DNA from: Flavobacterium litorale
Lineage (GTDB): Bacteria > Bacteroidota > Bacteroidia > Flavobacteriales > Flavobacteriaceae
Direction of reading: 5' to 3'
Length of the DNA: 64,000 nt
Assembly: GCF_019613795.1 (NCBI RefSeq)
Contig: NZ_CP080429.1
Coordinates: forward strand, 1,848,501 to 1,912,500
The translations under genes were made by a program, and so were the position numbers. The notes below the pieces were generated by a model, which did not search any database, was not told where the DNA came from, and worked only from the letters and a program-made list of their open reading frames with translations. This document shows positions 1-64,000 of this stretch, piece by piece (positions within the stretch are counted from its first letter, which is position 1; each line of letters starts with the position of its first letter).

Positions 1-375
1 GTAAGCAATTTTCCATGCCTCCAGTATTTCGGGTGTAGCTGCATCGCCCAGAACTTCATCAATAGAGGCCAATAGATGAGTTCCTACAATAGAGTACTGC
101 TCGGGTAATACATTAAGGCTTACATGCTTATTGCCTATACCTTTTAAAATATTCAGTAGTACGCTCGGGTTTTCTATATTTTCAGCATAAGAAAGTACTG
201 TACTAGCTAAGGCTGATTTTTGCCGCCCGTTTGCCTGATTTCCCATATTAAAGATTTCCTTAAGCTCTGGATGGTGTTCAAACATTCTTTTGTAAAGATA
301 ATTTGTAAGTACTTCGCCACTAGTTCTTAATAAGGGTACGGTAGCTGTAATTAGTTCTTTTTGTTGAGTATTCAT
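1..375 (-). CDS. hmp: Flavohemoglobin (nitric oxide dioxygenase), N-terminal globin part, cut by window edge
   Basis: Partial gene; the first 125 codons are visible, starting MNTQQKELITATVPLL, and the rest lies beyond the left edge. The visible part matches the globin domain of flavohemoglobins: TVPLLRTSGEVLTNYLYKRM is the A/B helix region, FEHHPELKEIFNM follows, and KHVSLNVLPEQYSIVGTHLL contains the proximal heme-ligand His in the usual KHxSL..PEQY context. In the family the protein uses heme, FAD and NAD(P)H to oxidise nitric oxide to nitrate in the cytosol; the FAD/NAD domain cannot be seen here. It lies 17 bp downstream of a small membrane-protein gene on the same strand and downstream of a Crp/Fnr regulator, which suggests a nitrosative-stress unit. 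Confidence 0.93.
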   Translation of the reverse strand, partial: MNTQQKELITATVPLLRTSGEVLTNYLYKRMFEHHPELKEIFNMGNQANGRQKSALASTVLSYAENIENPSVLLNILKGIGNKHVSLNVLPEQYSIVGTHLLASIDEVLGDAATPEILEAWKIAY

Positions 376-392
376 AAGTTTAAAAATGATAT

Positions 393-680
393 TTATAAGA
401 ATAAAGCGTTAATAATAATTAATAGGGTACTGGCAAACACACTTAGTAGCAGAAGATTAAAAATGGTTTTGGCAGATTGTTGTGAAAGCACGGCACCGTT
501 GAAGATCATGCATAGGATTACTACAATAAAAAGCTGTACCATTTGCATGGGATTTACCCCATTTATAAGAATGTACATTGCAGCGGCAGAGCCCAGACAG
601 CTTTGAAAAAGTATACTTAATGTTGCATACCCTATAAGACCTTCAGAATAAATTTTTAGATATTTTTGGTATATTTTCAT
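393..680 (-). CDS. Small integral membrane protein, probably co-transcribed with hmp
   Basis: A protein of 95 residues if it starts at MKIYQKYLKIYSEG. I chose this start over one 14 codons upstream because a TAnnTTTG promoter element (709-716) and a palindrome (686-707) would lie inside the longer reading. It has about three hydrophobic segments: LIGYATLSILFQSCLGSAAAMY, MVQLFIVVILCMIFNGAVL and IFNLLLLSVFASTLLIIINALFL. I recognise no enzymatic motif. The gap to the flavohemoglobin start is 17 bp, so the two are probably one transcript. The function is unknown; its position points to a role in the nitric-oxide or oxygen response. Confidence 0.7.
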   Translation of the reverse strand: MKIYQKYLKIYSEGLIGYATLSILFQSCLGSAAAMYILINGVNPMQMVQLFIVVILCMIFNGAVLSQQSAKTIFNLLLLSVFASTLLIIINALFL

Positions 681-685
681 TTTGA

Positions 686-707
686 AGTATTGTTTTAAAA
701 TAATACT
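686..707. promoter_or_regulatory. 22-bp imperfect palindrome at the hmp operon promoter
   Basis: Arms AGTATT and AATACT flank a TTTTAAAA core; 20 of 22 positions are self-complementary. A further AGTATT copy follows at 714-719, making three half-sites. The palindrome overlaps the expected transcription start downstream of the -7 element at 709-716. It is probably an operator; the binding protein is unknown. Confidence 0.55.
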
Positions 708-708
708 C

Positions 709-716
709 CAAAAGTA
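709..716 (-). promoter_or_regulatory. Candidate -7 element (TACTTTTG) for the small membrane protein-hmp operon
   Basis: Matches the Bacteroidota TAnnTTTG consensus on the minus strand, 29 bp before the chosen start codon at 680. Confidence 0.55.
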
Positions 717-740
717 TTTCATGAAAGCACCATTAGTTTA

Positions 741-755
741 TGATGTATGTCATCA
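741..755. promoter_or_regulatory. FNR-like dyad upstream of the hmp operon
   Basis: TGATG and CATCA arms separated by 5 bp; on the minus strand it reads TTGATG...CATCA, resembling the TTGAT/ATCAA half-sites of Fnr-type regulators. It is centred about 48 bp upstream of the inferred transcription start and lies just after the Crp/Fnr-family gene, so it is a plausible binding site for that protein. Confidence 0.45.
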
Positions 756-775
756 AAAAAATGATCGGAAAATTT

Positions 776-1372
776 TTAACGGTATACTTTTCTGCTTTTT
801 ATAGTAAGCTCTCCTTGTTTTTCAAGTTCCTTAATAGTGCGTATTACAGTTTCTACCCGTAGCCCTGTTAAATCGGCTATTTCCTGTCGGGTAAGATCCA
901 CTCTGTACTTTTGGTCAGTAGGCACTTTATATACCGTATCTTTAAAGTAATCCAGAAGTTTTATAATACGATGCGCTGCATCCTGAGAGGATATTTCGGA
1001 AGCCATAAGTGATTTATAAAATAATCTGTGAGCAAGTCGGATGGTAAATTGCAAGTTAATTTCGGGGTTGGCATACAGTAGCTTAAAGAAGTCTTCTTTT
1101 GGTAACAAGTATATTGCGCTATCCAACAGTGCCATGGCATTGGCAGGGTACTGCTCGTTTATGAGTAGCGGCGGTTCTCCAAAACTTTCTCCACCCGAAA
1201 ACATACCTTGTATAAATTCTTTTCCTTCATCATTAAAATTGCACATTTTTATTTTCCCCGAATCTACTTGATAAAAGTATTTAGGTGTTTCGCCAACTTT
1301 AAAGATAGTTTCTCCTTTTTTTAGTTCAACTTTAAAAGCACCAAAGTCAAGCAGTAGGTTCTCGCTTACCAT
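776..1372 (-). CDS. Crp/Fnr family transcriptional regulator
   Basis: A protein of 198 residues starting MVSENLLLDFGAF; the reading frame extends 13 codons further upstream but runs over the TAnnTTTG promoter at 1396-1403 without a better start. The N-terminal two thirds is a cyclic-nucleotide-binding-like beta roll (GETIFKVGETPKYFYQVDSGKIKM). The C-terminal end is a winged helix with the recognition helix TGLRVETVIRTIKELEKQG, close to the E..xR signature of Fnr proteins. There is no N-terminal cysteine cluster, so an Fnr-type 4Fe-4S sensor is unlikely. It probably controls the adjacent hmp operon, perhaps as a nitric-oxide or redox sensor; this is inferred from position. Confidence 0.88.
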   Translation of the reverse strand: MVSENLLLDFGAFKVELKKGETIFKVGETPKYFYQVDSGKIKMCNFNDEGKEFIQGMFSGGESFGEPPLLINEQYPANAMALLDSAIYLLPKEDFFKLLYANPEINLQFTIRLAHRLFYKSLMASEISSQDAAHRIIKLLDYFKDTVYKVPTDQKYRVDLTRQEIADLTGLRVETVIRTIKELEKQGELTIKSRKVYR

Positions 1373-1395
1373 GATTGAAGTTTTTAGTAGGGAAA

Positions 1396-1403
1396 CAAAT
1401 TTA
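1396..1403 (-). promoter_or_regulatory. Candidate -7 element (TAAATTTG) for the Crp/Fnr gene
   Basis: A TAnnTTTG match on the minus strand, 24 bp before the start codon at 1372. Confidence 0.45.
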
Positions 1404-1431
1404 CAAAACAATTGAATTAAATTACATATAT

Positions 1432-1471
1432 AAAAAAACCTTAACTACTTTATAATAGTTAAGGTTTTTTT
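1432..1471. terminator. Bidirectional terminator between ssrA and the Crp/Fnr gene
   Basis: A 15-bp perfect stem (AAAAAACCTTAACTA against its complement) with an 8-nt loop, flanked by A and T runs. It directly follows the 3' end of tmRNA on the minus strand. Confidence 0.8.
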
Positions 1472-1472
1472 G

Positions 1473-1865
1473 TGGAGTCGCCGGGAATCGAACCCGGGTC
1501 CAAACAAGCAATTAAAGAGCTTTCTACACGCTTAGTTTCCGCTTAAATTTTCGATAGTGTGCAAGGTCAGAAACAACCACATACTACTTAGCTTCTTTAG
1601 TTTCAGGACCTCTGCAAAGCAAAGAAGCCCCTAGGTTTACTTTTACGGTTCCCCTTAACAAAACGCCATAAACCAAGGCTTTTTAGGAGAATCTCGCTTT
1701 CCTACCTTGTAGGAACGAGGCTAATCGTACTATAAATTCGGATTATGCAGCTAGAGCGTAGTTATTTTCGCCGTTTAAAATTGTGAAACATTATTTACAG
1801 GATATGTTTCCGTTCCTGGCGTGCTTACCGTCCAATTCGACCTGCTGTCAAAACCAGTCGACCCC
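1473..1865 (-). ncRNA. ssrA: Transfer-messenger RNA (tmRNA)
   Basis: Rescues stalled ribosomes by trans-translation together with SmpB. The 5' end GGGGTCG pairs with CGACTCC at the 3' end to form the tRNA-like acceptor stem. The T-arm GGGTTCGATTCCC is present near the 3' end. The discriminator A is followed by CA rather than CCA, so the CCA tail is probably added after transcription. The tag reading frame, at 1743-1772, encodes GENNYALAA followed by TAA, starting at a GGC resume codon; ending in ALAA and containing NNY is typical of Flavobacteria. A hairpin terminator follows. It appears to be a normal one-piece tmRNA. Confidence 0.97.
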
Positions 1866-1927
1866 TAGTAAAACAGAAATAATAATGCATTTAAAATTTA
1901 AGTACAAATGCATACTTTACTAAAATG

Positions 1928-1935
1928 CAAAGGTA
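1928..1935 (-). promoter_or_regulatory. Candidate -7 element (TACCTTTG) for ssrA
   Basis: A TAnnTTTG match on the minus strand about 63 bp upstream of the mature tmRNA 5' end, which would leave a precursor leader to be removed by RNase P. Confidence 0.45.
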
Positions 1936-1969
1936 ATAAAAATGATTTTAATTTTCAGTCGATTTTTCT

Positions 1970-1977
1970 TATATTTG
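1970..1977 (+). promoter_or_regulatory. Candidate -7 element (TATATTTG) for the dehydrogenase gene at 2071
   Basis: Exact TAnnTTTG match on the plus strand. Transcription would start near 1984, giving a leader of about 87 nt. Confidence 0.5.
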
Positions 1978-2070
1978 CCGTCGTTATCAAAACCGAATTA
2001 CAGTATTATCAAAAGGAAACAACATCTTTTATAAAACCTGTAAAATCAAAAAACAATAACTCTATTGCCA

Positions 2071-3273
2071 ATGAAATTAGGTATTATTAAAGAGCGCAAA
2101 ACCCCGCCAGACAGAAGAGTAGTTTTTACCCCTGAAAAATTGGCAGCCATTGCAGAAAATTACCCTGATATAACGGTAAAAGCGGAAGCATCTGACATAC
2201 GAATATTTAAAGATGAAGAGTACGTAGCAGCAGGCATAGAGGTAGGTACTGACATGACGGACTGCGATGTGCTTATTGGAGTTAAAGAGGTGCCTGCCGA
2301 GGCTTTAATACCTAACAAAAAATACTTCTTTTTTTCGCACACTATTAAAAAACAGCACTACAACCAGAAGTTGTTACAAACTATACTAGATAATAATATA
2401 GAATTGTACGACCACGAAACGATTGTTGATGCTAATAACAAACGGCTTATTGGTTTTGGCAGGTATGCAGGTAATGTAGGCGCTTATAATACCATAAGGG
2501 CTTTTGGAATAAAGTACGAAATTTTTAAGCTACCAAAAGCAGAAACACTACCCGATAGAACCACTTTAATTGATAAGTTAAAAAGCATTGTATTACCGCC
2601 TGTAAAAATTGTACTTACAGGAAGAGGTAAAGTTGCTATGGGTGCTAAGGAGATGCTGGATGGTATGAAAATGAAAGAGGTGGCGGTAAACGATTACCTA
2701 ACTAAGAGTTACGACAGACCTGTATATACCCAAATAGATGTACTGGATTATAACAAACGCAAAGATGGTACACCTATAGAAAAGCAAGATTTTTACAACA
2801 ATCCGCTAGCATACGAATCTAATTTTGAACGGTTTGCCAATACATCGGATATTTTAATAACAGGTCATTTTTTTGGTAATAATGCACCAGACATACTAAC
2901 TCAGGATATGCTAAAATCGCACAACAATAAAATAAAAGTTGTAGGCGATGTATCTTGCGATATTGCGGGCCCTATAGCATGTACACTACGCCCCTCTACC
3001 ATTGCAGAGCCTATTTATGGGTACAACCCTGCAACGCATGAGGAAGTAGATATATATCATCCTTCGGCTGTGGTAGTAATGGCAGTAGATAATTTGCCTT
3101 GCGAATTACCCCGCGATGCCAGTATGGGCTTTGCAGAAATGTTTTATGATAATGTTATACCAGCATTTTTTAATGGTGATAAAGATGGCATACTAGAGCG
3201 TGCAAAAATTACCGAAAACGGTAAACTTACCGAGCGTTTTAAGTACCTAAGTGATTTTGTTGAAGAACGATAA
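2071..3273 (+). CDS. Alanine dehydrogenase / pyridine nucleotide transhydrogenase-family oxidoreductase
   Basis: A protein of 400 residues from the ATG in MKLGIIKERKTPPDRRV; an in-frame TTG two codons earlier is less likely. The N-terminal KERKTPPDRRVVFTPEKLA motif is the substrate-binding AlaDH/PNT N domain. The middle LPPVKIVLTGRGKVAMGAKEML is a Rossmann-type GxGxxxxG nucleotide-binding segment. The C-terminal GDVSCDIAGPIACTLRPSTIAEPIYGYNP resembles the LYS1-type saccharopine dehydrogenase branch as much as alanine dehydrogenase, so the substrate is uncertain. It stands alone between ssrA and a sugar transporter and ends 46 bp before a hairpin terminator. Confidence 0.85.
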   Translation: MKLGIIKERKTPPDRRVVFTPEKLAAIAENYPDITVKAEASDIRIFKDEEYVAAGIEVGTDMTDCDVLIGVKEVPAEALIPNKKYFFFSHTIKKQHYNQKLLQTILDNNIELYDHETIVDANNKRLIGFGRYAGNVGAYNTIRAFGIKYEIFKLPKAETLPDRTTLIDKLKSIVLPPVKIVLTGRGKVAMGAKEMLDGMKMKEVAVNDYLTKSYDRPVYTQIDVLDYNKRKDGTPIEKQDFYNNPLAYESNFERFANTSDILITGHFFGNNAPDILTQDMLKSHNNKIKVVGDVSCDIAGPIACTLRPSTIAEPIYGYNPATHEEVDIYHPSAVVVMAVDNLPCELPRDASMGFAEMFYDNVIPAFFNGDKDGILERAKITENGKLTERFKYLSDFVEER

Positions 3274-3318
3274 AATGTAAACTTAATATCTTAATTTTAA
3301 AGATATCCATACAATACA

Positions 3319-3350
3319 TAAAAGCCTCTTAATTGTTAAGAGGCTTTTTT
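3319..3350 (+). terminator. Rho-independent terminator
   Basis: Stem AAGCCTCTTAA with its complement around a TTG loop, followed by TTTTTT. It ends the dehydrogenase transcript. Confidence 0.85.
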
Positions 3351-3831
3351 ATATACTATATAGTTCAATATCCTATTTGAAGTATTGTTTTTTCGATATG
3401 TTTAAAATAACCTCTTCAAAATTATATTTTATGGGTTGATAGGAGTTAGAATTACTCTTTTTTTATTGAATTACTACATTATTGTAATAGTAGATATATG
3501 TATATTTATGATATTTTTTAATTGTACGAAATTTTGGTACAAATTAAATAGCTTAAAAAACATACTAACAAAAATTAATACCAATAAATCTATTATATAC
3601 ACTCTCATCACAAAAGTACAATTGCTATTAGTTGTTCGTTATTGTAAAATTTTGTTACCTAATTAATACCTTGCCCATCATTCAGTAAGTACTTTCAAAA
3701 GTATTAGAGAGGTTATTTGCTAACAATTTTTACTTTTTTACAACTAACGTATTCCCTTCCATATCTTTTAAATTACAGCATCATAATTCTATTCTAAAAA
3801 TCTAGTATTACATTAATTTTCAATTGCACTT
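3351..3831. other. Long AT-rich intergenic region upstream of the FHS transporter
   Basis: About 480 bp with no convincing gene. A 76-codon open frame at 3436-3666 is AT-rich, low-complexity and unlike a protein. The only structured site I see is a 14-bp near-palindrome with arms TACTTT and AAAGTA at 3690-3703. The region presumably carries the transporter promoter and its control sites, but no clear TAnnTTTG box stands out. Confidence 0.5.
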
Positions 3832-5493
3832 ATGAGCACAAACGAAACAAAAACCAATTATCCTGCATTATATACCCTAATCACGGTATTTTTCTTTTGG
3901 GGCTTTATAGCAGCATCAAACGGTGTTTTTATTCCTTTTTGCAAAACCAAATTTGGCTTAGATCAATTTCAGAGCCAACTTATTGATTTTGCTTTTTACG
4001 GCGCATATTATATGGGCGCACTACTATTATTTATATTTAGTACTGCCATAAAAAAAGATATTTTAAATGCTTGGGGTTTTAAAAAAGGAATTATCAATGG
4101 ACTGTTAATTAGTACTGTAGGTGCAGTACTCATGATTTTTGCAGTACAATCTGGCGACTATTATCTTATTTTAGGGGCTTTATTTATAGTAGCACTCGGA
4201 TTCTCATTACAGCAAACATCAGCACAACCCTTTACTACATCATTAGGCGAGCCGCATACTGCTAGTAACAGGTTAAACCTTGCAGGGGGTGTAAACTCAT
4301 TTGGTACTACTATTGGTCCCATTGTGGTTTCATTGGCATTATTTGGTGTAGCATCAGGTATCAATATTGAGGAATTTGCGCAACGATCCGAGTCGCTCGA
4401 TATGATGGAGATACTTTATATGTTTGTAGGAGCATTATTTTTAATTGCTGCTGGATTATTTTTCTTCTCTAAAAAATTACCATCAGGTAAAATGGAATCC
4501 GTATTCGAGCCTGCCAATAAAGCAATGATAACCCTTATTGTTATTACAGTACTGTTAATAGCAATATTTGGTTATATTTTCTCGAGATATGAAGACCCTG
4601 AGTTTATAACACGTTTTATAGAAAATAGGGAGGACGACTATTTAGGGTTATGGCTTACTGTAGCTACCTTATTAGTAATTGTGTTGGGTTTATTGTATGC
4701 CAATAATGCAGCGCAACGCAAACCCGAAGGTTGGGGCGCTATGCGTTACCCGCAACTGGTTTTAGGTATGCTGGGTATATTTACCTATGTAGGGGTAGAG
4801 GTAACCATACAAAGTAACTTGGGCGAGCTTTTAGGCACACCAGAGTTTGGTAGCCGAACAGGTTCGGCTATTGCGCCTTTTATATCAATGTATTGGGGTA
4901 GTTTAATGATAGGGCGTTGGGCAGGAGCCATTACGGTATTTAACCCAACCAACTCCATGAAAAAGATATTATTAATTGTAGTACCCTACATAGCTTTTGG
5001 TGTTGTGTTATTAGCCAATTATATATCGGGGCAAGATATTACACCTTTGTATGCTTATGCTGCCATTGTGCTAATACAAATTGGAGGTTTCTTTATGGGA
5101 CAAGATCATCCTGCCAAAACACTAATGATTTTTGGGTTACTGGGTATGATAGCCATGCTTGTAGGGTTATTTACTACTGGTAATACAGCCATTTATGCCT
5201 TTATGAGTGGTGGGCTGTTCTGTAGCATTATGTGGCCCTCCATATTCTCGTTGGGTATAGCAGGTATCGGTAAATATACCTCTCAAGGTTCAGCATTTTT
5301 AATAATGATGATATTAGGAGGTGGTATTATCCCGCCATTACAAGGCAAAATTGCCGATATGATTGGCATACACCGTTCATACTTCATCCCCGTGCTTTGT
5401 TTTGCATACATTGCTTTTTACGGTTGGTACGTAGTTAAAATACTTAAAAAACAAGGTATTGCCAACGAGATAGAGGTTGGTAGCGCACATTAA
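3832..5493 (+). CDS. Sugar:H+ symporter, FHS (fucose/glucose-galactose) branch of the major facilitator superfamily
   Basis: A protein of 553 residues with about 12 to 14 membrane segments. The first, [25 protein letters not shown], carries the FFxWGF signature of the FucP/GluP group, and the region [40 protein letters not shown] has the family's NxxGGxxxxGTxxGP motif. It is longer than FucP (about 440 residues) because of a loop-rich central region around residues 205-330. It probably imports a hexose across the inner membrane with protons. It is monocistronic, with a long upstream region and a strong downstream hairpin. The sugar cannot be told from sequence. Confidence 0.88.
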
Positions 5494-5520
5494 TACCCTA
5501 CGAAATTAAATGTTATAAGT

Positions 5521-5554
5521 ATGCCCCTGTATATACAGGGGCATAGTATTTTTA
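5521..5554. terminator. Terminator between convergent transporter and creD
   Basis: A perfect 24-bp palindrome with arms ATGCCCCTGTAT, followed on the plus strand by TAGTATTTTTAT. I read it as a terminator because it lies just past the stop codon in a convergent gap. Confidence 0.7.
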
Positions 5555-5563
5555 TAGTGCTTA

Positions 5564-6946
5564 CTAACCGTTTGTGGTACTCCAGTCAATTTTTCGGGAA
5601 ACATACATTACTGCTCCTAATATCAAGAACAAGCCTATACTGCCTACTAATAAGGCATAGTTTTCCAACTGTATTATTACATATATAAATGTGTATAATG
5701 CGCTTAATGCTATTGTAATAAATATAGGGAACTTTTTATTTTTTAGTATAGATATAGAATAGAGCCCTATCATAACCACAACGGCTGCTCCTGCGCTACC
5801 ATAGCCAAGTTTAAAACTACTGTGTTCGGTTATTGAAATTAGTAGCGTGTAGAACATAATGAGTGCTAAGCCTATCATGCTATACTGAAAAATATGAATG
5901 TTTATTTTACTTATACTTTGTATTAAAAAGAATACCAAAAAGGTTAACCCAATAACCAAAAAGCCATATTTAGTAGCACGCTCACTTTGCTGATATTCAC
6001 TAACGGGAATAACAAAATCAACATCAAAACTATATTCGTTTAAATTGGGTAGCGTTTCAAAATAGTGTTGCACAAACGGACGGTTCAATGCAGATATTTT
6101 CCACTTCGCCGTAAAGCTATCTTTAGTAATGGTTTTATTTTCGGGGATAAAATTACCTTGAAAACCTGGCGAATACCAATTGGATGTCATGGTAGCAGTT
6201 GTTTTTTTACCAATAGGTACAATGCTAACTTGTTGGCTTCCTTTATAGCTTATATCAAAATTAAAATCCATTGCCTTTCCACTAAATACTTTCTTAGCAT
6301 TAAAATTTTTAGTGGTTAATGCAGCGTTGTCTGTTTGTTTCGACTTAAATCGAGGAGCTATTTCATTAGATTCGAAGCCTAAATTTGTGGGTTCAAAAAC
6401 ATAACGCTCCCCGTTTATAGTCATGGTAACCTCTCCTTTAATGCCTTTAATATTATTGGTAGCCACTATTACAGTAGCTTTATCCCATTGAATATTCTCA
6501 TCTTTAATATTTTTATCACTAAAATTCGGAATGCTATAGTTTCCGTCAAAATTCATTTTAGACGTAAACAAAACTGATTCGTAGTTATTACGATGTTTCT
6601 TCTCAGTTTCAACATTAATTTTTCCATTTAATACATCAGGAAAAAAGTAAGCATATTTCGTGTGCGATGTTGTAGTAATGGTTACTTTTCTGGTGGCTTT
6701 ATCAATAGTACTAGTTTCCTCGTTAATGGTATAAGGAATTTTTAGTACAGGTCCGTAAAGGTATACGTTACTACCCCATTTTTGATTAATTTCTCGTACT
6801 ACGTCCTTTTGCCGTTCGGCACGTTCTGTTATAAGACTCTTTACGTACTCTAACGGTATTAGTAAAACTAACGTCAGCAAACCTACCATAATAATTTTTG
6901 CGGTAGCCGATTGAAAAAAGTTTTTTGGTTGTTCTTGATTCTCCAT
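5564..6946 (-). CDS. creD: CreD family inner-membrane protein
   Basis: A protein of 460 residues. After a short cytoplasmic tail there is one membrane segment (IIMVGLLTLVLLIPLEYV), a large periplasmic domain of about 270 residues (including WGSNVYLYGPVLKIPY and the NWYSPGFQGNFIPE region), and a C-terminal bundle of about five or six membrane segments. This order and length match CreD. In E. coli, creD is induced by the CreBC two-component system and loss affects envelope and colicin sensitivity; its biochemical role is not known. Here no creBC is present and the gene is last in a six-gene minus-strand operon with its own winged-helix regulator. Confidence 0.9.
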   Translation of the reverse strand: MENQEQPKNFFQSATAKIIMVGLLTLVLLIPLEYVKSLITERAERQKDVVREINQKWGSNVYLYGPVLKIPYTINEETSTIDKATRKVTITTTSHTKYAYFFPDVLNGKINVETEKKHRNNYESVLFTSKMNFDGNYSIPNFSDKNIKDENIQWDKATVIVATNNIKGIKGEVTMTINGERYVFEPTNLGFESNEIAPRFKSKQTDNAALTTKNFNAKKVFSGKAMDFNFDISYKGSQQVSIVPIGKKTTATMTSNWYSPGFQGNFIPENKTITKDSFTAKWKISALNRPFVQHYFETLPNLNEYSFDVDFVIPVSEYQQSERATKYGFLVIGLTFLVFFLIQSISKINIHIFQYSMIGLALIMFYTLLISITEHSSFKLGYGSAGAAVVVMIGLYSISILKNKKFPIFITIALSALYTFIYVIIQLENYALLVGSIGLFLILGAVMYVSRKIDWSTTNG

Positions 6947-6957
6947 AATAGTTATTA

Positions 6958-7293
6958 TTAAAAAATTAGTTGTTTTGAATAAATTACAATGAGTATATAA
7001 AGTATACTTATTGGTATATTAAGTAGCATTAGCGTAGCCCTTGCCAAAATGATTGTTTGATATTGTTTGTGTATAAAAGAGGCAATTGCAAGCCCTATAA
7101 AAACAACACTGTTTATTGTAGCGGCTATTAATATATATGTAAAGCCAATCTCTATATAGTTTTCTGATTTTAGATTTAGTAAATAGAGTGTGAAAACTAT
7201 TGTACCTCCTACAAATGATGCTCCGAACAACCATGTTGGTATTTGTTTAATCCACGTTATATGATGTGGTAATTTTTGTTCTTTTATTTCCAT
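6958..7293 (-). CDS. Small integral membrane protein of the creD operon
   Basis: A protein of 111 residues with a charged N-terminal tail (MEIKEQKLPHHITWIKQIP) and about four hydrophobic segments (TWLFGASFVGGTIVFTLYLL, FTYILIAATINSVVFIGLAI, ILARATLMLLNIPISI, LYILIVIYSKQLIF). No known motif is recognised. It starts 3 bp after the preceding gene's stop and ends 11 bp before creD, so it is clearly co-transcribed with them. The function is unknown; an accessory envelope role with CreD is inferred from position alone. Confidence 0.75.
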   Translation of the reverse strand: MEIKEQKLPHHITWIKQIPTWLFGASFVGGTIVFTLYLLNLKSENYIEIGFTYILIAATINSVVFIGLAIASFIHKQYQTIILARATLMLLNIPISILYILIVIYSKQLIF

Positions 7294-7296
7294 AAA

Positions 7297-7701
7297 TTAT
7301 TGTATTAAAAAAGTGTCTTTAATTTTCTCTATTGGTAAATGCAACATTTTATAATGGTCTAAATCATAAAATCGGAGTGCGTTTCTTCCATCTTTATAGC
7401 GCTGATAAAAATGCTTTATATGGAAAGGATAGTCTAGGAGCCCTACCATCATTTGGTAAAATGTGGCAAAGCTTTTATTACCGTTGCCAAACAGGTAGAA
7501 GTACATACCAAATTGCTCCTCTACAGAAGTATTCTTTGTGATTAAGAGATTGTAGACATCTTCTTTTTTGAATGTTGTTTGAGGCTCAAATTCTTTTCTG
7601 AACAGGTATTGCCCTAAGTGAAACCCTAGGCTATTACTGGGATAGCTTATAAGTTCCGTAATGTCTACAGTTACTGATTTTTGTTGGAATAGTTTATTCA
7701 T
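7297..7701 (-). CDS. Uncharacterised cytoplasmic protein of the creD operon
   Basis: A soluble protein of 134 residues with no signal peptide or membrane segment. Aromatic-rich stretches include GMYFYLFGNGNKSFATFY and DYPFHIKHFYQRYKDG, and the C-terminal half has several His residues (FHIKHFYQRY, DLDHYKMLHL). A distant relation to the Coq4 family occurred to me but the HDxxH zinc-site motif is not evident, so I do not claim it. A 17-bp palindrome lies 26-42 bp upstream of its start. The gap to the next gene is 3 bp. It is probably part of the regulated envelope operon. Confidence 0.7.
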   Translation of the reverse strand: MNKLFQQKSVTVDITELISYPSNSLGFHLGQYLFRKEFEPQTTFKKEDVYNLLITKNTSVEEQFGMYFYLFGNGNKSFATFYQMMVGLLDYPFHIKHFYQRYKDGRNALRFYDLDHYKMLHLPIEKIKDTFLIQ

Positions 7702-7726
7702 AACGATAATGGGTTAAAGTTTATAT

Positions 7727-7743
7727 ACTTTGAATTTCAAAGT
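7727..7743. promoter_or_regulatory. Operator copy 1 of the creD/DUF1361 operon
   Basis: A perfect 17-bp palindrome, ACTTTGAA-T-TTCAAAGT, 26-42 bp upstream of the gene starting at 7701. On the minus strand it is followed by TATATAAACTTTAA, a possible core promoter. The same palindrome occurs at 8431-8447 and 9383-9399. Confidence 0.75.
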
Positions 7744-7759
7744 GTAGGTGTAAATTTTT

Positions 7760-8410
7760 TTATTTTTCGGATGTATAATACAAGTGAAAGAGTAGGAGTA
7801 GGAAGCACCCAAAACCAAGCGTCATACCAAAAGCGGTACTATTTGCTACATTGTGTAGTAAATCGGTAAGTAGTGTTATAGGCTTACTAAGTACATCCCA
7901 ACTATTATAGCGCAAAAATCGACCTAGATAAACGCCAAACCCTGATAAAAAGCATGCTGCTGCAATACTGAACCATGCAATTAGCGGATTGGTTTTAATA
8001 CTTAGGATATTAAAAACTTGTTTCATAGATACTAAACCTGCCAATACACCCCCAATGGCAAACGATGCAAGCAATAGTACATCGTACCAGATGGGTATTG
8101 CACCTATCCCTTTTTTTAAATGGACAAAGTCGGTAATTATATAGGGGGCGTTAGGCAGTAGTAGTAGCCAGACAAGTAGTAGTGGATAAAAGTATATTTT
8201 TTGCTCTATAAGTTTAATGCTATTCATCATAATAGCAGATAACGCCAAGGGTAAGTAGGCTAGAAAGAGATTCCAGACTAAAAAACTGTAAAACATTAAT
8301 TGTGTTACTTGTATTCGCACCAATAGTAGCGCTACCGAGAATAATGCTAAGTAGAGTAGAGCGTAATGCTGCTTAAACGTGTTAACGAATGTGACCTGAA
8401 GTGTTTTCAT
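7760..8410 (-). CDS. DUF1361 family integral membrane protein
   Basis: A protein of 216 residues with about six membrane segments. It shows the DUF1361 hallmarks: FLVWNLFLAYLPLALS at residues 41-57 and LLLPNAPYIITDFVHLKKGIGAIPIWYDVLLL near the centre. The biochemical function of the family is not established. It is the third gene of the operon, 57 bp after the winged-helix regulator, and has its own copy of the operon palindrome 21-37 bp upstream. This suggests it can be transcribed separately under the same control. Confidence 0.88.
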   Translation of the reverse strand: MKTLQVTFVNTFKQHYALLYLALFSVALLLVRIQVTQLMFYSFLVWNLFLAYLPLALSAIMMNSIKLIEQKIYFYPLLLVWLLLLPNAPYIITDFVHLKKGIGAIPIWYDVLLLASFAIGGVLAGLVSMKQVFNILSIKTNPLIAWFSIAAACFLSGFGVYLGRFLRYNSWDVLSKPITLLTDLLHNVANSTAFGMTLGFGCFLLLLFHLYYTSEK

Positions 8411-8430
8411 GTATTTGTGTTTTTAAAAGT

Positions 8431-8447
8431 ACTTTGAAATTCAAAGT
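8431..8447. promoter_or_regulatory. Operator copy 2 of the creD/DUF1361 operon
   Basis: A perfect 17-bp palindrome, ACTTTGAA-A-TTCAAAGT, between the regulator stop and the DUF1361 start. Confidence 0.75.
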
Positions 8448-8466
8448 TTAAATTCAAAAAAAAGGA

Positions 8467-8763
8467 TTATCCTTTTTTAATTAATTTTTCTAGTGCATCA
8501 ATGTGGTCTTTAAACGCTTGTTTACCAACTTTCGTGGCAATATAACGGGTATTTGGTTTTTTACCAACAAACTGCTTTTCTATCGTAATGTATTCTTCTG
8601 CTTCTAGTGCTTTGGCATGGCTAGCTAAATTACCATCGGTAACGCCAAGTAGCTCTTTTAATGTGGTAAAATCGGCATACTCGTTCACCACTAGTATGCT
8701 CATAATACCTAATCGTATTCTATGGTCGAAAGCCTTATTAATATGTTGTAGTATGTTTTTCAC
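8467..8763 (-). CDS. Winged-helix transcriptional regulator (HTH_34 / MarR-ArsR-like)
   Basis: A protein of 98 residues, about the normal length for the PF13601-type winged-helix family. The segment DHRIRLGIMSILVVNEYADFTTLKELLGVTDGNLASHAKALEAEEYITIEK is the full helix-turn-helix and wing, with recognition helix TDGNLASHAKAL. It starts at GTG, which overlaps the upstream stop as TAGTG, indicating translational coupling with the membrane-protein gene. There is no ligand-binding domain, so a partner membrane protein or a small ligand at the dimer interface may set its activity. The palindromes at 7727, 8431 and 9383 are its likely operators. Confidence 0.88.
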   Translation of the reverse strand: MKNILQHINKAFDHRIRLGIMSILVVNEYADFTTLKELLGVTDGNLASHAKALEAEEYITIEKQFVGKKPNTRYIATKVGKQAFKDHIDALEKLIKKG

Positions 8764-9374
8764 TATACCTCTTTTCGGTCATATTTAAAGTACATTATAC
8801 TGCCGTACAGTATGTGGCATATACCAAAGCCTAAAGCCCAAAACTCCAAGCCGTAACCCATAAAATAGCTTGCTACTAAACCTATAATTATCATGGTAAT
8901 GCCTAAGTAGCGTACATCCCTAAGGGTATATTTACTGGCATTTACGCATGCAAGTCCGTAAAATATAAGTGTAATAGGAGCAATTAGCCCATAGTACTTG
9001 TTTTGTAGCAATAATACAGAAAATATACCACCTGTTACCAAAGGGATTAGAAAGTTTACCATCAATCGTTTGGAGGTAGCGTTCCAAATTGTTTCTCCTC
9101 GTTTTTTACTTTTTATACTGGTAAGGATGTATGCCGTTACTACAGATAGTAAAAGTACAATTACCGCAATGCCAATAATAGCTTTAAAGGAGGTACTCTC
9201 TAATGTAATGTACCTACCGTAGTTAATATTGTAGATGTATTTTGTGGCTAGTGCACCTGCAAGGGCATATATACCTGCCATAATACCCGAGAGCCCGCTT
9301 AACGATAGGAATTGCGATGATTTGTTCATCATCTGCTTAATATCCTGTATGTCTTGTAAATAATCTTTATCCAT
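8763..9374 (-). CDS. Six-span membrane protein, first gene of the regulator/DUF1361/creD operon
   Basis: A protein of 203 residues. A short N-terminal helix rich in charged residues (MDKDYLQDIQDIKQMMNKSSQ) precedes about six hydrophobic segments. I recognise no enzymatic motif; it resembles unnamed membrane proteins that often sit next to HTH_34 regulators in this phylum. Its stop overlaps the regulator's GTG start by one base. An imperfect copy of the operon palindrome lies 9-25 bp before its start. It might sense membrane state and hold or release the regulator, but this is inference from coupling only. Confidence 0.8.
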   Translation of the reverse strand: MDKDYLQDIQDIKQMMNKSSQFLSLSGLSGIMAGIYALAGALATKYIYNINYGRYITLESTSFKAIIGIAVIVLLLSVVTAYILTSIKSKKRGETIWNATSKRLMVNFLIPLVTGGIFSVLLLQNKYYGLIAPITLIFYGLACVNASKYTLRDVRYLGITMIIIGLVASYFMGYGLEFWALGFGICHILYGSIMYFKYDRKEV

Positions 9375-9382
9375 AGTAAAGT

Positions 9383-9399
9383 ACTTTGAAATACAAAGT
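9383..9399. promoter_or_regulatory. Operator copy 3 of the creD/DUF1361 operon (autoregulatory site)
   Basis: ACTTTGAA-A-TACAAAGT; one arm position differs from a perfect palindrome. It lies 9-25 bp before the first gene of the operon, so the regulator would control its own synthesis. Confidence 0.7.
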
Positions 9400-9535
9400 A
9401 AAATATAATTTTCGAATTAACAATGCACTAATTCGAATTTTTTTAAGCTTGTTTTTGTAGAGAGTAGGATATATAATAACGAAAGGACAGCGTATAGCTA
9501 TCCTTTGTTATTGAAATTGATACTAAAAAATGGTA

Positions 9536-10354
9536 TTAAAAGTTATTTACAGTTTTACGTATGGCTACTAACTTTTCCATAAGGGGTTCAAAATAGTCAA
9601 GGTGCAACATATTGGCACCATCACTTTTTGCATTAGCAGGGTCAAAGTGTGTTTCTATAAATATACCATCTACACCTACGGCAATACCTGCTTTGGCAAC
9701 TGTTTCTATCATATCAGGTCGTCCGCCAGTAACTCCAATGGTTTGGTTGGGCTGTTGTAAGGAGTGGGTAACATCCAATACTGTAGTAGCAAATTGTTGC
9801 ATGGTAGGGATGCCTCTGTAATCTACAATCATGTCTTGGTAGCCAAACATAGTACCTCTATCCGTTACCATTACATTTTCGTTCTCACAGTCCAATACTT
9901 TTTGTACAGCGTGTTGCATACTCTCAGGACTCATAAATTGTCCTTTTTTTAAGTTTACAGTTTTACCTGTTTTGGCAGCAGCCACAACAAGGTCGGTTTG
10001 GCGTACCAAAAATGCGGGTATTTGCAGTACGTCTACATACTCAGCAGCCATAGCAGCATCTTCATTCGTATGAATATCGGTTACTGTAGGCACACCAAAA
10101 TTTTTAGCTACCTTCTCCAATATTTTAAGTGCTTTTTCATCACCAATGCCTGTAAAGCTATCAATACGCGAACGATTGGCCTTTTTAAACGAACCTTTAA
10201 AAACGTAAGGTATTTGTAATTTATCGGTAACAGTAACTAGCTTTTCGGCAATACGCATTGCCATATCCTCACCTTCTATGGCACAAGGACCAGAAAGTAA
10301 AAAAAAGTTACCGCTATGGGTATGTTTTATTTGTGGTATAGTAGTAATATCCAT
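9536..10354 (-). CDS. kdsA: 3-deoxy-8-phosphooctulonate (KDO-8-P) synthase
   Basis: A cytosolic enzyme of 272 residues, full length for KdsA. It condenses phosphoenolpyruvate with arabinose 5-phosphate to KDO-8-phosphate, the precursor of the inner core of lipopolysaccharide. Diagnostic segments are FLLSGPCAIEGEDMAMRIAE, FKGSFKKANRSRIDSFTG, GVPTVTDIHTNEDA, VDVLQIPAFLVRQTDL, KKGQFMSP and GVDGIFIETHFDPANAKSDG. The CAIE cysteine near the N-terminus is the metal-ligand position of metal-dependent KdsA enzymes. It is preceded by a TAnnTTTG element and followed by no clear hairpin. Confidence 0.96.
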   Translation of the reverse strand: MDITTIPQIKHTHSGNFFLLSGPCAIEGEDMAMRIAEKLVTVTDKLQIPYVFKGSFKKANRSRIDSFTGIGDEKALKILEKVAKNFGVPTVTDIHTNEDAAMAAEYVDVLQIPAFLVRQTDLVVAAAKTGKTVNLKKGQFMSPESMQHAVQKVLDCENENVMVTDRGTMFGYQDMIVDYRGIPTMQQFATTVLDVTHSLQQPNQTIGVTGGRPDMIETVAKAGIAVGVDGIFIETHFDPANAKSDGANMLHLDYFEPLMEKLVAIRKTVNNF

Positions 10355-10377
10355 TGTTGTGTTTTATAAAATAAGTG

Positions 10378-10385
10378 CAAAGATA
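10378..10385 (-). promoter_or_regulatory. Candidate -7 element (TATCTTTG) for kdsA
   Basis: Exact TAnnTTTG match on the minus strand, 24 bp before the start codon. Confidence 0.5.
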
Positions 10386-10414
10386 AGTATAAATAAAATG
10401 GAGCAGTAACGCTA

Positions 10415-10873
10415 TTAATTTACTTGTTTAATGCCAAACCCTGCTGGTGCAATTATCTCGCCCCGTTCGTATAAGTTAATGTGGATTCGTTTTGGTGTAG
10501 CAAGTCCTTCCCAAGTCACTTCATAAATCTCCAATATGCCAGCACCCATATTATTTTTTTCAGATGGGAAAGGGCAGCAACTATCTACATGTTCGTACGA
10601 TATTTTTTGCCCTTGAGGTCCTGATAGTGCCCCAAAATAACGTTTGATGTTAACACCGCCATTTTGCACGGGTAAAAAACCCAAATTAACAGGATAATCG
10701 GGGTCGTACCCATATTTATTGTTGCTACTAATTTTGGTAAGTACAAATGTTTTTTCTTCAGATAATGCAGGCATCCTGGCTTTATCATCAATATTTTTAA
10801 TGGTAAGCCTTGTGCTAACGCACGATATTATTAATGCGAAACAAACAAAGCTCAGAAACAAATACTTTTTCAT
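10415..10873 (-). CDS. Small lipoprotein upstream of kdsA
   Basis: A protein of 152 residues starting MKKYLFLSFVCFALIISCVS, a lipoprotein signal with lipobox IISC; the frame extends seven codons upstream but the signal peptide sets the start. The mature part has paired cysteines (DSCCPFPSEKNN) and a conserved-looking C-terminus (YEVTWEGLATPKRIHINLYERGEI). Homologues next to kdsA in Flavobacteria are, to my recollection, often mislabelled as a KDO-8-P aldolase because of this neighbour; nothing in the sequence supports an enzyme of that kind. It is probably an exported envelope lipoprotein of unknown function. Confidence 0.78.
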   Translation of the reverse strand: MKKYLFLSFVCFALIISCVSTRLTIKNIDDKARMPALSEEKTFVLTKISSNNKYGYDPDYPVNLGFLPVQNGGVNIKRYFGALSGPQGQKISYEHVDSCCPFPSEKNNMGAGILEIYEVTWEGLATPKRIHINLYERGEIIAPAGFGIKQVN

Positions 10874-10977
10874 AGTTGTGTAAATAGATACCAAAGTTAT
10901 AAAAAATTAATACGGGTTATATAGCAATCCGTTTATGAATATCTGGAAAATTGATATTGTTCGCAATGTATATTTTC

Positions 10978-10985
10978 TATTTTTG
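10978..10985 (+). promoter_or_regulatory. Candidate -7 element (TATTTTTG) for the YeeE/YedE pair
   Basis: Exact TAnnTTTG match on the plus strand, 16 bp before the ATG at 11001. This supports that ATG over an in-frame start 66 bp upstream. Confidence 0.55.
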
Positions 10986-11000
10986 TACAAATTCACAATT

Positions 11001-11561
11001 ATGTATAGTTTTTATGGCACTTGGTCTTGGTACGCTTCGGGACTATTAATAGGCGGAATAATGCTTTTGCTTATTTATTTCGGTAAATCGTTTGGTATGT
11101 CGTCCAACCTACGTACTGTATGCTCTGCTTTCGGAGCGGGTAAAAATGTAGCGTTTTTTAGGTTCGATTGGAAAAAACAACGCTGGAACTTAGTTGTGGT
11201 ACTTGGTGCTATGCTGGGCGGATTTATTGCCACTACGTATTTAACCGACGGTAGCGGTGTAAATATAAATCCACAAACGGTAACCGAATTGCAAGCTATG
11301 GGTATTGATGCTCCCGAAGGCAAGTTGTTACCCGATGCATTAGTTGGCACAGAGGCATTACAATCGCCTAAAATGCTAGGTATATTATTACTTGGTGGTT
11401 TATTGGTTGGCTTTGGCACGCGTTACGCAGGCGGATGCACATCGGGGCACGCTATTACAGGGTTGAGCAACTTACAGCTACCCTCGTTAATAGCGGTAAT
11501 AGGCTTTTTTATTGGAGGGCTCATTATGTCGTGGTTATTATTACCTATTATTTTTAATTAA
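11001..11561 (+). CDS. YeeE/YedE family sulfur-transport protein, N-terminal-type half
   Basis: A protein of 186 residues from MYSFYGTWSWYASGLLIGG. It has about four or five membrane segments and the YeeE/YedE hallmark RYAGGCTSGHAITGLSNLQLPSLIAV, in which the GGC(T/S)SGH cysteine loop lines the thiosulfate/sulfur path in the structurally known family members. A second cysteine lies in RTVCSAFGAGKN. It is followed after 12 bp by the companion half-transporter, and together they resemble one full YeeE protein split into two genes. They probably import thiosulfate or a related reduced sulfur compound. Confidence 0.9.
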   Translation: MYSFYGTWSWYASGLLIGGIMLLLIYFGKSFGMSSNLRTVCSAFGAGKNVAFFRFDWKKQRWNLVVVLGAMLGGFIATTYLTDGSGVNINPQTVTELQAMGIDAPEGKLLPDALVGTEALQSPKMLGILLLGGLLVGFGTRYAGGCTSGHAITGLSNLQLPSLIAVIGFFIGGLIMSWLLLPIIFN

Positions 11562-11573
11562 GAAAACAAGATT

Positions 11574-11987
11574 ATGAAGTTTATAAAATTTTTACTGGTA
11601 GGCGTAGTGTTTGGTATTGTACTCACAAAATCGGAGGCCGTATCGTGGTACCGTATATACGAGATGTTCCACTTTCAATCCTTCCACATGTTTGGTATTA
11701 TCATAACGGCAGTTGTGGTTGGTGTAGTAGGCATCCAAATTATTAAAAGAAGCAAGGCAAAAGATATTTCGGGTAATCCAATTACTATTGCCGATAAAGA
11801 AAAAGGTTTTACCAACTATATTATTGGTGGAATACTATTTGGCTTAGGCTGGGGGCTTGTTGGTACGTGCCCAGGACCTATGTATATTTTGGTAGGTGCT
11901 GGTTTTTGGGGGATAGGTATAGTACTGCTAGGAGCTTTGGTAGGTACGTACTTATATGGAGTTTTTAAAAGTAAGTTACCACATTAA
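11574..11987 (+). CDS. YeeE/YedE family sulfur-transport protein, second half (DUF6691 type)
   Basis: A protein of 137 residues with about four membrane segments and the second cysteine loop GLGWGLVGTCPGPMYILVGAG, matching the C-terminal repeat of YeeE. It also carries FGIVLTKSEAVSWYRIYEMFHFQSFHMFGII, the usual start of DUF6691 proteins. Its start is 12 bp after the first half's stop, so the pair is co-transcribed. In other Bacteroidota such pairs often neighbour a persulfide dioxygenase-rhodanese gene; here that gene is 9 kb away at 21280. Confidence 0.9.
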   Translation: MKFIKFLLVGVVFGIVLTKSEAVSWYRIYEMFHFQSFHMFGIIITAVVVGVVGIQIIKRSKAKDISGNPITIADKEKGFTNYIIGGILFGLGWGLVGTCPGPMYILVGAGFWGIGIVLLGALVGTYLYGVFKSKLPH

Positions 11988-12000
11988 TACATTTGGTATT

Positions 12001-12029
12001 AAAAAAGGATACCGAATTTGGTATCCTTT
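12001..12029. terminator. Bidirectional hairpin between the YeeE pair and clpS
   Basis: Stem AAAGGATACC with its complement around GAATTT. The T run is longer on the minus strand, so it may serve clpS as well as the plus-strand pair. Confidence 0.7.
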
Positions 12030-12114
12030 AAATTTAACTAACTTAAAAAAAATTAATTTTCGTAAACCCTCATGTAGTCAATTATAAACTCCTGAGGGAA
12101 AGTACCTTTATATT

Positions 12115-12390
12115 TTAAACAATTTCTGCGCTAAGCCCTGCTTCCAGCAATTGGGTGCATTGCGGTTTCAAATCGTCATACAGTCCTGTTTTAACGGTGC
12201 ATTTTCCTTTATAATGAACAATAAGCGAACATTGTTCTGCTTGTTCGGCAGTATGGTCGCACACACGTACAAGTGTATCGATTACATGGTCAAATGTATT
12301 AACCTCATCATTATACAACACAATTTCATTGTTTAAAGAGGTACTTTCTTCGAGCATTACTTCCTCTAAAATCTTTTCTTTTGTACTCAT
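12115..12390 (-). CDS. clpS: ATP-dependent Clp protease adaptor ClpS
   Basis: A protein of 91 residues, normal for ClpS. It recognises N-degron substrates (N-terminal bulky residues) and hands them to a Clp ATPase. The signature VLYNDEVNTFDHVIDTL at residues 24-40 contains the NDxxTxx(D/E)xV motif of the substrate pocket, followed by C-terminal VKTGLYDDLKPQCTQLLEAGLSAEI. It follows prmA by 21 bp on the same strand. The likely partner ATPase, a ClpC-type protein, is encoded at 58901-61447 in this window. Confidence 0.94.
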   Translation of the reverse strand: MSTKEKILEEVMLEESTSLNNEIVLYNDEVNTFDHVIDTLVRVCDHTAEQAEQCSLIVHYKGKCTVKTGLYDDLKPQCTQLLEAGLSAEIV

Positions 12391-12411
12391 AACTAATTCT
12401 ATCTGTAGTTG

Positions 12412-13245
12412 CTAATTTACATATTTTAGCGCAACCCAATTGTTGCGTTTATATTTTTTTATTAACGATAAGCCCTTATCAGTACACGATGCATCTATAA
12501 CGGGAATATCCTCTTCATAAAAACCACTCAAAAATAACATTCCGTTGGGGTTAAGGGCTTTTACGTACTGCTCCATATCATTTAGTAGAATGTTGCGGTT
12601 TATATTGGCAATAATAATATCGTACTGCTTTCCGCTCAGCAAAGCAACATCACCCTCGTAAACGCTTATATGTTTGCAGTTATTGCGTGCTGCATTTTCA
12701 ACAGAGTTTAAATAGCACCAATTATCAATATCGATAGCATCTATAGGCTGCGCACCTTTCATTTCGGCAAGTATGGCAAGTATAGCTGTACCACAACCCA
12801 TATCAAGCACTTTTTTACCTTTCATATCGGTATCCAATATGTGTTGTATCATCATGTGCGTAGTTTCGTGGTGCCCTGTGCCAAAACTCATCTTAGGCTC
12901 AATTATAATATCATACTGTACTTCTTTCTTTTCGTGAAAAGGCGCACGTACGTAGCAACTATCATTTACCACAATAGGTTCAAAATTCTTTTCCCACTCA
13001 GCATTCCAGTTTACCTGCTCAATTTCTTCAATCGTATAGGTAATAGCAAACATGTCCGATTGTAGCAACTGTATATCCTCTAAAATATTCTCACTCCATA
13101 ATTCTTTTTGTACGTAAGCCGAGAAACCGCCATCGGTTTCTATAAAACTTTCAAAAGCAGTTTCGCCAAGTTGTGCAATCAGTATCTCAGTGCCAGCTTC
13201 GGTAGGATTTACAGTAAAATGGTATGCTATATAGGTGGTAGCCAT
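12412..13245 (-). CDS. prmA: Ribosomal protein L11 methyltransferase
   Basis: A protein of 277 residues from MATTYIAYHFTVNPTEA; I reject a TTG start six codons upstream because a TAnnTTTG element (13261-13268) overlaps it. It is an SAM-dependent enzyme that trimethylates ribosomal protein L11. Seen motifs are IIEPKMSFGTGHHETTHMMI, GKKVLDMGCGTAILAILAEMKGA (SAM-binding motif I), IDIDNWCYLNSVENAARN and DIIIANINRNILL. It probably forms an operon with clpS. Confidence 0.94.
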   Translation of the reverse strand: MATTYIAYHFTVNPTEAGTEILIAQLGETAFESFIETDGGFSAYVQKELWSENILEDIQLLQSDMFAITYTIEEIEQVNWNAEWEKNFEPIVVNDSCYVRAPFHEKKEVQYDIIIEPKMSFGTGHHETTHMMIQHILDTDMKGKKVLDMGCGTAILAILAEMKGAQPIDAIDIDNWCYLNSVENAARNNCKHISVYEGDVALLSGKQYDIIIANINRNILLNDMEQYVKALNPNGMLFLSGFYEEDIPVIDASCTDKGLSLIKKYKRNNWVALKYVN

Positions 13246-13260
13246 AGTTCTTAATTTTTG

Positions 13261-13268
13261 CAAAGGTA
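13261..13268 (-). promoter_or_regulatory. Candidate -7 element (TACCTTTG) for prmA-clpS
   Basis: Exact TAnnTTTG match on the minus strand, 16 bp before the prmA ATG; divergent from the porin promoter at 13292. Confidence 0.5.
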
Positions 13269-13291
13269 CTCTATCGTTACAAAATTAGTAT

Positions 13292-13299
13292 TAAGTTTG
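13292..13299 (+). promoter_or_regulatory. Candidate -7 element (TAAGTTTG) for the porin gene
   Basis: Exact TAnnTTTG match on the plus strand, 20 bp before the start codon at 13319. Confidence 0.5.
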
Positions 13300-13318
13300 T
13301 GACAAAAGTAAATACAGC

Positions 13319-14539
13319 ATGAAGAAACTGTTCGTTGCGTTCCTTCTAATCTGTTACTTTGGTACTACAGCACAGGTAATAATAGAACGCAATAAAAACA
13401 ATAACGATCTTAAACTATCGGCTTTACCTTATTATAGTTACGGTAAAGGGGTAGGGTTAACCTCACCAGACAGCCTTTTTCAGTTTAATATTCGTTTTAG
13501 GATGCAAAATAGGGTTACCTACTTGCAAAATGAAGATGAAGAGAGTGCTGTGGATGGGCAAATACGCAGGCTTAGGCTTCGTTTTGACGGTTATGTTGGC
13601 GACCCTCGCTTTTTGTATGCCATACAACTATCGTTTGCACCAGGCGATGTTGGCGAACTCCGCGAAGGCGAAAATATTAACGTAATTAGAGATGCGGTTT
13701 TTTATTACCGCCCCGATACCCATTGGAATGTTGTTTTTGGACAGACTAAATTGCCAGGTAACCGCCAACGTATAAATTCTTCTGGTGCGCTACAGCTTAC
13801 GGACAGAACCATTAATAATGCCCGTTTTAATATTGATAGGGATTTTGGGGTTCAGCTACACCACCTTAACGAGTATAAAGACAAGTTTTCGTATAATTTT
13901 AAAACGGCTATAAGTATGGGCGAGGGTAGGAATGCTACTGATGCGCCTGATAATGGGCTCGCGTATACAGGTAATATTGAGCTTTTCCCACTAGGAGCGT
14001 TTACACGCGAAGGGGCTTATTTTGAAGGCGATTTGATGCGCGAACCCAAACCAAAACTATTATTAGCAGGCGCATACAGTTTTAATAACAGGGCAAGGCG
14101 AACGCAAGGGCAATTGGGTAACGACCTTTTCCAGAAGCGCGATATGCAATCGTTATTATTAGATGCCATGTTAAAGTACCAAGGCTTTTCGTTCCAAGCA
14201 GCTTATATGCAGCGTTTTGCTGATGATGCCATAACGGTAGACCCTACTGATGCCGAGAATATTGAATTTATATATGCAGGGCATGGTTTTGATTATCAAT
14301 TGAGTTATTTATTCCTGTCGGGTTACGAAATAGTAGGCAGATTTTCAACCCAAAAAGTAATCGACGAAATATACCAATATACACCCAATACCAACCAATA
14401 CAGTATTGGTGTTACCCGTTATATTTGGGAACATGCGTTTAAAGCACAGGCAGAATTTACATTGGACGACTTGACGTACATTGATAATGCTACAAAACAA
14501 AACTGGTATATCCGCTTTCAGATAGAAATAGGGATATAA
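13319..14539 (+). CDS. OprO/OprP-type outer-membrane porin
   Basis: A protein of 406 residues with signal peptide MKKLFVAFLLICYFGTTAQ. The mature part is a beta-barrel with alternating aromatic strands and ends in the aromatic-rich strand NWYIRFQIEIGI. Segments FQFNIRFRMQNRVTYLQ, QIRRLRLRFDGYVGDPRFLYAIQLSF, VVFGQTKLPGNRQRINSSG and FNIDRDFGVQLHH match the phosphate-selective porin O/P family as found in Bacteroidota. The family name does not prove anion selectivity here; substrate is unknown. It is transcribed divergently from prmA. Confidence 0.88.
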   Translation: MKKLFVAFLLICYFGTTAQVIIERNKNNNDLKLSALPYYSYGKGVGLTSPDSLFQFNIRFRMQNRVTYLQNEDEESAVDGQIRRLRLRFDGYVGDPRFLYAIQLSFAPGDVGELREGENINVIRDAVFYYRPDTHWNVVFGQTKLPGNRQRINSSGALQLTDRTINNARFNIDRDFGVQLHHLNEYKDKFSYNFKTAISMGEGRNATDAPDNGLAYTGNIELFPLGAFTREGAYFEGDLMREPKPKLLLAGAYSFNNRARRTQGQLGNDLFQKRDMQSLLLDAMLKYQGFSFQAAYMQRFADDAITVDPTDAENIEFIYAGHGFDYQLSYLFLSGYEIVGRFSTQKVIDEIYQYTPNTNQYSIGVTRYIWEHAFKAQAEFTLDDLTYIDNATKQNWYIRFQIEIGI

Positions 14540-14566
14540 ACCCACAACATATCGTTATAAATTTCT

Positions 14567-14574
14567 TAAATTTG
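14567..14574 (+). promoter_or_regulatory. Candidate -7 element (TAAATTTG) for the class V aminotransferase
   Basis: Exact TAnnTTTG match on the plus strand, 25 bp before the start codon at 14599. Confidence 0.5.
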
Positions 14575-14598
14575 TAATGTTTTAACACTAATACACTT

Positions 14599-16089
14599 AT
14601 GATAGCGGAAACAACAACAACAGCATTAGAGCAGTATTTTAGTAAGTTTAGAAAGCATATAATTGGAATAAATCAGGAATTTGATTCGCCGTACGGAAAT
14701 CAGAAAATGGTATATACTGACTGGACTGCTAGTGGACGATTATACCGCCCTATTGAAGAGAAAATAACAAACGAATTTGGTCCGTTTGTAGCCAATACAC
14801 ATACCGAAACAACGGTATCGGGTACGGCAATGACGAATGCCTACTACGAAGCACGCCATATTATAAAACAACACGTTAACGCCAACGAAGATGATGTACT
14901 AATTACAGATGGTACGGGCATGACGGGCGTTATTAATAAATTTCAGCGTATACTAGGGCTAAAAGTACCCGAAAACTTAAGAGCACATACTAATGTGCCC
15001 GAAGATAAAAAACCTATTGTTTTTATAAGCCATATGGAGCACCACTCCAACCAAACCTCGTGGTTGGAAACTATTGCAAAAGTAGTAGTAATACCTGCTT
15101 GCCCTGAGGGGCTTATATGTTTGGATAGCTTTAAGGCTCTTTTGGAGGAACATAAAAACCACCCGTTAAAAATAGCCTCAGTTACATCGTGCTCCAACGT
15201 AACAGGGATTAAAACACCGTACCACGAAATAGCTAAAATAATGCACCAGAACAATGGTATTTGTTTTGTAGATTTTGCTTGTTCTGCACCTTATGTTGCT
15301 ATAGATATGCACCCAGAGGATGAAGAAGAGGTATTAGATGCTATCTTTTTTTCGCCACATAAATTTTTAGGAGGTCCGGGTACATCAGGAGTAATGGTTT
15401 TTAACAAAAAACTATATAAAAATATGGTTCCAGACCATCCAGGGGGCGGAACAGTGAGTTGGACAAACCCTTGGGGACAACACAAATATTTTGATGATAT
15501 TGAGGAACGCGAAGATGGCGGTACACCAGGTTTTTTACAAGTTATAAAAACAGCACTTGCTGTTAAACTAAAAGAACAGATGGGTATAGATAACATTTTA
15601 AAGCGTGAAAAAGAACTTACCGATTATATTTTTGATGAGCTAGGCAATGTTGATAACATTAATATACTAGCACCACAACACCAAAATAGGTTAGGCGTAA
15701 TATCATTTTTTATAGATAGTTTACACTTTAACCTTGGCGTAAAATTACTGAATGATAAGTTTGGTATACAAACACGTGGTGGTTGCAGTTGTGCAGGTAC
15801 GTATGGGCATTACTTACTGCATGTAGATGAAGAAAAATCGAACTACCTTACCAATAAAATTACAGAGGGCGACTTAATACAAAAACCAGGTTGGATCCGT
15901 ATGTCCATACATCCAACAACAACAACAGACGAAATTATTTACGTTTGCAATAGTATAAAAGAGCTAGCAGCAAACCACGAACAGTGGGGCGAAGATTATG
16001 TATATAACAGAAGCACTAACGAGTTTGTACATAAAAGTGAATCCTCAAAAGCTGTAAATAATACAGTAAAGCAGTGGTTTACGTTATAG
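14599..16089 (+). CDS. Class V aminotransferase-fold PLP enzyme (cysteine desulfurase-like)
   Basis: A protein of 496 residues, longer than standard IscS or SufS (about 400). It has the class V signature FFSPHKFLGGPGTSGVMVF, in which Lys255 should hold pyridoxal phosphate, preceded by CFVDFACSAPYVAIDMHP (the Asp that contacts the cofactor ring). A cysteine-rich loop RGGCSCAGTYGHYLL near residue 395 sits where desulfurases have their catalytic Cys, so sulfur chemistry is possible but not shown. The extra length is mostly an N-terminal arm and a C-terminal tail. Its last 11 bp overlap the convergent acyltransferase gene. Confidence 0.85.
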   Translation: MIAETTTTALEQYFSKFRKHIIGINQEFDSPYGNQKMVYTDWTASGRLYRPIEEKITNEFGPFVANTHTETTVSGTAMTNAYYEARHIIKQHVNANEDDVLITDGTGMTGVINKFQRILGLKVPENLRAHTNVPEDKKPIVFISHMEHHSNQTSWLETIAKVVVIPACPEGLICLDSFKALLEEHKNHPLKIASVTSCSNVTGIKTPYHEIAKIMHQNNGICFVDFACSAPYVAIDMHPEDEEEVLDAIFFSPHKFLGGPGTSGVMVFNKKLYKNMVPDHPGGGTVSWTNPWGQHKYFDDIEEREDGGTPGFLQVIKTALAVKLKEQMGIDNILKREKELTDYIFDELGNVDNINILAPQHQNRLGVISFFIDSLHFNLGVKLLNDKFGIQTRGGCSCAGTYGHYLLHVDEEKSNYLTNKITEGDLIQKPGWIRMSIHPTTTTDEIIYVCNSIKELAANHEQWGEDYVYNRSTNEFVHKSESSKAVNNTVKQWFTL

Positions 16090-16972
16090 GAGCAGGATCG
16101 TTTTTACGATGTTTAAAACGTTTGTGCGTCCATAAGTAATATTCAGGAGCTTCCAATATTTGTTTTTCAAGCAAATCAATAAACGTATCCGTTATTTCGT
16201 AATTCGGTACATCTTTGGGGGTTTTATTATAAGGTATAAATTTAGCCTTATAATAGCCCCTTTTTATTTTGCTACCCTTTACAAACATAATGTTCATATC
16301 TAATTTTTTAGATAGCAACTCTGCACCCACATGCACAGGTACTTCCATACCAAAAAAGTTAGTCCAATGGACTGTACTTTGTAACTTTGGCGATTGGTCG
16401 CTCAAAAAGCCGTAATAGCCAAGTACACCATCCCGTTTGTTTCTTAACATAGTAGGTATAGTACTTTTTGTATCTATAAGTACACCATCAAACCTACCAC
16501 GTATTTTTCGTACCAATTTATCAAAATACTTATTACGGATGGTTTTATAAATGCCAAAGCCCTTGTGCGTTGTTAACGATTTATTCATTACCAATAACCA
16601 CTCATAACTAGCATAATGCCCACAAATTAAGGCAATGCTTTTACCCTTTTTCTCAAATTCTTCAACCAATTCTATATTCTCAAATACAAAACGTTTCTTC
16701 ATTTCCTTTTCAGAAATCGTCATGGTTTTTACCATTTCTACAAGTGTATCGCAAAAATGACTGTAAAATTTCTTTTCTATTTTTCTGCGTTCGGCAACGC
16801 TAAGGTGTGGTAATGTAAGCTCAAGATTTTTTCGTACTACACTTTTACGATACCCCACTATGCGATAAACAAGTAAATAAAGAAAATCGGATAAAGCATA
16901 TAGTATCCTAAAAGGAAGTATGGATACAACGTAGAATATTGGGTATAAAAGTATATAGGCGAGTAGCTGCAT
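16079..16972 (-). CDS. Lysophospholipid acyltransferase family protein (LpxL/HtrB type)
   Basis: A protein of 297 residues. The N-terminal membrane anchor MQLLAYILLYPIFYVVSILPFRILYAL precedes VVRKNLELTLPHLSVAERRKIEKKFYSHFCDTLVEM, typical of lipid A secondary acyltransferases. The active-site motif is written here as ALICGHYASYEWLL, where HxxxxD/E of the family appears as HYASYEW. It probably adds a fatty acyl chain to lipid A or a related aminolipid at the inner membrane. It overlaps the 3' end of the aminotransferase gene tail to tail. Confidence 0.9.
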   Translation of the reverse strand: MQLLAYILLYPIFYVVSILPFRILYALSDFLYLLVYRIVGYRKSVVRKNLELTLPHLSVAERRKIEKKFYSHFCDTLVEMVKTMTISEKEMKKRFVFENIELVEEFEKKGKSIALICGHYASYEWLLVMNKSLTTHKGFGIYKTIRNKYFDKLVRKIRGRFDGVLIDTKSTIPTMLRNKRDGVLGYYGFLSDQSPKLQSTVHWTNFFGMEVPVHVGAELLSKKLDMNIMFVKGSKIKRGYYKAKFIPYNKTPKDVPNYEITDTFIDLLEKQILEAPEYYLWTHKRFKHRKNDPAPIT

Positions 16973-16984
16973 TGCAATTTTTTA

Positions 16985-16992
16985 CAAATATA
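16985..16992 (-). promoter_or_regulatory. Candidate -7 element (TATATTTG) for the acyltransferase gene
   Basis: Exact TAnnTTTG match on the minus strand, 13 bp before the start codon at 16972. Confidence 0.5.
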
Positions 16993-17077
16993 GTTTTTAT
17001 TATTAATTAATCTTTTGTTATGATTTTTCGTTGTTGTAATATCATAACATTGATTAATTTTACACAAAAATCAATAC

Positions 17078-17725
17078 ATGGATACCAATACCTACTTGCC
17101 TATACTAATAATTATTGCCAACGCGCTTATTAGTTACAAAGGTTTTAACGATATACTCTTTTTCAGGAAATACGAATTCCATATAGGGAGTATAAGGGCA
17201 GGGGAGCAGTACCGCATGATTAGTAGTGCTTTTTTGCATGGCGATATGACGCATTTGGTATTTAACATGCTAACCCTTTATTTTTTTGGACCTGTGGTGG
17301 TTGCTTATTTGGGTATACTCTCATTTTTACTTATTTATTTTGGGAGCCTTATAGCAGGGAGCCTACTAACACTATATTTTCATAAAAACGATTACTCCTA
17401 TCGAGCCATTGGTGCATCGGGGGCTGTTATAGGAGTTTTATATGCTGCTATATTACTTGAGCCCGATATGACACTTTACTTGTTTTTTGCGCTGCCTATT
17501 CCTGCTTATATATTTGGTATTGGTTATTTACTCTACTCTATATATGGTATGAGGGCAAAATCTGATAATATTGGGCATACCGCTCACTTTGGTGGCGCTA
17601 TAGCGGGGTACTTAATTACACTAGCTGGTAAACCAGAGATGATTTATGATAATACATTAATGGTTATTTTACTAGCAATACCTATAGTATTACTATTTAT
17701 TTTAAACCGTTCGGGTAAATTGTAA
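17078..17725 (+). CDS. Rhomboid family intramembrane serine protease
   Basis: A protein of 215 residues with six membrane segments. The catalytic dyad is visible: Ser114 in RAIGASGAVIG (the GxSG motif of transmembrane segment 4) and His170 in GHTAHFGGAIAGY (segment 6). The HGDMTHLVFNMLTLYFFG segment corresponds to the conserved HxxxxHLxxNM region of segment 2. It has no extra cytosolic or C-terminal domains. It cleaves unknown membrane-anchored substrates. It may be transcribed with the SIMPL gene 58 bp downstream. Confidence 0.94.
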   Translation: MDTNTYLPILIIIANALISYKGFNDILFFRKYEFHIGSIRAGEQYRMISSAFLHGDMTHLVFNMLTLYFFGPVVVAYLGILSFLLIYFGSLIAGSLLTLYFHKNDYSYRAIGASGAVIGVLYAAILLEPDMTLYLFFALPIPAYIFGIGYLLYSIYGMRAKSDNIGHTAHFGGAIAGYLITLAGKPEMIYDNTLMVILLAIPIVLLFILNRSGKL

Positions 17726-17783
17726 GGTAAAACTGGCATACCTTTTGGAATTATAAAAACAGACTAACTTAAAAATACACATT

Positions 17784-18527
17784 ATGAAAAAACTTGTATT
17801 AGCCATATTGGTTTTAACCAGCACTATGGTAGGAGCACAAACGATAATCCAAAATGCACCAAGGCAAATAAGTGTATCGGGTGAAGGAGAAATAAAAGTA
17901 ACCCCTGATGAAGCTATTATTACTATTGGTGTAACCAATATGGGTGCAGATGCCAAAGAGGTTAAAAACGAAAACGATGTTATTGTTGATAGAGTAATGA
18001 AGTACCTAAAGCGTGCTAAATTACCAGAAGAGGATTACCAAACAAAGAATGTATATCTTAATCGTTCCTATCAATATGATAAAAAGAAATATACTTACAC
18101 AGCATCGCAAACAATAACCATTTATTTAAAAGATTTATCCAAATACGACGATTTAATTATTGGGCTTACTGATGCAGGTATTAACAACATACAAGGCATT
18201 CAGTTTAAAACATCAAAACAAGAGCAATATGAGAGCAAAGCGCGTGTAAAGGCGATACAAGATGCTCAGAAAAAGGCTAAGGATTATGCTGATGCGTTAG
18301 GTATGTATATAGGCTATCCGTTACTTGTTAACGATAATACAAGTAATAATTACTACCCAAGCCCTATGTATGCAAAAATAGAAATGGAATCAATGTCTGA
18401 TGCAGGTTCACGAGAAACATTAGCAATAGGCGAAATAACCATAAAATGTAATGTAGCGGTAACTTATGAAATGAATATTACTGATGAAAAGAGTAGAATT
18501 GATAAAATGAGAAAGAAAGAAGATTAA
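17784..18527 (+). CDS. SIMPL domain (DUF541) exported protein
   Basis: A protein of 247 residues with signal peptide MKKLVLAILVLTSTMVGAQ. The mature region ISVSGEGEIKVTPDEAIITIGVTNMGADAKEVKNEND is the SIMPL domain start, and the later SKARVKAIQDAQKKAKDYADALGMYIGYPLLVNDN is its conserved helical part. The C-terminal tail is highly charged (DEKSRIDKMRKKED). Family members are periplasmic or outer-membrane associated; a general molecular function is not established. A terminator follows. Confidence 0.9.
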   Translation: MKKLVLAILVLTSTMVGAQTIIQNAPRQISVSGEGEIKVTPDEAIITIGVTNMGADAKEVKNENDVIVDRVMKYLKRAKLPEEDYQTKNVYLNRSYQYDKKKYTYTASQTITIYLKDLSKYDDLIIGLTDAGINNIQGIQFKTSKQEQYESKARVKAIQDAQKKAKDYADALGMYIGYPLLVNDNTSNNYYPSPMYAKIEMESMSDAGSRETLAIGEITIKCNVAVTYEMNITDEKSRIDKMRKKED

Positions 18528-18540
18528 ATAATTATAAAGA

Positions 18541-18571
18541 AAAATCGGGACTATTTAGTCCCGATTTTTTA
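18541..18571 (+). terminator. Rho-independent terminator after the SIMPL gene
   Basis: Stem AAATCGGGAC with its complement around TATTTA, followed by a T run. Confidence 0.85.
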
Positions 18572-18593
18572 TTTGTATAACCTTTGTTATGCT

Positions 18594-19457
18594 TTAAAAA
18601 GTATACCTAACACCTAATAGGTTACCTCCAAAACTTAATGAAAACGTACCTACCGATCTTGGTTTGTCGTTATATTTCTCGTTATATTTTTTGTCCAAAT
18701 ATACATCTATAGCTTCTACAATAAAATAGCTCATTGCCCAACTTAAAAACACGTCGCTAGCCCAGTGTGCATCAGCGTAAATTCTGGAAGCTCCTGGTAT
18801 TATACCTACGGCATAAATACCTGCCTTTACCCAAATATTTTTAAATTGTTTTGCTATAACGTGAGCATTGGTAAATGTTAGTACAGCATGTCCCGAAGGA
18901 AACGAGCGATAGGCTTTATCGGCACCAAATGGGCGAAAATGGTTTTTGCCATACCCACTTCCTGGGCGAGCCCTGCCTGTTGCCGACTTTGTTACCTGTT
19001 GTAAAAAACCTGTTGCCGTTGCCGATGATATTAAAAGTACTCCCGTACGCCTTAGCTTTGGGTTTTTAGTAAATAAACCTGTTAAATATACAGCTCCTGT
19101 AAAACCGTAATTGTTTTGCGGACTACCGGCATACCAACCGTAATCTAACAACACTTGTGGTACATCATCCTTATGGCTTAAAAACTCGTTACGAATATTA
19201 TCATCAATAAGGTATAACCCATAGGTGCTAACGGCCACACTACCTAGCTTTAAAAAATCGTTGCCTTGCCAGTATAATGGTCTGCTGTAAGCATATCCTG
19301 CTCCTAAAAAAACATTACCTATATCGTAAGTAAAGTTTTGCCACATGTTTTTATTAGAGCGGTCGGGAACAATAAATTTATTCTGATTTTGTGCAGTTAG
19401 TGAACTAGGGGTAGTTACTAAGATTAATGCGATGTAGAAAAATAGTAGTTTATTCAT
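18594..19457 (-). CDS. PAP2 superfamily phosphatase, exported
   Basis: A protein of 287 residues starting MNKLLFFYIALILVTTPSSLTAQ, a signal peptide that fixes the start 8 codons into the open frame. The three PAP2 motifs are present in order: KSATGRARPGSG (KxxxxxxRP), SFPSGHAVLTFTNAHV (PSGH) and SRIYADAHWASDVFLSW (SRxxxxxHxxxD). The enzyme probably removes phosphate from a lipid such as undecaprenyl pyrophosphate or phosphatidylglycerophosphate in the periplasm or outer membrane. The C-terminus VGTFSLSFGGNLLGVRYTF resembles a beta strand. Confidence 0.92.
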   Translation of the reverse strand: MNKLLFFYIALILVTTPSSLTAQNQNKFIVPDRSNKNMWQNFTYDIGNVFLGAGYAYSRPLYWQGNDFLKLGSVAVSTYGLYLIDDNIRNEFLSHKDDVPQVLLDYGWYAGSPQNNYGFTGAVYLTGLFTKNPKLRRTGVLLISSATATGFLQQVTKSATGRARPGSGYGKNHFRPFGADKAYRSFPSGHAVLTFTNAHVIAKQFKNIWVKAGIYAVGIIPGASRIYADAHWASDVFLSWAMSYFIVEAIDVYLDKKYNEKYNDKPRSVGTFSLSFGGNLLGVRYTF

Positions 19458-19736
19458 TTTTAATAGCACTACAGCTAACAAAAAGATTGATTATTTGAGC
19501 TATCTAGGTGATAGTATAATTGGCGCAAGCTATATTATTTTCTCTCAAAATCATAATTTTCTATGCTAACTAAAATGCATATAGCATTTGTTTATAATTA
19601 TTTGAAGTTATAAAACGTGTTGGTATTTTTATACTAATAGTGTTGCACCAATATCGTAAGAAAAAGGGGTTACTATCAGGAAAGCACCTGAACCTATAGT
19701 AACGTAAAATAAATACTGTACATTAAGGTGTAATAG

Positions 19737-19772
19737 AAAAGGAAATTACCATAATAATAATTTCCTTTTTTG
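19737..19772. terminator. Hairpin terminator of tRNA-Tyr
   Basis: Stem AAAAGGAAATTA with its complement; T runs on both strands. It lies directly after the 3' end of the tRNA on the minus strand. Confidence 0.75.
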
Positions 19773-19854
<82 letters not shown>

Positions 19855-19899
19855 GTTTTACGGCTAGCAATGTGTTATAGCTTTTGCTAATTGCGGTTG

Positions 19900-19907
19900 C
19901 AAATATA
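19900..19907 (-). promoter_or_regulatory. Candidate -7 element (TATATTTG) for tRNA-Tyr
   Basis: Exact TAnnTTTG match on the minus strand, 46 bp upstream of the mature tRNA. Confidence 0.5.
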
Positions 19908-19985
19908 GGATTGTTTTTTTACTAAACAAACATAAACAGGGCTATTTTGGTAAGTATTTTATAACCTGTTGTAGGTTAAATAAAT

Positions 19986-20014
19986 AAAAAATCTCCCAAT
20001 TGGGAGATTTTTTA
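19986..20014 (-). terminator. Rho-independent terminator of the TlpA-family gene
   Basis: A near-perfect palindrome centred on CCCAATTGGG with A/T tracts on both sides, 24 bp after the stop codon on the minus strand. Confidence 0.8.
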
Positions 20015-20037
20015 TTTGACCGAAATAGTTTGCAATA

Positions 20038-21192
20038 TTATTGTGCTAAAAGCTCTTTTACTTTGGCTTTTAATTCTTCACCTCTTAGGTTTTGTGCTGC
20101 TATTTTACCATCAGCATCTAGTATAAACGTTGCAGGAATTGACTCTACGCCATATTTTTTGGCAATAGGCTCTTCCCAAAATTTTAGGTTGGATATTTGG
20201 CTCCATGTTAAGTTATCATCTGCAATAGCTTTTTTCCAAGCATCTTCATCTCTATCTAACGATACACCAATAATGTTAAGTCCATCTTTATGCAGTTCCT
20301 CATACATGGCTACAACATTTGGGTTTTCCATACGGCATGGTTTACACCACGATGCCCAAAAATCTATAATGGTTACTTTACCCATAGCCTCTTTAAGTGA
20401 TATTGTTTTACCCTCAGGGTTTGGTGCAGCAAAATCGGGTGCCATGTTACCATTACTTACAGATGCTCTGTTTTTTTCTTTCTCTTCCATTGCGGTAAAC
20501 GTTTCGCTAAGTTTTTTACCTTCTTCTGTTTCCTTTACCTCAGGATCAATAGTATTGTATAATTCTTTCAGCTCTGTACTCTCTAATGTTCTAGATCCCA
20601 TTAGCTGTTGTAGTATAAATACATTGATGTAAGCCTTAGGGTTTTCCTTTATAAAAGCTACGTTTGCTGCCTCCGATTCTTTTGCAATGATTTCGTACTC
20701 ATCATTAAGTCGCTCCATTGTTGCAGTATCTTGCTTTTCACGTGCTTCCATCATTACAGGTGTATTGTCTTTCTGGAATTTCGTCATTTTATCATTATTG
20801 GCTTTCATAGCCTTGGTGTACTCGCTAAGTTTTTCGTTGTTAAACGTACCACCTTGTACAGAGTTGTAAATGGTATCTTTATCTACATCCAATGTAATTC
20901 TTCCACTTTCTAATATAAAATTTGCTTTTTCGCCTGTATTATCTTGAAAAGAAATAAAATGCAACGAAGGCTCTGTAACAGTACCTTTAAATATAAATTT
21001 TCCTTTTTCTACAGTTGCTGTATCCACAGGTACATAACCCGTATAGCCCCCCTGTTTTTCTAGTATTACATTTTTACCGTTCATTGCCTCGTCTGCAATT
21101 TTACCAGTAATTTCGTATTCATTATCTGCTAGTTTTTTTTCACAGGATACAAAAGCTGCTGAAACAGCAAGAAATAAAAGAATTTTTTTCAT
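20038..21192 (-). CDS. TlpA-family thiol-disulfide oxidoreductase lipoprotein with N-terminal DUF4369
   Basis: A protein of 384 residues. The lipoprotein signal MKKILLFLAVSAAFVSCEKK places it in the periplasm on a membrane. Residues about 22-120 form a DUF4369 domain (EYEITGKIADEAMNGKNVILEKQGG). A helical, charged linker follows. The C-terminal thioredoxin fold has the redox motif WCKPC near residue 282 (IIDFWASWCKPCRMENPNVV) and the cis-Pro segment GVESIPATFILDADG. It probably keeps exported cysteine pairs reduced, for example in cytochrome c maturation. It is preceded by a TAnnTTTG element. Confidence 0.93.
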   Translation of the reverse strand: MKKILLFLAVSAAFVSCEKKLADNEYEITGKIADEAMNGKNVILEKQGGYTGYVPVDTATVEKGKFIFKGTVTEPSLHFISFQDNTGEKANFILESGRITLDVDKDTIYNSVQGGTFNNEKLSEYTKAMKANNDKMTKFQKDNTPVMMEAREKQDTATMERLNDEYEIIAKESEAANVAFIKENPKAYINVFILQQLMGSRTLESTELKELYNTIDPEVKETEEGKKLSETFTAMEEKEKNRASVSNGNMAPDFAAPNPEGKTISLKEAMGKVTIIDFWASWCKPCRMENPNVVAMYEELHKDGLNIIGVSLDRDEDAWKKAIADDNLTWSQISNLKFWEEPIAKKYGVESIPATFILDADGKIAAQNLRGEELKAKVKELLAQ

Positions 21193-21216
21193 AATTATGA
21201 TGTTGTTTTAGTGCTG

Positions 21217-21224
21217 CAAAAGTA
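21217..21224 (-). promoter_or_regulatory. Candidate -7 element (TACTTTTG) for the TlpA-family gene
   Basis: Exact TAnnTTTG match on the minus strand, 25 bp before the start codon. Confidence 0.5.
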
Positions 21225-21279
21225 ATTGTATTTAGGTCGTTGCAGCTTCGTCCTAAAATTTATTTTTAGCCTTATTCGG

Positions 21280-22689
21280 TTATGCAGGCTCTGCTGTATT
21301 TAGTGTTGTTTTTACGGTTGTGTTTTTTATGCCACCAAACCCTTTTTCGATATTAATCATGTTATGATACCCTCTGGATTTTAGTATTGATGCCATAATT
21401 ACAGAACGGTATCCGCCTGCACAGTGCAAAAAGAAATCGCCTTCTTTGGGTACCGATGCTAATTCTTCATTAACAAAATCTAAAGGTATATTAATAGCAT
21501 CTAATACATGACCGTTATTGTACTCGCTTGGCTTTCGCGAATCTACTATTGGCTGTTTGTTTTTGTTGTAGCTTTCTTCAAATGCATCTGGACTTACTGA
21601 GCGTATACTATCCGTTTCGTTCCCTGCTGCTTTCCAAGCTTGTAAACCACCTTTTAAGTAGCCCAAGGTATTATCAAAGCCTACACGTGCCAAACGTGTT
21701 ATAGCCTCTTGTTCTTTTCCTTCAGGTATAACTAGTAGCAATGGTTGTTTTACATCGCGTATTAGCGCGCCAACCCAAGGGGCAAAACCACCGTTTAAAC
21801 CAATAAATATGGAGCCAGGTATGTGTTGTGTTATAAAATCGGCTTCGGTTCGTACATCCAGTATAATAGCACCTGTTGTTTCTGCCATGCCTTTAAATTC
21901 TTCAGGATTTAGTGCTGTAAGTCCTTTTGTCATTATAGTATCCAAACTATCATAACCTTGTATGTTTAGCATTACATTTTGCGGAAAATAGGCTGGGGGG
22001 GTAGTAAGCCCATCCAAAAGTTCTTCTATAAATTCCTCTTTAGTCATATCTGCACGTAGTGCGTAGTTGGTTTTCTTTTGGTTGCCCAACGTATCAGTAG
22101 TTTCTTTACTCATGTTTTTACCACATGCACTACCTGCGCCATGGCTAGGGTATACTATAGTACTATCGGGTAATGGCATAATTTTGTTACGAAGCGAATC
22201 GTACAGGTGCGATGCCAAAACTTCTTGTGTTAATTCTTTGGTAAGTGCTTGCGCCAAATCGGGGCGTCCAACATCGCCTATAAACAAAGTATCACCTGTT
22301 ATAATACCATGTAGCTCCTTATTCTCGTCCATTAACAAATAGCAAGTACTTTCTAACGTGTGCCCTGGTGTATGTATGGCTTGTACAGTATATGCTCCTA
22401 CTTTAAATTCCTGACCATCGGTAGCTATTGTAGCTTCAAAATTTGGCTTTGCTGTAGGACCATAAACAATTTTTGCTCCTGTTTTTTGTGCCAAATCAAT
22501 ATGACCCGATACAAAATCGGCATGAAAATGGGTTTCGAATATATATTTTATGGTAGCACCGTCCTTTTCAGCTCGGTCAATGTAAGGCTGTACTTCTCTA
22601 AGTGGGTCAAATATGGCAACCTCGCCATTACTCTCTAAGTAGTAGGCTGCTTGTGCTATACAGCCTGTATAAATTTGTTCTAATTTCAT
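21280..22689 (-). CDS. Persulfide dioxygenase-rhodanese fusion (CstB-like)
   Basis: A protein of 469 residues. Residues 1-250 are an ETHE1-type metallo-beta-lactamase domain; by analogy the iron ligands are His54 (in THFHAD), His110 (in HTPGH) and Asp133 (in ITGDTLF). Two rhodanese domains follow. The first, around residues 265-360, has no catalytic Cys in its loop (LLLVIPEGKEQEA) and looks inactive. The second has Cys423 in FFLHCAGGYRS. This order matches staphylococcal CstB, which oxidises persulfides to sulfite/thiosulfate during sulfide detoxification. Asp58 is followed by Phe rather than His, as expected for a mononuclear iron enzyme. Confidence 0.92.
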   Translation of the reverse strand: MKLEQIYTGCIAQAAYYLESNGEVAIFDPLREVQPYIDRAEKDGATIKYIFETHFHADFVSGHIDLAQKTGAKIVYGPTAKPNFEATIATDGQEFKVGAYTVQAIHTPGHTLESTCYLLMDENKELHGIITGDTLFIGDVGRPDLAQALTKELTQEVLASHLYDSLRNKIMPLPDSTIVYPSHGAGSACGKNMSKETTDTLGNQKKTNYALRADMTKEEFIEELLDGLTTPPAYFPQNVMLNIQGYDSLDTIMTKGLTALNPEEFKGMAETTGAIILDVRTEADFITQHIPGSIFIGLNGGFAPWVGALIRDVKQPLLLVIPEGKEQEAITRLARVGFDNTLGYLKGGLQAWKAAGNETDSIRSVSPDAFEESYNKNKQPIVDSRKPSEYNNGHVLDAINIPLDFVNEELASVPKEGDFFLHCAGGYRSVIMASILKSRGYHNMINIEKGFGGIKNTTVKTTLNTAEPA

Positions 22690-22714
22690 TGCTCTATAAT
22701 TAATTGTAGTACTA

Positions 22715-22722
22715 CAAATATA
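22715..22722 (-). promoter_or_regulatory. Candidate -7 element (TATATTTG) for the persulfide dioxygenase gene
   Basis: Exact TAnnTTTG match on the minus strand, 26 bp before the start codon. Confidence 0.5.
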
Positions 22723-22904
22723 TTAAAATCCGTGCAGGCAGCGTATTAATTGCTAATGCTAAATTTGTTTTTAACTTAAAATTTAGAGTAATAATACTTA
22801 CAGATCTTAAATTGCTGTTAATTTGTATGTTACGATTGATAGGAGCGTGTTTTACTCATATTTTTTTGCTATATTTATAAGGCATCACTTTAATATTTTA
22901 GACT

Positions 22905-23243
22905 ATGAAAAAGCTACTTTTACCTTTATTGTTATTTGCTTGTACGTTAACTTACGCACAGGAATTGCCTAAAACACTTTCGTTAGCTGTTAAAAATACC
23001 AATAACTATCAGCTATCTTCAGAACTTGATTTTTCGTATTATACTAAAAATTTTAATAAGGCTTTTGGACGCTACAATCTAACGTCAGATATTTTAAATT
23101 ATAAGGAGCGTGATGTGTATGTAGGGTATGATACGTTTCATTTTGGCGATGAACACCGACCTTTACACATAAATATGCCACAACCAGGTGCTACCATTGG
23201 CGGATGCCCTAGCGGAGAGGTTTTTGGTATGGGCTTTTTCTAG
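22905..23243 (+). CDS. Small exported protein of unknown function
   Basis: A protein of 112 residues with signal peptide MKKLLLPLLLFACTLTYAQ. The mature part of about 93 residues contains LSLAVKNTNNYQLSSELDFSYYTKNFNKAFGRYNL and ends with a Gly-rich hydrophobic stretch (GATIGGCPSGEVFGMGFF). It has one Cys in the mature part and no lipobox. I do not recognise a family. It is monocistronic, with a TATATTTA-like promoter sequence about 34 bp upstream and a strong terminator after the stop. Confidence 0.72.
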   Translation: MKKLLLPLLLFACTLTYAQELPKTLSLAVKNTNNYQLSSELDFSYYTKNFNKAFGRYNLTSDILNYKERDVYVGYDTFHFGDEHRPLHINMPQPGATIGGCPSGEVFGMGFF

Positions 23244-23256
23244 AAAATAATATAGT

Positions 23257-23288
23257 ACAAAAAAAGAGGCATTTGCCTCTTTTTTTAT
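23257..23288. terminator. Bidirectional terminator between convergent genes
   Basis: Stem AAAGAGGC and GCCTCTTT around ATTT, with A and T tracts on both sides. It overlaps the stop codon of the receptor gene. Confidence 0.85.
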
Positions 23289-25825
23289 TTACCCATAAAA
23301 TCGCCACCATCACCTTGCTGGTTGCCGCGCTGTTCTTGGTTTTTATCGGCTTTACTTGGGTTAAAGCGGTACGTAAACGATAGTGTTATTTGTCGTTCCC
23401 TCCATTGCATCTCGGTGTACGACTCTACTTGTGGTAGTGTGTTAGTGAGTTTTCTTTTCCTAGAGTTTAAAATATCTCTTACGTTTAAACTTATTGTAGC
23501 ACGCTCGTTTAATATATCTTTACTTATTGCCGTATCTGCCGAGAATATGCCTTTATATCGGCTTTGTGCGTTTTCTCGGGGTCCAGTGTAACGTGCGTTA
23601 AGTTGCCAGTTAATATCTAGGGGTAGGCTCACTCTAGAATTTACGCGTGTAAACCAACTATAATTAGAATTATCGAAGTTCTGTACTATAGTTTCGCCTA
23701 AAAAGTTAGTATAGGTATAATCGCCATCTATTTGATTTTTAAAGAAGTTAAAGTTACCGTTTATTCTCCACCAGCGGTAAGGGTTGTAATTTACATCAAA
23801 CTCAAAACCATAACGGTATTGTTTGGCTAAGTTAACGGGAGATGTTAGTATAATGGGAGTTCGTACATCCTCGCCATCAATTACCTCTATTACCTCGTTA
23901 TTGTCGTTAACAATGTCTTCGCCACCTACTACTTGGGTAAAAAATTCTCCCGATTCCCTACGTACAAACTGATATACGTCTTTAGTAATGTTTACGTATG
24001 CGGTACTGCTTAGTGTAACTTTATTCCACTTTTTAAGAAAACCTACCTCCATAGCATCAGTCATGGACGGGTCTAGGTCTGGGTTACCCGTAAATATATT
24101 AATGTTACTTACTAGGCTAGAAAAGGGGTTAATAAACCATCCTCTGGGTCGGTTTATACGGCGGCTATAGCTTATGCTTGCATTAGTGCCCTCAGAAAAC
24201 TCATACGATAAAAATGCACTCGGGAAAAAGTTGTTGTATTTTTTAGTATTGAAATCTTCTCTATCAAGTAAGTTTACTTCAATATCGGAGTCTTCCCAAC
24301 GCAATCCTAGTAAATAGGAGAATTTACCTATTTTAGAGCCGTATTGCGCATAAAAGGCATTTACATTCTCTTTGTACTCTAGTAAACTCGAAAAGTTAGG
24401 GTCTATAATCCAAATATCATTTTCCAACGTTTCAGTTTGTGCATCGGTAGTAAGTTCTAAAAAACTTCCACGATACCCTGCTTCAAACTGGCTTCCTTCT
24501 CCAAAGGGTAGTACATAATCTACCTGAGCGAGTGCTCTATCTTCCTCTTCATCACTAAGTGTTCGCTGGAAAATATTATCAACTTCAGGTGTGGTAGTAC
24601 CAATTACAATATCGTCAATTTGTGCTTTTTCGTAATCGTTGCTTTTGGCTAACGACAGGTTTACATCTAGTTTATGCCCTTCATCATTAAACTTTTTAAG
24701 TAAGCTACTCGAAAATTGAATGTTATCGCTTTCTTCTTCCTCAAGGTTATAACGGTAACGTGTTTCGTCAAACGAGCCATCGGCAAAAAAATAATCGTAG
24801 TACGTTTCGGTGGGGTTTTCGCCATCATTATCACGTACGTTAATACTATTGGTCCAGGTGGTAGTTTTATTTAAAAATATGTCGGCTCCAAAACTGGCAT
24901 TATAGCCTTGACGTTCTCTTTCGTAATCACGTCTTTCATTTACAAAGTTTGTTGTATTGCCCTCTTCATCAAAATATTCCGAGTCCGTTGAAAAATTTCC
25001 AGGGCTACTCCTATAACTATACCCTAAATTGGAGAAAAGATTATAGTTATCGCTCCTGTAGTTGAGGTTGGCATTTAGCCCATGATTATCGGGGTATCCT
25101 GTAGAGGCTACAACAGACCCATTGAAACCATTTGCTTTACCTTTACGGAGTATAATGTTTACAATACCGCCACCACCTTCGGCGTCGTACCGTGCCGATG
25201 GGTTGGTTATTACTTCTACTTTCTCTACCGACTCAGCTGGTAACAAACGCAATACTTCGGCAACGTTACTACCCGCAAGGTTAGAGGGGCGCCCGTCAAT
25301 CAATATGGTAACACCATCATTGCCTCTAAGGCTTACGTTACCATCAGGATCTACAGATATGGAGGGTACATTATCCAGCACATCGCTTACACTACCGCCT
25401 CGTACAATCATATCTTTACCTACGTTGTACACTCTTTTATCCAGTTTTATATCTACGGTAGAGCGGTCGGCAACAATTTCTATTTCATTTAATAGTGTAG
25501 CATCGGGTGCCATTAAAGTAACGCCCAAATTAGTATTACCCGTTATTGCCTTACTTTTTATAGCTGTAGATTTAAACGATATAAAGTCGAATTTTATATT
25601 GTATGTTCCCGGAGGAACATCAATGCTATACTTACCGTTAATATCAGTAAGTCCTCCGCTTACTGTTTGGTTATCGGTAGTTTGTATGGTTACTGTTGCA
25701 AATTCTAGGGGTTGTTTGGTATCTTGCTCTATCACTTGTCCGCTTACCTTTGCCTTACTTTGCGAAAACATGATTGAGGTGCAAAGTAGTAGGAGTAAAA
25801 CGAGTGAAGTTTGTAATTTTTTCAT
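23285..25825 (-). CDS. TonB-dependent receptor-like outer-membrane protein with carboxypeptidase-regulatory domain
   Basis: A protein of 846 residues starting MKKLQTSLVLLLLLCTSIMFSQ; an upstream in-frame start would put the signal peptide internally. After the signal comes a CarboxypepD_reg-like domain (KVSGQVIEQDTKQPLEFATVTIQT), then a plug domain (RGGSVSDVLDNVPSISVDPDGNVSLRGNDGVTILIDGRPS) and a C-terminal beta-barrel of the OMP_b-brl_3 type. No SusD partner lies beside it. The C-terminal tail is Gln/Gly-rich (KNQEQRGNQQGDGGDFMGK) rather than ending in a beta strand. The substrate is unknown. Confidence 0.9.
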   Translation of the reverse strand: MKKLQTSLVLLLLLCTSIMFSQSKAKVSGQVIEQDTKQPLEFATVTIQTTDNQTVSGGLTDINGKYSIDVPPGTYNIKFDFISFKSTAIKSKAITGNTNLGVTLMAPDATLLNEIEIVADRSTVDIKLDKRVYNVGKDMIVRGGSVSDVLDNVPSISVDPDGNVSLRGNDGVTILIDGRPSNLAGSNVAEVLRLLPAESVEKVEVITNPSARYDAEGGGGIVNIILRKGKANGFNGSVVASTGYPDNHGLNANLNYRSDNYNLFSNLGYSYRSSPGNFSTDSEYFDEEGNTTNFVNERRDYERERQGYNASFGADIFLNKTTTWTNSINVRDNDGENPTETYYDYFFADGSFDETRYRYNLEEEESDNIQFSSSLLKKFNDEGHKLDVNLSLAKSNDYEKAQIDDIVIGTTTPEVDNIFQRTLSDEEEDRALAQVDYVLPFGEGSQFEAGYRGSFLELTTDAQTETLENDIWIIDPNFSSLLEYKENVNAFYAQYGSKIGKFSYLLGLRWEDSDIEVNLLDREDFNTKKYNNFFPSAFLSYEFSEGTNASISYSRRINRPRGWFINPFSSLVSNINIFTGNPDLDPSMTDAMEVGFLKKWNKVTLSSTAYVNITKDVYQFVRRESGEFFTQVVGGEDIVNDNNEVIEVIDGEDVRTPIILTSPVNLAKQYRYGFEFDVNYNPYRWWRINGNFNFFKNQIDGDYTYTNFLGETIVQNFDNSNYSWFTRVNSRVSLPLDINWQLNARYTGPRENAQSRYKGIFSADTAISKDILNERATISLNVRDILNSRKRKLTNTLPQVESYTEMQWRERQITLSFTYRFNPSKADKNQEQRGNQQGDGGDFMGK

Positions 25826-25911
25826 GAAGTATGGTAAAGATGAATCTAATTTTTTTGCGTGTAAGACTGCAAAAATCATGGTAAGTTTAAGATGATGGTA
25901 CTAAAATTTTG

Positions 25912-26253
25912 TTAAAGTATCTTCTCGATTGCATCCGCAGGACGACCAACTATTGCCTTATCTCCATTTACAACTATAGTGCGTTCTATTAAATTCGGGT
26001 ATTGTACCATTATTTCAATAAGCGCATCATCTGTTAAATTGGTATTTTTATAATCCTTTTTCCAAATGGCTTCGTTTTTTCGCACCAATTCTATTGGGGC
26101 AATACCTAACTTTTCAATTAGGTTTTTAAGCTCTTCTTTATCCAAAAGTTCTTTTAAATATTTTACAACTTTAAATGATTTTCCTTTCGATTCTAATAGT
26201 TGAATTCCCTCGCGCGATTTGCTGCATCTGGGGTTGTGGTATATGGTTATCAT
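25912..26253 (-). CDS. arsC: Arsenate reductase, glutaredoxin-coupled ArsC family
   Basis: A protein of 113 residues from MITIYHNPRCSKSREGIQLL, full length for the ArsC/Spx fold. Cys10 in the NPRCSKSR motif is the catalytic Cys of glutaredoxin-dependent arsenate reductases; the later Arg-containing segments (ELVRKNEAIWK, NGDKAIVGRPADAIEKIL) match the family. It would reduce arsenate to arsenite. No arsenite exporter or ArsR regulator is nearby, so it may be a housekeeping member of the family with another thiol role. Confidence 0.88.
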   Translation of the reverse strand: MITIYHNPRCSKSREGIQLLESKGKSFKVVKYLKELLDKEELKNLIEKLGIAPIELVRKNEAIWKKDYKNTNLTDDALIEIMVQYPNLIERTIVVNGDKAIVGRPADAIEKIL

Positions 26254-26332
26254 CGTTTCTTTTTTTTGCAAATTAAATGAATATTACCCCAAAATAGAAG
26301 TATATTGCCCTAATCTAAGATTAAATTAACTA

Positions 26333-27235
26333 ATGTTTATAGAAAAGGCTTACACTAAGAATTTTGACTTTATAAAGTACCTACCCATACCATTGGTGCT
26401 ACTAGGGTTAATGGCGTTAAACTACGTTGTTATTGTTGTAATGAATATAGATGTAGAGGATGTATTGCGGCAGGAAATTGCTAAAAAAGGAACAAATCAG
26501 GTTTTTATAGAAACGTTAATGCCCATGATAATTTTGCTTATAGCATTATTGGTATGGGTAAAGTATGTAAATAAGCAAAGTATAACGAGCCTTACTACTG
26601 CTCGTGATAAAGTAGACTGGAGCAGAGTTTGGTTTTCGTTTGCGGTTTGGGGCGGTATTACAGCAGGTTTTATAGGTTTAGCCTATGTTACAAACCCCGA
26701 TAATTTTGTGCTTAATTTTAACTTGGTACCCTTTGCTACGCTTGCTATTATTGCCATGATAATGGTACCAATGCAAACCAGTTTTGAAGAGTATTTGTTT
26801 CGAGGGTATCTTATGCAAGGTATTGGTATTGTTACCAAAAGCAGGTTAATTCCGCTAATTACTACATCATTACTATTTGGTGTAATGCACATTGCTAACC
26901 CCGAAATTGAGAAAATTGGCTACATATTGTTGTTCTATTACATTGGTACAGGTTTGTTTTTGGGTATTATAACATTAATGGACGATGGCATTGAGTTAGC
27001 GCTTGGTTTTCATGCAGCCAATAACCTCATTTCGGCACTTTTAGTAACATCCGATTGGACTGCTTTTCAAACCGATTCGGTGCTAAAAGATGTTTCCGAA
27101 CCATCGGTAGGGTTCGATATTTTTGTACCCCTACTCATCCTATATCCAATTCTTTTGTTTATCTTTAGTAGAAAATATGGCTGGTCGGGCTGGAAAAGCA
27201 GACTGACGGGGCGTATTAAACTGACCCAAGAATAA
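26333..27235 (+). CDS. CPBP family intramembrane metalloprotease
   Basis: A protein of 300 residues with about eight membrane segments. The CPBP (CAAX protease/bacteriocin-processing) motifs are TSFEEYLFRGYLMQG (EExxxR), LLFGVMHIANPE (FxxxH) and ALGFHAANNLISAL (HxxxN). These form the glutamate/His site of Rce1-like membrane proteases. It is followed 19 bp later by menE on the same strand, an arrangement common in Flavobacteria, so the two are probably co-transcribed. The substrate is unknown. Confidence 0.92.
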   Translation: MFIEKAYTKNFDFIKYLPIPLVLLGLMALNYVVIVVMNIDVEDVLRQEIAKKGTNQVFIETLMPMIILLIALLVWVKYVNKQSITSLTTARDKVDWSRVWFSFAVWGGITAGFIGLAYVTNPDNFVLNFNLVPFATLAIIAMIMVPMQTSFEEYLFRGYLMQGIGIVTKSRLIPLITTSLLFGVMHIANPEIEKIGYILLFYYIGTGLFLGIITLMDDGIELALGFHAANNLISALLVTSDWTAFQTDSVLKDVSEPSVGFDIFVPLLILYPILLFIFSRKYGWSGWKSRLTGRIKLTQE

Positions 27236-27254
27236 CTAAAAAGTACTTTGATAT

Positions 27255-28301
27255 ATGCGTGAACTTGACTATAATTTTGTGCACAACAGTTTTAAACTAA
27301 ATGGTTTTCACCTTACTAAAAATGATTTATGCCGAATAGCGTATAGCTTTATTAAAGAAGGGCAACCTTTTGAAAGTGCAGTAGGCGATTTTATACTCGA
27401 TTGGTTTGATAGCAAACCTTATATAGCCATGCAAACATCGGGTACAACAGGGCTACCCAAAACGATAGAAGTAGACAAGCAGGCTATGGTTAACTCTGCC
27501 ATAGCTACAGGCGATTTTTTTGATTTATCGGCAGGTATAAAAGCATTACATTGTTTACCTACTGCTTATGTAGCAGGAAAAATGATGCTTGTTAGGGCTT
27601 TTATACTCGGTTGGGAATTAGAACTTGTAGCACCTACCACAACACCTTTACCACGCGGTAACGAAAAATACGATTTTGCTGCTATGGTGCCTATGCAGGC
27701 GGAAGCATCAATCGATAAATTGTACCGAATTAAAAAACTTATACTCGGCGGCGCTAAGGTAAACCAAGCACTAGCAGAGCAGTTAGTTACGATTCCTAGC
27801 AAAATATATGAAACGTATGGCATGACTGAAACGATTACGCATATTGCTGCTAAAGAAATAGGGGAGTCGGCATTTACAGTATTACCCAACGTAGCCATAA
27901 GCCAAGATGACAGACAATGCCTTGTTATTAACCCGTACAAATTGTGTACTGAACCTGTTGTAACTAACGATATTGTAGATATAATTGGCGACAACCAGTT
28001 TATATGGTTGGGCAGGTACGATAATGTTATTAATAGCGGAGGGGTAAAACTATTTCCAGAACAGATAGAAGAAAAGCTATCGGGAAATTTAGACAGACGT
28101 TATTTTGTAAAAGGTGTACCTGATGAGCAACTGGGCGAAAAACTTGTTTTGGTTGTAGAGGGCGAACCTTACGATATTGATAAGAAAATATTCTCCGACC
28201 TTGATAAATTCGAGAAGCCAAAAGCAGTATTGTTTATAGAGAAATTTGCCGAAACAGCTTCGGGCAAAGCAATGCGTACTGCTAGTATGGCAACGGCTTA
28301 A
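27255..28301 (+). CDS. menE: o-Succinylbenzoate-CoA ligase
   Basis: A protein of 348 residues, shorter than E. coli MenE (about 450) but normal for Bacteroidota. It activates o-succinylbenzoate with ATP and CoA in menaquinone synthesis. AMP-binding motifs are MQTSGTTGLPKTIEVDKQAM (P-loop-like TSGTTGxPK), KIYETYGMTETITHIA (YGxTE), IWLGRYDNVINSGGVKLFPEQIEE (GRxDxxINSGG) and C-terminal KFEKPKAVLFIEKFAETASGKAMR, which carries the catalytic Lys. The last four bases overlap the convergent peptidase gene. Confidence 0.92.
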   Translation: MRELDYNFVHNSFKLNGFHLTKNDLCRIAYSFIKEGQPFESAVGDFILDWFDSKPYIAMQTSGTTGLPKTIEVDKQAMVNSAIATGDFFDLSAGIKALHCLPTAYVAGKMMLVRAFILGWELELVAPTTTPLPRGNEKYDFAAMVPMQAEASIDKLYRIKKLILGGAKVNQALAEQLVTIPSKIYETYGMTETITHIAAKEIGESAFTVLPNVAISQDDRQCLVINPYKLCTEPVVTNDIVDIIGDNQFIWLGRYDNVINSGGVKLFPEQIEEKLSGNLDRRYFVKGVPDEQLGEKLVLVVEGEPYDIDKKIFSDLDKFEKPKAVLFIEKFAETASGKAMRTASMATA

Positions 28302-29917
28302 AGTTTTTGCACTTTTATATAAAATTTATCCTGCTGTGGTACAACGCTTTTAAGGCGTTTGGCTGCATTGGGCAATATTTGCCAAGCAGTAGTCCCTGTT
28401 ACCCGTATCTCTTTACCCTCTATAACAATGTCAATAGGCATCTCAAAATGCTGTACATTTGTTTCCCACCGATATTGCACTGAACCGTTTTTGCGCTGTA
28501 ATTGCAATACTGGTATATTGGTATAGTTTAAGTACTGATTAAAAATAGGCGTAAGATTTATACCACTTTCCGTATTAAAGAAGTTGATTACTGTTTCGGT
28601 ATCAATAACTTGCTTACGGTAGGTTTTAGCATATTTTAAAAGCATTGCCCACCATTTATCATCATTATTAATAACATGGCGCAGCGTATTTAAAAACAAA
28701 GCACCTTTAAAATACATATCGCCAGAGCCTTCTCGGTTAACCCCAAAAATTCCGATAATAGGTTTATCATTTTGTACGTTTAAACGTTGCCCGTTAACGT
28801 ATTTCATGGCTTTTTCGTAACCGTAACGGCACTCTACATAAACAGTTTCCGAGTAGGTTGTAAATCCTTCGTGTATCCACATATCGGCAACATCTTTTGA
28901 GGTAATACTGTTACCAAACCATTCATGCCCGCTTTCGTGTATCGTAATATAATCAAACAACATCCCTACACCCGAAAATGATAAATCGTACCCTCTGTAG
29001 CCTTTTTTAAAACCATTCCCGTAAGCTACGGCACTTTGGTGTTCCATACCCAAATACGGTGTTTCTACAAGCTTATAACCATCTTCGTAAAAAGGATATT
29101 TACCAAATTTTTCCTCAAAACATGCAATCATAGGTTTTACTTCTTCAAAGTGTTTACGGGCTTTTTCTTCGTTGTCTTTTAAAACATAATAATCCAAATC
29201 CAGTCCGTTTACGGTATCGTGTATGTGTGCGTAATCGGCAATATTTACGGTTATGTTGTAGTTGTTAATGGGGTTGGTAACCTCCCAGTCCCAACGGGTA
29301 TAACCATTTCCTACATCTGTACTACCTGTAAAACGTCCGTTACTCACATTCATCAATCCGTTAGGCACAGCTACTTTTATAGTAGCACCATTATCGGGCT
29401 CATCGGTTTGATGGTCCTTTACAGGATACCACAAACTAGCCCCTGTGCCCTGTACGGCAACACCTACCCAAGGCTTACCTTGATTGTCTTTACGGAAAAC
29501 AAAACCGCCATCCCAGGGGGCGTTGCGTGCCACCACAGGGTTGCCACTATAATAAAAGCGTAATTTCTGCTTACTATCTTTTTTTAAGATTGTGGGAAAG
29601 CGTATAAAAATAGCATCGTACTCTCTTTTATAGTTAAGATGTTGCTTGTTTAATACGATACTATCTACAGTCATATTCTCGAATAAATCCAATTGTATGG
29701 TATCGGTATTCTCAACTATTTTAAATTCAATAGCATTATACCCACTAATGTGTTTTTTGTTAGGATTAATGGTAATGTTGAGGTTGTATTTTAGCACATC
29801 AAAACAAGTACGTTCGGGGCGTAACCCGCCTTGCAACGTATCACGACGTGTGGTAGGTTGTGCAATAGTTGTTATTGTTATAAAAGCAAATAAAGTTACT
29901 AGGAATGCTTTTTTCAT
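28298..29917 (-). CDS. M1 family zinc metallopeptidase (aminopeptidase), exported
   Basis: A protein of 539 residues with signal peptide MKKAFLVTLFAFITITTIAQ. The zinc site is TIHESGHEWFGNSITSKDVADMWIHEGFTTYSE: HExxH plus the downstream Glu in the HEGF segment, exactly as in M1 peptidases. Upstream, KLVETPYLGMEHQSAVAYGNGF holds the GxMEN-like substrate loop, here GMEHQ. It lacks the long ERAP-type C-terminal helical domain, so it is a compact member of the family. It probably trims peptides in the periplasm. A hairpin terminator of the upstream gene lies before it. Confidence 0.92.
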   Translation of the reverse strand: MKKAFLVTLFAFITITTIAQPTTRRDTLQGGLRPERTCFDVLKYNLNITINPNKKHISGYNAIEFKIVENTDTIQLDLFENMTVDSIVLNKQHLNYKREYDAIFIRFPTILKKDSKQKLRFYYSGNPVVARNAPWDGGFVFRKDNQGKPWVGVAVQGTGASLWYPVKDHQTDEPDNGATIKVAVPNGLMNVSNGRFTGSTDVGNGYTRWDWEVTNPINNYNITVNIADYAHIHDTVNGLDLDYYVLKDNEEKARKHFEEVKPMIACFEEKFGKYPFYEDGYKLVETPYLGMEHQSAVAYGNGFKKGYRGYDLSFSGVGMLFDYITIHESGHEWFGNSITSKDVADMWIHEGFTTYSETVYVECRYGYEKAMKYVNGQRLNVQNDKPIIGIFGVNREGSGDMYFKGALFLNTLRHVINNDDKWWAMLLKYAKTYRKQVIDTETVINFFNTESGINLTPIFNQYLNYTNIPVLQLQRKNGSVQYRWETNVQHFEMPIDIVIEGKEIRVTGTTAWQILPNAAKRLKSVVPQQDKFYIKVQKL

Positions 29918-29928
29918 AACCTGTTTTT

Positions 29929-29967
29929 AAAAAAATTAGCTTCGTACATAATAGTGTACGAAGCTAA
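29929..29967 (-). terminator. Rho-independent terminator of the carboxylase gene
   Basis: Stem TTAGCTTCGTACA with its complement around a 6-nt loop; on the minus strand it is followed by TTTTTTT. Confidence 0.85.
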
Positions 29968-29991
29968 GATACTATAAAAATGATAATGTGT

Positions 29992-31620
29992 TTATACTTG
30001 TATTACACCCAAGTTAAAAGGTTTTTCGATAGGAGCGTGGTCGGCAGCCTCTATACCCATCGAAATCCACTTTCGGGTATCCAACGGGTCGATAATAGCA
30101 TCTGTCCACAAACGCGATGCTGCATAATATGGCGATACTTGCGCATCGTAACGTGCTTTTATTTTATCAAAAAGTTCTTGCTCTTTCTTTTCATCCACTT
30201 TTTCGCCTTTTGCTTTTAACGATGATGCCTCTATCTGCATTAATACTTTGGCAGCTTGTGTACCTCCCATTACGGCAAGCTCGGCACTTGGCCATGCCAG
30301 CATAAAACGAGGGTCGTACGCCTTACCGCACATTGCGTAGTTACCTGCACCGTAAGAGTTGCCTATTACAATAGTAAATTTAGGTACTACCGAGTTACTT
30401 ACGGCATTTACCATTTTGGCACCGTCTTTAATAATACCACCATGTTCTGATTTTGAGCCTACCATAAAGCCTGTAACATCCTGTAAAAACACCAACGGAA
30501 TTTTCTTTTGATTGCAGTTGGCTATAAAGCGTGTGGCTTTATCGGCACTATCCGAATAGATAACGCCCCCAAATTGCATTTCTCCCTTTTTGGTTTTTAC
30601 TACTTTACGTTGGTTGGCTACTATACCTACAGCCCAGCCATCTATACGTGCATAGCCTGTAATAATGGTTTGCCCGTAGCCTGCTTTATATTCTTCAAAC
30701 TCACTACCGTCTACCAAGCGATTGATGATTTCCATCATATCGTACTGCTCGTTACGGGCTTTTGGTAGTATACCGTAAATGTCTTTTTCCTCTAATTCAG
30801 GTTTTACGGGTTTAATACGGCTGTAGCCTGCTTTATCGTAATCGCCAATTTTATCTACTATGTTTTTAATAGTGGTTAGAGCATCTTTATCATCTTTTGC
30901 TTTGTAATCGGTAACGCCCGATATTTCGCAATGTGTAGTTGCACCGCCTAATGTTTCGTTGTCTATACTTTCGCCAATAGCTGCTTTTACCAGATAACTA
31001 CCCGCCAAGAAGATGCTCCCTGTTTTATCTACAATAAGCGCTTCATCGCTCATAATAGGTAAGTAAGCACCACCAGCAACACAGCTACCCATTACGGCTG
31101 CTATTTGTGTAATGCCCATACTGCTCATTACAGCATTGTTACGAAATATGCGACCAAAGTGTTCTTTATCGGGGAATATTTCATCCTGCATCGGTAAATA
31201 CACTCCAGCACTATCCACTAAGTAAATTATAGGTAATCTGTTTTCTATAGCAATTTCCTGTGCCCGTAAATTCTTTTTACCTGTTATCGGGAACCATGCT
31301 CCTGCTTTTACAGTAGCGTCGTTAGCTACAACAATGCATTGCTTGCCGCTAACGTAGCCTATTTTTACCACTACACCGCCCGATGGGCATCCGCCATGTT
31401 CCTTGTACATACCCTCGCCAACAAAAGCACCTATCTCTACACTTTTACTGCCTTTATCTAGTAAAAATTCAATACGCTCACGAGCAGTCATTTTACCTTG
31501 CGAATGCAATTTTGCAATTCTCTTTTCGCCACCGCCCAGTTTTACCTGTGCTAGTTTGCGTTTCATCTCAGAGAGTAAAAGTTTATTATGGTCTTCGTTT
31601 TTGTTGAAGTTAATATCCAT
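29992..31620 (-). CDS. Acyl-CoA carboxylase beta (carboxyltransferase) subunit
   Basis: A protein of 542 residues. It transfers the carboxyl group from carboxybiotin to an acyl-CoA. It carries GKMTARERIEFLLDKGS, GGCPSGGVVVKIGYVSGKQCIVVANDATVKAGAWFPITGKKNLRAQEIA and GIIKDGAKMVNAVSNSVVPKFTIVIGNSYGAGNYAMCGKAYDPRFMLAWPSAELAVMGG, all of the crotonase-type carboxyltransferase fold. The sequence order is closest to methylcrotonyl-CoA carboxylase beta (leucine breakdown), but propionyl-CoA cannot be ruled out. No biotin carboxylase or biotin carrier gene is adjacent, so its alpha subunit must be elsewhere. Confidence 0.9.
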   Translation of the reverse strand: MDINFNKNEDHNKLLLSEMKRKLAQVKLGGGEKRIAKLHSQGKMTARERIEFLLDKGSKSVEIGAFVGEGMYKEHGGCPSGGVVVKIGYVSGKQCIVVANDATVKAGAWFPITGKKNLRAQEIAIENRLPIIYLVDSAGVYLPMQDEIFPDKEHFGRIFRNNAVMSSMGITQIAAVMGSCVAGGAYLPIMSDEALIVDKTGSIFLAGSYLVKAAIGESIDNETLGGATTHCEISGVTDYKAKDDKDALTTIKNIVDKIGDYDKAGYSRIKPVKPELEEKDIYGILPKARNEQYDMMEIINRLVDGSEFEEYKAGYGQTIITGYARIDGWAVGIVANQRKVVKTKKGEMQFGGVIYSDSADKATRFIANCNQKKIPLVFLQDVTGFMVGSKSEHGGIIKDGAKMVNAVSNSVVPKFTIVIGNSYGAGNYAMCGKAYDPRFMLAWPSAELAVMGGTQAAKVLMQIEASSLKAKGEKVDEKKEQELFDKIKARYDAQVSPYYAASRLWTDAIIDPLDTRKWISMGIEAADHAPIEKPFNLGVIQV

Positions 31621-31741
31621 GGTATTATGCTAAGTTTTATTGATGTTGTAATTTTCGAAGGCTAAAATACGAAATCGTTTGAAATTTGATAGTGTTACCA
31701 TTTAGTTGTTACAAAAATATATTTTACAACTGTGGCTTAAC

Positions 31742-31775
31742 AAAAAAGGAACAACGCTAGGTTGCTCCTTTTGGG
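31742..31775 (-). terminator. Terminator after the PiT-like gene
   Basis: Imperfect stem AAAAGGAxCAAC with its complement, followed by TTTTTTG on the minus strand. Confidence 0.65.
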
Positions 31776-31796
31776 TTGTATAATAATGTGCTAATT

Positions 31797-32912
31797 TTAG
31801 TCCAATCCTAAAAATATCATCAGGTCTTGCCTAATGGCTTCATTTACGGTTGCGGCCAAACTTAACGATATTATTAAACCTATAGAGGCGTATAAAAAGT
31901 CTTTTCCTATAATGCGTAATGCTTTCTTTTTATGCTTTTTACCTTTTTTGAGTCGTGCAAGATTTATGGCTATTTCTCTACCGCCAATAAGCCCCAAGAA
32001 AATCCAGGTGGTACTCATAGGTACGGTGCTAATAAACAGCTTGTAGATTAGGATAAGTGCATAGGTAAAATCAATAAGCGTTGCTGCCCTAATGTCCGAT
32101 ATACGTACTTTTTCACTGACTACTTTTTGTATTTTATCCCCTCTTAAGAAGAATAGCAATCCTAAGCCTATAAATATAGTCGAACAGAAAATTATGAATT
32201 GGAAGGTATCTAATTTTCGGGGTAGGAATACGGCAATATTAGCACCATCCTGCATTACCCAAACCGACCATAATATACCACTAACCAGCCATTGTACTAC
32301 CATCCACATGGGGTGTACTTTTCTGCTCTTAAACTTTTTCCTAATGTAGTTATACCCAAAATACCATATTAATGCCGATACTACAAAGGCTATAAAATAA
32401 CCCGATACACTTTTAGATACCATTGTAGTAATCCCTTTAGATGATGAGCTAAATACACTCAGCATTAAAAAGGTGGTTGATACTGGCATACGTAATCGTG
32501 TTAGTATTAGCAGTACCAAAGGCGCCATTAGTATAAAAAACGAAAACTCTTCGGGGTGGGGGTAGTTACTTGTACCATCGGGTTTTAATAAACGTTGATA
32601 AGTAACATCGCCATCAAAAACAATCCAGCTTACCGTAACGGTAGCTAAAAATAATGTACCAACATAGAGCCAGAGGATGTACCATTTTTTGTCCTGATTA
32701 CTTTCGATAAAAGTACCTAAGGATTGTATACTATCGTTAGATACTGTTGCATAGGCTGCTGTAAAAAAACCAATCCACATGGCTATTTGCGGTTGATTGT
32801 AAAATAGGGCACTAAGTGTAAAAACAGCGAGTATTAAAAGAAAGAAATATTTTTCGTTAGAAATCCTACCAAGTATTTGTTCAGATTTGGATGATTTTCT
32901 TTTATGTTTCAT
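31797..32912 (-). CDS. PiT-like polytopic membrane protein (divergent phosphate-permease homologue)
   Basis: A protein of 371 residues with about nine or ten membrane segments. Two segments echo the duplicated PiT signature: NDSIQSLGTFIESNQ near residue 58 (compare GANDxANxxGT) and RMPVSTTFLMLSVFSSSSKGI near residue 142 (compare PVSTTHTITGSI). The usual second Asn-Asp repeat is not evident, so transport activity is uncertain. It is divergent from the DUF47-PiT operon, with 288 bp between. The C-terminal half is rich in Lys (LARLKKGKKHKKKALRIIGK). It may be a phosphate-transport relative with a changed or regulatory role. Confidence 0.75.
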   Translation of the reverse strand: MKHKRKSSKSEQILGRISNEKYFFLLILAVFTLSALFYNQPQIAMWIGFFTAAYATVSNDSIQSLGTFIESNQDKKWYILWLYVGTLFLATVTVSWIVFDGDVTYQRLLKPDGTSNYPHPEEFSFFILMAPLVLLILTRLRMPVSTTFLMLSVFSSSSKGITTMVSKSVSGYFIAFVVSALIWYFGYNYIRKKFKSRKVHPMWMVVQWLVSGILWSVWVMQDGANIAVFLPRKLDTFQFIIFCSTIFIGLGLLFFLRGDKIQKVVSEKVRISDIRAATLIDFTYALILIYKLFISTVPMSTTWIFLGLIGGREIAINLARLKKGKKHKKKALRIIGKDFLYASIGLIISLSLAATVNEAIRQDLMIFLGLD

Positions 32913-33172
32913 ATTTGGTTAATAGGGGTTTGTACCACCGCAAAAATATGCTACAATGCCTACTATTATTTAAAATTATACTTTAAGTAATTGTTAAGCC
33001 GTCGAAAAATCTTGTTAATCCTGCATTTTTTCAAAATAAATCGTAAGTTATTATATAATATTGTATTATGTTTTGTAAGTTGGTTATTGCTATATGCTAC
33101 TTTGTTAAAAACAGTAGTGTTGGAATAACTTTTAGTTTGCTATTAGTTAACATTTTAGCAACATTATATTCC

Positions 33173-33180
33173 TACATTTG
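33173..33180 (+). promoter_or_regulatory. Candidate -7 element (TACATTTG) for the DUF47-PiT operon
   Basis: Exact TAnnTTTG match on the plus strand, 21 bp before the start codon at 33201. Confidence 0.55.
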
Positions 33181-33200
33181 CCGAATTTAAATCTATTTTA

Positions 33201-33845
33201 ATGTCTATAAATAACATCTTTCAATTTCTTGTACCGAAAGACAAGAAGTTCTTTCCATTATTTGAACAGGCTACCCAAAATTTAGTGCTTTTGGCAGAAA
33301 AAATGCATGAGGCTGTAAATACACCTAAAGAAGATAGGGATGAGTTTTTGATGGAAATAGAGCGTATTGAAAGCGTTATAGAAGGCATTGCGCACCAAAC
33401 CAACCTTGAGTTAAGTCGTAACTTTATTACCCCTTTTGATAGGGAAGATATTTATGCCCTAATGTCGGCTATAGATAATGTTGCCGATTATATGTACGGT
33501 GCTGGTAACAGAATGCGCCTGTACCAAGTAGAGAACATTACCAAATCGATACGAAAGTTAACCGAGATAAATTTGGAGGCGTGCCAGTTAATACAAGTTG
33601 CGGTTGCCGATTTAAAGGATATGAAAAACTTAAAGGGTATTACAGACTGTAGCCAACGTATTTATAAGCTGGAAAGTAAATCGGATAATGTTTTTGAAAG
33701 GGCTGTTGCTGATATTTTTGAGAAAGAGAAAGACCCGCTTAACGTTATTAAGTACAAAGAAGTACTCTCGGCGTTAGAAACGGCAACAGATAAATGTAAA
33801 GGTGTAGCCAATGTTTTAGAGTCTATAGCCGTAAAACATTCATAA
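33201..33845 (+). CDS. DUF47 (PhoU-like) phosphate transport accessory protein
   Basis: A cytosolic, all-helical protein of 214 residues, normal for the DUF47/YkaA family. Recognisable parts are FFPLFEQATQNLVLLAEKMHEAV, REDIYALMSAIDNVADYMYGAGNRM and SDNVFERAVADIFEKEKDPLNVIKYKEVLSALETATDKCKGVANVLESIAVKHS. The family is PhoU-like and nearly always sits before a PiT permease, as here (25 bp gap). It is thought to regulate or assist PiT-mediated phosphate uptake. Confidence 0.93.
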   Translation: MSINNIFQFLVPKDKKFFPLFEQATQNLVLLAEKMHEAVNTPKEDRDEFLMEIERIESVIEGIAHQTNLELSRNFITPFDREDIYALMSAIDNVADYMYGAGNRMRLYQVENITKSIRKLTEINLEACQLIQVAVADLKDMKNLKGITDCSQRIYKLESKSDNVFERAVADIFEKEKDPLNVIKYKEVLSALETATDKCKGVANVLESIAVKHS

Positions 33846-33870
33846 ACCTTACCTTTCAATCCGCTCATTT

Positions 33871-34929
33871 ATGACGTTACTTATTATAATTATAGTTTTA
33901 GCCCTCATTTTCGATTACATTAATGGTTTTCATGATGCGGCTAACTCTATTGCTACTATAGTGGCTACAAAGGTGCTTACACCCTTTCAGGCAGTATTAT
34001 GGGCAGCTTTTTTTAATTTTTTAGCTTACTTTATTTCACGGTACTGGATAGGGGAGTTTAAAATTGGTAATACTATTGCTAAAACAGTTAGTGAAGATTT
34101 TATAACACTCGAGGTTATTTTAGCGGGGATAATTGCTGCTATTACTTGGAACTTATTTACTTGGAAGCTGGGTATTCCATCATCATCATCGCATACCCTT
34201 ATAGGAGGCTTTATGGGGGCTGCATTAGCACATTCTTTTACTGTTGACGGAGCAGATATTAGTACCGTAGTAAATTACGCTAAGGTACTACCTATTATAC
34301 TATTTATATTTATGGCACCTATTATTGGTATGCTGGTAGCCTATTTTATAACGGTAATAATACTTAATGTTTGCCGAAAGGCAAACCCATCTAAAGCCGA
34401 TAAATGGTTTAAAAGATTTCAATTAGTATCGTCGGCATTATTTAGCCTTGGGCATGGTGCAAACGATGCACAAAAGGTAATGGGTATTATTGGTGCTGCT
34501 GTAATATATTACCATACGCAAATTGAACCTATGGAAGCCTACCAAACGGCTGCCAATCCGTTTAAGTATTTTGTAGACCATTGGAGTTGGGTACCCCTTG
34601 CCAGTTTTGTTATGATTGCTTTGGGTACTATGAGTGGTGGTTGGAAAATTGTAAAGACTATGGGTACTAAAATTACCAAAGTAACATCGTTAGAAGGGGT
34701 TGCTGCCGAAACTGCAGGAGCTATTACGTTGTATACTGCCGAGCATTTTGGTATTCCAGTATCTACTACACATACCATTACAGGCTCTATAATTGGGGTA
34801 GGTATATCCAAAAGAATATCGGCGGTACGGTGGGGCGTAACTATTAGTTTACTTTGGGCTTGGGTATTAACTATACCCATATCGGCACTTATAGCAGCAT
34901 TACTTTACTATATAATCAGTGTTTTTTAA
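33871..34929 (+). CDS. PiT family inorganic phosphate transporter
   Basis: A protein of 352 residues with about ten membrane segments. Both halves of the internal duplication are seen: NGFHDAANSIATIVATKVLTPFQAVLWAAFFNF and SLGHGANDAQKVMGIIGAAV carry the PiT Asn-Asp signatures, and GIPSSSSHTLIGGFMGAAL and GIPVSTTHTITGSIIGVGI are the paired SSTH motifs. It imports phosphate with H+ or Na+ across the inner membrane. It is the second gene of an operon with the DUF47 protein. Confidence 0.95.
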   Translation: MTLLIIIIVLALIFDYINGFHDAANSIATIVATKVLTPFQAVLWAAFFNFLAYFISRYWIGEFKIGNTIAKTVSEDFITLEVILAGIIAAITWNLFTWKLGIPSSSSHTLIGGFMGAALAHSFTVDGADISTVVNYAKVLPIILFIFMAPIIGMLVAYFITVIILNVCRKANPSKADKWFKRFQLVSSALFSLGHGANDAQKVMGIIGAAVIYYHTQIEPMEAYQTAANPFKYFVDHWSWVPLASFVMIALGTMSGGWKIVKTMGTKITKVTSLEGVAAETAGAITLYTAEHFGIPVSTTHTITGSIIGVGISKRISAVRWGVTISLLWAWVLTIPISALIAALLYYIISVF

Positions 34930-35100
34930 GATAGACACTACTTTACCATTAGTAAAATTAATTGCTAGTTAATAGTTTATACTGTAAACGCTAACACTAC
35001 CTATAGCGTAAAAGATACCTAACAAGATTTTGTAAATAACCAATATAGATATAGCTATTTAATAGGCATAGATATAGTAAGTTGATTTGTAAGGGAGCTA

Positions 35101-36327
35101 TTAATATTCTTGAAGTTCGGGAATAGCTTCTTCTTTATAATTTATAGGTAATGATATTACAAAGCAAGTACCTTTGTTTTTACCTTCGCTAATAGCTTCT
35201 ATAGTACCTTTATGGAGTTCTATAAACGATTTTGATATTGCTAAACCTAAACCGCTAGAGGTTTCTTTACCTGTAGGTTTAGAGCTTAGTTTGGCAAACT
35301 TTCTAAATAGTTTTTTCATATCATCTTCGTCAAGACCCTGCCCTTCATCATGAACCTCTATTCGTATTACGTTATTGGTACTTCGGGCTATTATACTAAC
35401 GGTAGCACCATGATACGAGTATTTTAATGCATTGCTAACAAGATTGTGTAGTACATCAGATATTTTGGCTTTATCTGCATAAATGCTTGGCAAATTCTCA
35501 TCACATTCCAATAATATCACCTGTGCTTTTCGACTAGCGAGCAATTCAAAATTTGCAAGTATCTTTTTAAATACGTCTACCAAGTTTACTTCCTCTATAG
35601 CAAGGACGAGTTTTTTATCTTCTTGCTCGGATTGTTTTAAAAGATCATTTAGCTTACTCTGTATCATATTAACTGATGATTTTATCATCGTAGTCATCTT
35701 TCCGCTCTTGCTGCTATCTTTACGAAGTATATCGTTAGCAAGATTTATAGAAGCAAGCGGATTTTTAATTTCGTGAAGTGCAATATTCATTAAATCAATC
35801 TGCGATTTTATTGCTTTGTTGTAACGTAACCTATTCTCTAGCTTATCTATAATAATGCGCGATAATGTTTTTAGCATTCCTAACTGCTCGTCGTTAGTTT
35901 CTTTAGGTACAGAATCTACTACACATATAGTACCCATATTATGCCCTTCTGGAGATTTTAGTGGCGCACCAGCATAAAAACGTATGCCGTCCTCTTCACT
36001 TACATAAGGTAAGTGCGATAGGCTATGATGATCTAAGGTGTCATTAAATACGGTAACTTTATCATGGAGTATAGCAAAACTACAAAGGCTTTCTTTACGA
36101 TGCACTTCGTTAACGGGAATGCTACTAAGGTTTGATTTCAAAAATACCCGATCTTCATCTACAAATGTTATAAAAGCATTAGATGTTCCGAATACTTGCG
36201 ATGCCATTAGGGCGATGTTATCAAAAGTATCTTCAGAATGTGTATCCAATATTTGATAATCTCGCAACTTTTCAAGGCGTTGCTTTTCAGTGTCTGGGAT
36301 TAGATTTATTGTACCTGAAATCATCAC
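35101..36327 (-). CDS. GAF-domain sensor histidine kinase
   Basis: A cytosolic protein of 408 residues with no membrane segment. Residues about 10-165 are a GAF domain (RDYQILDTHSEDTFDNIALMASQVFG, AGAPLKSPEGHNMGTICVVD). The HisKA helix carries the phospho-acceptor His in NIALHEIKNPLASINLAND, near residue 187. The ATPase domain has the N box (LHNLVSNALKYS), G1 (VHDEGQGLDEDD) and G2 (SSGLGLAISKSFIELHKG). No response regulator gene is adjacent, so it is an orphan kinase. The signal sensed is unknown. Confidence 0.93.
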   Translation of the reverse strand: MMISGTINLIPDTEKQRLEKLRDYQILDTHSEDTFDNIALMASQVFGTSNAFITFVDEDRVFLKSNLSSIPVNEVHRKESLCSFAILHDKVTVFNDTLDHHSLSHLPYVSEEDGIRFYAGAPLKSPEGHNMGTICVVDSVPKETNDEQLGMLKTLSRIIIDKLENRLRYNKAIKSQIDLMNIALHEIKNPLASINLANDILRKDSSKSGKMTTMIKSSVNMIQSKLNDLLKQSEQEDKKLVLAIEEVNLVDVFKKILANFELLASRKAQVILLECDENLPSIYADKAKISDVLHNLVSNALKYSYHGATVSIIARSTNNVIRIEVHDEGQGLDEDDMKKLFRKFAKLSSKPTGKETSSGLGLAISKSFIELHKGTIEAISEGKNKGTCFVISLPINYKEEAIPELQEY

Positions 36328-36593
36328 ACTTCTAGGAGGATGTTTTTACGTTAGTATGCTCAAATCCTCGTATCGAAAATACGATAAATTTCAACACAAA
36401 ACACCAATGTTGTAGTTTTATAACAAAAAATAGTTTGTATACCAACTTTTTATAACTGTAATACATTACTTACTATTAACTGTTAAATGGTAGATAACCA
36501 ATATTGTGTTTTGATAACCAAATAATTACATATTAAAATGGACAGTATGTGTAACCATACTGCCTATTTTTTTAGAATACGAAAATTATACTA

Positions 36594-37692
36594 TTAATCC
36601 TCTTGTTTTTGCCCCATCATCATTAAATAGGCTTTCAAAAATTTATCTATGTTTCCATTCATAACGCTATCCACATCACCTGTTTCGTGTTGTGTGCGTA
36701 CATCTTTAACCAATTTATAAGGATGCATTACGTAGTTACGAATTTGCGATCCCCATTCAATTTTCATCTTGCCCGCTTCAATTTCGTCACGCATTGCTTG
36801 CCGCTTCTTCAACTCAATTTCGTAAAGTTGCGATTTTAAAAGCTGCATGGCTTTGGTTTTATTATCCAATTGCGAACGTGTTTCGGAGTTTTCAATAATA
36901 ATCCCAGTAGGGTGGTGGCGCAGCCTAACAGCAGTTTCTACCTTATTTACGTTTTGCCCACCTGCACCGCTGGATCGCATGGTTTCCCAAGTAATATCAG
37001 CAGGACTAACTTCTATCTCAATACTATCGTCCGCTAGCGGATATACATATACTGATGCAAATGAGGTGTGGCGTTTGGCATTACTATCAAAAGGAGAAAT
37101 ACGTACCAAGCGGTGTACACCGTTTTCACCTTTTAGGTAACCAAAAGAGTATTCGCCCTCAAACTCTAACGTTACGGTTTTTATACCCGCAACTTCACCT
37201 TCTTGGTAGTTGAGTTCTTTTATTTTATAGCCTTCTTTTTCACCCCACATCATGTACATTCGCATAAGCATTGCAGCCCAATCACAACTTTCCGTGCCAC
37301 CAGCACCAGCCGTTATTTGTAGTACGGCACTCAGGCTATCACCCTCATCGGATAGCATGTTTTTAAACTCCAGATTTTCTAAATGCGAAATTGTTTCCTC
37401 ATATTGGCTATCCAATTCCGTTTCGGTAGCGTCGCCCTCTTTAAAAAACTCATACATTACCTGTAGTTCTTCGCCGAGTGCGTTTGCCTTTTCGTAATCC
37501 TCTACCCATTTTTTCTTACTACGGAGTTCGCGCACTATACGCTCTGCCTCCTTAGTATTATTCCAAAAATCGGGAGCAAAAGTTTTTTCTTCTTCATTGG
37601 TAATTTCTATTAACTTCCTGTCGATGTCAAAGATACCTCCTCAGCGCTCCGAGGCGCTCCATAATACCTTTAATTTGTTCGGTATTTGTCAT
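36594..37692 (-). CDS. prfB: Peptide chain release factor 2, with programmed +1 frameshift
   Basis: A protein of 365 residues made from two frames. The first 21 codons start at ATG 37692 ([21 protein letters not shown]) and meet an in-frame TGA at 37629-37627. The sequence AGGAGGTATCTTTGAC around it is the classical RF2 frameshift site: an internal Shine-Dalgarno, then a CTT slip codon and the TGA stop. Reading continues in the +1 frame as [13 protein letters not shown] down to 36594. RF2 features are the SPF stop-recognition motif ([11 protein letters not shown]) and the GGQ loop ([19 protein letters not shown]). RF2 ends translation at UGA and UAA, so low RF2 raises frameshifting and its own synthesis. 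Confidence 0.96.
37623..37645 (-). promoter_or_regulatory. RF2 programmed frameshift site
   Basis: On the minus strand AGGAGG is followed by TAT, CTT and TGA, then C, with the same spacing as in E. coli prfB. The local sequence is unusually GC-rich, with GGAGCGC repeated twice just upstream. Confidence 0.93.
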
Positions 37693-37713
37693 AAATAATG
37701 TAGTTTTGTGCTA

Positions 37714-37721
37714 CAAAAGTA
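37714..37721 (-). promoter_or_regulatory. Candidate -7 element (TACTTTTG) for prfB
   Basis: Exact TAnnTTTG match on the minus strand, 22 bp before the prfB start codon. Confidence 0.5.
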
Positions 37722-37739
37722 AGCTATACTTTCGATACT

Positions 37740-38765
37740 ATGGAAATAAATTTGGTAAGTGATACTGTAACAAAACCAAGCCACGAAATGTTGCAACACA
37801 TGTTTCGTGCTAAGGTAGGGGATGATGTTTATAAACAAGACCCTACTGTGAATGAGCTTGAAGAGGCTGTTGCCGATTTGTTTGGTATGGAGGCTGCTTT
37901 ATTTTTTCCGTCGGGTACTATGGCAAACCAAGCCGCTATAAAACTACATACTAACCCAGGCGACCAATTGATATGCGACAAGTGGGCACATGTTTATTTG
38001 TACGAGGGCGGAGGTGCATCGTTTAACAGTGGTGTATCGTGCTGCCTTTTGGATGGCGATAGGGGTATGGTTACTGCCAAACAAGTAGAAGCTGCCATAA
38101 ATCCTCCCGATTTTTACCACAGTCCGCTAACCAGTTTAGTTTGCGTAGAGAATACCACTAATAAGGGTGGCGGTGCTTGTTATGATATAGCTACACTTGC
38201 CGCTATAAAAGAGGTATGTGTAAAACATAATTTGGCTTACCATTTGGATGGTGCACGTTTATGGAATGCTTTGGTAGCCAAAAAACAACACCCAAAACAG
38301 TTTGGACAATTATTCGATACGATATCGGTTTGCCTCTCTAAAGGTTTGGGGGCACCTGTAGGCTCGGTACTTATAGGTGACAAAAAAACAATAGATAGGG
38401 CGTTACGCATCCGTAAAATATTGGGTGGCGGTATGCGCCAAGTGGGCTATTTGGCAGCAGCAGGGTTGTACGCCCTACAACATAATGTAGGTAGGTTAGA
38501 AAACGACCACAAAAGGGCTAAAGAAATAGGAGCTGTGTTGCAAAACTGTAGTTGGGTTGAGAGCGTAGCACCTGTAGAAACAAATATTTTAATATTTTCA
38601 ATAAAGCCTGAGTATAACGAAATGCAGCTTATTGATAAATTAAAGCAGAAGAATATACACATTAGCTCGTTAGGGAAAGGTAAGTTACGTATTGTAACCC
38701 ATTTGGATTATAAAGAGGTAATGCATCAATATGTTTTAGAAACGTTGAGTAAACTTAGTTTGTAA
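37740..38765 (+). CDS. ltaE: Low-specificity threonine aldolase
   Basis: A protein of 341 residues in the class I PLP fold. It cleaves threonine or allo-threonine to glycine and acetaldehyde. Typical segments are NLVSDTVTKPSHEML, VGDDVYKQDPTVNELEEAVADLFGMEAALFFPSGTMANQAAI, YHLDGARLWNALVA and the Lys loop SVCLSKGLGAPVGSVLIG, where the Lys binds pyridoxal phosphate. It is divergent from prfB with 47 bp between start codons. Confidence 0.93.
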   Translation: MEINLVSDTVTKPSHEMLQHMFRAKVGDDVYKQDPTVNELEEAVADLFGMEAALFFPSGTMANQAAIKLHTNPGDQLICDKWAHVYLYEGGGASFNSGVSCCLLDGDRGMVTAKQVEAAINPPDFYHSPLTSLVCVENTTNKGGGACYDIATLAAIKEVCVKHNLAYHLDGARLWNALVAKKQHPKQFGQLFDTISVCLSKGLGAPVGSVLIGDKKTIDRALRIRKILGGGMRQVGYLAAAGLYALQHNVGRLENDHKRAKEIGAVLQNCSWVESVAPVETNILIFSIKPEYNEMQLIDKLKQKNIHISSLGKGKLRIVTHLDYKEVMHQYVLETLSKLSL

Positions 38766-38775
38766 ACAAAATAAA

Positions 38776-38828
38776 ATAGCCGCTAGTACTAGCTTGGCAA
38801 CACCACTACAAATTACTAACGGCTAATG
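38776..38828 (-). terminator. Large-loop hairpin after the YbaB gene
   Basis: Stem TAGCCGTTAGTA pairs with TACTAGCGGCTA (one G-T pair) around a 25-nt loop, and on the minus strand TTTTATTTTG follows. Probable terminator between the convergent threonine aldolase and YbaB genes. Confidence 0.55.
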
Positions 38829-38843
38829 GTTTATAATTCCTGC

Positions 38844-39167
38844 CTAAGAAAACATATCAAGCCCAGGTATATTAGGCATACCATCTTTAGCTACAGCACT
38901 AAGTTCTGCTTCGCTTACCGCTGTTGCTTTTTCTATAGCCTTGTTCAGTACAAGTACAAGGTAATCTTCCAGTTGCTCTTTATCTTCCAGTAAACTATCA
39001 TCAACACTAACGTTTTTAATGGTTCTGTTAGCTGTTAACGTTACCTTTAGTAAGCCATCATTACTTTGTTCGTCAATCAATACAGTATCAAGTCGTTGTT
39101 TCGTTTCTTCTATTTTTTGTTGAGTTTCTTTTATTTTACCCATCATACCCATTACATCTCCAAACAT
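38844..39167 (-). CDS. YbaB/EbfC family nucleoid-associated protein
   Basis: A protein of 107 residues, full length for the family. The N-terminal helix [29 protein letters not shown] leads into a small sheet ([23 protein letters not shown]) and a C-terminal helix ([22 protein letters not shown]), ending with the Met/Pro-rich tail NIPGLDMFS. Homologues bind DNA as dimers and associate with the nucleoid. The usual partners dnaX and recR are not beside it here. Confidence 0.93.
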
Positions 39168-39196
39168 TTTATAAGTTTTATTAATTATTTATAGCA

Positions 39197-39204
39197 CAAA
39201 AATA
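39197..39204 (-). promoter_or_regulatory. Candidate -7 element (TATTTTTG) for the YbaB gene
   Basis: Exact TAnnTTTG match on the minus strand, 30 bp before the start codon. Confidence 0.5.
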
Positions 39205-39240
39205 TTAAATTGCATGGTTATATGCTAATCCAATAAAACA

Positions 39241-41370
39241 ATGAAAAAACTATTACTTTTGAGTTCTGTTTGTCTTATTTTTGCCTGCAATCAGGAAAAT
39301 AAACAAACCCAAATGACCGAAAACCTAACGCCTCCTACGGCTACCATTAAAGCTAAAGAACTTGAAAAACACGGCGACGTGCGTATTGATAATTACTATT
39401 GGCTTAATGAAAGGGAAAATCCAGAAGTAATAGATTACTTAAACCAAGAGAATGAGTATTACGAAAAGATGACTGAACACACCAAGGCGTTTAGAGAAGA
39501 TCTTTTTGAGGAAATGAAGAGCCGTATTAAAGAGGACGATTCATCGGTACCGTACTACTACAACGGTTATTATTATATTACCCGATTTGAGAAAGGAAAA
39601 AATTACCCAATTTACTCTCGTAAAAAAGGTAGCATTGACGCTAAAGAGGAAATAATGTTCGATTGCAACCAAATGGCAGAAGGGCATTCGTACTTCCAGT
39701 TGGGTGGTATTAATGTTAGCGAAGATAATAAATGGGTAGCTTTTGGTGTAGATACCGTTTCGCGTAGGCAATATACCATACAGGTAAAAAACCTAGAAAC
39801 CAACGAAATACAACCTGTTAAGATAGAAAATGCCACAGGAGGGTCTACATGGGCTGGAGATAATAAAACGTTATTCTATACCCGTAAAGATCCTGTAACA
39901 CTACGCTCGGCAACAATTTACAAGCACGAATTAGGTACATCTGCCGATAATGATACGGTAGTATATAATGAGGATGACGAAACCTTCTCGACATTCGTAT
40001 ACAAAGAAAAATCCAAAAAATACATTGTAATAGGTTCATCAAGTACATTAACAACGGAGTACAGAACTGTTGATGCTAAAAAACCTAATGATAAGTTTAA
40101 AGTATTTCAGCCCCGCACACGTGGTTTGGAATATAGCATATCGCACTACGGTAATACGTTTTATATAGTTACCAATAAAGATGGAGCTACCAACTTTAAA
40201 CTAATGGAAACGCCCGAAAACAAAACAGGCATGGACAATTGGAAGGAAGTTATACCACACCGTAAAGACGTATTGCTTGAGGATATTGAAATTTTTAAAG
40301 ATTATTTAGTAATCTCAGAACGCTCCAATGGTTTAAATAAAATACGTATTCGCCCATGGGAAGGCGAGGAGTATTATTTGCCGTTTGATAGCGAAACCTA
40401 TACGGCAAACGTTTCCCGAAACCCTGATTTCGATACCAATATATTACGTTATGGGTACCAATCGTTAGCTACACCCTCTTCAGTTATCGATTTTAATATG
40501 GAAACCCAAGAGAAAATAGTTAGAAAAGAACAGGAGGTATTGGGTGGTAAGTTTGATAAAGACAATTATGTAGAAGAACGTGTTTGGGCTACTGCCAATG
40601 ATGGTACTAAAGTGCCAATATCTATGGTATACCGTAAAGGAATTGAAAAAGATGGTAATAACCCGCTACTACTATACGCTTATGGTTCGTACGGTGCATC
40701 AATGGATCCGTATTTCTCTTCGGTACGATTAAGTTTGCTCGACAGAGGATTTATTTACGCTATAGCTCATATACGTGGAGGCGAAGATTTAGGGCGTGAA
40801 TGGTACGAAGACGGGAAGCTACTAAAAAAGAAAAACACCTTTACTGATTTTATTGATTGTTCTGAATTTGTAATTGCCGAAGGCTATACCTCTAAAGACC
40901 ATTTGTATGCCGAAGGAGGCTCTGCGGGTGGATTGCTTATGGGAGCAGTAGTAAACATGGCGCCGCAATTGTATAATGGTGTTATAGCATCGGTACCTTT
41001 TGTAGATGTCGTTACTACCATGCTAGACGATAGTATACCCCTTACTACGGGTGAGTACGACGAGTGGGGTAACCCAAATGAGAAAGAATATTACGAGTAC
41101 ATGAAATCGTATTCGCCTTATGATAATGTAACTGAGCAAGATTATCCCAACATGCTTGTTACTACGGGGCTGCACGACTCGCAAGTACAGTATTGGGAAC
41201 CAGCAAAATGGGTAGCAAAATTACGAACGCATAAAACAGATAATAATGTTTTATATCTTGATACAAATATGGAAGCTGGACACGGTGGTGCATCGGGCAG
41301 ATTTGAGGCTTTAAAGGAAGTAGCTAAAGAGTACAGTTTTTTGTTAGATTTGGAAGGAATTAAAAAGTAA
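39241..41370 (+). CDS. S9 family oligopeptidase B-like serine peptidase, lipoprotein
   Basis: A protein of 709 residues. The signal MKKLLLLSSVCLIFACNQEN has a lipobox (IFAC), so it is probably membrane-anchored in the periplasm, unlike cytosolic oligopeptidase B. An N-terminal beta-propeller starts with KELEKHGDVRIDNYYWLNERENPEVIDYL. The C-terminal alpha/beta hydrolase has Ser in YAEGGSAGGLLMGAVVNM (GGSAGG), Asp in TTGLHDSQVQYWEPAKW and His in NMEAGHGGASGRFEALKEVA. Oligopeptidase B enzymes cut after Arg or Lys in short peptides. It is a single-gene unit. Confidence 0.93.
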   Translation: MKKLLLLSSVCLIFACNQENKQTQMTENLTPPTATIKAKELEKHGDVRIDNYYWLNERENPEVIDYLNQENEYYEKMTEHTKAFREDLFEEMKSRIKEDDSSVPYYYNGYYYITRFEKGKNYPIYSRKKGSIDAKEEIMFDCNQMAEGHSYFQLGGINVSEDNKWVAFGVDTVSRRQYTIQVKNLETNEIQPVKIENATGGSTWAGDNKTLFYTRKDPVTLRSATIYKHELGTSADNDTVVYNEDDETFSTFVYKEKSKKYIVIGSSSTLTTEYRTVDAKKPNDKFKVFQPRTRGLEYSISHYGNTFYIVTNKDGATNFKLMETPENKTGMDNWKEVIPHRKDVLLEDIEIFKDYLVISERSNGLNKIRIRPWEGEEYYLPFDSETYTANVSRNPDFDTNILRYGYQSLATPSSVIDFNMETQEKIVRKEQEVLGGKFDKDNYVEERVWATANDGTKVPISMVYRKGIEKDGNNPLLLYAYGSYGASMDPYFSSVRLSLLDRGFIYAIAHIRGGEDLGREWYEDGKLLKKKNTFTDFIDCSEFVIAEGYTSKDHLYAEGGSAGGLLMGAVVNMAPQLYNGVIASVPFVDVVTTMLDDSIPLTTGEYDEWGNPNEKEYYEYMKSYSPYDNVTEQDYPNMLVTTGLHDSQVQYWEPAKWVAKLRTHKTDNNVLYLDTNMEAGHGGASGRFEALKEVAKEYSFLLDLEGIKK

Positions 41371-41385
41371 TTAAATTTTTTTTGT

Positions 41386-41393
41386 TAGCTTTG
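41386..41393 (+). promoter_or_regulatory. Candidate -7 element (TAGCTTTG) for the cysteine synthase-family gene
   Basis: Exact TAnnTTTG match on the plus strand, 58 bp before the ATG at 41451. Confidence 0.45.
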
Positions 41394-41450
41394 CATGGTT
41401 TTGAGGTTAATAAACTTTGTGCATAGTTTACCTTGATTAACTTATTTTTT

Positions 41451-42491
41451 ATGAAAGAAGAAATAAAAGCCTATAATAATGTGTTGGAATTAATTGGTAA
41501 CACCCCACTGATTAAAGTCGATAAGATTACAGAAGGATTAGAAGGCCGTTTTTTTGCTAAAGTAGAAGCTTTTAATCCGGGTCATTCCACTAAAGATAGA
41601 ATTGCATTATACATTATTGAAGAAGCCGAAAGAAGAGGCATTATCAAACCAGGAGATACCATTATAGAAACTACTTCGGGTAATACTGGTTTTAGTGTAG
41701 CAATGGTTAGCATTATAAAAGGATATGACTGCGTATTGGCAGTAAGCTCTAAATCATCGAAAGATAAGATAGATATGCTACGGGCTATGGGGGCAAAAGT
41801 GTATGTCTGCCCAGCACACGTATCGGCAGATGACCCTCGCTCGTATTATAATGTTGCCAAAAGAATTCACGAAGAAACTAAGGGCTCTGTATACATAAAT
41901 CAGTATTTTAACGATTTAAACATCGATGCTCATTATAACACTACTGGCCCAGAAATATGGGAGCAAACTAACGGTAAAATAACGCACCTTGTTGCCTGTA
42001 GTGGTACAGGAGGTACAATATCGGGTACAGCACGTTATTTAAAAGAGAAAAACCCCGATATTAAAATATTAGGTGTTGATGCTTATGGCTCGGTACTTAA
42101 AAAATACCATGAAACGAAAGAGTTTGACAACAAAGAAATTTACCCTTATAGGATAGAAGGTTTAGGGAAGAACCTGATACCTACGGCTACAGATTTTGAT
42201 GTTATTGATAAGTTTATAAAAGTATCTGACGAGGATAGTGCACACGCTGCACGTTACATTGTAAAAACTGAAGGCTTATTTGTTGGTTATACAAGTGGTG
42301 CTGTTTTACAGGCGGTAAGACAATATGCTGAAGAAGGTGAGTTTGACGAAAACAGTAATGTAATACTAATATTTCCAGATCATGGATCGCGCTACATGAG
42401 TAAAGTGTTTAGCGATGATTGGATGAGCGAACAAGGCTTTTTTGATAGTGTAAACATTGAAGAAGCACAAAAAATTGAATTTATAAAATAA
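41451..42491 (+). CDS. PLP-dependent cysteine synthase / cystathionine beta-synthase family enzyme
   Basis: A protein of 346 residues from [20 protein letters not shown]; an in-frame TTG six codons earlier is less likely. Fold-type II motifs are [34 protein letters not shown] (Lys that holds the cofactor, with Ser-Thr where CysK often has SVKDR), [14 protein letters not shown] and [15 protein letters not shown]. It lacks the C-terminal CBS domain pair. The sequence could be a cysteine synthase or a cystathionine synthase, and the substrate cannot be fixed by reading. A terminator follows. Confidence 0.88.
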
Positions 42492-42514
42492 TACATAGAC
42501 TTTTAAATATCACG

Positions 42515-42545
42515 AAAACCACTCTTTATACAGAGTGGTTTTTTG
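42515..42545 (+). terminator. Rho-independent terminator
   Basis: Stem AAAACCACTCT with its complement around TTATAC, followed by TTTTTTG. Confidence 0.85.
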
Positions 42546-42571
42546 TTAGAATAATATCAAATTTATGGCAT

Positions 42572-42602
42572 AAAAAAAGAGCCACTTAAAAAGTGACTCT
42601 TA
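42572..42602 (-). terminator. Terminator of the ECF/anti-sigma operon
   Basis: Stem AAGAGTCACTT pairs with AAGTGGCTCTT (one mismatch), followed on the minus strand by TTTTTTT. Confidence 0.8.
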
Positions 42603-42620
42603 GCGAAGTGAAACATAAAA

Positions 42621-43346
42621 TCAAAACGTTTTAAACTCGCCCGATCCTATTTTTTTAAAATCTTGTACTCTAGGATTACCGCTAAAAGCAAGTGTACCCG
42701 TACCACTTATTCGTCCTATTATTGAGGTGTGGCTATCTGTAACAATATTTCCTGTACCACATACAATAGCCTCTACGGTGTTTGCCTGTAGCATTTCGGC
42801 ATTTACACTACCTGCGCCAACTACCTTACAAGTAAGGTTGCTAACCTTACCATTTAGCATAATACTACCTGAGCCTAGTACTATAGCATTTGTAGTATTT
42901 GCCCAAACTCTAATGTCTATAATACCTGCACCATTTATATAGGTTATCACATCGTTGGTAAAAGTATTTCGGGAAGTAATTTTCCCGCTACCATCAAGGC
43001 TAATTTTGTTTAGTGTAGTGTAGGGCACAATAATCTTAACAGCATTATTTTTATGCCCTTTTAGTGTTATGTGTTTAGGTAATTTAATGCTAAGCACTCC
43101 ATTATTTGTAGTAACGGTTATAAGGTTTACAATGTTCTCAGCTCCCTTTAGGGTTATACTCCCTACAGTATTACTCTCTTTTAATATTACGTTAAAAGGT
43201 CCGTGCACGGCTATTTCATTAAAGCTGGTTACGGTATGGGTTTTTTCTAGTTTTTTATCGTTACCCGTTATGGTTTGGGTTTCCTGTTGCGCTGTTGCCA
43301 TTAAGGCATAGAAGCCTAGGGCAATTAAAAAAACTGCTTTTTTCAT
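42621..43346 (-). CDS. Head-GIN (DUF2807) exported protein, last gene of the ECF operon
   Basis: A protein of 241 residues with signal peptide MKKAVFLIALGFYALMATAQ. The rest is a DUF2807 right-handed beta-solenoid with recurring Gly-containing turns (NISLDGSGKITSRN, INGAGIIDIRVW, VLGSGSIMLNGK, VVGAGSVNAEML, VCGTGNIVTDSH, ISGTGTLAFSGN). Such proteins are exported and their role is not known, though they recur in envelope-stress contexts. It is fourth in an operon with an ECF sigma factor, anti-sigma factor and another solenoid protein, so it is probably a target of that sigma factor. Confidence 0.88.
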   Translation of the reverse strand: MKKAVFLIALGFYALMATAQQETQTITGNDKKLEKTHTVTSFNEIAVHGPFNVILKESNTVGSITLKGAENIVNLITVTTNNGVLSIKLPKHITLKGHKNNAVKIIVPYTTLNKISLDGSGKITSRNTFTNDVITYINGAGIIDIRVWANTTNAIVLGSGSIMLNGKVSNLTCKVVGAGSVNAEMLQANTVEAIVCGTGNIVTDSHTSIIGRISGTGTLAFSGNPRVQDFKKIGSGEFKTF

Positions 43347-43491
43347 GATGATTGTTTTTTGATTGATGATTGATTACTGTTGATGAAACAGCTTAATGAT
43401 TGTATTTTTTATTGTTGTAGTATACTATTTAAACAATTGATGGCTATATTTAAAAGACGATATTAATTTGAATTTGGTTGTATTGAAGGTT

Positions 43492-44541
43492 TTATTTTTC
43501 AATTAATTTTATATCACCATAGGAGTTTTTTATGTATATTCTTGCATTACCACTACTACCGTGATATCCTTTATACCTGTTTCTAAAGTCTTTCTCTTCT
43601 TTGCTTAAAATTGTAAACCCTTTAATACCCGACACATCTCCGTATTGTGTTGCAAATTCAAAATCGAAATTAGTGCCTCGGGCATGGTTGAGTACAACAT
43701 CTGAATACATAGAGTTTACGGCTACACTTTTAATGGTTTTTTCTAAACCAGCTTTTATATCGCCGTACTGTACCTCAACATCAAATGCTTTTTTAACACG
43801 TTCTACTTTTAAAGAAGAGTAGGTTGATGTTCCGTTAATACTGGATGTAGAGCCAATTTTAACATCGCCGTAATCAGAACGATATCTCAAGTCTTCAGCC
43901 ATTCCAATACTTACGTCGGTATATTGAGAATTAACTTCGGCATTCTCCATTTTACCAATTTTTAATTCGGAGTATTGTACGTTTACAGTACCTGATTTTA
44001 TAAATCCGATAGTAGAGTTATCACAGTATTGTATATCAATGTTATTCGTTGTATGCCTTAATTCCTCTATATCCAAGTCACCATATTTACATCGAATTCT
44101 CGATTTACCATTAATTTTGCTAAGTTGTATCCCTCCATACATATTGTCGAGGTCTATACTACCGTTTTTAGGTATTTTAATGGTATAATTAATATCAATG
44201 CTAATTGTACCATTCATTAGCTTATCAATTTTAGTTCGTGCGGTTACACTTTCTGGGCTATTGTAAAAATCAACATCAATACCGTTTATCGTTTTTTCTA
44301 CTTTTTTTTCGTTGTTACCACTTACTTTTATGGTTACATCAATAGTAGTTTGGTTTTTGTCCCAAGTAGTAACATAAATGTTACCATACTTATTTTGCAC
44401 ATTTAGTGCTGCATCTGATGCTACATTAAACGACTTGTTTATTTTCTTTTCCTTTTTATATTTTCCTTTATGTTCTCCTGCCATTAGGGCAAGAGGCGCC
44501 ACAAGTAGTAGTAGTACAATTTTAAGATTGATTGCTTTCAT
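43492..44541 (-). CDS. DUF4097-like beta-solenoid exported protein of the ECF operon
   Basis: A protein of 349 residues with signal peptide MKAINLKIVLLLLVAPLALMAG. The mature part contains about a dozen repeats of roughly 20 residues, each marked by an aromatic-Gly/Ser-Asp turn: KYGNIYV, MYGGIQL, KYGDLDI, QYSELKIG, QYTDVSIG, DYGDVKIG, TYSSLKVE, QYGDIKAG, MYSDVVL, QYGDVSG and SYGDIKL. This predicts a parallel beta-helix. Its start overlaps the end of the anti-sigma gene by 20 bp, so the two are translationally linked. It probably acts at the cell surface or periplasm; the function is unknown. Confidence 0.85.
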   Translation of the reverse strand: MKAINLKIVLLLLVAPLALMAGEHKGKYKKEKKINKSFNVASDAALNVQNKYGNIYVTTWDKNQTTIDVTIKVSGNNEKKVEKTINGIDVDFYNSPESVTARTKIDKLMNGTISIDINYTIKIPKNGSIDLDNMYGGIQLSKINGKSRIRCKYGDLDIEELRHTTNNIDIQYCDNSTIGFIKSGTVNVQYSELKIGKMENAEVNSQYTDVSIGMAEDLRYRSDYGDVKIGSTSSINGTSTYSSLKVERVKKAFDVEVQYGDIKAGLEKTIKSVAVNSMYSDVVLNHARGTNFDFEFATQYGDVSGIKGFTILSKEEKDFRNRYKGYHGSSGNARIYIKNSYGDIKLIEK

Positions 44542-45109
44542 AATATTTTTTGTTTGTGGTTTTGGTGTTTTCTATTTGCATCATTACTTTTTCCAAAAAA
44601 GATATTCTTGTTTGCAGGTTGGTAATCATGGCATGGATAATTTTTTTGTTTTCGCCGTTTTCTTTAAGCTCTTCGGTTAGCTTTTCATAGTCCTTTTCCA
44701 ATACTTCCATTTGCACCATAGCATCTTCTACTATTTTTTTAGTTTCGGGAGTACTTTCGCGTTCTATTTTAGCCAATTCCTTTTTAATTATAGAGGCAAA
44801 GTAAAGTTGTGTTTCTTCTGCTTCTGGCGATAAAGTAGTAGCAACACTTTCTGTTGTATTTGCCTCAATGGTATCGTTGTTATTACTGTTGTTAGTAATA
44901 AATATGCCTAACAATATGGCAACAGATGCTGCAACGGGCATAGCTATCCTGAGCCAAATTCGTTTTGGTGTAGGTTTAGTATTTTTATGCTCCTGATTTT
45001 TCAGTTTATCCATAAAACGTCTTTCATGGTTCTGTGCAGGCTCTTCAGTATTCCAATCGTTTTGCAATTGATTGAAGAATGTATCTAATTCATCTTTCTC
45101 TTTTTCCAT
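44522..45109 (-). CDS. Probable membrane-anchored anti-sigma factor
   Basis: A protein of 195 residues with a cytosolic N-terminal part (MEKEKDELDTFFNQLQNDWNTEEPAQNHERRFMDKLKN), one membrane segment (IWLRIAMPVAASVAILLGIFIT, residues about 51-72) and a periplasmic coiled-coil region (ELAKIERESTPETKKIVEDAMVQMEVLEKDYEKLTEELKENGENKK). There is no clear zinc-binding anti-sigma motif (HxxxCxxC). The role is inferred from its one-base overlap with the ECF sigma gene upstream and its topology. It probably holds the sigma factor at the membrane until an envelope signal arrives. Confidence 0.8.
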   Translation of the reverse strand: MEKEKDELDTFFNQLQNDWNTEEPAQNHERRFMDKLKNQEHKNTKPTPKRIWLRIAMPVAASVAILLGIFITNNSNNNDTIEANTTESVATTLSPEAEETQLYFASIIKKELAKIERESTPETKKIVEDAMVQMEVLEKDYEKLTEELKENGENKKIIHAMITNLQTRISFLEKVMMQIENTKTTNKKYYESNQS

Positions 45110-45660
45110 TATGCACTTAGTTTTTTTAGCAAGCTGCTTTTAGCTCTGCTTATTGTTGTTCTGCAGTTTCCAGGGTTTATATTCAATATGTCACATATTT
45201 CTTCTTGGTCATATCCTTCTATATAAAGTAGGGTAAGTATTATTCTGTAATTCTCCTTTAAATTATTAATAGCTTCTTTTACTTGCCCTATTTGCATTAA
45301 AGAGAAATCGATGCTATTACTTTCGGTCTCTGTATCTTCTTCCACTTTATACAGTACCTGATCCAAAGGGGAAACATCTTCTTTATTTAGCTTTTTATAG
45401 TTATCTAAACTGTGGTTAATTACAATACGTTTTAACCATGCCCCAAAGGTTACTTCGCCTTTAAAACTGTCCAGTTTTGTAAACGCTTTTAAAAATGCTT
45501 CTTGCATAATATCCTCTGCCCAATGGCTATCTTTAACAATACGTAACGAGATATTATACATCGCCTTGTAGTATAAATTATACACGTCGTATTGCGCCTT
45601 TTGGTTTCCTTTTTTACAAAGAATAATTAATTCGTTTATGTTACTGGTTGTGGTCGTCAA
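45109..45660 (-). CDS. ECF RNA polymerase sigma factor
   Basis: A protein of 183 residues, normal for extracytoplasmic-function sigma factors. Region 2 is YDVYNLYYKAMYNISLRIVKDSHWAEDIMQEAFLKAFTKLDSFKGEVTFGAWLKRIVINHSLDNYKK, with the usual DIMQEAFLKAF core-binding segment. Region 4 is AINNLKENYRIILTLLYIEGYDQEEICDILNINPGNCRTTISRAKSSLLKKL. It is first in an operon with its anti-sigma factor and two solenoid exported proteins. It probably directs an envelope-stress regulon that includes its own operon. Confidence 0.95.
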   Translation of the reverse strand: MTTTTSNINELIILCKKGNQKAQYDVYNLYYKAMYNISLRIVKDSHWAEDIMQEAFLKAFTKLDSFKGEVTFGAWLKRIVINHSLDNYKKLNKEDVSPLDQVLYKVEEDTETESNSIDFSLMQIGQVKEAINNLKENYRIILTLLYIEGYDQEEICDILNINPGNCRTTISRAKSSLLKKLSA

Positions 45661-45782
45661 CTTTAAAACTTTGGATTTATTATAATGACAGTTCGGTTTT
45701 TAAATTGTTACAGTTTTACGTAAAAAATAAATAATAAAATTTTTAGCTTTTATCTATCTGCTAAATATACTGTGTTATGCAA

Positions 45783-45817
45783 TAAAAAAAGCTGTTCGGT
45801 TAGGAGCAGCTTTTTTA
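45783..45817. terminator. Terminator of the YebC gene
   Basis: Stem AAAAAAGCTGxTC pairs with its complement around GGTTAG (one mismatch), with A and T tracts on both sides, 23 bp after the YebC stop. Confidence 0.75.
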
Positions 45818-45839
45818 ATATTGTTTTTTATTATAAATG

Positions 45840-46550
45840 TTATTCTTTCATGGTGTGGTACACATTCATAACATCGTCATCTTCTTCTATTTTTTCTAGT
45901 AGTTTTTCTACATCGGCTACCTGTTCTTCGTTAAGTTCTTTGGTAACTTGTGGTATTCTTTCAAACCCTGACGATAGTATTTCGAGTTCTCTGTTTTCGA
46001 GTTCCTTTTGTATTGCTCCAAAACTTTCAAAAGGCGCGTACATTATAATGCCATCTTCATCAGCAAAAATTTCTTCTACACCAAAGTCTATCATTTCCAA
46101 CTCTAGCTCCTCAATATCTTGCCCCTCGGCAGGGATACGGAAGTTACACGTATGGTCGAACATAAATTCTACCGAGCCTTGTGTGCCCAATGTGCCGTTA
46201 CATTTATTAAAATAACTCCTAATGTTGGCTACGGTACGGTTATTATTATCGGTAGCTGTTTCTATAAGTATGGCTATGCCGTGGGGTGCATAGCCTTCAA
46301 ATAATACTTCTTTATAATTGGCTGTATCTTTATCAGATGCTTTTTTTATAGCACGCTCTACATTATCCTTAGGCATATTAGCTGCCTTAGCATTTTGTAT
46401 TACGGCTCTTAGTTTTGCATTACTTTCGGGGTTTGGTCCACCTTCTTTAACGGCAATTACAATATCTTTTCCTATTCGTGTAAACGTTTTAGCCATAGCC
46501 GACCAACGTTTCATTTTTCTCGCTTTTCTAAATTCGAACGCTCTTCCCAT
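45840..46550 (-). CDS. YebC/PmpR family protein
   Basis: A protein of 236 residues, full length. Signatures are MGRAFEFRKARKMKRWSAMAKTFTRIGKDIVIAVKEGGPNPESNAKLRAVIQNAKAANMPKDNVERAIKKAS and VLFEGYAPHGIAILIETATDNNNRTVANIRSYFNKCNGTLGTQGSVEFMFD. Members are annotated as transcriptional regulators, and some (YebC-type) help ribosomes translate proline-rich stretches; which role applies here is not visible. It has its own promoter element and terminator. Confidence 0.93.
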   Translation of the reverse strand: MGRAFEFRKARKMKRWSAMAKTFTRIGKDIVIAVKEGGPNPESNAKLRAVIQNAKAANMPKDNVERAIKKASDKDTANYKEVLFEGYAPHGIAILIETATDNNNRTVANIRSYFNKCNGTLGTQGSVEFMFDHTCNFRIPAEGQDIEELELEMIDFGVEEIFADEDGIIMYAPFESFGAIQKELENRELEILSSGFERIPQVTKELNEEQVADVEKLLEKIEEDDDVMNVYHTMKE

Positions 46551-46569
46551 AATTTATTTGTTTGCAGCA

Positions 46570-46577
46570 CAAAAATA
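46570..46577 (-). promoter_or_regulatory. Candidate -7 element (TATTTTTG) for the YebC gene
   Basis: Exact TAnnTTTG match on the minus strand, 20 bp before the start codon. Confidence 0.5.
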
Positions 46578-46627
46578 GGCTTATTCATCGTTTTTTCAAA
46601 AACAAATAAAGCTCATTTCTAGTATGC

Positions 46628-48676
46628 TTACTGCATTTTTATTGCTATAATGTTGTTTATAACATGTAATCCTTCGTACACAAATAAGTCACTTTTAAGT
46701 AGTTTTTGTTTGTACTCGTTAATGCTGTTGTAAAAATCATCGTCTGTTACAGTTGTATTTATGGCATGTGGTATGCTATGTACTATTAACTTGTTTTCGT
46801 GCTCTCGTATTTTATTAATATCGCCCCACAGTGTATCAATGCTGTGTACGTCGTTAAAAACAGCATCAAAGGTTATGGGTAGTGGTGGTTTGTCTTCATT
46901 GTATAGTTTATTAATACGCTTGTTAATTGTTTTAATAGTGGTAAACAAACTATCGGTAGCTATACGTTGGTTACTTAGTGCAATTGCCTTTTTTAGTGCT
47001 ACATCGGGCATTTTTTTAAATCGTAGTCGTTTTTTAAGGGTATCATTTTTCATGGCTGTAGGCATACTGCTTTCTCGGGGTAATAATTCCTCGAAAAACT
47101 CAGGTAAGGCCACATCGGGTATTATACCTGTGTATTGGCTGCTTTGCCCTGTAACCCTGTAAAACTTATCAATGGTAACTTTTATAAAATCTTCATTATC
47201 TTCTCCGTCATTTAAAGGTAATATGCTTTGCATACTGGCTTTACCTAAGGTGGTATTGCCTACTATTACGGCACGGTTATAATCTTGCATTACGCCTGCA
47301 AAAAATTCGCTTGCCGATGCCGAAAAACTGTTTACTACAACTACCATAGGACCATCGTACAGCATACCTCGGTTATAATCTTTTATAACGTTATTTTGCC
47401 TTTTTTTGTTGGTTATAATACTTAACGGACCAAAGTTTATAAACATTCCTGCCATATTTATAACCTCGTCCATAGCACCACCGCCGTTGTATTGTAGGTC
47501 GATAATAAGCCCCTCAATGCCTTGTTTTTTTAATTTAATTACTTCTTTAGCAACATCATCTGCGCAACCTTTTAGGCTTTTATAATCAAAGGCGGTATAA
47601 AAACTAGGTATTTTAATATATCCTACAGGGTGCTCATTACCTAATATATAACTATATACGCTATGGTCGTCTGATTTCATTATTGTTTTTTCGAGTACTA
47701 CCGAATAAATGGTACCATCTTTTTTACGTAGTGTGAGTACTACGTTACGATAGGCGTCAGAAAAAACAATATCGGTTATGGCGTCCATAGATGCGCACGA
47801 TACTGTATATTCAGTATCGTTAGCAGCGAGTTTTAAAATCTGGTCGCCTTTATCTATTTTATAGCTTTTATAAGCGGGACCACCAGGTACTACCTCCTCT
47901 ACAATAATTTCTTCGTCTTCGTTTTGGCTCACATACAATCCTAAAGAGTATTTTTCTGATGCGATAGTAGCTACAAAGCTATTGTGTTCGCTATAGTTGA
48001 AATAGGTTGAGTGTGGATCGAAATAATTACAAAACGTAGAGTAAAATTTGTTGTACATACGATGCTCAAAACCTTCGGCAGGATTTAGTAGCGTAGTAAT
48101 ACGGCACAAATAATTGTTTGTAATTTTTGTTTTAGATGCTGCAAATAACTTTGGTAATAGTGCCTTTAATGAATCTTTATTTTTACTCTGCTTGGCAACA
48201 TCTTCCAGAATATCAAAAATCATTTTTTTACGAATGAATTTTTTATTTGTTTCAGTCTTTTTATTGTACGGGAATGCTTTTTTGGCGTACCGCATGGTAT
48301 CGGTAATAGTGTGCGGTAGGTTGGTGTCGGTTAATGCCTCAACGATGCTTTTATTACGATTGAGTGCTGTTTTGTATACAGTTATAAAATCTTCAAAAAA
48401 AGAGCAATCCCTGTTTTTTAAATGGTCGTCCAACCTGTACTTGTGTTTTGCAAGCGTATCGTATTCGTGTTGCAAAAACAAGGTATGGTTATCGTCTAGC
48501 TCTTCTATTATTGTATTAAAAACATAAACCGATAGGCTGTCGTCTATCGGTTTAGGCTTAAAGTGTTGCGATTGCAACACGTTATTTATTTTAGAAAAAA
48601 CATCGCACGCTCTTTCAGTATCTTGTGCTCTCGCAAAAACCGAAAACAATACTACAAGTGCGATACATTTTTTCAT
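46628..48676 (-). CDS. S41 family C-terminal processing (tail-specific) protease
   Basis: A protein of 682 residues with signal peptide MKKCIALVVLFSVFARAQ. An N-terminal helical tail-specific protease domain (KINNVLQSQHFKPKPIDDSLS) is followed by a PDZ domain (SEKYSLGLYVSQNEDEEIIVEEVVPGGPAYKSYKIDKGDQILK) and the S41 domain. The catalytic Ser is in VVVVNSFSASASEFFAGVMQDY and the Lys in GNTTLGKASMQSI. It degrades or trims periplasmic proteins from their C-termini. It starts 5 bp after gcvT and is probably co-transcribed with it, with no obvious functional link. Confidence 0.93.
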   Translation of the reverse strand: MKKCIALVVLFSVFARAQDTERACDVFSKINNVLQSQHFKPKPIDDSLSVYVFNTIIEELDDNHTLFLQHEYDTLAKHKYRLDDHLKNRDCSFFEDFITVYKTALNRNKSIVEALTDTNLPHTITDTMRYAKKAFPYNKKTETNKKFIRKKMIFDILEDVAKQSKNKDSLKALLPKLFAASKTKITNNYLCRITTLLNPAEGFEHRMYNKFYSTFCNYFDPHSTYFNYSEHNSFVATIASEKYSLGLYVSQNEDEEIIVEEVVPGGPAYKSYKIDKGDQILKLAANDTEYTVSCASMDAITDIVFSDAYRNVVLTLRKKDGTIYSVVLEKTIMKSDDHSVYSYILGNEHPVGYIKIPSFYTAFDYKSLKGCADDVAKEVIKLKKQGIEGLIIDLQYNGGGAMDEVINMAGMFINFGPLSIITNKKRQNNVIKDYNRGMLYDGPMVVVVNSFSASASEFFAGVMQDYNRAVIVGNTTLGKASMQSILPLNDGEDNEDFIKVTIDKFYRVTGQSSQYTGIIPDVALPEFFEELLPRESSMPTAMKNDTLKKRLRFKKMPDVALKKAIALSNQRIATDSLFTTIKTINKRINKLYNEDKPPLPITFDAVFNDVHSIDTLWGDINKIREHENKLIVHSIPHAINTTVTDDDFYNSINEYKQKLLKSDLFVYEGLHVINNIIAIKMQ

Positions 48677-48681
48677 AGGCG

Positions 48682-49764
48682 TTATTTTTTGTAAAACGGT
48701 AGTTTAACTACTTTGGAAGGAACTTCGTTTTTACGGATTTTAATATATATTTCGCTACCTTCCTTACTATAATCTACAGGTACATAACCCAAGCCAATAC
48801 CTTTACTTAGTGAGGGCGACATAGTACCTGATGTTACGTTACCTATAATTACATCGTTTCCATCGGTAATATCATAACCATGTCTTGGTATGCCACGCTC
48901 AGTGAGCTCAAAACCTACTAATTTTCGTATAACGCCAGCTTCTTTTTGTTGTTTTAAAAAATCGCTATTATTAAAATCTTTCGTAAATTTAGTAATCCAA
49001 CCCAAACCAGCCTCTAAAGGCGATGTAGTATCGTCAATATCATTACCATAAAGGCAAAAGCCCATTTCCAGGCGTAAGGTATCGCGTGCAGCAAGCCCTA
49101 TAGGTTTTATGTTGTATGGTTTACCTGCTTCAAAAACAGTATTCCATATTTTTTCAATCTCACTATTTTTAGCGTAAATTTCAAAACCACCGCTACCTGT
49201 ATAGCCCGTAGCCGAAATAATAACGTTTTCTGCACCTGCAAAATCGGCAACCTCAAAATGGTAGTATTTAATTGCTGCTAAATCTATCGAGGTAAGCGAC
49301 TGCATTGCCTCCATAGCCATAGGACCTTGTATTGCCAATAGCGAGTAATCGTCTGAGATATCACGCATTGTAGCACCCATATCATTTTTACTCGAAATCC
49401 ACGTCCAGTCTTTTTCTATGTTCGATGCATTTACTACCAGTAAATATTGCTCCTCTTTAATACGATAAATAATAAGATCGTCCACAATTCCACCCGTATC
49501 GTTGGGCATGCACGAATATTGCGCACGACCTACGGTAAGTACAGATGCATCGTTACTGCAAACCTTCTGTATTAAATCCAGTGCTTTAGGACCTTCAATT
49601 AAAAATTCGCCCATATGCGATACATCAAAAACACCAACACCGTTTCTCACAGTTTCGTGTTCTGTAGTTACTCCCTCGTATTGTACAGGCATATTATAGC
49701 CAGCAAACGGAACCATTTTAGCCCCTAATGCTTCGTGAATGTGCGTAAGCGCAGTATTTTTCAT
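48682..49764 (-). CDS. gcvT: Aminomethyltransferase (glycine cleavage system T protein)
   Basis: A protein of 360 residues, full length. It transfers the methylene group of glycine from the H protein to tetrahydrofolate. Conserved parts are [105 protein letters not shown] and [21 protein letters not shown]. The gcvH and gcvP genes are not in the window. It is followed by the S41 protease gene after 5 bp. Confidence 0.96.
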
Positions 49765-49895
49765 GTAATTAATGTTGTAATAGTGTTTAATGATGCTAAA
49801 ATATTGAAAAACTTACTTTAAAAATAATGAATGGCTGATAATATTTAATTACATACAACAAAATCACGTGATAGGGAGGAAATAGGATATTAAAT

Positions 49896-49927
49896 TAAAA
49901 AAGGGTAGCTGAATAAGCTACCCTTTG
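49896..49927. terminator. Terminator now separated from its lipoprotein gene by the IS element
   Basis: Stem AAAGGGTAGC with its complement around a 7-nt loop. On the minus strand a T run follows. Before insertion it would have lain about 16 bp beyond the stop codon of the lipoprotein gene now at 52162-52617. Confidence 0.7.
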
Positions 49928-49940
49928 ATTAAATTTTATT

Positions 49941-49948
49941 TAATATTA
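49941..49948. repeat. Left target-site duplication (TAATATTA)
   Basis: An 8-bp direct repeat, identical to 52157-52164; the sequence is itself a palindrome. Length of 8 bp is the norm for the IS1595 family. Confidence 0.85.
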
Positions 49949-49971
49949 GGTAATTATATACCAGTCTACAC
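49949..49971. repeat. Left inverted repeat of the IS1595-family element
   Basis: Starts GGTAATTATATACCAG and matches the right end at 20 of 23 positions. Its inner part also forms a local hairpin, TACCAGT-CTAC-ACTGGTA (49959-49976), which the right end lacks. Confidence 0.85.
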
Positions 49972-50001
49972 TGGTACAAGTTGTTAATAATTTCTTTATA
50001 T

Positions 50002-50171
50002 TTGATAATGTAAGGCTAAGTTGATAAACAAAGCTGTTCTTTGCATCTGTATGATGAGATGGTCTTACGGGACTGCATCGGGATTTGTACGCTTATGTAA
50101 GCAGTGCTACATAAGACTTTGATGATGTTTAGAATATTCTTTGCGTAAGACTTAGCCTTATATATTATCAA
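50002..50171. ncRNA. Candidate structured RNA 3' of the transposase, inside the IS element
   Basis: Five sets of complementary arms nest without crossing. P1 is 50002-50009 with 50164-50171 (8 bp) plus 50011-50020 with 50151-50160 (10 bp, TAAGGCTAAG). P2 is 50063-50069 with 50144-50150 (TCTTACG) and abuts P1. P3, inside P2, is 50092-50099 with 50108-50115 (CTTATGTA). Two small hairpins lie between P1 and P2: 50029-50043 (CAAAG arms) and 50044-50061 (CATCT arms). P1 includes the transposase stop codon. The likely transcript is the 3' end of the transposase mRNA on the minus strand, but the strand is not certain. This is a hand reading, not a fold calculation. Confidence 0.5.
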
Positions 50172-51091
50172 GCTACTAAAGCTTGATATGTTGTTCTCAC
50201 ATTTGAATTTCGAAGTAAGTGATTAAACTTCTCCGAATCAGGAACCTTCCTCATATTATACCTGTAAACAAATTCGTCTACATAAAATTGAAGATGCTTC
50301 CTTGAAACACTGTTATACATATCCCTGACAGAGTTCTTCATGATTTTCCAAGCTCCCTCAATATTATTCGTATGCACAGCACTGTCATAATCATTCTTAT
50401 ACCCCTTATCCGAGTGCTTTACAGTGAAGTGGAGATAACTGTCATCAAGTCCCCTGTATCCTCTCCAATCGTCTGAAATGAATATTGTTTCTGGTTTAAC
50501 ATACTTCTTTATTTCAGGTTTTAAGGATTCTGGGGATGTGTCTTTAGTAACTATGGCTGTAAGCTTACCACCTCTCTGAACCAACCCTAAAACAGGGGTC
50601 TTATCTTTACATGACCTCCCTTGTGAGTTCTTAACTCTTTTGTTGCGGTGTCTGTTACGGTTCTTACCTCCATAGAAAGACTCATCGGCTTCGACAATGT
50701 CTCCCAATTCGTTATAATTCTCCACTCCGAAGCAAGCTCGGATTCGTTGTAGCATAAACCACGCTGTCTTTTGGGTTACTTCTATATCTCTTGCGAGTTG
50801 AGTCGAAGCAATCCCTTTCTTGTGACACGTGACTAACCATACTGCCATGAACCATTTCTGGAGGGGCAGTTTTGTATTTTCGTACATGGTTCCCGTCTTT
50901 ACATTAAAGTACTTACCAGTGTTTTTACACTTATAGTTGATACCGTTGCATTTGTAGACTACTGAAGAGCTGTCAAAAGGAGAAACAGGTGTTTCACCTC
51001 CCCACAACATCAACTCCATGTACTTGATGCACGACTCCTCTGTTGGAAACGTTTGCATCAAGTGTAACATTGACTTGATAGTAGTTAACAT
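50168..51091 (-). CDS. IS1595-family (ISXO2-like) transposase
   Basis: A protein of 307 residues from MLTTIKSMLHLMQTFPTEESC; an in-frame TTG nine codons upstream is possible. The N-terminal region has the usual YKCKNTGKYFNVKTGTMYENTKLPLQKWFMAVW sequence, a partial zinc-ribbon with the second cysteine pair only, as is common in the flavobacterial branch. A helix-turn-helix follows (STQLARDIEVTQKTAWFMLQRIR). The ISXO2 catalytic domain has acidic residues in GDIVEADESFYGGKNRN, TIFISDDWRGYRGLD and HTNNIEGAWKIMKNSVR. It is complete and uninterrupted, so it may be active. Confidence 0.95.
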   Translation of the reverse strand: MLTTIKSMLHLMQTFPTEESCIKYMELMLWGGETPVSPFDSSSVVYKCNGINYKCKNTGKYFNVKTGTMYENTKLPLQKWFMAVWLVTCHKKGIASTQLARDIEVTQKTAWFMLQRIRACFGVENYNELGDIVEADESFYGGKNRNRHRNKRVKNSQGRSCKDKTPVLGLVQRGGKLTAIVTKDTSPESLKPEIKKYVKPETIFISDDWRGYRGLDDSYLHFTVKHSDKGYKNDYDSAVHTNNIEGAWKIMKNSVRDMYNSVSRKHLQFYVDEFVYRYNMRKVPDSEKFNHLLRNSNVRTTYQALVA

Positions 51092-51150
51092 AATGAAATA
51101 GAACGGATTAATAATCAATTCTAATATACGAAAATTACTTCAATCAAGTG

Positions 51151-51168
51151 AGGTAAAATGTTTTACCT
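51151..51168. promoter_or_regulatory. 18-bp palindrome between transposase and passenger genes
   Basis: AGGTAAAA-TG-TTTTACCT, with perfect 8-bp arms. It overlaps the plus-strand -7 element at 51164 and lies about 60 bp upstream of the transposase ATG, so it could be a shared operator for both transcripts. Confidence 0.5.
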
Positions 51169-51171
51169 TTG
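51164..51171 (+). promoter_or_regulatory. Candidate -7 element (TACCTTTG) for the passenger transcript
   Basis: Exact TAnnTTTG match on the plus strand, about 217 bp upstream of the passenger start codon, implying a long leader. Confidence 0.5.
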
Positions 51172-51225
51172 TGTTAAGGCACTATTGCCTCTTACATATT
51201 AGGACATAACGTACTATACACCTTT

Positions 51226-51350
51226 GCAACTGTAAATTACCACTTTTCAAGTAGAGCAAAATCAGTGTATGTAGTGCGCCAATACTGGCGTGGCTATATC
51301 ATTGCTCTACAGGTTGTGGTAAACCTTCAGTTGCGTGATATACGTCACGC
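51226..51350 (+). ncRNA. Candidate structured leader or small RNA upstream of the passenger gene
   Basis: Four sets of arms nest into one long hairpin: GCAACTG 51226-51232 with CAGTTGC 51328-51334; TACCAC 51238-51243 with GTGGTA 51316-51321; TAGAGCAA 51252-51259 with TTGCTCTA 51302-51309; CGCCA 51277-51281 with TGGCG 51286-51290. A second hairpin, GCGTGA 51333-51338 with TCACGC 51345-51350, shares two bases with the first and is followed by CTTTTATTTTAT, like a terminator. The two are partly exclusive, as in attenuators. The 5' arm sequence AACTGTAAATTACCACT recurs exactly just before the passenger start codon. This is inferred by eye, not by folding software. Confidence 0.5.
51228..51244 (+). 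repeat. 17-nt direct repeat, copy 1 (in leader hairpin)
   Basis: AACTGTAAATTACCACT, identical to 51368-51384. It contains most of the 5' arm of the leader hairpin. Confidence 0.85.
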
Positions 51351-51356
51351 CTTTTA
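51333..51356 (+). terminator. Possible attenuator hairpin before the passenger gene
   Basis: Stem GCGTGA/TCACGC around TATACG, then a T-rich stretch. Only 6 bp, so its strength is uncertain. Confidence 0.45.
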
Positions 51357-51367
51357 TTTTATCATGT

Positions 51368-51384
51368 AACTGTAAATTACCACT
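51368..51384 (+). repeat. 17-nt direct repeat, copy 2 (at the passenger start region)
   Basis: AACTGTAAATTACCACT, ending 3 nt before the ATG at 51388. The 3' arm of the leader hairpin (GTGGTA, CAGTTGC) could pair with this copy and cover the ribosome entry region. Confidence 0.8.
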
Positions 51385-51387
51385 AAT

Positions 51388-51846
51388 ATGAAAACCGTCC
51401 TTTTATTATTCCTGTTCCCATTATTCCTGTATTCTCAGGAAAGTTATGAAACTAAGCACAGAGACAACTGTCGAAGCATGAGTATTGAATCTCTCAATTT
51501 CATGTACGACCATGACTTCAAAGCATATCTCAAAAAAGATAATCTTTTTATGGAGATTGACTTCAATACCAACTGTAGCTCTGAGCTTGTTAACAGTAGA
51601 ACTGTGGCTTCCATGAAGGACAACGCTAAAAACACAATTTATTCGATTGTAAAAGGAGCTATGCCCAGTATTATTAAAAGCAATGACTTATGCGAGTTTA
51701 ACACTTATGTTTTCAATGTAATCTATAAATCAGATGACCATAAGTACTACACCTACACGTACCATATCAATGCTCAGAACTTGTATGAAGTTAAAGACTA
51801 TTTGACTAAGTCGGAGGTCTTTTCTTTGATGCTTTACAAAGAATAA
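51388..51846 (+). CDS. Passenger gene of the IS1595 element: small exported protein of unknown function
   Basis: A protein of 152 residues with signal peptide MKTVLLLFLFPLFLYSQ, typical of Flavobacteria. The mature part of about 135 residues has three Cys (HRDNCRSM, NTNCSSEL, NDLCEFNT), is rich in Asp, Asn and Tyr, and has two strand-like segments (NTYVFNVIYKSDDHKYYTYTYHINAQNLYEV). I do not recognise a family. It lies inside the inverted repeats and is transcribed away from the transposase, so it moves with the element. It ends just before a short hairpin at 51873-51895. An accessory role for the host, such as in the envelope, is guesswork. Confidence 0.8.
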   Translation: MKTVLLLFLFPLFLYSQESYETKHRDNCRSMSIESLNFMYDHDFKAYLKKDNLFMEIDFNTNCSSELVNSRTVASMKDNAKNTIYSIVKGAMPSIIKSNDLCEFNTYVFNVIYKSDDHKYYTYTYHINAQNLYEVKDYLTKSEVFSLMLYKE

Positions 51847-51872
51847 GCTACATTTGATACAACTTATTGTAC

Positions 51873-51895
51873 TAAATACCAAGGAGGTATTTTTA
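51873..51895 (+). terminator. Probable terminator of the passenger gene
   Basis: AAATACC pairs with GGTATTT around AAGGA and is followed by TTA; a short T run. 27 bp after the stop codon. Confidence 0.5.
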
Positions 51896-52133
51896 ACTCA
51901 CTTCTAATTAACATGAAATTTAAGTTGGAGGTATCCACCCGTGAAGATGACACGTTAAAACATATTACAAACACTATTAGATTGATAGTTGTTTGTGCAG
52001 CCACTTGTAAAATAGTGAGCCTTCTGGTTGCTGCATTTATGTAGCATAAATAGGGTTGGGAGTTAAAGTTAAGAATGATACTCCCAACTCCCAGTAAGTT
52101 AAGATGGTCTTAACCCTCCTTGGTTATTTATAG
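51896..52133. other. Non-coding right part of the IS element with several hairpins
   Basis: No credible gene. Complementary arms seen: GTTGGGAGT 52056-52064 with ACTCCCAAC 52081-52089 (9 bp), and GTTAAGA with TCTTAAC around TGG (52099-52115). AGATGGTCTTA at 52102-52112 is repeated at 50057-50067 in the left structured region. The role is unknown. Confidence 0.5.
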
Positions 52134-52156
52134 GTGTAATCTGGTATATACTTACC
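52134..52156. repeat. Right inverted repeat of the IS1595-family element
   Basis: Read inward on the minus strand it begins GGTAAGTATATACCAG; 20 of 23 positions match the left end. Confidence 0.85.
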
Positions 52157-52164
52157 TAATATTA
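52157..52164. repeat. Right target-site duplication (TAATATTA)
   Basis: Identical to 49941-49948. On the minus strand its first three bases are the TAA stop of the lipoprotein gene. Confidence 0.85.
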
Positions 52165-52617
52165 ATTATTGGAAATCATCTCATCTCTCGCTATAATATA
52201 ATCCAAATATGCTTTAGGATCAGACTCCCAAAGAGATACTGTGGTTTTCCCATTAATTAAAAAATCTTTCTCTATTATATCTCCCTTGTAGAGACCTGTT
52301 CCGTCGATTGATTTGTTAGCATCCCCTACACCTTCATCGTCACAACCGCTTCCAGAGTGCATAATTACGGAGAAAGCAAGGGTGGTGCCGTTTTCATCAA
52401 TAAATAAATGATTAATTCTATATACATAGCAATCATTATCCATACTAATAAGATCTGCCCTAACAGTATAACTAATTGTAGGCTCTGTACTTTTTGTTTT
52501 AAACACTAATTCATCAGCATTATTAGCATTACTATCGGTAATACTGTCATCATTTGAGCAAGATAGAGCTAATACGGCAAATGACATAACTGTAGCGTAT
52601 TTTAATATTTTCTTCAT
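52162..52617 (-). CDS. Small lipoprotein, paralogue of the neighbouring exported protein
   Basis: A protein of 151 residues with lipoprotein signal MKKILKYATVMSFAVLALSCSND (lipobox LALSC). The mature part contains a DNDCYVYRINHLFIDENGTTLAFSVIMHSGSGCDDEG segment with two Cys, then a charged C-terminus. The same pattern appears in the protein encoded upstream (52639-53079): NGxxLxxSxxxxSGxGCD. Its TAA stop lies within the target duplication of the IS element, so the protein is intact but its terminator is 2.2 kb away. The function is unknown. Confidence 0.8.
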   Translation of the reverse strand: MKKILKYATVMSFAVLALSCSNDDSITDSNANNADELVFKTKSTEPTISYTVRADLISMDNDCYVYRINHLFIDENGTTLAFSVIMHSGSGCDDEGVGDANKSIDGTGLYKGDIIEKDFLINGKTTVSLWESDPKAYLDYIIARDEMISNN

Positions 52618-52638
52618 TTTAATATTTTCTTAGTTGAA

Positions 52639-53079
52639 TTATTGGTTAATACCCATTACCCTTTCTTTCTGTAATACCAAGCCTTGATACACATCATCGT
52701 GGTCTTTCACAAAATTTTGTATTGGACCATTCAGATTGTCATCCTGAATAACGTATTCAGGACCACTTTTCTTGCTATAGGTTTGACTGTTTAAAACAGC
52801 ATCGTCACCGTCACATCCAAACCCTGATTGTACCACGGCAGAATGCTTTAATAGGCGTTGACCATTTGGATAAGTAGCATAGATGCTTACTTGCATAGTG
52901 TAACAGCCAGGTTTGACTTCTTCAAATAATAAAACCTCTGTAGTGTAAACTGGTTCCTGTAGTAGAATACTGTTATCAATCTGAGGCGATAGATCTTTCA
53001 ATTGCTCTTTTGACGATTCTTGACTTAAGAATCCCAATGTTAGAATTGTAACTGATTTGATTAATAAAATCATTTTCAT
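52639..53079 (-). CDS. Small exported protein, paralogue of the adjacent lipoprotein
   Basis: A protein of 146 residues. The N-terminus MKMILLIKSVTILTLGFLSQESS is a plausible but weak signal peptide with no lipobox. The mature region GCYTMQVSIYATYPNGQRLLKHSAVVQSGFGCDGDDAVLNSQTY shares Cys spacing and the NGxxLxxSxxxxSGxGCD pattern with the lipoprotein encoded 21 bp downstream. The two probably arose by tandem duplication and form an operon. No known family is recognised. Confidence 0.75.
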   Translation of the reverse strand: MKMILLIKSVTILTLGFLSQESSKEQLKDLSPQIDNSILLQEPVYTTEVLLFEEVKPGCYTMQVSIYATYPNGQRLLKHSAVVQSGFGCDGDDAVLNSQTYSKKSGPEYVIQDDNLNGPIQNFVKDHDDVYQGLVLQKERVMGINQ

Positions 53080-53256
53080 TAGTAAAAAGTTAATTGGTTT
53101 ATAACTGACTAAATCTAATTTTTTTAATATCGAGAATTATTTTTTTAACACTTTTTAACATTCTGTATTTAGCAATCGAGGTATAAATTAGCTTTTAAAA
53201 TCTTGTTATCCTGTATTTATGTAATAATTTTATAAGAGTAAATAATCCTAACTAAG

Positions 53257-54747
53257 ATGAAAATTTTTGATGCAGCTATAGTGCGTAAAGCAGATGCAGT
53301 AACAATACAAAAACAACAAATAACCGCTACCGATTTAATGGAGCGTGCGGCTACCCAAGTATATTTGTGGGTAAAGCAGCACTTTTTAGATAAAGATACA
53401 GCCTTTTATGTTTTTTGTGGACAGGGTAATAACGGAGGTGACGGACTTGTAGTTGCCCGATTGTTATTTAAAGACGGGTTTGATGTAGTAATTACCATAG
53501 TAGAGGGGGCAGGCAAACCCACTACGGATTTTTTGATAAACCTCGAAAGGGTAAAACAACTAGGCGTTTCAATTGTCAATACGGAATATCATCCCAATAC
53601 CAACTCAAAAAGAGTTATTATCGATGCTATTTTTGGTATTGGGCTTACCCGTGAGCCAGACGAAGCCGTTGCAGCTATTATAAGATATATTAATAATAGT
53701 GCAGCGATTAGAGTAGCGATAGATGTTCCTTCGGGGATGTTTTTGGACAGGAAAACCACAATAGCAGTACAAGCTGATTATTTGTTAACCTTTCAGTTTC
53801 CGAAACTAGCCTTTTATTTACCAGATAACTATAAATATTGTAACCATATTGAAATCCTAGATATTGGTTTGAATAAACAGTTTTTAAAAGAAACACCATC
53901 TAACTACCACTTAACAGATAGGAAAGAGGCTCTAAAACGGTTTAAACCGTTGCTGCCTTATGCACACAAAGGCACGCAAGGGCATGCATTACTAATAGGT
54001 GGTAGTTACGGTAAAATAGGAGCTGCCTGCCTATCGGTAAAAGCAGCATTAAAAACAGGTTGCGGGTTGGTTACCGCTTACATACCCAAATGTGGGTACG
54101 AAATTGTACAAACATACATTCCCGAAGCTATGGTTATTACAAATGGAAACAAATACATAACAACTATAGAGCATACAATAAAAACAAATGCTGTTGGTAT
54201 AGGTATGGGAATAGGGCAGGAGGAAGAAACACAACAAGCTTTGTTTAACTTTTTAAAAGCACAAACACAACCTGTTGTTATTGATGCCGATGCATTAAAC
54301 ATACTAGCTGCCAATAAAGAATGGCTTACTTTATTACCCGAACAATCTGTAATTACACCACACCCTAAAGAGTTGGAAAGACTTATGGGGAGTTGGGATG
54401 ATGATTTTGACAAGCTCCAAAAACTCCAAACGCTATCCAAAAAACACAACATTGTTATAGTAGCTAAAGATGCCCGTACCCTTGTGGTACAAGGAAACAA
54501 CATACACATAAACAGTACAGGAAATGCTGCTTTGGCAACAGGTGGTAGTGGCGATGTGCTCGTAGGGGTTATTACCTCACTTTTAGCACAAGGCTACACC
54601 TCTAACCATGCCTCTATTTTTGGTGTATACTTGCACGGATTAACAGCCGATATTGCTGTTCAGGAGATTAGTGCTCAATCATTTACGGCATCCGATATTA
54701 TTGAATATCTTGGTAAAGCATATAAAAATCTTACTGTACAGGGCTAA
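53257..54747 (+). CDS. nnr: Bifunctional NAD(P)HX epimerase / ADP-dependent NAD(P)HX dehydratase
   Basis: A protein of 496 residues with the YjeF_N epimerase domain first (residues about 10-215; FYVFCGQGNNGGDGLVVARLLFKDGF, VIIDAIFGIGLTREPDEAVAAII) and a YjeF_C (NnrD) kinase-like domain after it (AHKGTQGHALLIGGSYGKIGAACLSVKAALKTGCGLVTAYIP; VIDADALNILAAN; ITPHPKELERLMG; TGGSGDVLVGVITSLLAQG). It repairs hydrated NADH and NADPH: the epimerase converts the R form to S and the dehydratase uses ADP to restore the cofactor. It is full length. Confidence 0.95.
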   Translation: MKIFDAAIVRKADAVTIQKQQITATDLMERAATQVYLWVKQHFLDKDTAFYVFCGQGNNGGDGLVVARLLFKDGFDVVITIVEGAGKPTTDFLINLERVKQLGVSIVNTEYHPNTNSKRVIIDAIFGIGLTREPDEAVAAIIRYINNSAAIRVAIDVPSGMFLDRKTTIAVQADYLLTFQFPKLAFYLPDNYKYCNHIEILDIGLNKQFLKETPSNYHLTDRKEALKRFKPLLPYAHKGTQGHALLIGGSYGKIGAACLSVKAALKTGCGLVTAYIPKCGYEIVQTYIPEAMVITNGNKYITTIEHTIKTNAVGIGMGIGQEEETQQALFNFLKAQTQPVVIDADALNILAANKEWLTLLPEQSVITPHPKELERLMGSWDDDFDKLQKLQTLSKKHNIVIVAKDARTLVVQGNNIHINSTGNAALATGGSGDVLVGVITSLLAQGYTSNHASIFGVYLHGLTADIAVQEISAQSFTASDIIEYLGKAYKNLTVQG

Positions 54748-54826
54748 ATGAATGAAAAATTCATAAAAATGTTGTTTTTTAATTGTGGAATCGTGAATTT
54801 TGGGCTTTTAAACAATTCTTAAAGAA

Positions 54827-56335
54827 ATGGATACCATACACTATATAAGTTCTGATACGTTATCGATTGAAATTGTACAAGATATACTGGTGCACGATAA
54901 AAAATTAGCCCTATCAGAAGAGGCAATCATAAATATTGAAAAGTGCCGTACTTACCTCGATAATAAAATGAAAGAACACGACGAACCCATTTATGGTATT
55001 AATACTGGGTTTGGGTCGTTATGTAATGTAAAAATATCAAACTCAGATTTATCTAAACTACAAGAAAACCTAGTAAAATCGCACGCTTGTGGTACAGGTG
55101 ATGAGGTGCCTGAGGCTATTATAAAAATAATGCTGTTGCTTAAAATACAATCGTTAAGCTATGGGCATTCGGGTGTACAGTTACAAACCGTAGAACGATT
55201 GATTGAGTTTTATAATAACGATATACTACCCGTGGTATATACATTAGGCTCGTTAGGGGCATCGGGCGACCTTGCTCCGCTAGCACACTTATCGTTACCA
55301 TTATTGGGTGAAGGTGAGGTATACGCCAACGGATTTCGCCAACCCACTCATAAAGTAATGGACAAAATGGGGTGGAAGCCCATAACATTACAATCGAAAG
55401 AAGGGTTAGCCTTGCTTAACGGTACGCAATTTATGGCAGCGTATGGTGTATATATACTATTAAAATCGATTAAATACTGCTATTTGGCGGATGTTATTGG
55501 TGCCATATCGTTAGAAGGGTTTGATGGCAGAATTGAGCCTTTTAATGCGTTAATACATATGGTGCGCCCACATAAAGGACAGGTAGTTACCGCTAAGCGT
55601 ATGAAAGAACTCCTTGAAAATAGTGAGATTATTGCGCAGCCTAAAAAACACGTACAAGACCCTTATTCGTTTAGATGCATACCACAGGTACACGGTGCCA
55701 CAAAGGATACAATCGACTATGTAAAGAAAGTATTCCGTACCGAGATTAATTCCGTTACCGATAATCCGAATATATTTATTGATAGTGATGAAATTATATC
55801 GGGAGGCAACTTCCACGGACAACCTTTGGCGTTAACGTTAGATTTTCTAGGAATAGCATTATCGGAGTTGGGCAGTATATCCGAACGACGTACGTACCAA
55901 CTCATATCAGGCTTGCGCGATTTGCCACCATTTTTAGTTTCTAACCCTGGATTAAACTCTGGTTTTATGATACCACAATATACTGCTGCTAGTATTGTGA
56001 GCCAGAACAAGCAATTGGCGACACCTGCTAGTGTAGATAGTATAGTATCGTCCAACGGGCAAGAAGACCATGTGAGTATGGGAGCTAATGCTGCAACAAA
56101 AGCACTTAGAATAATAGAAAATGTAGAGCGCATTCTCGCCATAGAACTTATGAATGCTTCGCAGGCGATAGAATTTAGACGACCACTTAAATCAAGTGAG
56201 TTTATAGAGATGTTCTTGAAATCGTATCGTGAAGAAGTGCCGTTAGTAGGCGAGGACAGAATATTACACTATGATATAGAAAATACAATAGCGTTTTTGA
56301 GTAATTTACAAATTGACAATAGCGTTTTTGAATAG
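54827..56335 (+). CDS. hutH: Histidine ammonia-lyase
   Basis: A protein of 502 residues. It removes ammonia from histidine to give urocanate, the first step of histidine breakdown. The catalytic MIO prosthetic group should form from Ala145-Ser146-Gly147 in TLGSLGASGDLAPLAHLSLPLLGEGEV. Other family segments are YGINTGFGSLCNVKIS, GLALLNGTQFMAAYGV, SVTDNPNIFIDSDEIISGGNFHGQPLALTLDFLGIAL and SIVSSNGQEDHVSMGANAATKALRI. The rest of the hut pathway is not in the window, and a tyrosine/phenylalanine lyase activity cannot be fully excluded. Confidence 0.93.
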   Translation: MDTIHYISSDTLSIEIVQDILVHDKKLALSEEAIINIEKCRTYLDNKMKEHDEPIYGINTGFGSLCNVKISNSDLSKLQENLVKSHACGTGDEVPEAIIKIMLLLKIQSLSYGHSGVQLQTVERLIEFYNNDILPVVYTLGSLGASGDLAPLAHLSLPLLGEGEVYANGFRQPTHKVMDKMGWKPITLQSKEGLALLNGTQFMAAYGVYILLKSIKYCYLADVIGAISLEGFDGRIEPFNALIHMVRPHKGQVVTAKRMKELLENSEIIAQPKKHVQDPYSFRCIPQVHGATKDTIDYVKKVFRTEINSVTDNPNIFIDSDEIISGGNFHGQPLALTLDFLGIALSELGSISERRTYQLISGLRDLPPFLVSNPGLNSGFMIPQYTAASIVSQNKQLATPASVDSIVSSNGQEDHVSMGANAATKALRIIENVERILAIELMNASQAIEFRRPLKSSEFIEMFLKSYREEVPLVGEDRILHYDIENTIAFLSNLQIDNSVFE

Positions 56336-56337
56336 AT

Positions 56338-56369
56338 AAAAAAAAGGGACTGTTAAGTCCCTTTTTTTA
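56338..56369. terminator. Bidirectional terminator between hutH and the GNAT gene
   Basis: Stem AAAAAGGGACT with its complement around GTTA, with A and T tracts on both sides. It overlaps the GNAT stop codon. Confidence 0.85.
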
Positions 56370-56909
56370 TGGTTTATATTCATGTTGTAGTAACGCGTAA
56401 ATTAAAGAATCTTCCATAACACCATTATGGTTATAATGTTCTCGCAAATGTCCTTCTTTTACAAACCCCGTTGCATTTAATAATTTTAACGATGGCACAT
56501 TTTCAGGACTTACCAATGCTTCAATGCGGTAAAGGTTCATAACCTCAAAACCATACTGTAATGCCATAGGTAACACTTCGCTCATGTGTCCTTTACATTT
56601 ATAATCTTCATCAAATAACGAGTATCCTATTTCCGCTCTGTTATGGTCGGTGTACCACGTATGGTAACCGCACCAACCAATTACCTTATCAGTAGTGGCA
56701 TCTACCAAATAAAAATGTACAAAAGCCCTGTTGTATGTAGTAACCCCTTTGTAAAACTTCTCTTTTTCTTGTTTTAATGCAGCTGCATTTGGTATGCCTA
56801 AGGTGTACATTATAGCCTCATCGCTATACGTTGTATAAATGTGGTTATAGGCTTCGGGTGTAATAACACGAAGTGTAAGTCGTGAAGTATGTAATGTAGT
56901 AAAAGTCAT
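56367..56909 (-). CDS. GNAT family N-acetyltransferase (RimJ/RimL-like)
   Basis: A protein of 180 residues. The N-terminus TLHTSRLTLRVITPEAYNHIYTTYSDEAIMYTLGIP, the core strand KVIGWCGYHTWYTDHNRAEIGYSLFDEDYKCKGHMSEVLPMALQYGFE and the C-terminal LYRIEALVSPENVPSLKLLNATGFVKEGHLREHY follow the RimJ/RimL pattern. The acetyl-CoA loop (Q/RxxGxG/A) appears as YKCKGHM. Family members acetylate protein N-termini or small amines; the substrate is not evident. It starts 17 bp before the next gene's stop on the same strand and may be co-transcribed with it. Confidence 0.9.
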   Translation of the reverse strand: MTFTTLHTSRLTLRVITPEAYNHIYTTYSDEAIMYTLGIPNAAALKQEKEKFYKGVTTYNRAFVHFYLVDATTDKVIGWCGYHTWYTDHNRAEIGYSLFDEDYKCKGHMSEVLPMALQYGFEVMNLYRIEALVSPENVPSLKLLNATGFVKEGHLREHYNHNGVMEDSLIYALLQHEYKP

Positions 56910-56926
56910 TTTTGTAACGTTTACTA

Positions 56927-57325
56927 TTACTTATCCTCTTTTACTACAAAAACTTCATCCCTACGTTTAAACTTGGGGCTATTGGCAACACGTACCAATT
57001 GCACGTACGATGTATCAGTTTTCGGTGTTATTTTCACCGTCATCGTGCCGAGTTTTAAAATTGCTTTATTTTTTTTAATAGTAGTAGCTGTTGGGGTAAC
57101 GGTATAGGTACAACTATCTGTCCATTTTATGGTAAACTCGTACACTTCCTGTTCGTCCTCTATTTTTTCAGTTTGTTTATCACCATCGCGTATTATAGTA
57201 TAGTTACGGTTGTTTTTATCGGTAAACGTAAAAGTTCCGTTTTTAAAGGCAGCGCAATCTGTTTGGGCATACCCATAGCAAGAACTTATTAATAAAAAAA
57301 GGAGGTACAACTTTTTAAAGGTCAT
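56927..57325 (-). CDS. Small exported protein of unknown function
   Basis: A protein of 132 residues with signal peptide MTFKKLYLLFLLISSCYGYAQ. The mature part CAAFKNGTFTFTDKNNRNYTIIRDGDKQTEKIEDEQEVYEFTIKWTDSCTYTVTPT looks like a small beta-barrel or lipocalin-like strand series with two Cys. I recall homologues in Flavobacteria mislabelled as DNA topoisomerase IV; nothing here supports that. It lies between the RimK fusion gene and the GNAT gene on the same strand. Confidence 0.75.
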   Translation of the reverse strand: MTFKKLYLLFLLISSCYGYAQTDCAAFKNGTFTFTDKNNRNYTIIRDGDKQTEKIEDEQEVYEFTIKWTDSCTYTVTPTATTIKKNKAILKLGTMTVKITPKTDTSYVQLVRVANSPKFKRRDEVFVVKEDK

Positions 57326-57372
57326 ATATTACTTGTTTAAAAGTGTATTGTTTTGGCTGTTTATAAGCAGTA

Positions 57373-58743
57373 TTACTTACTAATTTTTAAATTCTTTTCT
57401 ATGGCACGTATCATATCGCCTGCAATATCTTTTCCTGTAGCACCCTCAATACCCTCTAAACCTGGAGATGAGTTTACCTCCAGCAGTAATGGTCCTTTGG
57501 ACGAGCGTATAATATCTACTCCTGCTACTTTTAAATTCATGGCTTTTGCCGCTTTAATGGCAATCTTTTTCTCATCGGGGGTAGCTTTTATAATAGTGGC
57601 TGTACCACCTAAATGAATGTTAGCTCTAAACTCACCAGGCAGTGCTTCTCGTTGTATGGCAGCCACTACTTTACCGTCTATCACAAAGCAACGTATGTCT
57701 TTACCATTGGCTTCTTTTATAAATTCTTGTACCAGTATGTTGGCATTAAGGCTTTTAAATGCATTAATAACACTTTCTGCTGCCTTTTTGGTTTCTGCCA
57801 ATACCACACCTTTACCCTGTGTTCCTTCGAGTAGTTTTATGATGAGTGGCGAACCGCCAACCATTTTTATAAGGTCGTTAGTATCTAGTGGTGAGTTGGC
57901 AAAGCCTGTTGTAGGAATATCAATACCATGGTTAAGCAGCAATTGTAACGAGTACAGCTTATCTCGTGATTGTGTTATGGCTGCCGATGAGTTAAGCGAA
58001 TATACCTTTAGAGCCTCAAAGTGCCGCGTAATGGCACAACCATAAAACGTCATGCTAGGGCGTATACGGGGTATAATAGCATCAAAATCGTCTAATATCC
58101 TACCACCTCTATAATGTATTTGCGGGGTGTCGGCATCCAATTTCATGTAGCAGTATTTCAGGTTCAAAAAGTGCATTTCGTGCCCTAATATCTCACCTGC
58201 TTCCATGATACGCTTATTGCTATACAGTTCGGGGTTACTCGCAAGAAGTCCTATTCGGAGCCCTTTTTTCTCCTCCTGATTTTTTTGATAATATTCTTTT
58301 AATTTTTCGGTGGTAGGTTCGCCTAGCAAAAAACGTTCTTCGGGATCTACTATTACTCTGCCACTCATTGCCTCACGCCCCAATAGCATCCTAAATCCCA
58401 TAGAATCGCGGTTGGTAAGGGTAAGCTCAATTTGCCAACGAGAGTCGCCAACTTGCATTTCCGATTGTATTACGTAGCGTTGTTCCCGATATCCGCTAGA
58501 ACTTTTTACGGTACGTTTATCTACTAAAATTGCTTCGCAATGTATAATGGTTCGGGTGTTATTCTGTATTGGGTTTACATCGAACTTTACCCAGTTTTTA
58601 CCCTCTTTTTCAAACGGTACGATATTAATAGCGTGTAGTGCAGATGTTTTTGCACCCGAATCTACTCGTGCTTTAATAGTTGGTATTCCAAGTTCTGGAA
58701 AAGCACACCACTCTTCACTTCCTACAATTACTTTGTCTAACAT
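57373..58743 (-). CDS. rimK: Retropepsin-like (RimB/DUF785) domain fused to RimK-type ATP-grasp ligase
   Basis: A protein of 456 residues with two domains. Residues 1-150 are a DUF785/ATP-dependent zinc protease-type retropepsin fold, with the aspartyl-protease-like Asp28-Ser29-Gly30-Ala31 in [15 protein letters not shown] and [13 protein letters not shown] at its end. Residues about 165-456 are a RimK ATP-grasp ligase: [84 protein letters not shown] and [32 protein letters not shown]. RimK adds glutamates to the C-terminus of ribosomal protein S6; the separate RimB protein processes the tail in other bacteria, here fused in one chain. Confidence 0.92.
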
Positions 58744-58841
58744 TATATATATATTACAAAAACTAAAGTACTACTTTTTTCTATTGTAAAGCGTAATCTT
58801 ATTTTTAATTCTGTAAAAAGTGTTGATTGGGTAACACAAAC

Positions 58842-58880
58842 AAAAAATCCCTATAGCTAATTTAACTATAGGGATTTTTT
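58842..58880 (-). terminator. Rho-independent terminator of clpC
   Basis: A 15-bp perfect stem (AAAAAATCCCTATAG with its complement) around a 9-nt loop, with T runs on both strands, 20 bp after the clpC stop. Confidence 0.88.
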
Positions 58881-58900
58881 ATATTTATATGGTTACTAAC

Positions 58901-61447
58901 TTATTCGGCAGAATTTTCTGCTTTCTTAATTGTTACAACCAATTCTTTTTCATCTTCGTCAAGATCCATAAATATCTCGTCGCCAGTTGCAATTTTAGAG
59001 GTAATAATCTCTTCTGCTAAGGCATCTTCTACATATTTTTGGATGGCTCTTTTAAGTGGTCTTGCACCATATTGTTTATCAAAACCTTTATCGGCAATAA
59101 AGCTGGTTGCTTTTTCCGATAGTGTTATGGTGTAACCTAATCCTCTTATCCTTTCGTATAGTTTTTCGAGTTCAATTTCAATAATGGCATTAATATCCTC
59201 TTTTTCTAACGGATTAAATACAATTATGTCATCTATCCTGTTAATAAACTCAGGTGCAAATGTTTTTTTAAGTGCTGCCTCAATAACACCTTTAGCATAA
59301 TCACTAGCTTGTGCTTTTTTGGCAGATGTACCAAAACCTACACCTTGTCCGAAATCTTTTAATTGGCGCGCCCCAACGTTGGAGGTCATTACAATAATAG
59401 AATTTCTAAAGTCTATTTTTCTACCCAAACTATCTGTAAGGTAACCGTCATCTAGCACCTGCAATAGCATGTTAAATACATCGGGGTGTGCTTTTTCTAT
59501 CTCATCTAACAGTACTACACTATAAGGTTTTCTGCGTACCTTTTCGGTAAGCTGTCCGCCTTCTTCGTATCCAACATATCCTGGAGGTGCACCCACTAAT
59601 CGGGATATAGCAAATTTCTCCATATATTCACTCATATCAATACGTATAAGTGCATCTTCAGAGTCAAAAAGTTCTTTAGCCAATACTTTAGCCAATTGTG
59701 TTTTACCTACGCCTGTTTGCCCCAAAAAGATGAACGAACCAATAGGTTTATTAGGGTCTTTAAGCCCTGCGCGGTTACGCTGTATAGATTTGGCAATTTT
59801 GCTTACCGCATCGTCCTGACCAATAACTTTTCCTTTTATAAGCTCGGGCAATTTGGCTAGTTTATTACTCTCGGTTTGTGCAATACGGTTTACAGGTATT
59901 CCCGTCATCATACTAACCACATCGGCAACATTTTCGTCGGTAACCGTTACACGGTTGTTTTTAGAGTCTTCTTCCCATTGCTCTTGGGCTATGGCAAGGT
60001 CTTTCTCAATACGTTTCTCGTCATCGCGTAATCGTGCCGCCTCCTCATACTTTTGTTTTTTAACGACTGAGTTTTTGCTTTCGCGAACCTCCTCAAGTTG
60101 TCTTTCCAAATCAAGTATTTGCTTGGGTACATTAATATTGGTAATATGTACGCGCGAGCCTGCCTCATCCAATGCATCAATAGCTTTGTCTGGTAAAAAA
60201 CGGTCAGACATATATCTGTTCGTTAATTTTACACAAGCATCAATAGCCTCGTCTGTATAAATTACACTATGGTGGTCTTCGTACTTACTCTTTATGTTAT
60301 TTAGTATTGCTATCGTTTCCTCTACCGATGTAGGCTCTACAATAACTTTTTGGAAACGTCTTTCTAACGCGCCATCTTTCTCAATATACTGTCGGTACTC
60401 ATCTAGTGTTGTAGCACCAATACATTGTATTTCGCCCCGTGCTAGTGCGGGTTTAAACATATTACTGGCATCTAATGAGCCTGTAGCACCCCCTGCGCCT
60501 ACAATAGTATGTATCTCATCTATAAACAGTATAATATCGTCATTCTTTTCCAACTCATTCATCACGGCTTTCATACGCTCCTCGAACTGACCACGATATT
60601 TGGTGCCTGCTACAAGGCTAGCAAGATCTAACGTTACCACACGTTTGTTGAATAGTATTCGTGATACTTTTTTCTGAACAATGCGCAATGCAAGCCCTTC
60701 GGCAATTGCCGACTTACCTACGCCAGGCTCACCTATAAGTAGGGGGTTGTTTTTCTTTCTTCTACTAAGTATTTGCGATACGCGCTCAATTTCTTTTTCA
60801 CGACCTACTACAGGGTCAAGTTTTCCTTCCTCAGCAAGTTCAGTCAAATCACGACCAAAATTATCGAGTACTGGCGTTTTAGACTTTTTATTTGTTTTTG
60901 CGCCAGAAGAAGGGTTGTTAAACGAACTTTCGCGCATACTGTCATCCTGTCCTGCATCGTCGTTAAACGATTCTGCTTTGGGCAGATTTTCGAGATAATC
61001 TTCTTCGTTTGATGTCATATTGATAAATTCTTCTTTAACAGTTTCGTAATCAATTTTTAGCTTGTTCAATAATTTTGTTGTTGGGTCGTTTTCATTACGT
61101 AATATACAAAGCAAAAGGTGTGCGGTACTTATAGAGGTGCTCTGGAAAACCTTAGCCTCTAAAAACGTTGTACGCAGGGCGCGCTCTGCCTGCCTTGTTA
61201 AATGTAGGTTTTTCTTTTCGTTGCGCTCTGCATTAGGGTTTGCAGGGCTTAATATCTCTACTTTTCTACGTAAATGATCCAAATCAATTGTAATACTATT
61301 TAATATGGAGATAGCTTTTCCGTTGCCATCTCTAAGGATACCCAGCATTAAGTGTTCTGTACCAATAAAGTCGTGCCCCAGTCGTAAGGCCTCCTCCTTA
61401 CTATAGGTAATCACATCTTTAACTCTTGGCGAAAAATTGTCATCCAT
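58901..61447 (-). CDS. clpC: ClpC-type AAA+ ATPase of the Clp protease
   Basis: A protein of 848 residues from [38 protein letters not shown]; a GTG three codons upstream is a weaker start. It has the double Clp_N repeat, a linker, then two ATPase modules with Walker A motifs GEPGVGKS and GQTGVGKT. Between them is a UVR-like segment ([22 protein letters not shown]) in the coiled-coil arm, which marks ClpC rather than ClpA. ClpC unfolds proteins for ClpP. The adaptor ClpS is encoded at 12115-12390. It lies divergent from gyrA. Confidence 0.95.
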
Positions 61448-61706
61448 AATATGCACTTGTGTAATGTAAATATAAGTATTTACTATAAGATTTTACAAAA
61501 ACTGTACCCGTGTAATGGTACTGTCATGCTAAGTGACAAAAAAAACACTAAAAATAAAAGGTTTTTAGGATTACTTTATTAACTGTTTGGTGTGTTTATA
61601 ATGTTAATAAAACGCAAAAAAATATTAAACTAAGCCTTATAAATGCTAATAAAATTGTGTATATTGGCACGTTTTGTAATACTATAAAAACTTAATATAA
61701 ATACTT

Positions 61707-64000
61707 ATGGCTGAAGGAGAAAAGTTAATCCCAATTAACATTGAAGACGAAATGAAGTCAGCCTACATTGATTATTCAATGTCGGTAATTGTTTCAAGAG
61801 CGCTTCCCGATGTTAGAGATGGCTTGAAACCCGTACACAGAAGAGTACTTTACGGAATGAATGAACTGGGTGTATTTGCGAATCGTGCCCATAAAAAATC
61901 TGCCAGGATAGTGGGAGAGGTATTAGGTAAATACCACCCGCATGGCGATACCTCTGTTTATGATGCAATGGTGCGTATGGCACAAGAGTGGAGCTTACGT
62001 TATATGTTGATAGATGGGCAGGGTAACTTTGGCTCGATAGATGGCGATAGCCCTGCTGCAATGCGTTATACTGAGGCGCGTATGCAAAAGATGTCGGAAG
62101 ATATTATGGCTGACATTGATAAGGAAACAGTAGATTTTCAACTGAACTTTGACGATACGTTACACGAACCTACCGTAATGCCAACACGCGTGCCCAACTT
62201 GCTTATTAACGGAGCATCGGGTATTGCAGTAGGTATGGCTACCAACATGCCACCGCATAACCTTACTGAGGTTATAGATGGTACGCTTGCTTATATAGAT
62301 GATGATACCATTAATATAGATGAATTAATGAACCATGTAAAAGCACCCGATTTTCCTACAGGGGGTGTAATATACGGTTACGATGGTGTTCGTGAGGCTT
62401 TTAAAACAGGACGTGGGCGTGTAGTAATGCGTGCCAAAGTGAATTTTGAAGAAGTAGAAGGTAGGGAGGCTATAATAGTTACCGAGATACCTTACCAGGT
62501 TAACAAGGCAGAAATGATTAAGAAAACTGCCGATATGGTTAACGATAAAAAAATAGATGGCATTGCCAATATTCGTGATGAATCGGACAGAAAAGGAATG
62601 CGTATTGTGTACATACTAAAACGTGATGCTGTACCCAATGTAGTACTTAACACATTGTACAAATACACGCAATTACAATCGTCCTTTAGTGTAAACAACA
62701 TTGCATTGGTAGATGGCAGACCGCAACTACTTAACCTTAAAGATTTAATACACTACTTTGTAGAACACAGACACGATGTAGTAGTACGCAGAACGAAGTA
62801 CGACCTCCGCAAGGCAGAAGAGAGAGCACACATATTAGAAGGGTTAATTATAGCATCTGATAATATTGATGAGGTTATCCGTATAATACGAGGCTCTAAA
62901 GATGGCGAAGAAGCGCGTGCTAACTTAATTGAGCGTTTTAAATTATCTGAAATTCAGGCACGTGCTATTGTAGAAATGCGATTACGACAGCTTACTGGAC
63001 TGGAACAAGATAAGCTAAGAGCGGAGTATGAGGATATTATGAAATTGATTGCTGAGTTGAAAGCCTTGTTGGAGAATAAGGAATTACGAATGAACCTTAT
63101 TAAGGAAGAGCTTGTTGAAATACGTAATAAGTATGGCGATGAGCGTCGTTCGGAAATAGAATATGCAGGCGGTGATGTTAGTATTGAAGACCTTATTGCA
63201 GATGAAAGCGTAGTGATTACAATTTCGCACGCAGGATATGTTAAGCGTACTCCATTATCAGAATACAAAACCCAGAATAGGGGAGGCGTAGGGCAAAAAG
63301 GTGTGACTACACGCGATCAAGATTTCTTGGAGCATTTATTTGTAGCAACCAACCACCAGTACATGTTATTTTTTACCCAAAAAGGAAAATGTTTCTGGAT
63401 GCGTGTTTACGAAATACCCGAGGGTACTAAAACAAGTAAAGGACGCGCGATACAAAACCTGATTAATATTGAAAGTGACGATAAGGTAAAAGCATTTATT
63501 TGTACTCAGGACCTTAAAGACGAAGAATATATTAACAACCACTATGTTATTATGGCTACCAAAAAAGGAGTAGTTAAAAAAACATTGTTGGAGCAGTATT
63601 CACGCCCAAGGCTAAACGGTATTAATGCTATAACCATTCGTGAAGATGATGAGTTGCTAGAAGCAAAGCTAACTACAGGCGAGAGCCAAGTGGTATTAGC
63701 CGTAAAATCGGGTAAATTGGTTCGGTTTGAAGAAGGTAAAACACGACCTATGGGGCGTAATGCATCGGGTGTTCGTGGTATTACGTTACAGGACGATAAT
63801 GATGAGGTTATTGGTATGGTTTCTGTAGACGACATGAGTAGTGAAATACTCGTGGTTTCAGAAAATGGTTACGGTAAACGCTCTAGCCTTGAAGATTACA
63901 GAATAACCAACCGTGGTGGTAAGGGGGTAAAAACACTTAATATTACTGATAAAACAGGAGCACTGGTTGCTGTAAAAAATGTAACTGATGCCGATGATTT
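61707..64000 (+). CDS. gyrA: DNA gyrase subunit A, cut by the right edge
   Basis: The first 764 codons are visible. It is the DNA-cutting subunit of gyrase and introduces negative supercoils together with GyrB. The start [49 protein letters not shown] is typical. The catalytic Tyr121 lies in [10 protein letters not shown]. The quinolone-determining region reads [17 protein letters not shown], with Thr at the position of E. coli Ser83 and Asp kept at position 87; Thr there is, to my knowledge, the normal residue in Flavobacterium. The GyrA box and beta-pinwheel repeats follow ([18 protein letters not shown]). Confidence 0.97.

Follow-up and report, generated by a model that had tools for sequence, protein, structure and literature searches.

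The window, a stretch of 64,000 nucleotides analysed here, holds a complete 2.2 kb IS1595-family transposon of a Flavobacterium genome (49949-52156), and the passenger gene of this element is preceded by a conserved folded leader RNA that occurs widely in the genus and the phylum. The 3' arm of the RNA is able to pair either with its 5' arm or with a second copy of that arm just ahead of the passenger start codon. From this geometry the earlier note had suggested an attenuator or translation switch, or a small RNA with its target on the same transcript; that the leader is one of a widespread family of RNAs had not been foreseen. We find the geometry to be real and conserved, and an attenuator or translation switch is the leading reading for members like the window copy. 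As an account of the whole function the suggestion falls short, since 72/95 family members carry no exact start-site copy; the conserved core must do something more basic, to which the switch would be an add-on.

The element was assigned by its transposase, which matches Pfam DDE_Tnp_IS1595 at 9.5e-38 and 130 bits (cut-off 27), and by its ends, as terminal inverted repeats delimit 49949-52156 with a target duplication identical at 8/8 positions. The leader and the passenger gene are divergent from the transposase. The parts of the element are as follows.

49941-49948: target-site duplication TAATATTA, 8 bp, left copy
49949-49976, + strand: left terminal inverted repeat, 22/28 positions match
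50168-51091, - strand: IS1595-family transposase, 307 aa
51388-51846, + strand: passenger gene, 152 aa, exported-looking N-terminus
52129-52156, - strand: right terminal inverted repeat
52157-52164: target-site duplication TAATATTA, 8 bp, right copy

The passenger protein matched no Pfam family above cut-off, and only two relatives were found among 5.8 billion sequences. Its fold, predicted from three sequences, reached a mean pLDDT of 75.6, with the five models spanning 41 to 75.6, and no PDB fold matched it at E <= 0.001 (the best reached 0.011, TM 0.32).

Between the transposase and passenger genes lie the promoter region, the leader RNA and the start-codon copy, with the following features.

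51151-51168: perfect dyad AGGTAAAA-TG-TTTTACCT over the promoter box, read from the sequence
51164-51171, + strand: TAnnTTTG promoter box (TACCTTTG)
51177-51190, + strand: 5' mini-hairpin of the predicted transcript, from folding
51226-51243, + strand: A1, the 5' arm (outer GCAACTG, TAAA loop, inner TTACCAC)
51226-51232 / 51328-51334: outer arm pair, GCAACTG / CAGTTGC
51237-51243 / 51316-51322: second arm pair, TTACCAC / GTGGTAA
51252-51259 / 51302-51309: third arm pair, TAGAGCAA / TTGCTCTA
51277-51280 / 51287-51290: apical arm pair, CGCC / GGCG
51252-51309, + strand: middle helix and apical hairpin (GCGCC...GGCGTGG), from folding and covariation
51287-51300, + strand: B, the 3' strand at the apex, complementary to B', with which it could form an alternative or pseudoknot pairing
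51311-51314 / 51323-51326, + strand: short GGN/NCC stem flanking the inner part of A'
51316-51334, + strand: A', the 3' arm, able to pair with A1 or A2
51333-51360, + strand: terminator-like hairpin and T-rich tract
51337-51351, + strand: B', the 3' side of the terminator hairpin plus the next base
51368-51384, + strand: A2, where the A1 sequence recurs 4-20 nt ahead of the ATG

A letter-by-letter check bore out what the earlier note had described at this locus. The long hairpin consists of four nested arm pairs with 26 bp in total, and AACTGTAAATTACCACT, found at 51228-51244, recurs at 51368-51384, 4-20 nt ahead of the passenger ATG at 51388. The outer 3' arm and the terminator-like hairpin (51333-51350, followed by a T-rich tail) overlap by two bases, the GC at 51333-51334, and the claimed TAnnTTTG box is likewise present ahead of the leader. 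Apart from the start-codon copy, no 20-nt direct repeat of this kind is listed in 50500-52500. The dyad AGGTAAAATGTTTTACCT (51151-51168), situated between the divergent transposase gene and the leader RNA, looks operator-like and might serve as such.

The folding of this region is far from chance. For 51178-51400 we obtained a z of -4.5 and for the predicted transcript 51177-51360 a z of -6.2, and in both cases 0/200 shuffles folded as well. Each of the two partners proposed for the 3' arm was recovered as a computed minimum in one folding range: 51178-51400 gives pairing of the 3' arm with the 5' arm, and 51130-51400 gives its pairing with the start-codon copy.

We searched 398 genus genomes at the DNA level and obtained the window's own copy, four chance matches, one close relative and one distant relative; the matches L006-L009 were not taken as members, as only their terminator-like tails aligned. 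The close relative (L002) also adjoins an IS1595 transposase, and its cargo protein does not cluster with the window passenger protein. Compared with window positions 50168-51384 its leader DNA is 88% identical and the transposase proteins are only 62% identical, hence the leader may move between elements. The distant relative fronts a 482-aa protein, and its own 5' arm core recurs ahead of that ATG. A covariance model started from these three copies found three more real-looking copies, one of them the second copy in the own genome (the matches L020 and L021 were not counted), and the resulting six-copy model matched in 101/398 genus genomes at E <= 0.1. The model was rebuilt on 63 members before a scan of the phylum and a scan of transposase loci, and the family finally comprised 95 members. 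In the phylum sample, which is rich in the own genus, 42/296 genomes and 26/139 genera matched at E <= 0.01. The candidates L103 (E 0.01) and L206 (E 0.32) were not counted as members.

Rfam 15, scanned at E up to 5, 0.1 and 0.5, gave no match overlapping the RNA at 36 loci (the window and 35 other members). A structured RNA this common and yet unmatched in Rfam wherever it was scanned would be a large annotation gap, and the covariance model provides a means to annotate it. DNA searches of plasmid and phage records gave no matches, and a lone pattern match in a viral contig was taken as chance, lying inside a coding region of a phage-like contig. Our literature search, of partial coverage, found no description of the leader RNA and no paper on such an RNA in IS1595-family transposons; it could be mentioned elsewhere, for instance among the unnamed sRNAs of Flavobacterium psychrophilum.

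Compensatory change in the arms, which the earlier note had suggested looking for, was found both in the 63 members and in the 32 members outside the model. In the former 91.1% of cells were paired, double changes occurred at 24/25 pairs, and the covariation score was 0.718, with 0.207 for shuffles and 0.05-0.10 for slid controls. In the latter 87.0% of cells were paired, with double changes at 23/25 pairs and a score of 0.718 against a shuffle mean of 0.236 and slid controls of at most 0.126. The helices hence covary beyond controls, as in a structured RNA; it should be noted that both alignments, being made by and fitted to the model, lean to the model structure. G-U pairs outnumbered A-C pairs by 136:23 in the first alignment and by 67:16 in the 32 non-model members, which identifies the + strand as the RNA strand. 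For the B-B' pairing, 94.7% of cells were paired against 92.5% in shuffles, which score this high because the bases are conserved, and seven cells held double changes. The 5' mini-hairpin was present in 79/95 members against 70% of shuffles, hardly above them by this crude test.

By sequence, the module runs from a promoter box through a conserved folded RNA, about 184 nt long and with a T-rich tract at its end, to the cargo ATG. A TAnnTTTG box lies at most 110 nt upstream in 72/95 members against 6/95 and 7/95 in two controls, and the tract after a conserved CACGC holds at least 7 T of 10 in 86/95. For the 61 members with the box within 75 nt the predicted RNA is 155-202 nt long (median 184). 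An ORF of at least 60 aa starts within 120 nt downstream in 59/95 members, and a crude hydrophobicity rule assigned an export-like N-terminus to 46 of the 59, compared to 72/199 control ORFs. The 59 cargo ORFs fall into 39 similarity clusters, the largest of 12, so the RNA is constant while the cargo varies. The cargo ATG stands 24 nt after the modelled T-rich tract in the window and 18-41 nt after it in the 23 members that have a start-site copy, too close to the terminator for a separate promoter to fit in between.

The earlier note had taken lack of the repeat in homologous copies as a point against a switch, and here the outcome was divided. The six-base A1 core occurs again at most 10 nt before an ATG in 23/95 members and is absent there as an exact copy from the remaining 72. 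Swapping A1 among members gave a mean of 2.6 and a maximum of 8 (300 trials), shuffling the downstream sequence a mean of 0.25 and a maximum of 3 (200 trials), and swapping A1 within the 23 a mean of 8.9 and a maximum of 15 (1000 trials); the counts are not independent events, because many of the 23 are close relatives. Six cores are represented among them (TTACCA 13, CTACCA 4, ATACCA 3, ACACCA 1, TCGCCA 1 and CTGCGA 1), and as A' pairs with A1 throughout, A1, A' and A2 change together. Two exclusive pairings whose partners co-vary with a shared arm, as a switch should have, are found only in these 23/95 members. L002 and L149, whose start-site copies have one changed core base, were kept outside the 23.

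With six pairs forced and pseudoknots not modelled, the A1 and A2 states lay within 5 kcal/mol of each other in 16 of 22 members (all of the 23 except L085), with a median of +2.7 favouring A1. In 6/22 the A1 state was favoured by 6.0 to 15.7 kcal/mol, and by this calculation these six would hardly be poised. Within the own genome, pairing of A' with the A2 of the same copy gives -18.3 for the window copy and -23.5 for the second copy, and cross-copy A'-A2 pairing is poor (-8.4 and -8.0).

Many RNAs of the family are linked to IS1595 elements. Among 32 transposase-linked loci examined, terminal repeats with a target duplication enclose the RNA at 16 (duplication 8/8, except L090 with 7/8); the other 16 comprise one with repeats not enclosing the RNA and 15 where repeats were not found. 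Further RNA copies of the own genome are C1:2035904-2036053 (L025) and C1:1982651-1982793 (L216), and all three own-genome copies found (E up to 1e-7) lie within about 2 kb of an IS1595 transposase. In L025 a 22-codon ORF immediately follows the start-site copy, and a lipoprotein-like gene lies further on. We also scanned a species-genome collection for IS1595 transposases and used the best 80 of at least 591 stretches. The 63-member model matched 21 of these best 80 loci at E <= 2.3e-5, with the uncounted L103 as a further one at 0.01. Training sequence had come from 18 of the 21 (L057 being the same locus as the training member L002) and not from L059, L108 and L064. A transposase ORF was found at 76 of the 80, and repeats with an 8/8 duplication at 40; 12 of these 40 elements carry the RNA, in 12/12 cases inside the repeats. 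Looking outward from members, an IS1595 transposase was present in 14/45 wide stretches and in 3/16 further stretches.

We give about even chances to a cis-acting leader RNA of the transposon cargo gene, in which A' pairs exclusively with A1 or A2. Many transcripts would stop at the terminator, and cargo mRNA would arise by read-through. In such an mRNA, pairing of A' with A1 would leave the start region free and translation on, while pairing with A2 would mask the start region and turn translation off. As A2 lies beyond the terminator, the A'-A2 pairing cannot act on termination. A1, transcribed before A' and A2, would be a built-in competitor for A', and a factor capturing A1 or altering the apical or B' fold would shift the A1/A2 balance. 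The B-B' pairing, for which conserved bases are most of the support, would compete with the A1/A2 fold or knot it. Before SusC-like and other genes that have no A2, the same RNA core would be limited to termination control or a role in trans.

The main rival, which we consider somewhat unlikely, is that the terminated RNA is a small regulatory RNA acting in trans: its A', shown between GGN and NCC, would bind the start region of cargo mRNA made by read-through, or that of other mRNAs, and A1 would be an internal lock. The frequency of promoter boxes (72/95) and T-rich tracts (86/95) would suit such an RNA, as would the occurrence of the RNA core without A2 and the pairing of FopS with start codons of SusC-type mRNAs, as reported in PMC11697453. 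The GGN/NCC stem around A' has modest support, being paired in 81.7% of cells against 74.4% in shuffles, but its number of pairs with double changes (two) was reached by 414/500 shuffles. Further, the own genome shows no surplus of A2-like sites ahead of an ATG (9, compared with 17 for the reversed pattern), a point in favour of action in cis, and in the A2-less members among the 63 the pairing of A' with the next 110 nt is mostly no better than in shuffles. Pairing of B' beyond the terminator was seen by eye in A2-less members, where a shuffle test was not convincing.

Another reading takes A1, A2 and the inverted A' as protein-binding sites on RNA or DNA, with the start-codon copy as a repression operator. 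A2 does repeat A1 even in the TAAA loop, which is unpaired and dispensable for pairing with A', and this repetition also counts against the cis-acting leader. However, the core exists in six versions with A' changing along, as pairing predicts, and the excess of G-U over A-C (136:23 and 67:16) is not favoured by a DNA site, hence we regard this reading as improbable. More improbable still is that the RNA serves transposition or maintenance of the mobile element itself, say as a guide or as an RNA antisense to the transposase. Its place inside IS1595 repeats at 16/32 loci and the transposase beside all three own-genome copies would be in line with this, but 31/45 stretches, some of them short, have no IS1595 transposase, and among the best 80 of at least 591 loci 28/40 repeat-bearing elements with an 8/8 duplication have no RNA by the model.

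Returning to the cis-acting leader, we tentatively extend it, with more doubt than belief, to phylum-wide mobile riboregulators: compact and possibly pseudoknotted RNAs with a short guide, A', which an internal copy of its target (A1) keeps locked and which is directed at the start codon of any cargo gene the element bears. As the address differs between some copies, among them two in the own genome, a given copy would act mainly on its own cargo. SusC-like receptor loci beside variable phage-defence genes are fronted by this RNA core as well. If the switch reading is true, transposons and islands of the Bacteroidota bring their own RNA module for cargo expression.

The leader resembles bacterial attenuator leaders in having a promoter, a folded leader, a terminator, a gene tens of bases downstream and alternative arm partners. 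It differs from those in that the second partner, which copies the 5' arm, is placed past the terminator at the start codon, and in that the cargo genes are mostly mutually unrelated (39 clusters/59) and sit on transposons and islands. DonS RNAs of Bacteroides polysaccharide loci are antisense to a gene; they are likewise small RNAs near SusC-like genes, whereas the leader RNA is on the gene's own strand. In type III toxin-antitoxin systems tandem RNA repeats precede a ToxN-like endoribonuclease; the window locus has no tandem array, and its cargo has no ToxN-like Pfam domain. With known IS1595-family transposons that carry passengers the element shares the transposase domain, terminal repeats, 8-bp duplication and passenger genes, but not the conserved folded RNA within the cargo module. 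The FopS and GibS sRNAs of Bacteroides are, like the leader, Bacteroidota RNAs that pair near start codons and involve SusC-like genes (PMC11697453). According to that paper, FopS has a single-stranded 5' part and then a terminator hairpin and is deposited in Rfam; the leader RNA instead has a long hairpin and, at the 36 loci scanned, no Rfam match. Flavo-1, a structured Flavobacteriaceae RNA motif of unknown function mentioned in PMC9723704, is an Rfam-type motif and was absent from the matches at every leader RNA scanned.

Other members lie, judged by eye from their ORFs, in islands with recombinase-like and restriction-like genes. A SusC-like ORF of about 1000 aa, judged by its look, begins 107-676 nt downstream of the RNA in 12/63 members (L151, L154, L155, L159, L160, L162, L164, L167, L169, L170, L171 and L174), and Pfam identified the single ORF examined as a TonB-dependent receptor. 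In these 12 loci a small ORF is divergent from the RNA, with an HTH domain above the Pfam cut-off in 4/7 tested. Among ten proteins from the variable genes behind it, chosen for their defence-gene look, eight matched PADLOC at E <= 1e-4, four of them strongly; the defence models matched include type IIG restriction, AbiEi, LmuB and HEC-05. The position of the RNA between the divergent small gene and a SusC/SusD-like pair may mark a cargo hot spot.

By eye, L147, L163 and L023 show a small exported-looking protein with repeated SEADxI-like stretches that flanks or diverges from the RNA, in islands that hold recombinase-like and restriction-like genes. Three phylum-level members (L181, L188 and L195) carry the RNA ahead of genes that look like ECF sigma factors, and the member L191 is located about 1.4 kb from an rteR sRNA match (Rfam RF04181, above cut-off).
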